Assembly: GCA_902761625.1 (NCBI GenBank)
Contig: CACWLH010000023.1
Coordinates: 1 to 39,125 of the forward strand
From: an uncultured Erysipelotrichaceae bacterium
GTDB taxonomy: Bacteria > Bacillota_I > Bacilli_A > Erysipelotrichales > Erysipelotrichaceae
Direction of reading: 5' to 3'
Length of the DNA: 39,125 nucleotides
Below are positions 1 through 39,125 of this stretch, piece after piece. The notes beneath the pieces were generated by a model. That model saw nothing but the letters and a program-made list of their open reading frames with translations, ran no database searches and was not told the origin of the DNA. The position numbers and the translations under genes were made by a program. Numbering within the stretch: the stretch's first letter is position 1; every line of letters begins with the position of its first letter.

Positions 1-98
1 TCCGGATCAAGCCAACATTCAACAGCTTTCAGTTTCGCTTCTGATATATAAAATTGTGAAGGCTGCAGGTCTTTCAGCTTTAACTTTGCTATCTCCAA
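1..98 (-). CDS. Partial CDS, N-terminus only (ParB-like or unknown)
   Basis: The minus strand is open from a TTG at 96-98 to the left edge, giving about 32 residues that begin LEIAKLKLKDLQPSQFYISE. A GGGGTT-rich site with AAGGGG at 109-114 lies 10 nt before the TTG, which is why I chose this start. The pattern of a short strand followed by a PSQFYIS-like phrase recalls the N-terminus of ParB-like nuclease-fold proteins, but this is resemblance only. It lies downstream of the SDR gene in the same direction, with about 100 nt between them. The C-terminus is outside the window, so no function is assigned. Confidence 0.4.
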   Translation of the reverse strand, partial: MEIAKLKLKDLQPSQFYISEAKLKAVECWLDP

Positions 99-198
99 AA
101 CGATCCAACCCCTTTCATATACCGATTTATCTGTTAAATGCTTCTGAAATTCAGTTGACAGCTGATACTCAGTTCCGCCTGCTCAGTCCGGGCTGTTT

Positions 199-909
199 TC
201 ACTCTTCTTTCATCCAGCCGTAATCGTTGTGGTAGATCATGAGCTTTGTCATTCCCCCGTCCACGCAGATATTTTCACCGGTGATGAAGGAAGCCTTCTC
301 ACTGCAGAGAAACAGAACGGTATTGGCAATGTCGAGGGGATTGCCGACTCTGCCGGCCGGATGCTGGGAGGCATCGGGTCCCTCGTAAACCGTATATGCG
401 GTGTCAATCCAGCCCGGGGATACGGAATTGACGCGCACCTTTGAGGAGAAGCTGACCGCCATCGCATGGGTCAGAGCGGCGATACCGCCTTTTGCGGCTG
501 TATAGCTTTCGGTCTGCGGCTGGCTCATGCGGTCGCGTGAGGATGAAATATTGACGATCGAAGCGCCTTTCGCAAAATACGGTGCGAACAGTTTAGAAAG
601 ATAAAACGGTGCGGTTACCCCAACTGAGAGTGCATACTGGAATTCCTCCCATGTGCACTCATTAATTCCTTTCATTAAAGGCAGTGCGTTGTTGATCAGA
701 TAATCGATTTTTCCATGTCTGCCGATCACATAAGAGACAAATTCCTCAATCGTTTCCTTTCTGGAGAGATCCCCCTGAAAATGATCACCTTTTTGTATAT
801 CGATCACTTCAACAATGGCGCCTTCTTTTTCGAACTGTTCTCTGATGCAGGCGCCGATGCCCTGCGCACCGCCGGTCACAACGACAACTTTTCCTTCAAA
901 TTCACCCAT
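199..909 (-). CDS. SDR family NAD(P)-dependent oxidoreductase
   Basis: A 236-residue short-chain dehydrogenase/reductase of classical length. The Rossmann motif TGGAQGIG is at residues 12-19 and the structural NNA motif at 73-75. The catalytic serine lies in ISSS (121-124) and the YxxxK pair is Y136/K140, followed by a PGW motif and a C-terminal GENICVDGG segment typical of 3-oxoacyl-ACP-reductase-like SDRs. All catalytic residues are present, so it should be an active cytosolic NAD(P)H oxidoreductase. The substrate cannot be read from sequence. It overlaps the upstream alpha/beta hydrolase by 8 nt, so the two are translated together as the last genes of the run that starts near 3351. The short acidic tail MKEE follows an aromatic NDYGW stretch. 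Confidence 0.9.
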   Translation of the reverse strand: MGEFEGKVVVVTGGAQGIGACIREQFEKEGAIVEVIDIQKGDHFQGDLSRKETIEEFVSYVIGRHGKIDYLINNALPLMKGINECTWEEFQYALSVGVTAPFYLSKLFAPYFAKGASIVNISSSRDRMSQPQTESYTAAKGGIAALTHAMAVSFSSKVRVNSVSPGWIDTAYTVYEGPDASQHPAGRVGNPLDIANTVLFLCSEKASFITGENICVDGGMTKLMIYHNDYGWMKEE

Positions 910-1708
910 TTATTTCCCCTTTCAGCGCTTTCAGCACACGCTCATTGAAATCCTTCGCTTCCTCATAGGCGCCATGTCCGAGATTCTCATACAGGTAATA
1001 AGGCGCTTTCAGCTTTGCGGCAATATTCACGGTTTCCTGCCATGGCAAGATTCTGTCCTGTTTTGCGCCGATCACATAAGCTTTGGTCTGTACATTGCTT
1101 AACTGATCCCTGACATCAAATTTCAGGATGGCTTTGGCATGATTCATGAACCGGACGGGATCCGCTTTGGATGCCATTTTCACGAGCAGGCCCATGAACG
1201 GTTTATATCTTTTCAGATATGATTCCGAGTACAGATCATTGAAAAAACCGCGGACCAGAAGGTCTGTTTCCTTCTGTTCACTGAATCTGATCCATTCGCT
1301 GATTCTTTCCTCAGAGATCTCTGCACAATATGAAGCGCTTAAGGCAATGACGCAATGGTCAATGATCTCCGGATGACGGATCAGAAGCGTCTGTAAAATC
1401 ATGCCGCCCATTGACACACCGAGCAGATCCGCCTGTTCAATCCGCAATGCACACATTGCGTCATACAGATCATCCGCCATCTGCGTGATGGAGCAGCTCT
1501 CATCACATTCATTGCGTGTATCAAACATATAAACCTGGTAATCCTTCGCAAAGATGCGGTATGACAGGGCCACTCCCCTGCCGGAACCTCTGACCCGTCT
1601 CAGACTCAGTCCAGGTATCATGATCAGCGGTTTCTCCCCATTGCCGAAAGAGATATAGTCCATCGTGCATTCCGAGAGACGGAGAGTTTCTTCTTTGATC
1701 TTTGCCAT
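902..1708 (-). CDS. alpha/beta hydrolase
   Basis: A 268-residue soluble alpha/beta hydrolase with a full catalytic triad in the expected order: nucleophile S99 in GVSMGG, acid D218 in GAKQDRILP, and H245 in NLGHGAYEE. The oxyanion region IPGLS is near residue 31. There is no signal peptide, so it should be cytosolic. The ATG at 1708 has AGGAG seven nt upstream. It sits 15 nt after the membrane-anchored hydrolase gene and overlaps the SDR gene by 8 nt, which implies one operon. Family members hydrolyse esters, lactones or similar bonds; pairing with an SDR would fit turnover of a small carbonyl or ester compound, but this is inference. Confidence 0.88.
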   Translation of the reverse strand: MAKIKEETLRLSECTMDYISFGNGEKPLIMIPGLSLRRVRGSGRGVALSYRIFAKDYQVYMFDTRNECDESCSITQMADDLYDAMCALRIEQADLLGVSMGGMILQTLLIRHPEIIDHCVIALSASYCAEISEERISEWIRFSEQKETDLLVRGFFNDLYSESYLKRYKPFMGLLVKMASKADPVRFMNHAKAILKFDVRDQLSNVQTKAYVIGAKQDRILPWQETVNIAAKLKAPYYLYENLGHGAYEEAKDFNERVLKALKGEING

Positions 1709-1723
1709 GGGTTTCTCCTGTAT

Positions 1724-2593
1724 TTAGTCCGCTCCCATCAGGGCCATGCGCACCATCTGCGCGGCAAGCCGCTGCTGAAGGGATGAACTGATCAGAGCTT
1801 CGTGATCCATTTCCGGTTTTTCATAAGCGCCGAAGCCGGAATGGTTTGCGCCGGTGATCATGGCTTCCCTGGTTTTTTCGGGGAAGGACTGTTTTGCTTT
1901 TTCATAGCCGTCATAATCAAACAGACCGTCACGCTGCGCATAGACGGCAATCAGCCGCAGTCCGTCGTTTAGTTTCACTTCGGGATAAGCGCCGAAAAGA
2001 ATCATGCCTGCCAGCTGTGAACTGTGCGCATTCGCATATTCAGCAGCGCTTTGTGCGCCGCTGCCATGGGCCGCCATATACCAGCTTCCGTAATCATATC
2101 TTTGCACGATTTCATCCGCGGCATTGACTTTGAGATATGGCCTGTGATAAGGCATGCGGATCAGAAAACAGTCAATTCCCTGGACGGCGCACTGAGACAG
2201 CAACGGCGCATAGGCTTCTTCTTCGACGCCTTCCTCGCCATAGAAAATCATGGCTGCATAGGTTCCCCAGCCGTCAAAGAAATATCCGTATTCCGTCGGG
2301 TGGACAAGGACCGCCTCCGTGGAAATCAATGCCTCACGCGCAGTCTCATCCGCTTTGACAGTGCGGCTCAGCCAGCCGAAAAAACCGGAAGCGGAAAACC
2401 CGCAGGCCAGCAGTATTGTCAGGATGGCTTTGAGCCAGCGATTGCCCTGTTTTCCGCTGAGTTTTTCATATGCAAAGAAACACAGCTGCACAAACAGGAA
2501 ACCCAAAAGCAAAGCCCCGCAGAAAAAAGCGGCGGCGAAATATTTCTGCTGCGCGGAAAGATGTTCAAAGAGAATTCTGACCATATCAATCAT
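1724..2593 (-). CDS. Membrane-anchored alpha/beta hydrolase, nucleophile elbow altered
   Basis: A 289-residue protein with two N-terminal membrane segments (about 17-41 and 53-74) followed by an alpha/beta hydrolase domain (about 110-285) of the Abhydrolase_5 type (Pfam PF12695). Family members normally carry GHSLGG at the elbow. Here the segment is AAHGSGA (174-180), so the usual nucleophile position is G177 and a serine sits one place later (S178). The expected acid (D222 in QRDGLF) and histidine (H251 in GANHSGFG) are kept. Its ATG overlaps the stop of the metallophosphoesterase gene by 1 nt, with GGAG eight nt upstream, so the two are translationally coupled. It may be inactive, or use the shifted serine. 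Confidence 0.75.
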   Translation of the reverse strand: MIDMVRILFEHLSAQQKYFAAAFFCGALLLGFLFVQLCFFAYEKLSGKQGNRWLKAILTILLACGFSASGFFGWLSRTVKADETAREALISTEAVLVHPTEYGYFFDGWGTYAAMIFYGEEGVEEEAYAPLLSQCAVQGIDCFLIRMPYHRPYLKVNAADEIVQRYDYGSWYMAAHGSGAQSAAEYANAHSSQLAGMILFGAYPEVKLNDGLRLIAVYAQRDGLFDYDGYEKAKQSFPEKTREAMITGANHSGFGAYEKPEMDHEALISSSLQQRLAAQMVRMALMGAD

Positions 2594-3351
2594 CAGGCAA
2601 TCTCCACGATCTGTTCATAAATACAAAAGCGCCTGTCATCTGCCTGCACATTCATATGATAGTGGCCAAACAGCCAGAGGGTGCGGGCGGAAAGTCTCTG
2701 TTCAATGAGATCAAAATAATCGCTCAGGCGGCTGTGATCATAAAATCCGAGCTTTTCTTCCAGCCGGGCTGAGGCGCAATGGGTGAATATGAAATCGACA
2801 TCGTAATTCACCGCTTCCAGTGCATCGAGTCCCCGCTGATAAACCGCATCATCGCTTTCCACTTCCTGCGGCCACCATGATACTCCCTTCACACGGAAGA
2901 GGTTCTTTCCCTCCTCCTGAAGTTTCATCGCTTTTTCCAGCCAGTCCGGATCATTGCCATCGAGAAGTCCGTCGGTAATATCATGGGAGGAGGCGCCGTT
3001 GAAATTGAAGATCGTTTTTCCATTGACGGTATAGATATATCCGCTCTGCAGCAGAAAGACATTTTCTCTCAATACATAAACCGGCGCACCATAGCGCTCC
3101 TCAACCGGAAGCTTTGCGATGCGGTCATAATTCTCATGATTGCCAAGGGTTGCGATCAGCGTGAAATTCTTCTGTTCCAGCCAGTCAAGGAACAGCTTTT
3201 CCAGCTCTGTTTCCTCAGGCTGAAAAACCAGGCCGAAATCGCCGAGTACGGCAACAACGTCATCCCTGGTCATATCTCTCTGTTCCGTGAAGATTGCTGA
3301 GGAAAGCCGGCGCGGATCGCCATGAAGATCCCCTGTCACAAATATGCTCAT
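2593..3351 (-). CDS. Metallophosphoesterase (calcineurin-like)
   Basis: A 252-residue cytosolic protein with the complete calcineurin-like metal signature: GDLHG (7-11), GDFG (37-40), GNHE (70-73), a THC segment in the C-terminal third and GHYH near the end. These residues bind the two-metal centre used to hydrolyse phosphomono- or diesters. No transmembrane segment or extra domain is visible. The substrate is unknown; relatives act on nucleotides or phosphoproteins. It heads the run of four minus-strand genes ending at 199, overlaps the next gene by 1 nt and lies 45 nt downstream of the AraC-type regulator. A TATAAT -10 lies about 18 nt upstream of its ATG. Confidence 0.9.
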   Translation of the reverse strand: MSIFVTGDLHGDPRRLSSAIFTEQRDMTRDDVVAVLGDFGLVFQPEETELEKLFLDWLEQKNFTLIATLGNHENYDRIAKLPVEERYGAPVYVLRENVFLLQSGYIYTVNGKTIFNFNGASSHDITDGLLDGNDPDWLEKAMKLQEEGKNLFRVKGVSWWPQEVESDDAVYQRGLDALEAVNYDVDFIFTHCASARLEEKLGFYDHSRLSDYFDLIEQRLSARTLWLFGHYHMNVQADDRRFCIYEQIVEIA

Positions 3352-3369
3352 AATCAGTCCGTTTTATTC

Positions 3370-3375
3370 ATTATA
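3370..3375 (-). promoter_or_regulatory. Possible -10 element for the 3351-199 operon
   Basis: Minus-strand TATAAT about 18 nt before the ATG of the metallophosphoesterase. No good -35 is visible 16-18 nt upstream, so the site would need an activator, such as the adjacent AraC protein, or may be chance. Confidence 0.35.
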
Positions 3376-3396
3376 TGATGAAAAGACACCGGCTTA

Positions 3397-4201
3397 TCAT
3401 TCACCGGAATTTTTTTTGAATTCCCGGCGCATCTGGCGCGGCGTAATGCCGTATTCCCTGACAAACAGGCGGTTGAAATAGCTCTGCTGGTTGAATCCGC
3501 ACACCGAAGCAATCTCCGAAAACTGCAGATCCGTGTTTTTCAGCAGAAAGACACTCTTCTCAAGACGGTATTGCTGGACATGCTCAATCGGTGATTTGCC
3601 AAGATACCGGCGAAACATTCTGGAACATTTCGAACGGCTCATCCTGCCCACCGCCGCAATCTCATCCACGGTGATTTCCTCCTGATGATGCTCACCGATA
3701 AAGGCAAGCATTTCACGGAAGGATTCCATGTCTGTGTCATGGCGCACGGTTTCCTCCGGATTTGTATGATGATAAATGCGGAAATACTGTCTTAACAGGG
3801 AAAGATATCTGGCCGCCACCTCAAATTCAAACCCTTCGGGTCTGTGACGGGAAAGTTCGATGATCGTATCCATATCATATAAAAACAGATCTGACACCGG
3901 ATGGATCACAACAGAGGAGAAGTTACTGTCGGTGATCATTGCGGAAAGCATATTGTCCAGATATGGCGCATGAACCGCATCCGGTGCCGCAATCAATATC
4001 CGCACCCTTGCCGGCGCAATTCACCCTGAGCCAGATGAAATGATCCACCACATGAATTGTCCGGTGCTCTTCTTCATTCCGACTGATTGTGAATTCATCA
4101 CAACCGATTCTGAAATCCGGATGTATATATTTCATACCGAACGGGAAGCCCGGATTCATTTTTTCTTTTAACATTTCTTCCATATATAAATAGCCTTGCA
4201 T
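3397..4201 (-). pseudogene. AraC family transcriptional regulator, probably frameshifted
   Basis: Two overlapping minus-strand frames together make one AraC regulator of about 265 residues. The upstream frame (ATG near 4201) encodes the N-terminal sensing part through HVVDHFIWLRVNCAGK. The downstream frame (open from 4005) continues with RILIAAPDAVHAPYL and ends in two helix-turn-helix motifs (VDEIAAVGRMSRSKCSRMF and FSEIASVCGFNQQSYFNRLF). The frames join at a GGG run at 4005-4007; removing one G would restore a continuous AGKVRILI reading. The only start available to the downstream frame alone is GTG at 4005, with AAGG directly abutting it, a poor ribosome site. It may be a true mutation, a sequencing error, or programmed slippage. 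The DNA-binding half (3397-4005) is intact. It lies upstream of the hydrolase/SDR operon and is its likely regulator. Confidence 0.65.
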
Positions 4202-4331
4202 ACCAGCATACCGCAGGATTGTTTCATATTAAAAGTATACCCGATAATGCTATAAATATGCCACTTCAAGTCCCATAATTACTCTGTGTGGTTTGATTGT
4301 ACAAATTCACAGTATTATTCAGGAGGAAATT

Positions 4332-5114
4332 ATGAAAAAAACACTTGCCTTTCTGATGTCAGTTGCACTGCTGGCCGGCTGCTCCGGAACAGCTGATGCA
4401 CCTGCTGATGAAACACCCAAAGAAGAAGAGACACCCGCAGAAACAGCTGAAACCGAAGAAGCACCTGAAGAGGAAGTTCAGACAGTCGGTGTTTACACCA
4501 TCTACAACGCTACCGGCGAAGGCATCACAGATCTTTATCTTTACCCGGCGGGATCCGCTGACAAGGGTGACAACTACGCGGCTGGCGGACATGGCTTCGG
4601 CGATGCTCACGCAATGGTCATCCAGTATGACGCAGCGGATGATCCTTCCGTTGCCCTGACTCTGGAATTCACAACAAATTCCGGTTACAGCGCACAGTTC
4701 GACACACTGCACATCGAAACAGCTCCGATCACTCTGCTGGCTGCTGATGCTCTGACAGGCTCCACTCCGCTCACATTCGCTCCGAACGCTGCGAAGTATG
4801 TCATCTACAACACAACAGGCGAAAAGGTCACTGACCTCTATCTGTACCGCACAGGTTCCGACGACAAGGGCGAAAACCTGATTGACGGCGCTGCTGAAGA
4901 CGGCGGAAGCCAGGAAATCACATTCGACGCTGTTCCGGAAATGCTGCTGGATGACAACGGCAAGATGGGCGTCTTCACACTCGAATTCACAACTGAATCC
5001 GGTTATACAGGAACATTCAAGACTCTGTCTTATGAGAACGCTCCGATCTGCCTGATTTCCGCTGATGCCATGACTGGCGCAACCGAGATCAAGTTCGGCG
5101 CACCTGAGAAGTAA
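4332..5114 (+). CDS. Two-repeat lipoprotein of unknown function
   Basis: Start chosen at ATG 4332, which has AGGAGGAAATT directly upstream; the frame is open further back but without a site. The 260-residue product begins with a lipoprotein signal (MKKTLAFL, lipobox LLAGC), then a Glu/Thr/Pro-rich linker of about 35 residues, so it should be anchored outside the membrane on a flexible stalk. The rest is two copies of a domain of about 100 residues. Each starts with V-x-x-IYN-T-GE-x-TDLYLY, has LEFTT-SGY in the middle and ends with a TAPI/NAPI-x-LL-x-ADA-TG phrase. Codon choice is restricted, suggesting high expression. A terminator follows. I do not recognise the domain; a ligand- or surface-binding role is only a guess. 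Confidence 0.85.
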   Translation: MKKTLAFLMSVALLAGCSGTADAPADETPKEEETPAETAETEEAPEEEVQTVGVYTIYNATGEGITDLYLYPAGSADKGDNYAAGGHGFGDAHAMVIQYDAADDPSVALTLEFTTNSGYSAQFDTLHIETAPITLLAADALTGSTPLTFAPNAAKYVIYNTTGEKVTDLYLYRTGSDDKGENLIDGAAEDGGSQEITFDAVPEMLLDDNGKMGVFTLEFTTESGYTGTFKTLSYENAPICLISADAMTGATEIKFGAPEK

Positions 5115-5132
5115 TTCTCGAAAACAATCATG

Positions 5133-5160
5133 AAACCGTGTTTCGGCACGGTTTTTCTTT
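5133..5160 (+). terminator. Rho-independent terminator after the lipoprotein
   Basis: 8-bp stem AAACCGTG/CACGGTTT (5133-5140 and 5147-5154), loop TTTCGG, then a T-rich tail. It lies 18 nt after the stop. Confidence 0.85.
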
Positions 5161-5175
5161 TGCCCTCAAAGCGTG

Positions 5176-5181
5176 TATAAT
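5176..5181 (+). promoter_or_regulatory. -10 element that decides the start of the small protein gene
   Basis: A perfect TATAAT sits just after the preceding terminator and overlaps an upstream in-frame ATG at 5180. If used, transcription begins near 5188, so translation must start at ATG 5201, which has its own AGGA site. No good -35 is seen. Confidence 0.4.
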
Positions 5182-5200
5182 GAGCACGCAGGAAACAGAT

Positions 5201-5479
5201 ATGAACAGTGAAAACAGTGAAAAGAAGATTGTCTCTTCGGAAAATGAAGACAGACAGGTATATGAGCTGATCAGTCTCGGCATCATTGATCCGCAGATTG
5301 ACCGTGATGAACTGGCTGAACAGATGAAACAGCGCTTCGCATTCAGCGATGCGGAAGTGCGCAATCTGATTGAGGGCGGACATACGATGGGTGTCATGTT
5401 CCGTATGCAGGCACTGCATGTGGCTCGTGAGCTCAACCGCATGGGCATCCGCACAGAGATCCGCCGCAAATCCGAATAA
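5201..5479 (+). CDS. Small charged hypothetical protein
   Basis: 92 residues from ATG 5201, chosen because AGGA at 5190-5193 is correctly spaced; the frame continues upstream through a terminator and a -10 box, so longer starts are unlikely. The N-terminus is polar (NSENSEKK), and the rest looks like a small helical domain with a LGIIDPQIDRDELAEQM segment and a basic end (ELNRMGIRTEIRRKSE). No membrane segment, signal or known motif is visible. It is flanked by terminators on both sides, so it is a single-gene unit between the lipoprotein and the helicase. Function unknown. Confidence 0.7.
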   Translation: MNSENSEKKIVSSENEDRQVYELISLGIIDPQIDRDELAEQMKQRFAFSDAEVRNLIEGGHTMGVMFRMQALHVARELNRMGIRTEIRRKSE

Positions 5480-5489
5480 TGCACAAAGG

Positions 5490-5516
5490 CAATGCCGCAT
5501 GCGGTATTGTTTTTTG
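5490..5516 (+). terminator. Rho-independent terminator after the small protein
   Basis: 8-bp stem CAATGCCG/CGGTATTG with one G-T pair (5490-5497 and 5502-5509), 4-nt loop, then TTTTTTG. It ends just before the likely helicase promoter. Confidence 0.8.
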
Positions 5517-5536
5517 TTTGTTTCCGCATGTACAAT
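5507..5536 (+). promoter_or_regulatory. Possible helicase promoter
   Basis: TTGTTT (5507-5512), 18-nt spacer, TACAAT (5531-5536). It overlaps the preceding terminator tail and the ATG at 5528. If real, transcription starts near the in-frame GTG at 5543. Confidence 0.4.
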
Positions 5537-8500
5537 TTCATTGTGAAAGCTGTATGCAGAGAACTGTACCGGGCAATCCGTGCAAATTGCTGGCTGGCAG
5601 TCGATTATCATAACCGCAAAAATGAAACAACCAGCTACTGGATCGCGGTGAGAGATCTCAATCCGCGCTCGCGCCGTCTGTTGTGTGACGGCATGCATCT
5701 GGGTTCTTTTTCGATCGCCTCTTTGAATCTGTATCTGGATCAGATTGTCAGTGCAAAAATGATCCGCGGCACTTATGCGGAAATACCCGAAACATTGAGG
5801 ACTGATATTCAGGACAATCCGGATAAATACAAATCCGTCTTTGCGGACAGCGCCAACTTTGCCATTCTGACTTACCTGAGTGAATGCTTCCGGCTGGATG
5901 AAAGTCCCTACCGGACTGACTTCGCTCTGGTGGGAAAGCTGGATGATGAGAAAGTGGACGGAGTTTCATATTCTCTTTCCGATGAGCAGTTTGCGCAGAT
6001 TGTCAGAAGTTTTGTAAAGGAAACGGATGATGATTTCAAAGGCAAACTGAGCATCAAACAGTTCGGAATGAATCTGCTGTCGGTGGCAACCGCCAAAGGA
6101 ATGTACCTGCTGGCCTATCAGCCGCTCAGACTGAATGTCGGCGCACGGCAGCTGGGTGCGTTTGATCCGCCCGTGATCTGCACGGAGAATACGATCAACG
6201 GAAAGAAACAGTCGGTGCGTTCATTCCTGGATCCGGAATTCCATTATCTTCTGAATGATTTCAAAGCCAATGCGGAGAAAATCCGTGAGATCATCACGGT
6301 CACCAATCCGGGCATTCTTGTGGATGATATGCCCTATGTTCTCGAGGTTGCCAGAGACAGCCTGCTCGATCTGCCTTCTGAATATGAAGGCATCTTTGCG
6401 ATGTATGATGAGGATCGGGTCACAGTGCCTGTGGCTGCCTTCTTCGGTCAACTGACACAACGCCCAAGAAAGACAAAAGCGGTGCCGATGGCGCTGTTAA
6501 GCAGACAGATCAATCTGGATCAGCTGCTGGCGATGAACCATGCCATGCGCTATCCCCTCTCCTATATCCAGGGACCGCCCGGCACCGGCAAGACGATGAC
6601 CATCGTCAATACGATTCTTTCCGCCTTTTATAATCATCGAACCGTGCTGTTTGCCTCCTACAACAATCATCCGATTGATGAAGCTGTGGGCAAGCTGAAA
6701 TCCTTCCGCGGCGCAAGCGGCTATATCCCCTTCCCGGTGATCCGGCTTGGCTCCAATGAGGAAACACTGCGTTCTTTGAAATTGATAAAGAAACTGATTC
6801 AGGAACTGAGCAGCACAAAGCAGAAAAAGGAGAAAGCATTCAAAGACAGTCCTTCCCGCATGGAGAATGCGAAGAAGCTTTCCGACTTTCTGGATGAATA
6901 TGAAGACACCCTCAATCTGATCGAGCGCAAAGACGCATTGGATGAGTTGTTGAAAAACTCCTCCCAGATGAATTTCACCCTGCAGCTGGAAACCGAACAA
7001 AAGCCGGCTCTGGAAAAGAAAATCAAGGAGGGAGAAAAACTGAATATCGACAAGGCCCTGCGCTTTGTGAATACGGATTTCACCGCACTCAAGGAAGTGC
7101 TTTACCGCATGAGCAGAAAATGTCTGGAGCGGATCAAAGAGCCCGCCTTTGATGAGCTGCGCTCGATTGTGCAGATGAAGGATGAGACCGAGATGGTGAA
7201 GCAGTTCAACTCCTGGCTCAACGATGAGGAACATCTCAAAGCATTCCTGCGTATTTTCCCCATTGTGGCAACCACATGCATTTCCGCTTACAAGCTTTCT
7301 TCGCCAAAGCCCCACTTTGATATGGTCATCCTCGATGAGGCAAGCCAGTGCAATACGGCAGTCTCACTTGTTCCGGTAATACGCGGTAAAAGCCTGATGC
7401 TGGTGGGAGATCCCCAGCAATTGCAGCCGGTCATTCTTCTGGATGAGGCGGACAATGCGCAGCTGAAAGAAAAATACGGTATCAGTGATGAATATGATTA
7501 CCGTACTTCCTCCATTTATAAAACAATGCTGGCATGCGATCCGGTTTCGGATGAGGTTCTGCTGTCCCATCATTACCGCTGCGATCCGAAGATCATCGGT
7601 TTCTCCAACCGTAAATATTACAACAGCAGACTGAAGATGGACGGCAGAAGCGTTTCGGATCAGCCGCTTGTCTATGTGGATGTGGACAATGATATGCCTT
7701 CAGCCAAAAACACCGCCCCGGCTGAAGCCGAGGCGATCGTCCGCTATATTAAGGCCAATCCGTCGGACAATATCGGTGTGATCACCCCGTTTGTCAGACA
7801 GAAGGATTATATTAAAAAAGAGCTGGAATCAAACGGCATTGACAATGTGGACTGCGGAACCGTTCATGCCTTCCAGGGGGATGAGAAGGATGTCATTCTC
7901 TTCTCGCTTGCCCTGTCGGAACATACCAGACCGGAAACCTATGCATGGCTCAATAACAATCGCGAGCTGATCAATGTGTCCACTTCCAGAGCCAGACAGC
8001 AGCTGTATCTGTTCACCGACAGCAATGCCCTGGAACGGCTTCATGACCCTTCTCAGGAGGATGATCTGTATGATCTTGCCTGCTATGTGCGCAGCGCCGG
8101 CACCTATCAGGTCACGCCCAAACCGGTGGAATCCAGAGCGCTTGGCATCCGCCCCTATTCCACGGCCACCGAAGAGGCATTTCTGGAAAATCTGACCCAT
8201 GCGCTGGACAATGCGTTCAGTGACGGTTCTCATTATACGGTTCATAAGGAAGTGCCGGTTTCCCAGGTCTTCATGGAAAACATCTCCTCCAAGGATTATT
8301 TCTACCGCGGCAGATTCGACTTTGTCGTTTACCGCAGATATCAGAAAAAAGAGATTCCGGTGCTGGCGGTGGAACTGGATGGCATGGAACATCTGTCCGA
8401 TCATATCGTCAAAGCGCGTGATGAACAGAAGGAAGCCATCTGTAAGGAACATGGGTTCGAGCTGATCCGCGTGGATAACACCTATGCGAGAAGATATCAC

Positions 8501-8539
8501 TATATTAAAGAAATCCTGACACAATACTTCAGATCTTAA
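5528..8539 (+). CDS. UPF1-like SF1 helicase with C-terminal nuclease-like domain
   Basis: About 1003 residues from ATG 5528; GTG 5543 is an alternative start, and neither has a ribosome site. The first 50 or so residues (RAIRANCWLAVDYHNRK then a YWIAVRDLNP strand) resemble a WYL-type beta-barrel. The helicase core has Walker A GPPGTGKT (349-356), Walker B ILDEASQC (DEAS 603-606), motif III GDPQQLQPV (627-635), LSHHYRC, GTVHAFQGDEKDV and the arginine-finger motif NVSTSRARQQL. A charged helical insertion of about 150 residues lies between Walker A and B. The end (about 900-1003) looks like a DUF2726/restriction-endonuclease-like fold with D931 and E949 in VELDG. Such proteins unwind nucleic acid with ATP; the nuclease part suggests DNA or RNA processing, repair or defence. 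It stands alone between terminators. Confidence 0.88.
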   Translation: MYNFIVKAVCRELYRAIRANCWLAVDYHNRKNETTSYWIAVRDLNPRSRRLLCDGMHLGSFSIASLNLYLDQIVSAKMIRGTYAEIPETLRTDIQDNPDKYKSVFADSANFAILTYLSECFRLDESPYRTDFALVGKLDDEKVDGVSYSLSDEQFAQIVRSFVKETDDDFKGKLSIKQFGMNLLSVATAKGMYLLAYQPLRLNVGARQLGAFDPPVICTENTINGKKQSVRSFLDPEFHYLLNDFKANAEKIREIITVTNPGILVDDMPYVLEVARDSLLDLPSEYEGIFAMYDEDRVTVPVAAFFGQLTQRPRKTKAVPMALLSRQINLDQLLAMNHAMRYPLSYIQGPPGTGKTMTIVNTILSAFYNHRTVLFASYNNHPIDEAVGKLKSFRGASGYIPFPVIRLGSNEETLRSLKLIKKLIQELSSTKQKKEKAFKDSPSRMENAKKLSDFLDEYEDTLNLIERKDALDELLKNSSQMNFTLQLETEQKPALEKKIKEGEKLNIDKALRFVNTDFTALKEVLYRMSRKCLERIKEPAFDELRSIVQMKDETEMVKQFNSWLNDEEHLKAFLRIFPIVATTCISAYKLSSPKPHFDMVILDEASQCNTAVSLVPVIRGKSLMLVGDPQQLQPVILLDEADNAQLKEKYGISDEYDYRTSSIYKTMLACDPVSDEVLLSHHYRCDPKIIGFSNRKYYNSRLKMDGRSVSDQPLVYVDVDNDMPSAKNTAPAEAEAIVRYIKANPSDNIGVITPFVRQKDYIKKELESNGIDNVDCGTVHAFQGDEKDVILFSLALSEHTRPETYAWLNNNRELINVSTSRARQQLYLFTDSNALERLHDPSQEDDLYDLACYVRSAGTYQVTPKPVESRALGIRPYSTATEEAFLENLTHALDNAFSDGSHYTVHKEVPVSQVFMENISSKDYFYRGRFDFVVYRRYQKKEIPVLAVELDGMEHLSDHIVKARDEQKEAICKEHGFELIRVDNTYARRYHYIKEILTQYFRS

Positions 8540-8540
8540 A

Positions 8541-8573
8541 AACCGGAAGATACGGTTCAGCTATCTTCCGGTT
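8541..8573. terminator. Bidirectional terminator
   Basis: Perfect 12-bp stem (8541-8552 with 8562-8573) and 9-nt loop. T-rich sequence follows on both strands (ATTTT on plus, TTTTTAAG on minus). It separates the convergent helicase and oxidoreductase genes. Confidence 0.85.
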
Positions 8574-8577
8574 ATTT

Positions 8578-9156
8578 TCATGCGGATTGTTTAAACCATT
8601 CATCCATTTTTGTCCGGACGTCTGCGAGTGATTTCTCAACATCCGTATCCGGCATATCAAGATTTTCGGCGATGAAATGAACGGTTTCATGGATTTCATA
8701 GAACGTTTCGCAAAGCTGTCTGACATAGCCATAGCCATACACGTCGCTGATCAAAGGTCCGCCCGCGGTGGCGATATAGACAAGGCGCTTTGCCTTACAT
8801 AAGCCATGCGGATATCCGGTTTCATCATAATAAAATGTCACCCCGACCGCATTCACCCTTTCAAGATATACCTTAAGGGCAGCCGGAAAGGAAAGATCCC
8901 AGTATGGCGCTGCGATGACAATGGTATCGGCTTTTGCAAACTGTGTGGCATATTTGAGAACCGGATGGTCCAGATCATTTTCATACAGGGCATGATCTCT
9001 GATGTGAAGTGTCTTCTCATCGAGCGAACGGATGTTTTCATTTTCCGGATGGATTTCAATGATATCCGGATCATTCCATTTTTCCAGAAAATACTGTGCC
9101 AATTGCAGGGTGCGTGATTGTTTTCTGACACAGGTGTTGATGAACAGTACTGTCAT
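8578..9156 (-). CDS. NAD(P)H-dependent oxidoreductase, flavodoxin-like fold
   Basis: A 192-residue protein of the NAD(P)H dehydrogenase (quinone)/FMN-dependent azoreductase type. The N-terminal phosphate-binding loop follows LFINTCVRKQSRTLQLA, the FMN isoalloxazine region is APYWDLSFPAALKVYLERV in the middle, and TAGGP lies near residue 130. These match the flavin-binding layout of the family, which reduces quinones, azo or nitro compounds with two electrons. It is cytosolic, with no signal. Its stop is five nt from a shared terminator with the helicase, and it lies 15 nt downstream of the 476-residue gene on the same strand, so the two are probably co-transcribed. Confidence 0.85.
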   Translation of the reverse strand: MTVLFINTCVRKQSRTLQLAQYFLEKWNDPDIIEIHPENENIRSLDEKTLHIRDHALYENDLDHPVLKYATQFAKADTIVIAAPYWDLSFPAALKVYLERVNAVGVTFYYDETGYPHGLCKAKRLVYIATAGGPLISDVYGYGYVRQLCETFYEIHETVHFIAENLDMPDTDVEKSLADVRTKMDEWFKQSA

Positions 9157-9171
9157 GGTCCTCTCCTCTTT

Positions 9172-10602
9172 TCAGAACATCATGCGGATGATGAGTGCGG
9201 CGATGTTGCGGCCTTCGCGGTAATCGCTGCCGGATTTGGCAACGGTTGTCTTGTAGCGGGCATCCCCATTGTAACAAAGACGGTAATGTTTGCCTTCCTC
9301 ACTGATCACAAAGCCGAGGTTGATGAGCTCCTGGCGCATCACAGCGGACATGTTTTTGTAATCTTTGAACATTGTTTTGATTTCTGATGCCCGCTTCTTA
9401 TGGATTTCCTGATAACCGTTATGTTCAATCAGGTCTTTGAGCACATGCGCACGTCTGGAATCAGGCGGCAGATTGGCAAGCTTTTCACTTAAGGCATCCA
9501 GCACCATCTCACGGATCTCATCGGCGAAGAATTCTTCTTCCTCCCCGGAAAGAAGCACCGGATGTGTCTGGACTGAGCTCAGTTTTTCGCGCAGCTTCTC
9601 GTTTTCATATTCACGGTTGGCGGCGATGACTGAAAGCTCCTCCACCTGCTTTCTGAGTTTCTCAAGATCTCTGCCAAATGTGCTGTAGACATCCTCCATC
9701 TCATTAAGCGCGTCCAGTCTCTCGCTCTCCTTGGCCTGAAGCAGACGCTTTTGCTCATCCATCTTTTCCATCAGAATCGCACGGTTGACGCCATACCATG
9801 TTTCAAGGGGTGAAAGCAGTTTTGCGCCGCTGTATTCCAGCACTTTGCGGATCACTCTGTTTCTTAAATTCAGATCCTCCCCTTTCTCGCCATGATACAG
9901 ATAACGGACGGTTTCCGTTTCCTGGTTGGGGAAGAAGATATCAATGGCGCCATAGTATGCATTCTGTGAATCACAGATGTTTCTTAGCGCATTGTTTGAG
10001 AATACCGAAGTCTGCGCAAAGACATGGGCAATGCCTTTGAGCTGTCTGGCCGTGCGGACAAGGTCCACCGGATCCTCATCATAATAGGTGCGCGAAACAT
10101 AAATCACCGGCAGACGGTATACCGTGGTGCGTGAGATCACATCCCTGAGCAAAGATCCGTTTCCCTCATCGATGAAATGCGGTTTATCGCTGATATCGAG
10201 ACCATGGTCATCTTTTAGATAGCCTTTCTGTATCAGCAGGCTGATGAAATAAGGAGCTGAAAACTTCGCATCAGTACGAAGGGAATCCTCATGATAGCTT
10301 CTCTCAAGCCGGATGGCGAGCTTATGCGTATTGAAATTCATGACATAATCCGTATCCCATATGGTTCCCTCATCCTGCGCCTTTTCATAGCGGATGGCAA
10401 TGATATTTTCCGGATTGTATCTGCGCACGCTCATCCAGAGATTTTCATTGCCGAACATGATGTCATCCTCGCCATGGTATGCAAAATCCGCAATGCGGTT
10501 TTCTTCAAAGACCTGGGTGTCATTCCATTCTTTGACAAGATCCATGAATCTGACGGCATCCACTGATTCCGTGAGATTCAGAACAGTTGAAAACAGCTGC
10601 AT
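9172..10602 (-). CDS. Coiled-coil protein of unknown family
   Basis: 476 residues from ATG 10602, chosen for the AAGGAGGTGG site just upstream; the frame extends 23 residues further without one. Three parts are visible. Residues 1-250 form a mixed alpha/beta region with LPVIYVSRTYYDED (164-177) and LKGIAHVFAQ (188-197), then a NAYYGAIDIFFP strand (214-225). Residues 276-345 are a strong coiled coil (KMDEQKRLLQAKESERL, RDLEKLRKQVEEL). Residues 355-476 are a helical C-terminal domain ending HYRLCYNGDARYKTTVAKSG and SDYREGRN, rich in basic residues. No membrane segment or known catalytic motif is seen. The LPVIYVS/GIAHVF pattern seems familiar from unannotated bacterial proteins, but I cannot name the family. 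It is followed after 15 nt by the flavin oxidoreductase gene. Confidence 0.75.
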   Translation of the reverse strand: MQLFSTVLNLTESVDAVRFMDLVKEWNDTQVFEENRIADFAYHGEDDIMFGNENLWMSVRRYNPENIIAIRYEKAQDEGTIWDTDYVMNFNTHKLAIRLERSYHEDSLRTDAKFSAPYFISLLIQKGYLKDDHGLDISDKPHFIDEGNGSLLRDVISRTTVYRLPVIYVSRTYYDEDPVDLVRTARQLKGIAHVFAQTSVFSNNALRNICDSQNAYYGAIDIFFPNQETETVRYLYHGEKGEDLNLRNRVIRKVLEYSGAKLLSPLETWYGVNRAILMEKMDEQKRLLQAKESERLDALNEMEDVYSTFGRDLEKLRKQVEELSVIAANREYENEKLREKLSSVQTHPVLLSGEEEEFFADEIREMVLDALSEKLANLPPDSRRAHVLKDLIEHNGYQEIHKKRASEIKTMFKDYKNMSAVMRQELINLGFVISEEGKHYRLCYNGDARYKTTVAKSGSDYREGRNIAALIIRMMF

Positions 10603-10633
10603 ATCCACCTCCTTAACGTATATGATCCATATG

Positions 10634-10668
10634 AAAAAACACAGACAGACCGGCTGTGCGGTCTGTCT
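10634..10668 (-). terminator. Terminator after the VOC gene
   Basis: Perfect 10-bp stem AGACAGACCG/CGGTCTGTCT (10643-10652 and 10659-10668), 6-nt loop, and a minus-strand TTTTTT tail. It ends the 13001-10747 operon, so the 476-residue gene must have its own promoter inside or just after it. Confidence 0.85.
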
Positions 10669-10746
10669 CATGATTGATGTTTAACTGAATAATTAATTCA
10701 TGGCAGTCCGTTTCATTCATTCTAATACGTTTTGCCATTGTTCTGT

Positions 10747-11145
10747 TCAGAATCTTTGCGCGTTATCGGAGCGGTCATGGAAGAGTTCGATCTGCTCATT
10801 CATCGCACCTTTGACAAAGGCGATCCTTGCGGGGATTTCAGGATCGGAGTGAATCAGGATATCCTTCGGTTCCACAAATACCTCGAAACCGGCTGCTCTG
10901 AGTTTTTCAATTGTTTCGTCCACATTGTCGCAATAGAAAGCGATATGGCGCACCGCTCCGAGTTCACGGATGCCGGGCTTGTCGTTGTTGATCTCCAGCC
11001 AGCAGTTGCCGGTTTCGATCATGATGCCGGTTTCCCATTCACGCACAACGGGCAGTTCAAGCAGCTGTGTATAGAAATACTTCACCCTTTCAAAAACTTC
11101 CGGCTGATCGGTTTTCATGGAAATGTGATGAACGCCTTTGATCAT
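10747..11145 (-). CDS. VOC (glyoxalase-fold) protein
   Basis: 132 residues, a single vicinal-oxygen-chelate domain with two beta-alpha-beta-beta-beta halves. Candidate metal ligands fall at the expected places: H7 (GVHHIS), E51 (CWLEIN), H67 (GAVRHIAFYCD) and E120 (NEQIELFHD). Full ligand conservation suggests a metal-dependent lyase, isomerase or dioxygenase rather than a pure binding protein, but the substrate is not readable. The ATG has GAAGGAG upstream. It is the last gene of the MerR operon, 68 nt after merR, and is closed by a terminator, so it is likely under MerR-type control. Confidence 0.85.
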   Translation of the reverse strand: MIKGVHHISMKTDQPEVFERVKYFYTQLLELPVVREWETGIMIETGNCWLEINNDKPGIRELGAVRHIAFYCDNVDETIEKLRAAGFEVFVEPKDILIHSDPEIPARIAFVKGAMNEQIELFHDRSDNAQRF

Positions 11146-11213
11146 ATGATTTCTCCTTCATTCCTCTTTAAGGTAACTGAAGAAGGAAGGCACTGCAAGC
11201 ATACAGAGTCATT

Positions 11214-11561
11214 TCACGGAAGCTGTTCGATCATTGTGATCAGTTTTGCGATTTCCGCTTCCTTCTGTGTCTTCTGTGCCCTGATCCTTTCAAGCGCTGT
11301 ATACAGAATTCTCTTCGTGTCACAATCCGGATCATTGACCAGAGTGCGGACCTCGGCAATGCTCAGACCCGCCTCGCGGTATTCGATGATCTTTCTGAGT
11401 TTCATCAGAGAATCGTTGTTGTAGAGTTTGTGATGCTGTGACCCCGTCCGCTGCACCGGTTTGAGCAGACCTGTGTGGTCATAATAGAAAAGCGTTTTGC
11501 GGGTCACGCCTGTGAGAGCGGATATTTCACCGACTGTATAACAGGTTTCCGTTTCTTTCAT
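11214..11561 (-). CDS. MerR family transcriptional regulator
   Basis: 115 residues. The N-terminal winged helix begins CYTVGEISALTGVTRKTLFYYD, the characteristic MerR helix-turn-helix, and continues through KLRKIIEYREAGLSIAEVR. The rest (about 75-115) is the dimerising coiled coil (ILYTALERIRAQKTQKEAEI). There is no effector domain or cysteine cluster, so the signal is unlikely to be a metal bound in the usual C-terminal loop. Such proteins bend promoters with 19-20 nt spacers. It starts 3 nt after the 64-residue membrane protein gene and precedes the VOC gene, so it probably controls this operon. Confidence 0.88.
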   Translation of the reverse strand: MKETETCYTVGEISALTGVTRKTLFYYDHTGLLKPVQRTGSQHHKLYNNDSLMKLRKIIEYREAGLSIAEVRTLVNDPDCDTKRILYTALERIRAQKTQKEAEIAKLITMIEQLP

Positions 11562-11564
11562 ATC

Positions 11565-11759
11565 TCAATATCTGATAATCAGCGGACTCAGAATGACTCC
11601 GGTCACAAACCAGGTTCCTTCAAACGTGATATTGCTCAAAGAAATGTCGTTTCTGATCATGTACATCGGATCACTGCGCAGAAATGTCAGGATTGCGATC
11701 ATTGTCAGATCGATTGCGATGAACCATCTGCACAGGGTTTTTCTGTCCGGTTTTTTCAA
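11565..11759 (-). CDS. Small two-TM membrane protein (TTG start)
   Basis: 64 residues read from a TTG at 11757-11759, supported by AAGGAG eight nt upstream (GGAAGGAGACTGGAA). A basic N-terminus (KKPDRKTLCR) is followed by two hydrophobic stretches: WFIAIDLTMIAILTFL and WFVTGVILSPLIIRY. It is packed between the 408-residue membrane protein (15 nt upstream) and merR (3 nt downstream), so it is translated as part of that operon. No family recognised. Confidence 0.7.
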   Translation of the reverse strand: MKKPDRKTLCRWFIAIDLTMIAILTFLRSDPMYMIRNDISLSNITFEGTWFVTGVILSPLIIRY

Positions 11760-11774
11760 TTCCAGTCTCCTTCC

Positions 11775-13001
11775 TTACTGTGCCGCCTCGAGCAGCTTCT
11801 GATCAATTCTGAGCAGCACATCCAGATAATACCTGTCCTCTTCAGCGGTCAGCTGTGTCTCATCAATCGCATCGAGCGCTTCCATCGCATCTTCGTACTT
11901 TGCCAGGAAGTCATAGTATTTCACCATCGTTTCCATGCTCATGGAGGTCTCATCCACACTCTTCATGAATTCCACATATTCATCAAAGAATGCCTCATAT
12001 GCGTCCATGCTCGCCTTGAATTCCGGCCGGATTCCGGACGCGGCTGTTTCCGCTGTCGGTTCAGGAGTCGGCTCCGGAGTCGGTTCAGGAGTCGGCTCCG
12101 GGGTTGGTTCCGGAGTTGGTTCAACCGTAGGCTCAGGGGTAGGCTCCAAAGTGGACTCAGGGGTTGGTGAAGGTGTCACCGCCGCCATCGGTTCTTCATT
12201 TTTCTCTGCGTCCGGTTTTTTCTTCGGTCTTGCAAAAACGGCAAGCAGCAGCACGGCAGCCACGCCCGCAATGATCATTGTCTTTCTGCGTTTGCGGTTT
12301 CTTTCCGCCAGCATCTGCTTTTCAGCGCCGGTTCCGGCCGCTTCAACCAGACGGCAGGCACGTTCTTTTTCTTCCAGTGCGTATTGGGCATTGTTGATGG
12401 CGGTGAAGTCAGCTTCGGCTTCTCTTAAGCGGGTCTTGGCAAAATCAAGATTTGTCTGTGCGCTCTGCACCGCATCCTCGGCGTTTCTGCCCGCGTTGTT
12501 GATCTCATCGGCGAACTGTCTGGTCTTTGTTTCCTCATCCGGTTTTGTCTCAGCGGTGAAATCACCGTCATCGCATCTCACATGAAGATAGTGTTTGCGG
12601 TGATCTTTTTCTTCTGATTCAATGACCTGATTGCGTTTGACGCCGCCAACGACCGCACCCAGCGATCCGGCCACGGCACCGCCGATCAGCGCACCGGGCA
12701 AAGAGATTCCGTTGGTTGATTTCGATGTGATTGTCGAGGTGATTTCTCCGGAAGTGATCACTTCCGCAAATGTGTTCTCATTGAGCACATAGGATCTGCC
12801 GTTATATTCAAGATGGTCAAGATACCGTTTGATGCCAGCGTATTCCTGCTTTGCTTTGGAGATATGATCCTCGCATGCCTTCACATTCTTCTGCAGCTGT
12901 TTCAGATCTTTCTGACGCTGCTTTTCCGCCATGTTCAGAACCTTCTTCGCTTCCTTTACTTCCTTTGCGGCTTCGTCCATCCGTTTGATATAATCTGTCA
13001 T
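11775..13001 (-). CDS. Coiled-coil membrane protein with glycine zipper and PTPEP stalk
   Basis: 408 residues with AGGAGG seven nt before the ATG. Order: coiled coil (1-60), a beta-rich region, a Gly-rich hydrophobic stretch LPGALIGGAVAGSLGAVVGG (101-120) resembling a glycine zipper, a second coiled coil (170-235), a basic stop RNRKRRK and one membrane span (about 241-257). After it come a Pro/Glu/Thr repeat stalk (277-317) and an acidic helical C-terminal domain (323-408: MDAYEAFFDEYVEFMKS). That last domain resembles DUF6591-type domains of other Bacillota. Topology is probably inside N-terminus and outside C-terminus. It is first in the operon with the 64-residue protein, merR and VOC, which suggests an envelope stress or sensing role, as inference. 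Confidence 0.8.
   Translation of the reverse strand: MTDYIKRMDEAAKEVKEAKKVLNMAEKQRQKDLKQLQKNVKACEDHISKAKQEYAGIKRYLDHLEYNGRSYVLNENTFAEVITSGEITSTITSKSTNGISLPGALIGGAVAGSLGAVVGGVKRNQVIESEEKDHRKHYLHVRCDDGDFTAETKPDEETKTRQFADEINNAGRNAEDAVQSAQTNLDFAKTRLREAEADFTAINNAQYALEEKERACRLVEAAGTGAEKQMLAERNRKRRKTMIIAGVAAVLLLAVFARPKKKPDAEKNEEPMAAVTPSPTPESTLEPTPEPTVEPTPEPTPEPTPEPTPEPTPEPTAETAASGIRPEFKASMDAYEAFFDEYVEFMKSVDETSMSMETMVKYYDFLAKYEDAMEALDAIDETQLTAEEDRYYLDVLLRIDQKLLEAAQ
12055..12168 (-). repeat. Tandem 12-bp repeat encoding PTPEP
   Basis: About nine imperfect 12-bp units inside the 408-residue gene, each coding a Pro-Thr-Pro-Glu or similar tetrapeptide. Units vary at third codon positions. Coding, in frame, and a likely site of length variation between strains. 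Confidence 0.85.
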
Positions 13002-13144
13002 TTACAAGCCTCCTGATTCATTGCTCATTCAACATACAGCGGTTCCGTACGGAACGTTCAAGTCAAAGATGTGCGCGCGTTTTCTTTGCTTCGAAATCAG
13101 TGTAGTGAAAGTCTGAAATCATTTATATGCCCAAAAAATTTCCA

Positions 13145-13177
13145 TAAAAAAGGCTGCCATGATCCATTCATGACAGC
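13145..13177 (-). terminator. Terminator after the LppM-like lipoprotein
   Basis: 10-bp stem with one mismatch (13153-13162 and 13168-13177), 5-nt loop, and a minus-strand TTTTTT tail. Confidence 0.8.
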
Positions 13178-13204
13178 GCATTTTTGCAATGCTTTGCTTG
13201 AAAC

Positions 13205-13861
13205 TCAGATATTCTGTTTTTTCTTTGAGAGGAAGAAGGCAAGCAGACCGATCGCAACGGCAACAACCGCGATGATTGCGGCGATCAATGCGGGTGAGGG
13301 ACCGGCTGAGCATGTGATGATAAGCGGCTCCTTGACACTGTCGCTGAGCAGATCAACCACGACCGTGTTGTCTGTCACGGTGCCGTAATTGGCGGTCGGT
13401 TTGTAAGGCATATTGATTCTGATGGTTGCTTCGGCGCCATAGTTTTTGAGCATCGAAATATTCGTTCCCTGCTCTGCGGCTCCGCTCTCATCGGCAATTT
13501 CATCCTGCACGCCTGAAAGCGGAACAGTCACAGTGATTTTGCCGCCTTCCTTTTTGATATCGAGGCCTTCCACCGGAATGACATTGATCCTGACGCCTGC
13601 ATATTCGTTTTCGCCCTCGCCTTCCCGGTAAGGTTCAATCTTCGCATCCGGATATTCCTCGCGGTACTGGGCTTCCATTTCCGCCATGGCGTCTTCAATG
13701 GAGGTTCCGTCCATCGTGAGCATACTGACGGACATCATCAGTGTCACATTGCCGGAAGCAGTACCGTCCTTTGTGACATCGATGACAATTCTTGACTTGA
13801 AGCAGCCGCTCAGCATACATGCAAGCGCCGCCGCGCAGAGAACTTTGATACTTTTTTTCAT
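13205..13861 (-). CDS. LppM-like lipoprotein with C-terminal membrane segment
   Basis: 218 residues from ATG 13861 (AAGGA upstream); the open frame extends 17 residues further without a site. A signal peptide with lipobox LSGC is followed by FKSRIVIDVTKDGTASGNVT, typical of bacterial LppM-domain proteins. The beta-rich domain continues to about residue 175, then SAGPSPALIAAIIAVVAVAI forms a membrane helix ending in SKKKQNI. It is thus tethered at both ends, with the body outside. Its role is unknown; LppM in mycobacteria is a surface protein with lipid-binding-like structure. It is alone between a TATAAT promoter and a terminator. Confidence 0.82.
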   Translation of the reverse strand: MKKSIKVLCAAALACMLSGCFKSRIVIDVTKDGTASGNVTLMMSVSMLTMDGTSIEDAMAEMEAQYREEYPDAKIEPYREGEGENEYAGVRINVIPVEGLDIKKEGGKITVTVPLSGVQDEIADESGAAEQGTNISMLKNYGAEATIRINMPYKPTANYGTVTDNTVVVDLLSDSVKEPLIITCSAGPSPALIAAIIAVVAVAIGLLAFFLSKKKQNI

Positions 13862-13892
13862 AATCTCTATTCCTTTCGGTAAACCCGCTTTC

Positions 13893-13909
13893 ATTATAGC
13901 CGATCGGCT
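13893..13909 (-). promoter_or_regulatory. -10 box abutted by a perfect palindrome
   Basis: Minus-strand TATAAT (13893-13898) abuts a perfect 12-bp palindrome AGCCGATCGGCT (13898-13909), between the -10 and the expected -35. A repressor bound there would block the lipoprotein promoter. Confidence 0.45.
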
Positions 13910-13991
13910 CATGAAAATAATCAGGGTTTGCTGTCTCTCATATTCCCCTCTTCTGTGTAAAACCTCCGCGTTTTTTTGAAATCAGTTTTAA

Positions 13992-14019
13992 TGAAAAGAA
14001 ATCCCGTTTCCGTTAGAAT
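13992..14019 (+). promoter_or_regulatory. Weak promoter for the glutathione peroxidase gene
   Basis: TGAAAA (13992-13997), 16-nt spacer, TAGAAT (14014-14019); the ribosome site AGGAGG follows at 14027. Confidence 0.3.
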
Positions 14020-14039
14020 ACACACAGGAGGATAACATC

Positions 14040-14579
14040 ATGGGGTTTTATGATTACGCTGTCATAGACAGAAAAGGCAATGAAGTTCCGATGAAGAATT
14101 TCGAAGGCAAAGTCGTTCTGGTCGTCAATACCGCCACCGGCTGCGGCTTCACACCTCACTACGCGCCGATCGAGGAAATGTTTGAGAAGTATCATGATCA
14201 GGGATTCGAGGTACTCGATATTCCCTGCAACCAGTTCGGTCACCAGACACCCGGCACCGATGAGGAAATCACCGAATTCTGCACAATGAATTACAAGACA
14301 CAGTTTGCGCAGATGCATAAATCCGATGTCAACGGTGAAAACGAACTGCCGCTGTATACCTTCCTCAAGAGCCAGAAAGGTTTCGAAGGCTTCACAGGCG
14401 ACAAGGCTCCGTTCATGGATCAGCACCTGGCCAAGATTGACCCCGACTTCAGAAACAACCCGACCATCAAGTGGAATTTCACAAAGTTCGTCGTTGACCG
14501 CAAAGGCAATGTCGTCGCACGTTTTGAGCCGACCGCTGAGATGAGCGAGGTTGAGGCCTGCGTCGCTTCCCTGCTCTGA
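14040..14579 (+). CDS. Glutathione peroxidase family protein
   Basis: 179 residues with AGGAGG seven nt before ATG 14040. The thioredoxin-fold domain has the peroxidatic cysteine C35 in NTATGCGFTPHY, Q65 in IPCNQFG, and a tryptophan in IKWNFTKF: the Cys-Gln-Trp triad of the family. It is the cysteine, not selenocysteine, form. It reduces hydroperoxides, and bacterial members usually take electrons from thioredoxin rather than glutathione. No signal peptide, so cytosolic. Biased codon use suggests good expression. An oxidative-stress gene fits an anaerobe coping with traces of oxygen, next to the DJ-1 family gene. Confidence 0.93.
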   Translation: MGFYDYAVIDRKGNEVPMKNFEGKVVLVVNTATGCGFTPHYAPIEEMFEKYHDQGFEVLDIPCNQFGHQTPGTDEEITEFCTMNYKTQFAQMHKSDVNGENELPLYTFLKSQKGFEGFTGDKAPFMDQHLAKIDPDFRNNPTIKWNFTKFVVDRKGNVVARFEPTAEMSEVEACVASLL

Positions 14580-14585
14580 TTCAAT

Positions 14586-14627
14586 CCGCTTTGCAATAGA
14601 GCTGCAATTATGCGGTTCCTTTTTTTC
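14586..14627 (+). terminator. Likely terminator after the peroxidase gene
   Basis: Interrupted stem (CCGC/GCGG and TTGCA/TGCAA with a bulge) followed by TTCCTTTTTTT. Confidence 0.55.
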
Positions 14628-14644
14628 CGGATTCTGGAAATTGT

Positions 14645-14673
14645 TTGTATCAGAATATCCTTTTTCCTATATT
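14645..14673 (+). promoter_or_regulatory. Promoter of the DJ-1/PfpI gene
   Basis: TTGTAT (14645-14650), exactly 17-nt spacer, TATATT (14668-14673), about 20 nt before the ATG with AAGGA between. Confidence 0.5.
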
Positions 14674-14692
14674 AAAACCGTAAGGACGGTAA

Positions 14693-15289
14693 ATGAATAT
14701 GAGTGAAAAAAGAGCAGCGGTTTTACTGGCGGACGGATTTGAGGAAGGCGAATCCCTGTTTGTCATTGACATTCTCAGAAGAGCTTCCATCGGATGCGAT
14801 TCCGTATCCATCGATCAGGAAATGGTGCGCGGGGGACATGATATTTATGTGAAGGCAGACCGGATTATTTCAAAGGAAATCTATGATGATTATGATATGG
14901 TTGTCATTCCCGGCGGAATGCCTGGCGCGGCCAATCTCAGAGATTGTGAAGCGGTCATTGAATGGGTGAGAAAATTCAATGAAGAAAAGAAATATGTGGC
15001 AGCGATCTGTGCTGGCCCCATGGTGCTGAAACAGGCGGGCATCAGCGCGGGCAGAACCCTGACCTCCTATCCGGCAGATAAATACCGTGACATGTTTGCG
15101 GATGCGCAGTATATCGATGACAATGCAAAAATGGAACAGATGGTTGTGACAGACGGAAACCTGATCACTTCCAGAGGTCCTGCAACCACGTTCCCCTTCG
15201 CCTACAAACTGGTTGAAGTATTGGGCGGCAATGCCGATGCATTAAAAAACGGAATGCTGTACAACGCACTCATTGACAGCTTCCGTTAA
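14693..15289 (+). CDS. DJ-1/PfpI family protein
   Basis: 198 residues. The family hallmarks are a conserved acid near E17 (ADGFEEGE) and a nucleophilic cysteine C106 in the elbow AAICAGPM, preceded by VVIPGGMPGA. These define the DJ-1/ThiJ/PfpI superfamily, whose bacterial members act as stress chaperones, deglycases or glyoxalases; the exact activity cannot be read. Either of two ATGs (14693, 14699) may be used; AAGGA is six nt before the first. It is a single-gene unit with its own promoter and a strong terminator overlapping the end of folD. Confidence 0.88.
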   Translation: MNMSEKRAAVLLADGFEEGESLFVIDILRRASIGCDSVSIDQEMVRGGHDIYVKADRIISKEIYDDYDMVVIPGGMPGAANLRDCEAVIEWVRKFNEEKKYVAAICAGPMVLKQAGISAGRTLTSYPADKYRDMFADAQYIDDNAKMEQMVVTDGNLITSRGPATTFPFAYKLVEVLGGNADALKNGMLYNALIDSFR

Positions 15290-15305
15290 TTCAGATGCAA
15301 TCTTT

Positions 15306-15330
15306 GAAGACCTTCGGGTCTTCTTTTTTT
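15306..15330 (+). terminator. Rho-independent terminator after the DJ-1 gene
   Basis: Perfect 7-bp stem GAAGACC/GGTCTTC with a TTCG tetraloop and seven to eight Ts. It runs into the folD stop codon on the other strand. Confidence 0.9.
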
Positions 15331-16189
15331 ATTCGATGCCGGCGGCACGTTTGGCGGCTGTGACAACATTGGTGACCAGCACGCTGGTTGTGACAGAGCC
15401 GACTCCGCCAGGCACCGGCGTGATCATGGAAACAAGCGGTTCCACCTCATCAAATTTCACATCGCCGGTGATCTTCTGCTTTGCCTCACTCCACGAGATG
15501 CCCACATCCGCAACGATCTGGCCTTCTCTGAAATATTCCCTGCCGAACTGTTCAGGCTGTCCTGCCGCCAAAACGACGATATCCGCATTGCGTGTTTTGG
15601 AAGGAATATCCACGGTTCTGGTATGGCAGACGGTCACGGTCGCATTGCGGTTCATCAGCAATAATGCCAGCGGTTTGCCGACGACCAGGCTTCTGCCAAC
15701 CACGGTGACATTCTTGCCGGTTAAATCGATGCCGTAATAATCAAACATCTCAATCACAGCCTGGGCGGTGCATGGCGCAAAACCCTTGGGGGTGTTGGTG
15801 AAAACACCTGCCAGAGAGCCGTCCGTGCAGCCGTCGAGATCCTTTTCATAAGCCACCGCGACTCTTGCCCTTTCACGGTCAAGATGGCGGGGAACCGGAC
15901 GGAACATGAGAATGCCGTGAATGGATTCATCCGCATTGGCCTCATCCACCGCTTTGTAGAAATCCTCTTTGGAAACATCCCCGGGCAGGATGATCCGCTT
16001 CACCTGAACACCGGTGCTTTCGCAGCGCTTGAGGGCGCCTCTTTCATAGGAAAGATCCGATTCATTTTCACCCACCCGGATAATTCCCAGAGTCGGTGTG
16101 ATGTTATGGGCCTTAAGCCGCTCCACCTCATTGCGCACTTTTGCGCTTAAGGCATCGGCGACCGGTTTTCCTTTGAGAAGTTCAGCCAT
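15329..16189 (-). CDS. folD: FolD-family methylene-THF dehydrogenase, cyclohydrolase residues replaced
   Basis: 286 residues, normal length. The NADP-binding half is intact (VVGRSLVVGKPLALLL, CHTRT, and a PVPGGVGSVTT end). In the catalytic half Y48 (SYERGALKRC) and D119 (KDLDG) are kept. However, the lysine expected four residues after the tyrosine (K54 in E. coli, K56 in human) is A52, and the active-site glutamine of GILVQLP is F96 in GILMFRP. That lysine is known to be needed for cyclohydrolase activity. The protein is therefore likely a dehydrogenase only, converting 5,10-methylene- to methenyl-THF. It overlaps fchA by 8 nt, with GGAGG upstream of its own ATG, so the missing step is supplied by its neighbour. 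Confidence 0.92.
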   Translation of the reverse strand: MAELLKGKPVADALSAKVRNEVERLKAHNITPTLGIIRVGENESDLSYERGALKRCESTGVQVKRIILPGDVSKEDFYKAVDEANADESIHGILMFRPVPRHLDRERARVAVAYEKDLDGCTDGSLAGVFTNTPKGFAPCTAQAVIEMFDYYGIDLTGKNVTVVGRSLVVGKPLALLLMNRNATVTVCHTRTVDIPSKTRNADIVVLAAGQPEQFGREYFREGQIVADVGISWSEAKQKITGDVKFDEVEPLVSMITPVPGGVGSVTTSVLVTNVVTAAKRAAGIE

Positions 16190-16811
16190 TGGTCAGCCTC
16201 CTGACAATATTGTCATATACGATTAATGCGCGCTTTGCATAATCATCCAGCATATCCTTTGCTTGCTTTGCATAAGCGTCCGCATATTCTCTGTCTTTCA
16301 TCAGTCTTGTATTGACGATGACATTCATATAAGCCCCATACATGGCACCATGCGCCAGCATGACCGATGTCGCCGCATCCGAGATGGCAAGTTTGGAACC
16401 GATGTCCTGAAGTCTTTCATCCAGCTCCACCACTCTTGCGCAGTATTTCAGGATCTGACACGGCGGTTCGGCGGCCACTCTCAGACACTGTTCCATAAGT
16501 TCCGCGTATCCTTCGGTCTCTTTGGGCAGCGAGTAGGCTTTTGCCAGGGGTTCAAATGCTTCGGCATCTCTTGCGATGCAGGCGAGCAGCTCTTTTCTCA
16601 GGCTGTCAGCCTCTTCGCGGATGGCGCATAATTCATCGGTATATTCGAGAAACTTCTTCTTGCCGATGGTGAGGTTGGTCACCATCGCCGCAAGACTTGC
16701 GGCAAGCGAGCCGCATAAAGCGCTGACGCCGCCTCCGCCGGGAACGGGTTCCTTCGAAGCTGACGCAGCCGTGAACTGATCAATTGTAAGATTGTCGAAC
16801 TGACGGGACAT
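16182..16811 (-). CDS. fchA: Methenyl-THF cyclohydrolase / cyclodeaminase family
   Basis: 209 residues, all-helical, of the formiminotransferase-cyclodeaminase C-terminal family. It opens with LTIDQFTAASASKEPVPGGG, a hallmark of the family, then GGVSALCGSLAASLAAMV, and ends with a long helical bundle. The stand-alone form in clostridia (FchA) hydrolyses 5,10-methenyl-THF to 10-formyl-THF. No histidine-degradation genes are nearby, so cyclohydrolase is preferred over formimino-THF cyclodeaminase. It has a TAGGAGG site and overlaps folD, with which it should form the C1-interconversion pair. No folate riboswitch is visible in the 78 nt upstream. Confidence 0.87.
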   Translation of the reverse strand: MSRQFDNLTIDQFTAASASKEPVPGGGGVSALCGSLAASLAAMVTNLTIGKKKFLEYTDELCAIREEADSLRKELLACIARDAEAFEPLAKAYSLPKETEGYAELMEQCLRVAAEPPCQILKYCARVVELDERLQDIGSKLAISDAATSVMLAHGAMYGAYMNVIVNTRLMKDREYADAYAKQAKDMLDDYAKRALIVYDNIVRRLTNG

Positions 16812-16889
16812 AACACTGCCTCCTATACCTTAAGGATACATGGAATCAGAGATGATTTGTATCGGCAATCTGCCGGTTTTTCCATATCG

Positions 16890-17903
16890 TTAATCCTTAT
16901 TTTGTTCCAGTTCCTGCTTTCTGCGCTCAATCGCATCCCGGAACTTCTGATCATCATTCTGATTGCGGCCGTTGCGTGCGTCCTCATCGCAGTCATAGAT
17001 GTTTGCGATATCGAGCGGATTGATGTGGTTGCACACGCGGCACTGCCATAATCCGATTCTTTCATCAAATCCCTGCTGATCATTGAGAACCGCTCCGCAT
17101 TCATCGCATTTCCAGACAATATCGGGAAAATGTGAGGTGACATCATCCCCTTCATAGGTATATTCATAATCCTCCGGGAAGAGGAGATAATCCAGTTTTG
17201 AAATCAGGCTGGGATCTTCGGAAGGCGCGCGGTTGACCTCAATGAAGGAGGAATCAAAGCGCCTTGTCAGTCTGCCTGCCTCGTTTCGGAACAAAGAGCC
17301 GATTAACAGCCAGAGATATGCATTCACGATTCCTTCCATGGTATACAGAGTGAACTGGTAGGCCGCATTGTAAATCACGGTATCGAAGATCTCATCATCC
17401 ATCGGAAACGGTTCGCCGTCGATTTCTGATGTGGAAGATTCCGCCCGTTCATAGGCGCAGTCAATGATGAAGTCCAGGATATCCTTTCCGAATTCAGGGA
17501 ATGCCTCCTCATCCAGAGCCATCAGTTTTTCCTCTATGTCTGCCATCAGACCTTCGATCAGTGCATAGTTTTCATGAAGGCTGCGGACTGCCCGTTTCTG
17601 CAGAAGCACCGCGTTCTTTCTCTGTTTTTCACGGTTTCCCTTTGCCGTTCCGATCAGTCGGCCGCACAGCTGCGAAATGATCATATCGCCGCCCGTATAG
17701 AGCTTGCCGTGATATCTGACGGCATGGATCATGCATTCCCCTTCATCAAACTCCGGTTTCTTTTTTGTATTGCCGTCGGTGTCTTTGATCTGTATCAGCA
17801 GGTTTCCAAACCATTCATACAGCAGATCGAGCTGGGAAGGCATCCGCACTTTTGCATGCCTGTAATAGAGCGCGCACACATTTCCGTATCTGAGCAATGA
17901 CAT
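16890..17903 (-). CDS. Hypothetical protein with C-terminal zinc ribbon
   Basis: 337 residues with GGGAGGAG before the ATG. The N-terminal part (VCALYYRHAKVRMPSQLDLL) leads into a basic helical stretch (GNREKQRKNAVLLQKRAVR) and a helical middle. Near residue 265 comes a zinc ribbon of the form CDECGAVL...QCRVCNHINPLD, whose four cysteines are spaced to bind one Zn. The tail is charged (RDAIERRKQELEQNKD). No membrane segment or catalytic motif is recognised. It lies upstream of fchA on the same strand, 78 nt apart; whether it shares their transcript is unclear. Function unknown. Confidence 0.75.
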   Translation of the reverse strand: MSLLRYGNVCALYYRHAKVRMPSQLDLLYEWFGNLLIQIKDTDGNTKKKPEFDEGECMIHAVRYHGKLYTGGDMIISQLCGRLIGTAKGNREKQRKNAVLLQKRAVRSLHENYALIEGLMADIEEKLMALDEEAFPEFGKDILDFIIDCAYERAESSTSEIDGEPFPMDDEIFDTVIYNAAYQFTLYTMEGIVNAYLWLLIGSLFRNEAGRLTRRFDSSFIEVNRAPSEDPSLISKLDYLLFPEDYEYTYEGDDVTSHFPDIVWKCDECGAVLNDQQGFDERIGLWQCRVCNHINPLDIANIYDCDEDARNGRNQNDDQKFRDAIERRKQELEQNKD

Positions 17904-18030
17904 GTTTCTCCTCCCTTTGTGCTGTTATGATCCATGATCATCCATGCAAAAAACACGACTGTTATAAAAATATTATCAGTCTTCACTCACCGAAAGTTCA
18001 TGCATGTGATGATCCGTGCAGGCAAAAACT

Positions 18031-18059
18031 TTACGGTTGAGTGTTTACTCAATTACAAT
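18031..18059 (+). promoter_or_regulatory. yihY-type gene promoter with operator in the spacer
   Basis: TTACGG (18031-18036) and TACAAT (18054-18059) are 17 nt apart, and a perfect inverted repeat TTGAGT-GTTT-ACTCAA (18037-18052) fills the spacer. The arm length and spacing suit a TetR-family dimer. No such repressor is in the window. Confidence 0.55.
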
Positions 18060-18109
18060 GGAATTAAGCAATCATACATTGAACATATCATATAAGGAGT
18101 AAGCTGATC

Positions 18110-18940
18110 ATGAAAAACAACCGGTTTGTGAAGCTGATTCAGAACACGCTGAACGTGTTTTCCTCTAATGAAATGGATGTCTATTCAGGCTATGCTACGC
18201 TGTATATTCTGATGGCTTTGCTTCCGCTTCTGATGCTTGTCATTTCCATCGTGAACATGATGCCCTTTTTCTCCGCCGATGATTTCAGTGCCTTCTTAAT
18301 GAAAATCATTCCGGATCTTCCCCAGGTGCAGTCCATGTTTGACGGAATCATACGCAATCTGAATTCCCAGTCTTCGGGGCTGATCGCATCGATCAGTGCC
18401 CTGACCACGTTATGGAGCGCCTCCAACGGTGTCTCCTCCATTCAGGCGGGTCTCGAACATATGGAGGGTGTGCACAGAAGCAGCCTCAAAGGCAAGCCGA
18501 TGGCGCTGGTGTTTACGCTGGTGTTCATCCTGCTCATCCCGGCGCTGCTGATCTTCTCGCTGTTAAGAGATCCTCTGATCAGCGCTGTATCCGCTCTTCT
18601 GACATATCTGCATCTGGAAAAGGGTGTCGCATTGTTTGAAAATGTGATGAATTACTCCGGCATATTCACCGTGGTCGCGGCAGCTCTTGTGATTCTTCTG
18701 ACTTACACATATCTGCCCTGTGGAAAGCGCACGCTGAAATCGCAGCTGCCCGGGGCTGTGTTCACCACCCTTGCCGCCGGTATTTTCACTGCCGCCTTCG
18801 GCTTTTTCATGGGAACATTTTGGAAGGCAAGCGCGGTTTACGGATCGCTTGCGGCGATCTTCTTAGCGACGATGTGGCTCAAGTTCATCATCACGATTCT
18901 CTTTTACGGGGCCGCTTTCAACAAGGCAAAAGAAAACTGA
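18110..18940 (+). CDS. YihY/virulence factor BrkB family membrane protein
   Basis: 276 residues, with AAGGAG upstream of ATG 18110. It has about six transmembrane helices: near LYILMALLPLLMLVISIV, SALTTLWSASNGVSSI, ALVFTLVFILLIPALLIFSL, IFTVVAAALVILL, TLAAGIFTAAFGFFMGTFW and AAIFLATMWLKFIITI. The conserved GYATLYILMALLPLL opening and the SASNGV segment match the YihY/BrkB family (once misnamed ribonuclease BN), whose role is still unclear and may be transport or envelope related. It is controlled by a promoter carrying a TetR-like operator. It faces the next gene tail to tail, with 2 nt between stops. Confidence 0.9.
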   Translation: MKNNRFVKLIQNTLNVFSSNEMDVYSGYATLYILMALLPLLMLVISIVNMMPFFSADDFSAFLMKIIPDLPQVQSMFDGIIRNLNSQSSGLIASISALTTLWSASNGVSSIQAGLEHMEGVHRSSLKGKPMALVFTLVFILLIPALLIFSLLRDPLISAVSALLTYLHLEKGVALFENVMNYSGIFTVVAAALVILLTYTYLPCGKRTLKSQLPGAVFTTLAAGIFTAAFGFFMGTFWKASAVYGSLAAIFLATMWLKFIITILFYGAAFNKAKEN

Positions 18941-18942
18941 GT

Positions 18943-19326
18943 TCAGGCCTGATTGCCTTCTGACTCAGTTCCGTGATGTCTTTTCGGTTTCATGCCGATG
19001 GTGTCACCGGGATAATAGCCCGGAACGTATGGCTTTGCGATCAATGCACATAAGAGATAGATGATCACGACAATCCGCACACATGCGGCAAGTGAGATCA
19101 CCCAGCTCCACGTTGTATAGAAGTCCAGCATCTCGAGCACTGCCATGACGCCGAGTCCCCCATAGCCGATTGTATAAAGACGTCTCTCCTTGCGGACGTC
19201 TTTTTCATTCTGCGGCGGAATCAGATACATCACCGGCATTTTTCCAACCGCCACAAGCACCGCATAAATGATCAGCGCGCAGCCGGCCAGACCGATCAGA
19301 ATATGAAAATGTCCCTGTACACTCAT
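18943..19326 (-). CDS. Small membrane protein, no ribosome site
   Basis: 127 residues with three or more hydrophobic segments: FHILIGLAGCALIIYAVLVA, a GGLGVMAVLEMLDFYTTW region and SWVISLAACVRIVVIIYLLC. The cytosolic-looking tail is KPKRHHGTESEGNQA. The ATG at 19326 has no ribosome binding site; a promoter with -10 six nt upstream would make the mRNA start at or near the ATG. It faces the YihY-type gene tail to tail. No family recognised. Confidence 0.65.
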   Translation of the reverse strand: MSVQGHFHILIGLAGCALIIYAVLVAVGKMPVMYLIPPQNEKDVRKERRLYTIGYGGLGVMAVLEMLDFYTTWSWVISLAACVRIVVIIYLLCALIAKPYVPGYYPGDTIGMKPKRHHGTESEGNQA

Positions 19327-19332
19327 GGCATA

Positions 19333-19360
19333 ATCTTAGCACTGACACCTTACAATTCAA
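19333..19360 (-). promoter_or_regulatory. Promoter abutting the start of the small membrane protein
   Basis: TTGAAT, 16-nt spacer, TAAGAT on the minus strand, with six nt between the -10 and the ATG. Confidence 0.45.
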
Positions 19361-19442
19361 CAAAGATGACCTGCCTTGTATATTCTTACCTTTTTGGTCT
19401 TTCCGGCTGTATCATATTGGTAACATGCAAAAGGAGTTCACA

Positions 19443-20888
19443 ATGTACAGAACCGAAGCTATTAAACCGGATGATTTCAAGCCTGCAAGATTTGTTTCCG
19501 AACATACCATTAAACTGAACGGAGTCGAAATTCCCTATCAGACCATCTGCGAGGATAATGTGTTTTACAATGCGGACGGCAAACCCATCGCTTCCATTTT
19601 TTCCTATGCCTATCTGCGCACAGATGTTGAGGACGTTTCAAACAGACCTGTGATCTTTGCCTACAACGGCGGTCCGGGCAGCTCAAGCGTTTATGTCCAT
19701 GCCGGCTGTTTCGGCACCAGACGCGTCACTTATGGAGAACCCGACCGTCCCAGCGCTTTCGGACCGTTTGAGGTCATTGACAATCCCGACTGCCTGATTG
19801 ACGTCGCTGATCTTGTCATCGTGGATCCGGTGGGATGCGGCTATGGAATGCTGCTGGATGAAAAGGAAAAAGATCACTTCCTTGGCATTGAAGCGGATGC
19901 GGAAGCTCTGCTCAACTTCATCGAGGCATGGTGTCTGCGTTATCAAAGAGGTCTTTCCCCCAAGTATCTGGCCGGTGAAAGCTATGGCTGCACAAGAAGC
20001 GCCACCGCCGCCGGCATCGCTGCCACGGGCGGCAAGGACAGAGCCTATGGCGTTGCCTTTGACGGCATCATCATGATCGGCAACACCGTCACAGTCGGAG
20101 AATACTTCGGACGAAATGTGCCGGTTGAGGAAAGTGTGCTTGGCTTCCCCACCTATGCAGGTGTCAACTGGTATCATAATCATCCCTCAGATCAGAGCGT
20201 TGAGGAATTTGTCATGGAAGCCAAGGCTTTCGCGGATGAGGATTATGTGCTTGCCCTTTACAAAGGCGAGGCATTAAGTGAAGAGAAAAAAGAATATATC
20301 ATTGAAAAAGTCAGCTACTACACCGGTGTTTCCAGGGAGTATCTGCTCGCCCACGGTCTTAAGATCGATGACAATGATTATCGTCAGGAAGTGCTCAAAG
20401 CCAAAGGAAAAGCGGTCTCCAGATATGACGGCCGTATGACACGTCCCATGCTGGAACCCTGGAAGGATGAGGAAAGAAAGGCATTATGGGATGATGCGAC
20501 CGCTGATCGCTATGACACCTATTTCTATGCGGCATTAACCGGTGATATTCTTCCTTACCTCAATGTGAAACTTGACCGCACTTATGTGAACATGACCATG
20601 TATTACAAGAACTGGAACAGAAACTGCGAGTTCGGCACCACCGGCGAACAGCTGCGCAATGCGATGACAAGACGCCCGGGCATGCGCACCTTCTTTGCCA
20701 ACGGTTGGTTTGACCTGTGCACCGAGTTCGGTCATGTCTTCTATACCCTTGATCATGCCGGTCTGCCGAAAGACCGCGTCTTTGTCAAAGGCTATCCTTC
20801 CGGACATATGATTTACATCGGTGAGGACAATGTGCGTGAACTCAGCAATGACATCCGCACCTTCATCCTCGGCGGAAAGTCTGAGTAA
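19443..20888 (+). CDS. Serine carboxypeptidase-like (S10) peptidase, cytosolic
   Basis: 481 residues from ATG 19443; AAGGAG at 19430-19435 lies inside the longer frame and sets this start. The alpha/beta hydrolase core has the S10 oxyanion motif NGGPGSSS (75-82), nucleophile S180 in AGESYG, an acid in NGWFDLCTEFG and a histidine in YPSGHMIYIG close to the end. There is no signal peptide, unlike eukaryotic S10 enzymes, which are secreted or vacuolar, so it probably acts on peptides or acylated small molecules in the cytosol. It is a single-gene unit closed by a terminator. Confidence 0.88.
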   Translation: MYRTEAIKPDDFKPARFVSEHTIKLNGVEIPYQTICEDNVFYNADGKPIASIFSYAYLRTDVEDVSNRPVIFAYNGGPGSSSVYVHAGCFGTRRVTYGEPDRPSAFGPFEVIDNPDCLIDVADLVIVDPVGCGYGMLLDEKEKDHFLGIEADAEALLNFIEAWCLRYQRGLSPKYLAGESYGCTRSATAAGIAATGGKDRAYGVAFDGIIMIGNTVTVGEYFGRNVPVEESVLGFPTYAGVNWYHNHPSDQSVEEFVMEAKAFADEDYVLALYKGEALSEEKKEYIIEKVSYYTGVSREYLLAHGLKIDDNDYRQEVLKAKGKAVSRYDGRMTRPMLEPWKDEERKALWDDATADRYDTYFYAALTGDILPYLNVKLDRTYVNMTMYYKNWNRNCEFGTTGEQLRNAMTRRPGMRTFFANGWFDLCTEFGHVFYTLDHAGLPKDRVFVKGYPSGHMIYIGEDNVRELSNDIRTFILGGKSE

Positions 20889-20901
20889 AATAACGGTTAA
20901 C

Positions 20902-20940
20902 GAACAACGGGAAGCACATCCGCCTCCCGTTGTTCTCTTA
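20902..20940 (+). terminator. Terminator after the S10-type gene
   Basis: Perfect 11-bp stem GAACAACGGGA/TCCCGTTGTTC (20902-20912 and 20925-20935), 12-nt loop, then TCTTATTTCTT. Confidence 0.7.
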
Positions 20941-20944
20941 TTTC

Positions 20945-22708
20945 TTAATCCCAGCCCTGCATGCGGTCCAGGATTTCATAAAGGGCCAGATCAGGCTCTT
21001 TGATCATGCCGGTCTGTTCCCCGAATTCCATAACTTCGTCGGAATCTGCTGACATCCGCCACCCCGTGCTTTGATCGGGAGTGCTGTTTTTGGCAAATGC
21101 AATCCAGCAGTCATTCATCAAAGTGGAAAGACTGCGGTCAGCCTCATCGTAAAGCTTTGATGAGGTCGGAATATTGCCGAAGGCATAAACCAGTTCACCG
21201 CTGTGCCAGCAGCCGAGTCTGCCGTTTGTTTTGGAGAAGAGATATTCATATGCGGGCACGCCGTTTTCCGTTTCCAGACGGTTAAGACAATAGTGTGAAT
21301 AATTGAAGAAGACTGCGCCGTAAATCCTTGCCCATGCTTCATCCGCCTCTTCGTCAGTGGCTGCGGGATAGAGTTTCAGCACTTCATCCGCATATTCACC
21401 GAACGATCTTCTGACCTTTTCCTCATAGTTTTTCAGATTCGCATGTGAGAAAAGAATGAACGGTCCGCTTTCTTCGGCATTATATCCATGCAGTATGGCT
21501 TCCTCATTATGCACACCCGCCGTGCGCAGCTTGTAAGGCGTGTCTTTGAGCACATAGCCGTCAATGGTGATATGGTGCTGGGTATTCTGTTCATTCACCA
21601 GCTTTTCCGCCGGCAATGCGCGCAGCTCTTCGATTGTTGAAACGCCATAGCGCTTCATCAGATCATTTCCGCTGCTGACAGCTTCATCATACAGACGGTA
21701 AGAATGAGGCGGAATGACTGACGAAACGGTTGAGCTTTCCAGGATTGCCCTTTTGAAGAGTCCCCTCGCAAGATCGGACACGCACAATGCGTCCACGCAG
21801 ACCGAACCGGCCGATTCCCCGGCCAGGGTCACATTGTCAGGATCACCTCCGAATGCGGCGATGTTGTCCCTGACCCATTCAAGCGCCTTGATCTGATCAA
21901 GCAGGCCATAATTGCCGGTTGTATGATCCGGATCTTCCGCTGCGAGCTGTTCATTTGCCATAAAGCCGAAGACACCCAGACGATAGCCCATATTCACGCA
22001 GATCACACCCTTTTCGGCAAATCCCCTGCCGCTGTAATCAGCGTACCAGGGCTGTCCGGTCTGTAAGGAGCCGCCGTGGATATAGACAATCACGGGCAGT
22101 TTTTCATGGTTTCCGGCAGGACGCCACACATTGAGATAAAGGCTGTCCTCGCTGACCGCTTCTCTGTATTGGTCGTCGAATCTGATCTGATAATCATGAT
22201 AGCCGATGATCTGTGCCAGGGAATCATAGGCCGGCAGGTTTCTTGCCTGCATGGACATCGATGCGAAGGTGTCGCATTCACGGATACCTTCCCAGCTGTC
22301 CGCATCCTGCGGTTTTTTCCATCTCAATTCCCCCACCGGCGGCTTTGCATATGGAATTCCTGCAAAGAGTTCCGCTTTTTCGCCATTCAGCACAATGCCG
22401 CGCACATCTCCCTTGTCAGTGGAAACAACTTCTGTTCTCTGCGGCTGTTTTGTGTCATAGGCTTTGACCTGCTTCATGGGCGGCCAGCTGGCAATGACAA
22501 TCAGAACACAGACACCGGCATAGCCTATGATGAGCAGTGCTCTTTGCCAGACATGCTGTGTGAAAATATGGCGTGCGCATAAGAAAATCAGCACCGCCAG
22601 CGCATACAGGAACATTCCCCAGCCGAAAAGCGTATTCTTGTTCAGTTCAAGCACAGCTCCGGCCAGGATTGAAATCAATGCAATACAGATGGTTCCGAAA
22701 ATTCTCAT
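20945..22708 (-). CDS. Membrane-anchored type B carboxylesterase
   Basis: 587 residues with GGGAG upstream of the ATG. Three membrane segments (about 4-20, 28-45 and 56-74) precede an esterase domain. The domain has HGGS (211-214, oxyanion hole), nucleophile S299 in GESAGSVCV, an acid in the NAEESGPF region and a histidine in CWHSGELVYAFGN, the standard carboxylesterase type B set. The usual type B esterase has no such anchor; here the catalytic part should sit on the outer face or close to the membrane. It would hydrolyse carboxylic esters of unknown nature. It is a single gene transcribed toward the S10-type gene. Confidence 0.87.
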   Translation of the reverse strand: MRIFGTICIALISILAGAVLELNKNTLFGWGMFLYALAVLIFLCARHIFTQHVWQRALLIIGYAGVCVLIVIASWPPMKQVKAYDTKQPQRTEVVSTDKGDVRGIVLNGEKAELFAGIPYAKPPVGELRWKKPQDADSWEGIRECDTFASMSMQARNLPAYDSLAQIIGYHDYQIRFDDQYREAVSEDSLYLNVWRPAGNHEKLPVIVYIHGGSLQTGQPWYADYSGRGFAEKGVICVNMGYRLGVFGFMANEQLAAEDPDHTTGNYGLLDQIKALEWVRDNIAAFGGDPDNVTLAGESAGSVCVDALCVSDLARGLFKRAILESSTVSSVIPPHSYRLYDEAVSSGNDLMKRYGVSTIEELRALPAEKLVNEQNTQHHITIDGYVLKDTPYKLRTAGVHNEEAILHGYNAEESGPFILFSHANLKNYEEKVRRSFGEYADEVLKLYPAATDEEADEAWARIYGAVFFNYSHYCLNRLETENGVPAYEYLFSKTNGRLGCWHSGELVYAFGNIPTSSKLYDEADRSLSTLMNDCWIAFAKNSTPDQSTGWRMSADSDEVMEFGEQTGMIKEPDLALYEILDRMQGWD

Positions 22709-22863
22709 AATATTTCTCCCGCATTCTATTTTAAGAAAAGCAGATGAAGAATTCCATCCGGATACCCGTTAATTGACATCTCCAACTTTATTTGATTTGT
22801 ATTTTAATATTCTGAAATCTCAGAGTGATAATCATGTATGATATTGGCAGGGGGATTTTTATT

Positions 22864-24342
22864 ATGGGAAAAACAAAGAAAGCTCCTAAAAAAAAGAAGC
22901 TTCCCGTGATCGGCATCATTGCGATCATTACCGCCTTCGCGGCTCTGGTTGCCGTTGCAGTCCTCATTTTCAATAAATGGTCACTTGAGTTGACTCTCAA
23001 CGGAGAGGAAACCGTACATGTTGAATACGGGGATTCGTATAAAGATGAAGGTGCCAGTGCGGAATGGTGTGCATCGGTGCTTCCGTTTCTCAACGAAAAC
23101 GTGGAAGTCACAACTCAGGGAAACTTCGATCTGACGAAAACCGGCACATATACGATCACCTATACAGCAGATTATAACAACGAGCATGCGGAAGCGAAGA
23201 GAACTGTCATCGTGGAGGATCATGTGCCTCCGCAGATTGAATTGAAATCGATTCCCGATTCCTATACGCCTTACAACCATCCTTATGTCGAAGAAGGATA
23301 CACCGCAACGGACAATTATGACGGCGATATCAGCGACAAGGTCAAGTCGGAAGAAAAAGACGGGAAAGTCATTTACACGGTTTCAGACTCCTCCGGCAAT
23401 TCCGCAAGAATGACACGCACCATCCATTATGATGACCGTGAACCGCCGGTGATTGAACTGTCCGGAGGTGCTGAGGTCACCTTCTATGTCGGTGATAAAT
23501 TCTATCATGAATGGTTTGCGACGGATGACTGTGACGGTGATCTGAGTGAACAGGTCAAAATCGATAGTAACGTGGACACATCCACGCCGGGAACCTATAC
23601 AGTCACATATACAATAGCCGACAGCCATGGCAATGAGGCAACCGCAACCCGGACTGTCATCGTCAAGGAAAAGCCGCAGAACAATTCAACGCCGGCCGGC
23701 GAATCATCCAAAACCATCTATCTGACCTTCGATGACGGCCCCGGCGCTTATACAGATCAATTGCTGGACATTCTGGCTCAATACAATGTCAAGGCAACCT
23801 TCTTCACAACCAGCGCCTATCCCGCCTACGCTTACTGCATGGCTAAGGAAGCGGCAGCCGGCCATACCGTATGCGTTCATTCGCAGACGCACAATTATGC
23901 CCAGATCTACTCGTCCGAAGATGCCTACTGGGCGGACTTCAATGCCCAGAATGAGGTCATCGCCCAGCAGACCGGTTCCTATTCCAACATGTTCCGCTTC
24001 CCGGGAGGCAGCTCCAATACAGTCAGCCGCAATTACAACACCGGCATCATGAGCAGACTCGCCGCTCAGGCTGGCCAGTACGGTTATGTCTATTTTGACT
24101 GGAATGTTTCCAGCGGAGACGCCGGAGAAACAACCAGCACTTCGGTTGTTTACCAGAATGTGATCAACGGCATTCAGTGGTGTTCCAGCAATGGTGTGCC
24201 TGCGGTTGTTCTTCAGCATGATGTCAAATCATATTCCGTTGCGGCGGTTCCGGACATCATCGAGTGGGGACTGGAAAACGGATATACTTTTGCCGCTTTG
24301 ACTCCGGGCAGCTATGCGCCTCATCACGGCATCAACAACTGA
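22864..24342 (+). CDS. Ig-domain polysaccharide deacetylase (NodB)
   Basis: 492 residues from ATG 22864, which has AGGGGGA eight nt upstream. A Lys-rich start and membrane anchor (13-35) are followed by three Ig-like domains (about 42-118, 120-190, 195-268) of the bacterial DUF5011 type (TYTITYTADYN, VIYTVSDSSGNSA, TYTVTYTIADSHGNEATATR). The NodB domain follows (282-485): TFDDGP with D290/D291, metal histidines H339 and H343 in HSQTHNY, RFPGGSSN, and HD in VVLQHDV. This is the metal-dependent deacetylase signature. It probably removes acetyl groups from peptidoglycan or a surface glycan outside the cell, as the anchor implies. It is a single gene with two terminators after it. Confidence 0.92.
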   Translation: MGKTKKAPKKKKLPVIGIIAIITAFAALVAVAVLIFNKWSLELTLNGEETVHVEYGDSYKDEGASAEWCASVLPFLNENVEVTTQGNFDLTKTGTYTITYTADYNNEHAEAKRTVIVEDHVPPQIELKSIPDSYTPYNHPYVEEGYTATDNYDGDISDKVKSEEKDGKVIYTVSDSSGNSARMTRTIHYDDREPPVIELSGGAEVTFYVGDKFYHEWFATDDCDGDLSEQVKIDSNVDTSTPGTYTVTYTIADSHGNEATATRTVIVKEKPQNNSTPAGESSKTIYLTFDDGPGAYTDQLLDILAQYNVKATFFTTSAYPAYAYCMAKEAAAGHTVCVHSQTHNYAQIYSSEDAYWADFNAQNEVIAQQTGSYSNMFRFPGGSSNTVSRNYNTGIMSRLAAQAGQYGYVYFDWNVSSGDAGETTSTSVVYQNVINGIQWCSSNGVPAVVLQHDVKSYSVAAVPDIIEWGLENGYTFAALTPGSYAPHHGINN

Positions 24343-24365
24343 TCAGGATTTCTGATCAGTTTTTT
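24338..24365 (+). terminator. Terminator of the deacetylase gene
   Basis: Perfect 9-bp stem ACTGATCAG/CTGATCAGT with 5-nt loop and six Ts; it overlaps the stop codon. Confidence 0.85.
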
Positions 24366-24369
24366 CATT

Positions 24370-24398
24370 AAAAAGGCAGCTTTTGCGGCTGCCTTTTT
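24370..24398. terminator. Bidirectional terminator
   Basis: 11-bp stem AAAAAGGCAGC/GCTGCCTTTTT with 7-nt loop; T runs on both strands. It ends the minus-strand nitroreductase gene. Confidence 0.85.
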
Positions 24399-24404
24399 CA
24401 ATGA

Positions 24405-24923
24405 TCAGATTTTGTAAACCCTGCCTTCAGCTCTTTCGCGCGCAGCGGGAATTTCGCCATCCGCATAGCCGATGATCAGGTTGCCGATGCCCTCATACTC
24501 CCCTTCAAGACCGGCACGCTTAAGGATTGCCTTTCCTTCTTCGGTATTGAAGACTTCTTTTGCGCGGTGGATCCAGCATGAGGAAACACCAAGGTCGTAG
24601 GCTCTCAGCATCATGTTTCCCATTGCCAATGCGCCATCATACACATATGTGCCGACATTCTTGTCAGCCAGCACAACCAGCACCTGGGGTGCTCCATAAA
24701 ACGGATCATTCGTGCTGTTCATAACAGCGGCGTTGAGTTTTGAAATCTCATCGCGGACTGCTTTGTCGCTGACTGCCAGAATCACCGGCGCCTGTTTGCC
24801 CATGCCGCTGGCAGCCCAAAGACCTGCCTCAATGATTTCATTGACAATTTCATCGGGTACTTTTTCTTCGGTATACTTACGGACGCTTCTTCTGTTTCGG
24901 ATAACATCTTTCAGTTCTGCCAT
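24405..24923 (-). CDS. Nitroreductase family protein
   Basis: 172 residues with AGGAGG upstream. Nitroreductase-fold signatures: NRRSVRKYTEEKV at the start (FMN phosphate binding), a GLWAASGMGKQAP segment, MGNMMLRAYDLGVSSCWI in the middle and an IGNLIIGY end. It is a dimeric FMN enzyme using NAD(P)H; the substrate may be nitro compounds or quinones, or it may serve another flavin chemistry. It starts 9 nt downstream of nrdG, so the genes are co-transcribed with the PfkB kinase, which is not a standard pairing. Confidence 0.9.
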   Translation of the reverse strand: MAELKDVIRNRRSVRKYTEEKVPDEIVNEIIEAGLWAASGMGKQAPVILAVSDKAVRDEISKLNAAVMNSTNDPFYGAPQVLVVLADKNVGTYVYDGALAMGNMMLRAYDLGVSSCWIHRAKEVFNTEEGKAILKRAGLEGEYEGIGNLIIGYADGEIPAARERAEGRVYKI

Positions 24924-24932
24924 GATTTCCTC

Positions 24933-25454
24933 CTATTCAAGATACAGGACGACATGACCGAGCGCACGGGTCTGTTTCATGTCGATGACGCGCTGGTTTT
25001 CCGAACCTCTGAACATCAGTGAGATGTTCTTTTTCTCTTCGACAAAGGGACCGTCCACCAGAATATCAATCAATGAAAGCATCTCGTCAGTGACTTCGGT
25101 ATGTTTGCGTTTGCCTTCGAGCAGATCGCGTTCATATACAAAGCCGGTATAAGACCATACATCTTTTTCAGGAAGGTCTTTGCGCACACGCCTGAGAAGA
25201 TTGATCAGAACCCGCTGGTTTTCGGGTTCAAACGGTTCGCCGCCAAGCAATGTGAGTCCCTGGATATTCTCATCCGCAAGCATTTCCATGATGCGGTTTT
25301 CTGTCTCTTCGGTATATGGCTCTCCGAATGTGAAATCCCATGTTTCAGGCTGGAAACAGCCTTTGCAGCAATTGGTGCATCCGCTGACGAAGAGGGTTGT
25401 TCTGACCCCTTCGCCATCGGCAATGTCATATTGTTTGATATTTCCGTAATACAT
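24933..25454 (-). CDS. nrdG: Anaerobic ribonucleotide reductase activating protein
   Basis: 173 residues of the radical SAM class. The CX3CX2C cluster motif is C26-X3-C30-X2-C33, with an extra cysteine at 29 (SGCTNCCKGCF). A GEGVRTTLFVSG segment before it and GLTLLGGEPFEP after it match NrdG. It forms the glycyl radical on NrdD using S-adenosylmethionine and a reduced flavodoxin or ferredoxin. It follows the PfkB kinase gene by 3 nt and precedes the nitroreductase gene by 9 nt. Its partner nrdD is about 5.5 kb away, also on the minus strand. Confidence 0.95.
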   Translation of the reverse strand: MYYGNIKQYDIADGEGVRTTLFVSGCTNCCKGCFQPETWDFTFGEPYTEETENRIMEMLADENIQGLTLLGGEPFEPENQRVLINLLRRVRKDLPEKDVWSYTGFVYERDLLEGKRKHTEVTDEMLSLIDILVDGPFVEEKKNISLMFRGSENQRVIDMKQTRALGHVVLYLE

Positions 25455-25457
25455 GAC

Positions 25458-26387
25458 TCACTCCACACTCACGTGCAGGTCGAATTCCTGCGGCTGGAAA
25501 CGCGGACAGACGCTTTCCTTGGTGCAGATGACACTTGCGGCCAGTCTGGTGCCGATTTCGCATGATTCGGCCATTGTCTTGCCATAGGTCAGACCGATTG
25601 TGCAGCCTGCGAAGAAGGCATCGCCGGCACCGGTGGTATCAATGACATCAACCGTCTGGGCCGGGGTGACGCCGCATTCGCCATCCTGCGAGGCATAGAC
25701 GGCACCTGCTTCGCCCATGGTGACAACCATCTTTTTGAATCCTGCTTTATGAATGCCTTTTTTCAGGAATTCGAGGAATTCTTCCGGGGTGCGCTTTTCA
25801 TAATCAATACTGAACAGCATGCCCGCCTCCTGCTCATTGCACACAATGCATGAACAGCCGCGCAGCAGATCTCTTCTCTCCATAGCCAGACTCATATTGG
25901 AGACCACCGCATAGACATCCTTCTGATATTCTTTGGCCAGTGCGAAGATCTGTTTGAGAATCGGCACATCCATATCGATCTCCACCGCAATGGAATCCGC
26001 TTTCTCAAAGATTTCCTTTCCGTGTTCTCTCAATATATCGCCGATCAGAGTCAGATCGGGACGCTTTGAAATGGATGCCGTCACATCGCCGTTGTTGTCA
26101 AACACCGCCAGCCATGTGCCCAGGCCGTTATCGCTTCTGACAATATAATCCGTATTGACCTTATGCCTTTTGAGTTTTTCAATGACATCGGTTGACATGC
26201 CGCTGTGGTCAACCACCGACACAAAGGTCGGTCTCAGCTCAACATTGGCAATGTCTTCCGCCACATTGCGGCTGACGCCGCCATGGGTCTGCACAACATA
26301 GCCGACATTGCGTCCGCCGGGGATGTATTGTGCAAGAGGATATCCTTTCACATCAACAAATACCGCGCCGAATACTGTAATTCCCAT
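25458..26387 (-). CDS. PfkB family carbohydrate/nucleoside kinase
   Basis: 309 residues from ATG 26387 (GAGAGG upstream), shorter than the full open frame. PfkB signatures are an N-terminal substrate motif with GGVSRNVAEDIANVE (close to the GGVARN form of pseudouridine kinases) and the ATP/anion-hole motif DTTGAGDAFFAG near the C-terminus. It phosphorylates a sugar or nucleoside. A pseudouridine-like substrate is possible, but no psuG-type glycosidase is nearby. It is first in an operon with nrdG (3-nt gap) and the nitroreductase. Confidence 0.85.
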   Translation of the reverse strand: MGITVFGAVFVDVKGYPLAQYIPGGRNVGYVVQTHGGVSRNVAEDIANVELRPTFVSVVDHSGMSTDVIEKLKRHKVNTDYIVRSDNGLGTWLAVFDNNGDVTASISKRPDLTLIGDILREHGKEIFEKADSIAVEIDMDVPILKQIFALAKEYQKDVYAVVSNMSLAMERRDLLRGCSCIVCNEQEAGMLFSIDYEKRTPEEFLEFLKKGIHKAGFKKMVVTMGEAGAVYASQDGECGVTPAQTVDVIDTTGAGDAFFAGCTIGLTYGKTMAESCEIGTRLAASVICTKESVCPRFQPQEFDLHVSVE

Positions 26388-26441
26388 AATATCGTTTCCT
26401 CTCTGCCTAAAAGGATAACACACATCCCTGATATGTCCGAA

Positions 26442-26466
26442 AGAAAAAGGAAGATCGCTCTTCCTT
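26442..26466 (-). terminator. Terminator after the DUF1232 gene
   Basis: 8-bp stem AAGGAAGA/TCTTCCTT with a 4-nt loop; minus-strand TTTTTCTTTC tail. Confidence 0.75.
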
Positions 26467-26477
26467 CCGTGATTGAA

Positions 26478-26885
26478 TTATGCGTTATTCTTAGCTGCCT
26501 GCCACTGTCTGAACGCTTCGATTTCCGGCGCGATCAGCTTCATTGCAACTGCGATGACAGCGACATCATCAACCTGTCCGAGAATGGGAATCGCATCGGG
26601 AATCAGGTCTTTGCCTTTGATCAGATACAGCAGAGCACTGACAAGCGCTGCCACAACCTTGGGTGATACTTCTGTATATTCCTTGGTGACATAGCACTTG
26701 ACCATGGAGATCATGGTCGGAATGTTTGCGAGATCTGTGCCGACCACCGGAATATCCTTGATCTTTTCCTGAACGGAATCCAGAACTTCATTGATCTTGG
26801 AAGGATCCTGGATCAGTTCCTGCGCCTGGTTCATACCGGCGTCGAGCACTTCCTTTGCCTTATCGAGATTGAATTCATTTGCCAT
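26478..26885 (-). CDS. DUF1232 (YkvA-like) protein
   Basis: 135 residues with AGGAGGG upstream. The C-terminal half has the DUF1232 signature: ALLYLIKGKDLIPDAIPILG followed by QVDDVAVIAVAM, a short membrane-associated helical hairpin. The N-terminal half is a mostly helical region (LDAGMNQAQELIQDPSKI). The molecular role of the family is unknown. It stands alone, with a terminator after it and a divergent neighbour, the acyl-CoA synthetase gene. Confidence 0.85.
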   Translation of the reverse strand: MANEFNLDKAKEVLDAGMNQAQELIQDPSKINEVLDSVQEKIKDIPVVGTDLANIPTMISMVKCYVTKEYTEVSPKVVAALVSALLYLIKGKDLIPDAIPILGQVDDVAVIAVAMKLIAPEIEAFRQWQAAKNNA

Positions 26886-27049
26886 GGGTATTACCCTCCT
26901 TCCTATTCATTTTCTGATGATTTTCACGGTTTTGTCAATGCGTGCAATGTGGATGACAGTCATGAATACAACGCCTGTTCAGAAGGATGTGGAATATGCA
27001 GATGATTTACAAATGCATCATTTATCATGTCTCATTTTACGATTGGTAG

Positions 27050-27055
27050 TATAAT
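27050..27055 (+). promoter_or_regulatory. -10 box of the acyl-CoA synthetase gene
   Basis: TATAAT, 33 nt before the ATG at 27089. It overlaps the reading frame of a possible earlier TTG start (27062) and so favours the ATG. No good -35 at 16-18 nt. Confidence 0.4.
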
Positions 27056-27088
27056 AATCAGTTGTACCAGACACGGAGATATAAAGAA

Positions 27089-28849
27089 ATGACTTTAAAA
27101 CAAGTGAAAACACCCTGGATCGATCATCTTGGCGATGTGCCTGCGCACCTCGACTATTTTGAGGGATCCATGTATGAGGCTGTTGAAAAAATAGCCAATC
27201 AGTACCCCAACTACATCGCCTTTGACTTCATGGGCCGCTCCACCACCTACAAGAAAATGATCGAGGAGATCAACCGCTGTGCAAAGTCCCTGCGCACCAT
27301 CGGTGTCCGTCAGGGCGACAGAGTGACGATCGCCATGCCCAACTGTCCCCAGGCAGTCTACATGTTCTATGCGGTCAACCTGATCGGTGCAGTGGCGAAT
27401 ATGATCCATCCCCTTTCCGCCGAAAAGGAAATTGAATTCTATCTCAACGCTTCGGAAAGTGTGACTGCCATCACCCTCGATCAGTTCTATCACAAATTTG
27501 AAAAGATCAGAGCAAATACAAAGATCGTCAATATCATCATCGCTTCCGTCAAGGATGAGCTTTCCCAGCCGCTCAGAACCGGATATATGCTTACCGAAGG
27601 CAGAAAGATCCAGAAAATCCCTGCCGATGCACCGGTCATCCGCTGGAATGAGTTCATGAATCTCGGAAAGTTCTGTTTCTGGAATTACAAGGTTCCCGTC
27701 AAGGCTGATGACACTGCCGTGATTCTCTATTCCGGCGGAACCACCGGCACAACCAAGGGAATCATGTTGTCAAACAAGAACTTCAATGCGCTGGGCCAGC
27801 AGGTCGTGGCTGCCAACCCGATGTTCAGACCTGGTGACAGAATGCTGGCGGCGATGCCTTTGTTCCATGGCTTCGGTCTGGGTGTATGCATTCATACAAT
27901 GCTTTCCCAGGGCGGCAGATGCATTCTCGTGCCGCGTTTTACAGCCAAGAGCTATGCAAAGCTGATTACCAAGTACAAGTGCAACTTCATTGCCGGCGTC
28001 CCCACTCTCTATGAAGCATTATTGAGACTGCCGTCCATGGACAACGCGGACCTTTCTTCCCTGAAAGGTGTCTTCTCCGGCGGCGACTCCCTGTCCATTG
28101 AGCTCAAGAAGAAATTCGACCGGTTCCTGGCCGATCATAAAGCGGCGATCCAGGTGCGTGAAGGCTATGGCACAACCGAGACCGTCACCGCGTGCTGTCT
28201 GACACCGCGTGACCGTTACAAGGAAGGCAGTATCGGTCTGCCCTTCCCGGACACCTATATCAAGATTGTCAAGCCGGGCACCGATGAGGAAGTTCCCTAT
28301 GGCGAGGAAGGTGAAATCCTGCTTGCCGGTCCGACTGTCATGAAGGGCTATATGAACAACCCCGAGGAAACAGCCGAGACATTGCGCACCCATGAGGACG
28401 GTCTCACCTGGGTTTATACAGGCGACCTTGGCATGATGGACAATGAAGGCTTCATCTACTTCCGCGGACGCGCCAAGAGAATGATCATCTCTTCCGGTTA
28501 CAACATCTATCCCGCCCAGCTGGAAAACATCCTGGATGCCCATGAAAAAGTTCAGATGAGCTGCATCATCGGCATTCCCGATCCGTACCGCATGCAGGCG
28601 GTCAAGGCATTCGTCATGCTGAAGCCGGGTGTTGCGGCAAATGAGGAGACAAAGCAGGAGCTGATGTCCTACTGCAGAAGCCACATTGCCAAATACGCAA
28701 TGCCCAAGGACATTGAATTCCGTCAGGAACTGCCCAAGACACTGGTCGGCAAGGTTGCCTACCGTGTGCTTGAGGAAGAGGAGCTCGCCAAAATCAAGGC
28801 TGCCGAGGAAGCTGCCAAGGCTGCTGAAGCACAGGATAACAAACAGTAA
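27089..28849 (+). CDS. AMP-forming acyl-CoA synthetase (FadD-like)
   Basis: 586 residues from ATG 27089. The adenylate-forming core has ATP loop YSGGTTGTTKG, EGYGTTETVTACC, TGDLGMMDNEGFIYFRGRAKRM and the C-terminal catalytic-lysine segment LPKTLVGKVAYR. It activates a carboxylic acid with ATP to an acyl-adenylate, then transfers it to CoA (or possibly a carrier protein); medium or long chain fatty acids are the usual substrates. No fatty acid beta-oxidation genes are nearby, so it may serve uptake or lipid recycling. The tail is Ala/Glu-rich (EEELAKIKAAEEAAKAAEAQ). A terminator follows. Confidence 0.9.
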   Translation: MTLKQVKTPWIDHLGDVPAHLDYFEGSMYEAVEKIANQYPNYIAFDFMGRSTTYKKMIEEINRCAKSLRTIGVRQGDRVTIAMPNCPQAVYMFYAVNLIGAVANMIHPLSAEKEIEFYLNASESVTAITLDQFYHKFEKIRANTKIVNIIIASVKDELSQPLRTGYMLTEGRKIQKIPADAPVIRWNEFMNLGKFCFWNYKVPVKADDTAVILYSGGTTGTTKGIMLSNKNFNALGQQVVAANPMFRPGDRMLAAMPLFHGFGLGVCIHTMLSQGGRCILVPRFTAKSYAKLITKYKCNFIAGVPTLYEALLRLPSMDNADLSSLKGVFSGGDSLSIELKKKFDRFLADHKAAIQVREGYGTTETVTACCLTPRDRYKEGSIGLPFPDTYIKIVKPGTDEEVPYGEEGEILLAGPTVMKGYMNNPEETAETLRTHEDGLTWVYTGDLGMMDNEGFIYFRGRAKRMIISSGYNIYPAQLENILDAHEKVQMSCIIGIPDPYRMQAVKAFVMLKPGVAANEETKQELMSYCRSHIAKYAMPKDIEFRQELPKTLVGKVAYRVLEEEELAKIKAAEEAAKAAEAQDNKQ

Positions 28850-28870
28850 TCAGATACCTGAAAAACAAGA

Positions 28871-28904
28871 CTGCAGAGGAACACATTCCCCTGCAGCCTT
28901 TTTT
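28871..28904 (+). terminator. Terminator of the acyl-CoA synthetase gene
   Basis: CTGCAG/CTGCAG and GGAA/TTCC stem with one mismatch, CACA loop, then CCTTTTTT. Confidence 0.8.
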
Positions 28905-28917
28905 CGTATCAGTTGTT

Positions 28918-30096
28918 TTAAGCTTTCTTTCTCAGCATCGCCGTGCAGATGACAAGAATCAGCGGGAAGCAGACACCTGCCAGAATGCCTGCCTGGATGT
29001 TCTCACCGAACATCTGCGATACCTCCCCGACTAGCGCGGGTCCGATCGAGCCGCCAAGATCCCCTGCCAGAGCCAGAAATGCGAACAGCGCGGTGCCGCC
29101 GGTGGGAAGTCTGGATGAGGAGATACTGATTGATCCAGGCCACATGATACCGACCGAGAAGCCGCACATCATGCAGGCAACAAGGCCAAAGAGAGGAATC
29201 TTTGCCAAAGCCGCAAGCAGATAGCTGCAGACACAGAGAATGCCTGATGCGATCATATAACCCGTCAGATCCACATGCGCGCCATGGCGGCCGTAGATCA
29301 TACGGCTGAGTCCCTGAAACAGTGCAAATCCGCATGGACCAAGCAGATCTCCGGCGGTCTTGGAGATATGAAGCGATGATTCCGCGAATGCGCTTGCCCA
29401 TTGCGCCAGGGAGATTTCAGAAGCCCCTGCACAGATCATCAGAATGACAAACAGCCAGAACAGATGATTTTTCAGCAGCTGTGAAATGGTCATGCTTTCG
29501 CCTTCCTCGACAATCGGTTCAATCGGGCAGACGGCAAAGTTATAAACGTTGTAAAGCGGAATCAATGACCAGAGAAATGCCAGGATGCGCCAGTGCTGCG
29601 TACCAAAGAATGCAAAGAACAGCGTTGACAGCACAATCGTTCCGGCCGCTCCCCAGCAATAGAAGGAATGCAGAAGACTCATCATGCTTTCCTTGTTTTC
29701 AAACGGGCATGCCTCAATGATGGGTGAGCAGAGCACTTCGATGAGTCCGCTTCCGATCGCATAGATGATGACGCATAACAGAATTCCCAAAAAGGGATTC
29801 GGCAAGAGATCAGGCACAATCCCCAGCATCGCCAGGCCCGCCGCGGAAGTGATCTGGGCAATGAGGATGCTCTTTCTGTAACCGATACGGTCGACATACT
29901 TCGCGCATAGAAAGTCAATGCAAAGCTGGGTCAGATAAAATGCGAGCGGAATCATCGCCAGATCCGCCAATGTGATTCCGTATGTCCGGTAAAATGTCAG
30001 AAACAGAAGCGGCGCGAAATTGGCAGAGATCGCCTGGGTGACAAATCCGAGATAGCATGCGGTTTTGGTTTTCTGATAATTCTTTGTTTCATTCAT
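28918..30096 (-). CDS. MFS transporter
   Basis: 392 residues with 12 predicted hydrophobic helices and no signal peptide, a standard MFS size. The loop after helix 2 carries DRIGYRKSI, matching the GX3-D-R-X-G-R/K-R/K signature of the superfamily. The second half has LSRMIYGRHGAHVDLTGY, a matching loop motif. The substrate cannot be told. No linked enzyme genes suggest one. An AGGA site is 10 nt before the ATG. It is a single gene. Confidence 0.9.
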   Translation of the reverse strand: MNETKNYQKTKTACYLGFVTQAISANFAPLLFLTFYRTYGITLADLAMIPLAFYLTQLCIDFLCAKYVDRIGYRKSILIAQITSAAGLAMLGIVPDLLPNPFLGILLCVIIYAIGSGLIEVLCSPIIEACPFENKESMMSLLHSFYCWGAAGTIVLSTLFFAFFGTQHWRILAFLWSLIPLYNVYNFAVCPIEPIVEEGESMTISQLLKNHLFWLFVILMICAGASEISLAQWASAFAESSLHISKTAGDLLGPCGFALFQGLSRMIYGRHGAHVDLTGYMIASGILCVCSYLLAALAKIPLFGLVACMMCGFSVGIMWPGSISISSSRLPTGGTALFAFLALAGDLGGSIGPALVGEVSQMFGENIQAGILAGVCFPLILVICTAMLRKKA

Positions 30097-30130
30097 AGTA
30101 TGTAATTCCTGTCTTTCAAGCAGCCAGTCA

Positions 30131-30136
30131 ATTATA
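30131..30136 (-). promoter_or_regulatory. -10 box of the MFS gene
   Basis: Minus-strand TATAAT preceded by TG, about 35 nt before the MFS ATG. No strong -35. Confidence 0.4.
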
Positions 30137-30186
30137 CATCTTCAGGCATATTTCATCACACCTGTCTGAATGATCCGTATCGCACA

Positions 30187-30209
30187 CAAAAGAGACCTGT
30201 GCGGTCTCT
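30187..30209 (-). terminator. Terminator after the sigma factor gene
   Basis: 7-bp stem AGAGACC/GGTCTCT with TGTGC loop; minus-strand TTTTG tail. Confidence 0.7.
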
Positions 30210-30239
30210 CTGAAATTTCATTTGCAAACCGGCCGGTAT

Positions 30240-30794
30240 TCATCCCCTGAACAGGCGGGCGTCAACAACTCTGACTCCTTCCACGTCCAGGGAATCCAGC
30301 AGCTTCAGGATGCCTTCTTTTGTGCCGGACACATAAAAATTCTGTGCTGCGAATCCTTCTGTTCCTTCAGCTGTTTCCATAAACCGGGCGATCTGTTCAT
30401 CGTTGCGGCCAAGATATACATAATCGATCATGATATCCCTGTACCGCTCAGGAAGATCTGCGATCATTATGGCAAGCATACGCCGGTTATCATCCTGAAT
30501 CAGTTTTTCAAGCGGATCCGGTGATAGCGAACTGATTTCCGGCAGTCCGTCCAGACTTCGCTCTTTCTGCCGTTTGCGCACAATGCTGTACCATTCGTTG
30601 CGCATGACCTTGTTCACCCAGAACAGAAAGCTTCCGTCTGATTCATAGGAAAGAATCGCCTTTGTGAATGCGGACTGGATTAAATCTTCGGCATCCGCAA
30701 GGCTGCGGGTATATGAAACAGCAATGATCAGAAGAGAATGCCGGTATTGCCGGTACAGTTCAGCGATCTGATCATTTTTCTTCTGACTTGCCAT
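30240..30794 (-). CDS. ECF-like sigma-70 family sigma factor
   Basis: 184 residues. Region 2 is recognisable: ELYRQYRHSLLIIAVSYTRS then LADAEDLIQSAFTKAI and SFLFWVNKVMRNEWYSIVRKR (core binding and -10 reading). Region 4 starts LPERYRDIMIDYVYLGRNDEQIARFM but then reads ETAEGTEGFAAQNFYVSGTKEGILKLL, where a basic helix is expected, so -35 recognition may be unusual. No anti-sigma gene is adjacent. It lies just downstream of nrdD on the same strand, separated by a terminator. A one-base frameshift was tested by eye: neither other frame gives a convincing basic helix. Confidence 0.78.
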   Translation of the reverse strand: MASQKKNDQIAELYRQYRHSLLIIAVSYTRSLADAEDLIQSAFTKAILSYESDGSFLFWVNKVMRNEWYSIVRKRQKERSLDGLPEISSLSPDPLEKLIQDDNRRMLAIMIADLPERYRDIMIDYVYLGRNDEQIARFMETAEGTEGFAAQNFYVSGTKEGILKLLDSLDVEGVRVVDARLFRG

Positions 30795-30887
30795 CTGATC
30801 CCACCTTCCCCTTTCTGTTAACTAAACGATACAGCAAAAAATCTGTGACAAAAAAATAAAAACAATCCGTGTAGACATTATTCCAAT

Positions 30888-30919
30888 ACAAAACCGGACC
30901 CTCATTGTGAGGATCCGGT
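30888..30919 (-). terminator. Terminator of nrdD
   Basis: 12-bp stem with one mismatch (ACCGGACCCTCA with TGAGGATCCGGT), 3-nt loop, minus-strand TTTTG. Confidence 0.75.
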
Positions 30920-30946
30920 CTGTCTGAGCTGATATTGTCAGTGTGA

Positions 30947-33151
30947 TCAGAGATGAAGAACTCTTTCCTTGATCTCCTGGGTTCTGCCCTGGTTCCAGTA
31001 CTGTGTTCCGATGTAACCGCATGTGCGTCTTGCAACGTTCATCTTGTTCTGATCGGTATTGCCGCAGTTCGGGCATCTCCAGATGAGCTTGTGATGCTCA
31101 TCTTCCTTGATTTCGATTTCTCCGCTGTAACCGCAAACCTGGCAGTAGTCGCTCTTGGTGTTGAGCTCGGCATACATGATTGTCTTGTAGATATGCTTCA
31201 TGATGGCCAGAACCGCCGGGATGTTGTTCTGCATGTTCGGAACCTCGACATAGGAGATGGCTCCGCCCGGGGAAAGTTTCTGGAAGCGCGCTTCCTTGGT
31301 CAGCTTGTCAAAGGCGTTGATTTCTTCTGTCACGTGGATGTGATAGGAGTTTGTGATGTAGTTCTTGTCAGTGACGCCTTCGATCTTTCCGAAGCGTTCC
31401 TGCAGGCACTTGGCAAATTTGTATGTGGTGGATTCCATCGGTGTTCCGTATACGGAGAAGTCGATGTTTGTCTCTGCCTTCCACTTTGCGCAGGCATCGT
31501 TCATGTGCTGCATGACCGCAAGACCGAACTTTTCGCCTTCCTCGGTGGTATGGGACAAACCTGTCATGTATTTGACACATTCACACAGTCCGCCATAACC
31601 GAGGGAAATGGTGGAATAGCCGTTGTACAGAAGCGGATCGATGACCTCGCCCTTCTTCAGTCTGGCAATGGCGCCGTTCTGCCATAAGATCGGTGCAACG
31701 TCGCTCGGTGTGCCCTTGAGACGATTGTGACGGATCATGAGCGCCTTATAGCAGAGTTCCAGTCTCTCATCAAAGATCTCCCAGAACTTCTTCATATCCT
31801 TCTTGGAGGAACATGCGATGTCAACCAGGTTGATGGTCACAACGCCCTGGTTGAAACGTCCGTAGTATTTATGGACACCCGGCTTGTAGTTGAGCGCGTG
31901 CTCGGGATTGCCGAATGTTCCGGTGTCGGTGAATCTGTCCGGAGTCAGGAAGGAGCGGCAGCCCATGCAGCCATAGACATCGCCCTTGAGCTCTCTCATG
32001 ATCTTAGCGGAAATGTAGTCCGGAACCATTCTCTTGGCAGTGCACTCTGCCGCAAGCTTTGTCAGATACCAGTATTTGGAATTCTCATGGATGTTGTCCT
32101 CATCCAGAACATAGATCAGTTTCGGGAACGCAGGTGTGATATAGACACCCTTCTCGTTTTTGACACCGAGGATTCTCTGCTTGAGCATCTCCTCAATGAT
32201 CAATGCGAGGTCGTCTCTGGTCTGGCCTTCCTCAGCCTCATCCAGATACATATAGACAGTCACAAACGGAGCCTGGCCGTTGGTGGTCATCAGTGTGATG
32301 ATCTGATACTGGATGGTCTGCACGCCGGTTTCGATTTCCTTGCGGACTCTCTTTTCAGCCATCAGGTTGACCTTTTCATTGTCCACATCAATGCCGGCAG
32401 CCGCGAGTTCTTCGGCAACCGCCTTTCTGTGCTTCTGACGGGATACTTCGACAAACGGTGCCAGATGGGTCAGGGTGATGGTCTGTCCGCCATACTGGTT
32501 GGAAGCGACCTGGGCAATGATCTGGGTGGCGATATTGCATGCGGTTGCGAAGCTGTGCGGTTTTTCAATCGCTGTCTCAGAGATGACAGTGCCGTTCTGC
32601 AGCATGTCCTCAAGATTGATCAGGCAGCAGTTGTACATCGGCTGGGCGAAATAGTCCGCGTCATGGAAATGGATGATGCCCTTTGTATGTGCATCCCAGA
32701 TGTCCTGCGGAAGCAGGAATCTGCGTGTGATATCCTTGGAAACCTCACCTGCCATATAGTCTCTCTGGGTGGAGTTGACAGTCGGATTCTTGTTGGAATT
32801 CTCCTGCTTGGCCTCTTCATTGACACGGCCGATCAGGGTGAGAATCTGCTTGTCGGTGGTGTTAGCCTTACGGACAAGCGCTCTCTCATAACGGTATGTG
32901 ATGTAGTTGTGGGCAACCTGGAAGATCTGTGCTGCCATCAGCTCATTCTCAACCATGTCCTGGATTTCCTCGACGGATACCGCTCTGCCCAGTGTCATGC
33001 ATTTATCTACGACCTTGCGGGTGATCTCTTCGATCATCCTTTCGTCTGTGCGCTTTGCAGGTTCTGTTGCCGCGTTCGCTTTTTTTACCGCATTCTCGAT
33101 TTTATATGCGTCAAAGGTGACTTCCTCACCGCTTCTTTTGATTACGTTCAT
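30947..33151 (-). CDS. nrdD: Anaerobic ribonucleoside-triphosphate reductase (class III)
   Basis: 734 residues from ATG 33151 (AAGGGG nine nt upstream); a TTG at 33157 is the alternative. An N-terminal ATP-cone (VIKRSGEEVTFDAYKIENAV, allosteric site) precedes the ten-stranded barrel. The C-terminal zinc site is two CxxC pairs (CQVCGYSG and CPNCGNTD), and the radical glycine lies in RRTCGYIG near the end. It reduces NTPs to dNTPs without oxygen, using a glycyl radical made by NrdG. A single-gene unit with its own promoter, a 5' hairpin and a terminator. Its presence, and no aerobic reductase in the window, points to anaerobic life. Confidence 0.96.
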   Translation of the reverse strand: MNVIKRSGEEVTFDAYKIENAVKKANAATEPAKRTDERMIEEITRKVVDKCMTLGRAVSVEEIQDMVENELMAAQIFQVAHNYITYRYERALVRKANTTDKQILTLIGRVNEEAKQENSNKNPTVNSTQRDYMAGEVSKDITRRFLLPQDIWDAHTKGIIHFHDADYFAQPMYNCCLINLEDMLQNGTVISETAIEKPHSFATACNIATQIIAQVASNQYGGQTITLTHLAPFVEVSRQKHRKAVAEELAAAGIDVDNEKVNLMAEKRVRKEIETGVQTIQYQIITLMTTNGQAPFVTVYMYLDEAEEGQTRDDLALIIEEMLKQRILGVKNEKGVYITPAFPKLIYVLDEDNIHENSKYWYLTKLAAECTAKRMVPDYISAKIMRELKGDVYGCMGCRSFLTPDRFTDTGTFGNPEHALNYKPGVHKYYGRFNQGVVTINLVDIACSSKKDMKKFWEIFDERLELCYKALMIRHNRLKGTPSDVAPILWQNGAIARLKKGEVIDPLLYNGYSTISLGYGGLCECVKYMTGLSHTTEEGEKFGLAVMQHMNDACAKWKAETNIDFSVYGTPMESTTYKFAKCLQERFGKIEGVTDKNYITNSYHIHVTEEINAFDKLTKEARFQKLSPGGAISYVEVPNMQNNIPAVLAIMKHIYKTIMYAELNTKSDYCQVCGYSGEIEIKEDEHHKLIWRCPNCGNTDQNKMNVARRTCGYIGTQYWNQGRTQEIKERVLHL

Positions 33152-33176
33152 GCTCAAATACCCCTTACGTACTTAA

Positions 33177-33198
33177 AGGTTGGATTTCCAACCTTTTG
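33177..33198 (-). promoter_or_regulatory. Perfect inverted repeat in the nrdD leader
   Basis: 10-bp arms AAAGGTTGGA/TCCAACCTTT separated by 2 nt, just downstream of the predicted start of transcription and upstream of the ribosome site. It could be an operator or an mRNA hairpin; it does not match the NrdR box I know. Confidence 0.6.
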
Positions 33199-33209
33199 AC
33201 ATTTTACAG

Positions 33210-33238
33210 ATTATATGATTTCACACAGGTATGCAAGT
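33210..33238 (-). promoter_or_regulatory. nrdD promoter
   Basis: Minus-strand TATAAT (33210-33215) with a -35-like CTTGCA 16 nt upstream. It predicts transcription starting near 33203. Confidence 0.45.
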
Positions 33239-33323
33239 GGTTTGAATCAAAAACATTGTGAAGTTATGAACTACCTTTGTTTTTATGAAAACCGCTGAAA
33301 ACGATGTCCATTATACATGAAAA

Positions 33324-34553
33324 TCATGACTTTTCCAGCTCTGAAATAATGTTTTTCAGATACATTCCCCAGAAGGAATCACCGCAGTATGTTTCCCAGA
33401 GGGACAGCTCTTCCGCTTCGCTGAGTTCTTTCATCTGTTCTTTGTTGCCGGAGAAATAAGCGGCGTTCATACGCAGCGCGTAGTCAATCATTTTTTCACG
33501 GACAGCAGGATCTTCCACATTCTCCTCCACCTGGGCCGTTACCATTCTCAATACGGTTTTAGAGAACATATCAAAGGATTCCTCGCTGAGAATACCCAGG
33601 GTTTTCAGTTCATGGTTGAATGTTCTCTGTTTCAGATTCACATCGATCATGCCGTATTGCAGAGGATAGACCGCAATGGATTCATTGCAGATATCCGTTA
33701 ATCCGTCCGCAACACCGGTGTGCTGCAGATGGGAATGGCCGGAAAGGCACAGATAAACACCATGGGATTTCAGAATTTTCTCCACGGTCTCATGGTTATA
33801 GAGCACATAGCCCTGATACATCATCTCTGACTGGATGAGGATATTCTGATGGCACATTGTGATGACTGTAATTCCTTTTTCTTCCGCTTCGGCAAGTTTC
33901 TCATCCATCCAAACAAGTGTTTCGCCGCCGATGGAACACGGGCTTGTCACCTGATTGGCGTCAAGCACCAGGAACCAGAGGTTTTCATTCAGTGCATAGA
34001 TATAGGAAAGCGAATTCTCATCCCTGTAAAGAGCCTCATCATAACCATACTCCCCCATCACTTCGGCGAAGGCGGTATCGGAAATATCTTCCGTCACACC
34101 GGGCACATCGCCGAAATAGGTCATGCATGAGCGGTAGAAGATGTCGTGGTTGCCAGTGGTAACCAGCACCGGTATGCCTGCGTCTTCGATTTCCTTAAGC
34201 ACGGAGCTGACCTCCTTGAGTGAGATCAGTTCGCCGTTGAAGGTGATATCGCCGCATAAAAGAAGCACATCGGGTTTCTCCTCAATTGCCTTCTGTTTCA
34301 GTGTTTCCAGAATGAGAGCCCCCTCTTCAACCAGCTTGCCGTCATTCTTTGACATCAGCAGCTGAAAGACCGGAGACTGTGGATCATAGAGTTCCTTTGA
34401 CAGATAATGAAGGTCGCTTGTGACCATGAGTCTGACTGTATCCTGATTGTTCATATCTTTCTTCTCACCCGCGCATCCGCACAGAAGCAGACACAGAATC
34501 ATCATTATATGAAGCAGTGATCTGCGCATTCTTTTTAAAAGCTTTGTTCTCAT
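33324..34553 (-). CDS. Metallophosphoesterase lipoprotein
   Basis: 409 residues. Basic start and hydrophobic run to lipobox LLCGC (C27), so it is anchored on the outer face of the membrane. The calcineurin-like domain has TSDLHYL, LLCGDITFNGE, TTGNHD, CHQN and SGHSHLQHTG, i.e. all metal-binding segments. A C-terminal helical tail of about 90 residues follows. It probably hydrolyses phosphoesters or nucleotides outside the cell. The ATG has no ribosome site; a -10 seven nt upstream suggests a leaderless message or use of a later ATG (residue 9). It is separate from the cytosolic phosphoesterase at 2593. Confidence 0.87.
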   Translation of the reverse strand: MRTKLLKRMRRSLLHIMMILCLLLCGCAGEKKDMNNQDTVRLMVTSDLHYLSKELYDPQSPVFQLLMSKNDGKLVEEGALILETLKQKAIEEKPDVLLLCGDITFNGELISLKEVSSVLKEIEDAGIPVLVTTGNHDIFYRSCMTYFGDVPGVTEDISDTAFAEVMGEYGYDEALYRDENSLSYIYALNENLWFLVLDANQVTSPCSIGGETLVWMDEKLAEAEEKGITVITMCHQNILIQSEMMYQGYVLYNHETVEKILKSHGVYLCLSGHSHLQHTGVADGLTDICNESIAVYPLQYGMIDVNLKQRTFNHELKTLGILSEESFDMFSKTVLRMVTAQVEENVEDPAVREKMIDYALRMNAAYFSGNKEQMKELSEAEELSLWETYCGDSFWGMYLKNIISELEKS

Positions 34554-34560
34554 GATGAAA

Positions 34561-34586
34561 ATTATACATGAAGACGGAATCGTCTT
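34561..34586 (-). promoter_or_regulatory. -10 box and inverted repeat before the phosphoesterase lipoprotein
   Basis: TATAAT (34561-34566) and, upstream, an AAGACG-4-CGTCTT inverted repeat (34571-34586) where the promoter spacer would be. Confidence 0.4.
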
Positions 34587-34622
34587 TTGTATATACGCTT
34601 AACAAAATACGGACCGGACCGT

Positions 34623-35012
34623 TCATTCCAGTCCGATCCGCAGTTCGCCGTTTTCGCATTTGCCGTCCGTTTCAAAGATGATATATACCGTTCCTTCCTC
34701 CACATAGCCGCCGGAAGAATCGGCTGTCTCGCCGTCTTTCAGAGAAAACAGTTCCGACTTTGTACCGATATAATCATAGTACACAGTCAGATTTCCCTTT
34801 TCCAAAGAAGCGGTATATTTCAGTTCCCCTTCCGCTTTGGCGCGAAGCCGGAACACCATCCTGCCTTCAAATGACCAGAAGTTCATGAAAACCGAGGAGG
34901 AAGTGTTCGAGCGCACAAAACCGGTCGCTTTGTAGCTGGAGATGTAGCCTGAACAGCCAGCCGTCATGAGTATGACGAGTGCAGCAATGATAAGAGATAT
35001 TCTTTTTTTCAT
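34623..35012 (-). CDS. Small lipoprotein
   Basis: 129 residues from ATG 35012 (GGAG upstream). Signal peptide MKKRISLIIAALVILMTAGC ends in a TAGC lipobox; the mature part is a small beta-rich domain (VFMNFWSFEGRMVFRLRA, TVYYDYIGTKSELFSL) with a short charged end. No family is recognised. It lies 86 nt downstream of the alpha/beta hydrolase lipoprotein and 69 nt before the phosphoesterase lipoprotein, all on the minus strand; the three may serve one surface process, though no common transcript is certain. Confidence 0.78.
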   Translation of the reverse strand: MKKRISLIIAALVILMTAGCSGYISSYKATGFVRSNTSSSVFMNFWSFEGRMVFRLRAKAEGELKYTASLEKGNLTVYYDYIGTKSELFSLKDGETADSSGGYVEEGTVYIIFETDGKCENGELRIGLE

Positions 35013-35098
35013 ATTCACTCCGCCCTGGAACAAACAATCCCATCCCTGCCTGATCCCTGAAACAGCTGAATCAGAGCTGCTGATCCGGCTGATGTGTT

Positions 35099-36040
35099 TC
35101 AGTGATTGAACTGTGTATCGAGATAGGAAAGAATGTATGCCATCGCATCCTCAAACGGCTGTCCGAAGAATTCGTGACCGCCGCCGCTAATCACATGGAA
35201 CTCACAGTCCGGGATGATTTCCTTTGCATTTTCTGACCATGAGAGAGGAACGGTGCTGTCCTGATCGCCATGAAGCAGAAGCATATGCCCCTCATAGGAG
35301 GAAAGAAGCTGATCGAAGTCCACGCTCTGCAGATCAGTGATGTAGTTTTTGCCGACATGGATCCATCCGCCAAACAGGCTGACATCCTCGGGAATCTGAT
35401 CTTCCGATGTATATTGGTCACTTCCGCTGTCAACCTTTGCGGACAGCGCCGGATACATGAGGATCATTCCTGCGATCTCGTTCTGATGCGTACAGCCGAC
35501 CACCGTCGTGACCAGGCCTCCCATACTGCCGCCAAGCAATACGATCTTTTCGGCATCCGCGAAATCCCACGATTGCGCGGTCTTCAAAACGGTTTCAAGA
35601 TCAGACGCCTCCGTCAGGACTGACATTTCGGAGTTGGAGCCGTCACTTCTGTTTCCGCCGACTGTGCCTCCGCAGAAATCAAATATATATGCTGCGTAAC
35701 CGGCCTCTGCAAGTCTTTCGGCATAACGCTGTCCGGATGTGTGATCATTTCCGAGTTCATGCGAGAAAATAACAAGCGGCGCTTTTCCGTCTGTGTCCGG
35801 GACGTAAACAATTCCGTAAATACTCTTTTCACCATTCTGAACCCGGATTTCCTGTGTTGTGTATGTATTGGCTGTCATCATTTCTCCCTGTGAGTCTTTC
35901 TCAGTCTCTTTACTTTCATTGCCGGATTCCGTATCCGTTGTTTCTTTGCTGATTGTTCCGCTGCCATCAGAGCCGCAGCCCGTTGTGAAACAGCACAATG
36001 CCAGACACAGTGCGGCGATGCACTGATATTCTTTTTTCAT
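35099..36040 (-). CDS. Alpha/beta hydrolase lipoprotein
   Basis: 313 residues. Lipobox TTGC after a 21-residue signal, then a Ser/Thr/Glu/Asp-rich linker of about 35 residues, then an alpha/beta hydrolase. The domain has FSHELGND (oxyanion region), nucleophile in LLGGSMGGLVTT, acid in HGDQDSTVPLSW and histidine in SGGGHEFFG: a complete triad. It is extracellular, of the dienelactone hydrolase/acyl esterase type; substrate unknown. Its start overlaps the end of the 7-TM gene by 4 nt (ATGA), so the two are translated together. Confidence 0.88.
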   Translation of the reverse strand: MKKEYQCIAALCLALCCFTTGCGSDGSGTISKETTDTESGNESKETEKDSQGEMMTANTYTTQEIRVQNGEKSIYGIVYVPDTDGKAPLVIFSHELGNDHTSGQRYAERLAEAGYAAYIFDFCGGTVGGNRSDGSNSEMSVLTEASDLETVLKTAQSWDFADAEKIVLLGGSMGGLVTTVVGCTHQNEIAGMILMYPALSAKVDSGSDQYTSEDQIPEDVSLFGGWIHVGKNYITDLQSVDFDQLLSSYEGHMLLLHGDQDSTVPLSWSENAKEIIPDCEFHVISGGGHEFFGQPFEDAMAYILSYLDTQFNH

Positions 36041-36708
36041 GATGCTTCTCTCTTCTTTGCATAGAGATACAGGAAGAGGACCATGAACAGTTCACCGAAC
36101 ATGGAGATGAAAAAGATCAGATCCGCATTGCCTGTCGCAGGGCCAAGGGCGGAAAAGACAAACATGAGGAAAGCGGACAGAAACAGATACGGTGTTTTCT
36201 GTCTGATCCATACGAACACACCGGCGATCATCATCGGAATGACGGTGCCGAAGGAAAGAATTCTGCTGATCATATCAGCCCATTTCGGTGTATCGGCACT
36301 TGAAACGTATCGGACAACACCGGCGATTTCCTTTGGCTCCAATACTGTGAAGATTGCCTGTGCCGCTCCTGCCGCCATGAGCAGCGCGGTAACAATCCAA
36401 AGCACATTCATAACAGGCTTTTTGAGATCCAGCGCATATCCGCAGATCGGAAACAGCAGCGGAATCAGCACACCGTGTGCGATGAAACGTACAGGACTGA
36501 TCATCTTAAGCACGGCCGGTGCGATCCACGAACCCAGTCCGATGATCAGCGCGTCAAGGATCAGACCCGCCGACACGAGAAATGTCAGAAGAGAAAGCTG
36601 CTGCTTCGTTTTCTGCCACCGTTTGAACAGCAATACCGCGATGACTGTTTCACAGATCACAATTGCCCAGATTGCGGGCAGACAGATATTCAATAAAAGA
36701 CTGCGCAT
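36037..36708 (-). CDS. Seven-helix membrane protein
   Basis: 223 residues from ATG 36708 (GGAGG seven nt upstream). About seven hydrophobic helices fill the protein, from LLLNICLPAIWAIVICETV to FFISMFGELFMVLFLYLY, and the end is KKREAS. No signature residues are recognised. The overlap of its stop with the start of the hydrolase lipoprotein gene suggests a joint function, such as transport or sensing of what the hydrolase releases, which is inference only. Confidence 0.8.
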   Translation of the reverse strand: MRSLLLNICLPAIWAIVICETVIAVLLFKRWQKTKQQLSLLTFLVSAGLILDALIIGLGSWIAPAVLKMISPVRFIAHGVLIPLLFPICGYALDLKKPVMNVLWIVTALLMAAGAAQAIFTVLEPKEIAGVVRYVSSADTPKWADMISRILSFGTVIPMMIAGVFVWIRQKTPYLFLSAFLMFVFSALGPATGNADLIFFISMFGELFMVLFLYLYAKKREAS

Positions 36709-37020
36709 GATTGTACCTCCATGCTGCAAATACTGTTTTAAAAATGTGCTGACTCAGCGCTGATGGCGTGATTCATCTGAGATGCCGGGTTTCATTCTGC
36801 AAATTGCATGCAGCATGAATTCCTGAACTTCACCATCATCACGATTGCAGGCTGTCATTGTCAGCGATTGGTCTTGAGCTTATCCATAATGATATCATGG
36901 CAGCGCTTCCTGTTTCCTTTGAGGATCAGGGAAGCTGCCTGCGGCAAGAATCTTCCGGTAAATATTTCCATACTTTGGTCCTCACTGCAAACTGGAATTT
37001 AGTTGTGCGGAATAAAATGC
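36709..37020. other. Intergenic stretch of 312 bp
   Basis: No clear gene. The only small frame with a ribosome-like site is on the minus strand at 36861-36971 (36 codons, MEIFTGRFLPQAASLILKGN and a KLKTNR end, GAGG upstream), which I cannot recognise and may be a relic of a larger gene. Plus-strand frames here have no ribosome site. No terminator is obvious. Confidence 0.5.
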
Positions 37021-37520
37021 TCACTCTAAGTTCAGCTTATAATAATGGGCATCAAAATACGTTTCTTCTCCCCACTTTTTATAGCGCGTTTTTCTGTCCT
37101 CTAAAAACCCGAATTTACGAAGAAGAGCAACTGAAGCAAGATTGATATCGGCCACTTCTCCCGTGATGGACTTGCCCAACGAATGATAGCATCTACCACT
37201 TCGGTTCCGAGGCCTTCTCTCCAATGGTCTTTTGAAATGCAATATCCGATGTCGTAATTCCCGTTTTCGGGGAATATGCAGCAAGTGCCTACAGGCGTAC
37301 GATCCTCTTTCCATTCTACAACCAGATAATATCCCTCTGGGTTGTCTTCCATCTCATCGACACAGTTGAGATACGCTTCATCCATATTCTCACGGACAGG
37401 GTCGCTCATATACTTTCCGTTTTCTTTGTCTCCCCATAGAGACAGCGTAAAGTCTTTATCGGACTTCCGCCAAGAACGAATCGTCAATCTTGGCGTTTCT
37501 AAGTTCTCAGTAAAAAGCAT
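37021..37520 (-). pseudogene. GNAT acetyltransferase, frameshifted
   Basis: Reading from ATG 37520 (AAGGAG 11 nt upstream) gives a GNAT N-terminus: TPRLTIRSWRKSDKDF, PVGTCCIFPENGNYDIGYCI and KDHWREGLGTEVVDAIIRWA, the acetyl-CoA loop being REGLGTE. Just after IIRWA the frame is lost (around 37172-37180), and the rest of the domain continues one frame over as ITGEVADINLASVALLRKFG, then a DAHYYKLNLE end at 37021. The joined product would be an ordinary GNAT of about 165 residues of the RimJ/RimL type. In the actual frame it ends in an unrelated ILLQLLFFVNSGF tail. Confidence 0.75.
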
Positions 37521-37561
37521 TGTGTTCTTTTCTCCTTCAAATGCCAATTTGTCAGTATCGG

Positions 37562-38115
37562 TCTCCATATTCCTTTCGTGCTTCTGCTGTCCATTTGGAG
37601 ATGAAATCTGTCTTGGCATCTGTATAAGCATCCCGGTTATGTTCGAATTGTCATATTCTTTCGCCACATCAGGATGCTCATTCAGATAATCACGAAAGTA
37701 CAGTTCATTATTGTCTCCTGTGTATCGCAGATGAATATGGTATACCTTCTCCGCAAACCCATTTGCCGTATATCCCTTATTGAGCGAAATCCGGTTTGTG
37801 CCGGCGGACATAACGGTAAAGCCGTTCTCTTCTAATATCTGTGCCATATCTTTCATGTCAGCGCTTTGAGGAATCTCAACCATCACATCCACGATATTCT
37901 TGGCCCATATCCCCTGAATGGCAGTGCTGCCGATATGACTGATCCGCTCAACAGGCTGCTCAGATAACAGTTTCATCAGGGTCTTCCCGATCTCATTGTA
38001 GTAATCTTTCCACTGATCATCATGCGGCACAAGAAAGACAGGAAATAATTCCCATAACTCTTCCAATGTCATTTCAGCCAAATCTTTTCCCAATTTCAGC
38101 CAAATCTTTTCCCAT
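37562..38115 (-). pseudogene. GrpB/UPF0157 family protein, broken by duplication and deletion
   Basis: The GrpB family core is clear: MTLEELWELFPVFLVPHDDQ, ERISHIGSTAIQGIWAKNIV, VYHIHLRYTGDNNELYFRDY. Three features show decay. (1) The best start (ATG 38115 with AAGGAG upstream) enters an exact 22-bp tandem duplication, shifting the frame. (2) After NEHPDVAKEY the family segment is missing and the frame changes. (3) The family C-terminus (NRDAYTDAKTDFISKWTAEA, then KEYGDRY and stop at 37562) is in another frame. In the open frame this region instead runs on into the GNAT gene, producing an artificial 348-residue reading from ATG 38147 to 37101. Confidence 0.75.
38071..38114 (-). repeat. Exact 22-bp tandem duplication
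   Basis: 38071-38092 and 38093-38114 are identical. The unit covers the start of the GrpB-family gene and is not a multiple of three. Confidence 0.95.
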
Positions 38116-38166
38116 GCCAAAGTGCTCCTTAAATCCCGATTTTTCATGATCCCGACAAAAGTGAAT

Positions 38167-38976
38167 TTATCTCTTTTCCAGCACTTGGACGATATGGTCA
38201 GAGAAGCCCATTAGGTCAGGTCTTTCTGCAGTCGCGAGCAGATATTGGATCCATTCTTTGTAGGATGCTTCATTCATCGAATTTACAGATTCGCTGATGA
38301 TCTGGGAGATGCCGTCCTGGGAAAATCTGCAGACTTTGTCTGCGTTGTTTTCCTGGCAGACAGCGTTGATTAGCTCGTCCACGACCATCATCGTATCCAG
38401 TATTCTTGAAGATCCCGTGTTTTCAGTCACGAGAGCGGTTTCTCTGTCATAACCGATCGTTGTAATCTCTATTGCCGGGTTCTCACTCATGAAGATTTCG
38501 TGGATCAGTCCTGCATCCTGCATGCAGAAGGCGATGAAAACCACACCGCCGGGCTTTGCAATCCGCAGCGCTTCGGCACAGGCAAGCTTCCGTTCTTCAA
38601 AATCTTTCAGACTGTATACGGGGCCCATGAGAAGAACAATATCATAGGCATCCTCGTTCAGGAAAGATAGATCTTTGGCATTTCCCTCAAATACGCTCAC
38701 TTTAGTGTTGCCGGCAAACAAAGACTTCATTTCTTCAACATAGCGAGGGGTGAGTTCTACTGCATCCACAAGGTAGCCTTCATCAGCCAGTGCTTTTGTG
38801 TAAGTTCCACCGCCCGCTCCGATATCAGCAATTTTAGCATTTGGACGAAGGAATTTGTGCAAGTAGTGCATGGTTACGATAAACTCGGTTTCGTTTGCCT
38901 TTGTATAGGTCAGACGATTCTTCTCGGGGAAACCGGTATATTGTTCGATTACTTTTTTCTCTTGCTCATGCGACAT
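38167..38976 (-). CDS. SAM-dependent methyltransferase
   Basis: 269 residues from ATG 38976, supported by AAGGAAAG upstream; the frame reaches 33 residues further without a site. Class I methyltransferase: motif I IADIGAGGGTY (49-59), acidic end of strand 2 in DAVELTPRYVEEM, then AYDIVLLMGPVYSLKDF and PGGVVFIAFCMQD. The start KKVIEQYTGFPEKNRLTYTK and the C-terminal helices are typical of unassigned small-molecule methyltransferases. Substrate unknown. It is downstream of the partial gene at the right edge by 58 nt and upstream of the broken GrpB/GNAT genes, all on the same strand; unlike them it reads intact. Confidence 0.85.
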   Translation of the reverse strand: MSHEQEKKVIEQYTGFPEKNRLTYTKANETEFIVTMHYLHKFLRPNAKIADIGAGGGTYTKALADEGYLVDAVELTPRYVEEMKSLFAGNTKVSVFEGNAKDLSFLNEDAYDIVLLMGPVYSLKDFEERKLACAEALRIAKPGGVVFIAFCMQDAGLIHEIFMSENPAIEITTIGYDRETALVTENTGSSRILDTMMVVDELINAVCQENNADKVCRFSQDGISQIISESVNSMNEASYKEWIQYLLATAERPDLMGFSDHIVQVLEKR

Positions 38977-39034
38977 AATCTCTTTCCTTCCTGATAAATC
39001 CAGATTTCGCGATATCTCGACAAACTCCGATTTG

Positions 39035-39125
39035 TCACCTTCTGCTATTCTCAATTTCCGCCTGCATAGCATCACACCAGGTGTCCCATTTTTCTCTGTA
39101 GTCTTCTTCGGGTATGATCCATGCC
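39035..39125 (-). CDS. Partial CDS, C-terminus only
   Basis: The minus strand is open from the right edge to a TGA at 39035-39037, giving about 29 residues: AWIIPEEDYREKWDTWCDAM followed by a QAEIENSRR end. The reading is amphipathic and protein-like, with a helix-forming C-terminus. The rest is outside the window, so no family is assigned. It is upstream of the methyltransferase gene by 58 nt. Confidence 0.55.
   Translation of the reverse strand, partial: AWIIPEEDYREKWDTWCDAMQAEIENSRR

Follow-up and report, generated by a model that had tools for sequence, protein, structure and literature searches.

The adjacent genes folD and fchA of the window, the whole 39,125-nucleotide stretch of gut-bacterial DNA analyzed here, very probably divide between them the work of one ordinary enzyme, their activities being predicted from residues, co-inheritance and published mutants. 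FolD would be confined to the step between methylene-THF and methenyl-THF, in either direction, and FchA would carry out the step between methenyl-THF and 10-formyl-THF, again in either direction. With Fhs as the third enzyme, formate, 10-formyl-THF and methylene-THF would be connected. In the course of evolution, a cyclohydrolase would have been acquired before the FolD site decayed or was rebuilt. The order of the genes, both on the minus strand, is fchA (16811 to 16182), then folD (16189 to 15329). The features are located as follows.

15329..16189, minus strand: folD, 286 aa, predicted methylene-THF dehydrogenase without cyclohydrolase, Pfam PF00763 and PF02882
16182..16811, minus strand: fchA, 209 aa, predicted methenyl-THF cyclohydrolase, a stand-alone member of the cyclodeaminase/cyclohydrolase family, Pfam FTCD_C
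16182..16189, minus strand: 8 nt shared by the end of fchA and the beginning of folD, from ORF coordinates
16034..16036, minus strand: A52 codon (Lys54 in E. coli FolD), from the alignment
15902..15904, minus strand: F96 codon (Gln98 in E. coli FolD), from the alignment
15386..15388, minus strand: T268 codon (Val268 in E. coli FolD), co-varying with Lys loss
16046..16048, minus strand: conserved Y48 codon (Tyr50 in E. coli), Y throughout all groups aligned
15833..15835, minus strand: conserved D119 codon, active-site Asp, from the alignment

The FolD protein passed the cutoffs of both Pfam models (PF00763, 103.8 bits with a cutoff of 32.8; PF02882, 186.4 bits with a cutoff of 27) and scored below those of the NCBIfam FolD models (at best 252 versus 421 and 250 versus 392). 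Solved FolDs aligned with it across its full length, and its fold is therefore certain. The two domains, the Tyr, the Asp and the nucleotide site are common to this protein and to bifunctional FolD, as found in E. coli and in the human MTHFD1 domain. However, the bifunctional enzymes have a Lys and a Gln in the cyclohydrolase site where the window FolD has A52 and F96, and their loop PGGVGPMT[IV] is replaced by PGGVGSVTT. An earlier reading of the sequence alone (the sequence-only reading) had proposed both substitutions, and a gap-free alignment bore them out, numbering included: the segment Y48-E-R-G-A52-L-K-R-C aligned without gaps with YVxxK, and GILM-F96-R-PVP matched GILV-Q-L-PLP. A misalignment in which the Lys was merely shifted by two residues was rejected, because K54 of the window protein corresponds to the second Lys of KRK in this gap-free alignment. 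Chance could also be excluded as the source of A52/F96, since K and Q were present in 167/167 Lys-type FolDs of the alignment, whereas the 174 sequences of the window FolD's clade mostly had A, I, V or L at the Lys site and F, L or M at the Gln site.

The residues of the dehydrogenase were conserved (Y48, D119, G165-R166-S167, G210, D228 and T267), and the Tyr, the Asp and the NADP site are thus intact, as had been claimed. Position 48 was Y in every sequence of all groups, and position 119 was D in 172 of the 174 clade relatives and in every Lys-type FolD. The earlier account of the active site was right about A52 and F96, but it missed the further substitutions S45D, V49E, L97R and L38R, as well as the replacement of PMT(I/V) by SVTT at positions 265 to 268. 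The new charged residues R38, D45, E49 and R97 form a conserved set in the clade of FolDs with A and F at the two sites (the A/F clade).

Published enzyme data bear on these positions. In E. coli FolD, the K54N variant had about 19% dehydrogenase activity and undetectable cyclohydrolase activity, and the Q98H variant had about 8% and about 1%, respectively; Y50, K54, P265 and V268 line one pocket, which is the carolacton site (PMC5688156). Modeling of human MTHFD2 indicated that the corresponding Lys holds the pterin oxygen and contacts the Gln (PMC9173628). From these mutants and this modeling, an enzyme with A52/F96 is expected to have lost the cyclohydrolase. The statement that Lys mutants lose the cyclohydrolase and keep the dehydrogenase held for its first part, whereas the dehydrogenase is kept only in part. 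Since much of the dehydrogenase activity is also missing from the E. coli mutants, compensation elsewhere must be assumed; an A52/F96 FolD is expected to retain the dehydrogenase only in part, and its other changes may compensate.

The co-occurrence of Lys-less FolD and FTCD_C was then examined in other genomes. A scan of genome contigs yielded 80 relatives of the window FolD, 98 to 46% identical to it. The relatives were found in Erysipelotrichaceae, Lachnospiraceae, Oscillospiraceae, Coriobacteriia/Eggerthellaceae, Spirochaetia and Deltaproteobacteria/Syntrophobacteraceae, the nearest named one being that of Erysipelotrichaceae bacterium NK3D112 (FolD 98% identical). Nearly all were A/F-like, and an FTCD_C gene lay directly upstream in most. 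Among the whole-searched genomes with the window FolD form, which were picked by FolD similarity, are not independent and include all eight without FTCD_C in the fetched flank, FTCD_C was present in 50/50, each with a single FolD. The sequence-only reading had named as evidence against itself the existence of many genomes that carry this form of FolD but lack fchA; such genomes were looked for and numbered 0/50. The baseline was much lower, with FTCD_C in 25/195 genomes of the phylum sample and in 59/195 of the family sample. Co-variation of both residues with fchA, suggested as a check by the same reading, was strongly positive: in the family, the Lys was lost in 53/58 FTCD_C-positive genomes versus 1/59 FTCD_C-negative ones (Fisher p = 3e-26, uncorrected for kinship), and in the window's genus it was lost in 4/4 genomes with FchA versus 0/18 without (p = 1.4e-4). 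The sole Lys-less genome of the family without FTCD_C (G273) is a draft, 89% complete and in 430 contigs, and its genus-mates have FTCD_C. A sample of 118 Clostridia genomes was drawn regardless of FolD type, and 90 FolDs were read in it, including nearly all low-scoring ones; FTCD_C, scored by adjacency only, adjoined 0/54 FolDs keeping K and Q and 19/36 Lys-less FolDs. An independent-pairs test on a tree without outgroups had too few pairs for significance.

A matched loss and replacement within one operon had been proposed. This interpretation is supported, with the qualification that adjacency is frequent and not required: FchA lay away from folD in the genomes of eight relatives. Adjacency to fchA as the decisive factor was dropped, because the Lys was lost also where FchA sits elsewhere. 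The 8-nt overlap of the two genes, on the other hand, was exactly as described, the ORF ends being at 16189 and 16182. The identical overlap was found in 39/145 gene pairs of relatives, and being frequent among them, it is inherited and not peculiar to the host genome.

Three genomes had two fchA-folD cassettes each (G313, L201/L202; G345, L073/L204; G366, L069/L205), and another (G173) had two Lys-less FolDs (L304 and L315). In family f13, the FolDs L302, L305, L308 and L309 had radically altered active sites, with I or Q for the Lys, Thr for the Gln and the PMT motif lost, in genomes with a divergent FTCD_C.

It is conceivable that the rebuilt site (D45, E49, A52, F96, R97 and T268) still performs the cyclohydrolase step through a different arrangement, with FchA as a helper or in another job; we consider this improbable. 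The conserved charged residues R38, D45, E49 and R97 of the A/F clade do argue for a site that was rebuilt and not merely decayed. However, lineages that are Lys-less and lack the charged set also carry FTCD_C, the co-occurrence with FTCD_C in every whole-searched genome would be left unexplained, and the cyclohydrolase of the E. coli K54N enzyme was undetectable (PMC5688156).

A division of work between FolD and FchA also agrees with the gene content of the host genome (2.93 Mb, 150 contigs, 94% complete), which combines a Lys-less FolD and FTCD_C and is in this respect a split system. Its only PF00763 match was the window FolD, and its single FTCD_C copy was the window FchA; a second FolD or FTCD_C elsewhere was ruled out, as none was found in the genome searches. 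There was one Fhs gene, on a different contig from fchA-folD, and no formiminotransferase was found in the search of the host genome. FchA is therefore the only candidate cyclohydrolase. The FchA protein, a stand-alone domain of 209 aa, scored 184.9 bits with Pfam FTCD_C, and its closest solved relative was the methenyl-THF cyclohydrolase 7vg4 (E=6e-34). With the NCBI FchA model NF045657 it reached 153.8 bits, under the curated cutoff of 275. In a tree, the FchA proteins accompanying A/F FolDs grouped together with a support of 99, and most hut copies fell outside this clade.

That FchA could be the formimino-THF cyclodeaminase of histidine degradation, lying beside folD by chance, is most improbable. 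Its Pfam family does serve that role and includes the FTCD_C of the hut formiminotransferase-cyclodeaminase. The surroundings of FTCD_C were read in 18 genomes that keep the Lys and are FTCD_C positive, and in 18/18 it lay beside hutI or a formiminotransferase gene. A histidine-degradation FTCD_C thus coexists with an intact FolD, and FTCD_C alone is no predictor of Lys loss. However, the search of the host genome showed no formiminotransferase, and a hut role for the window FchA was dropped for this reason; moreover, FchA of the window kind has a clade of its own, separate from most hut copies, and adjoins folD across several phyla. Equally hard to credit is a dispensable cyclohydrolase, with Fhs making 10-formyl-THF, the step partly spontaneous and the Lys drifting away with no replacement: Fhs is present in the host genome, and E. 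coli K54N mutants survive with very slow growth, for which spontaneous turnover is held responsible (PMC5688156), but Lys-less FolD without FTCD_C should then be frequent, and the whole-searched genomes included a single case, which is a draft.

To place the loss of the Lys, a tree was built that included FolDs from Clostridia, Proteobacteria, Bacteroidota, Actinomycetota and Archaea, the two trait columns being excluded. Lys-less FolDs occupied no fewer than three separate positions: the large A/F group, which includes the window FolD; a Clostridia group that has Gln in place of the Lys and retains the active-site Gln; and a group of Erysipelotrichaceae in which the Lys is replaced by I, M, T, F or L, again with the active-site Gln retained. 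A fourth case, L180, belongs to the window's own genus and has Arg for the Lys, while its sister L177 keeps the Lys in a genome without FTCD_C; the L180 genome carries an FchA of the clade accompanying A/F FolDs, located away from folD. The tree required three Lys-state changes, of which the starred branches alone forced two; it replaced an earlier tree without outgroups that had two changes. That the change was a loss and not a gain rests on the presence of the Lys in the enzymes of E. coli, humans and archaea.

Position 268 followed the same division. It was I, V or R in 166/166 Lys-type FolDs having a residue there and T, N or S in 167/174 and 16/16 Lys-less FolDs of two groups (183/190 in total), and the rule held in all four Lys-less cases, L180 included. 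P265 and M266 likewise shifted in Lys-less FolDs. The Lys-less FolDs of Erysipelotrichaceae that kept the Gln were accompanied by a hut-clade FTCD_C, and a histidine enzyme was probably recruited as the replacement in this lineage. Sometimes an extra copy lay beside tgt: in four family genomes with a Lys-less FolD (L225, L227, L228 and L245), FTCD_C adjoined this tRNA-guanine transglycosylase gene, and in several of them it was a second copy besides the hut-linked one.

We give about even chances to a broader account, in which the cyclohydrolase site of FolD disappeared on three or more occasions, and in every case only in the presence of an FTCD_C protein able to assume the reaction. One Erysipelotrichaceae lineage would have replaced it by the histidine-degradation cyclodeaminase and not by the FchA cassette, and the Lys-less lineages would have converged on Thr/Asn268, which would help the dehydrogenase to work without the Lys.

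The split between FolD and FchA is already known from clostridia and acetogens. The FolD of Clostridium perfringens is reportedly a monofunctional dehydrogenase, FolD and FchA both being needed to replace E. coli FolD. Like the host genome, C. perfringens has separate FolD and FchA plus Fhs. Its separate proteins are the subject of Aluri et al. (2016, Microbiology 162:145), according to the citation in PMC7219735. In the methyl branch of acetogens (fhs-fchA-folD clusters, e.g., in C. autoethanogenum), FchA and FolD are also separate and co-encoded, but there they lie inside Wood-Ljungdahl clusters, whereas the window pair stands alone with Fhs on another contig. Clostridia FolDs fitting or nearly fitting NF010769 (L362, L365 and L358) have Gln for the Lys, keep the Gln and differ in lineage from that of the window. 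The features that look new are the sequence signature, the fact that it arose repeatedly and a family-wide misannotation as "bifunctional". In a literature search reaching few subscription papers, neither the residue signature nor its several origins nor the change at position 268 turned up, which is weak evidence.

FolDs of split systems are labeled "bifunctional" in records and papers; a Lys-less FolD of Collinsella aerofaciens (L416, NZ_OY725717.1), for example, is so recorded beside a "cyclodeaminase/cyclohydrolase family protein", likely a misannotation. A signature of two or three residues would separate dehydrogenase-only from bifunctional FolD in genomes. In Lys-less organisms, fchA should be needed for the exchange of methenyl-THF and 10-formyl-THF. 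Because E. coli K54N is insensitive to carolacton (PMC5688156), Lys-less FolDs should not be bound by this compound or by other FolD inhibitors that use the Lys as their anchor. The repeated loss of the Lys is also a clean natural experiment, in which one active site sheds one of two reactions.

By eye, no obvious folate genes adjoin the fchA-folD pair. The genes at 14040-14579 and 14693-15289 (plus strand), convergent with folD, appeared glutathione peroxidase-like and DJ-1/PfpI-like, respectively. Farther away, an ORF at 11775-13001 (minus strand) carries a PTPEPTPE repeat tract, and an ORF with VGSGVGSG at 11935-12585 on the plus strand is probably its shadow.
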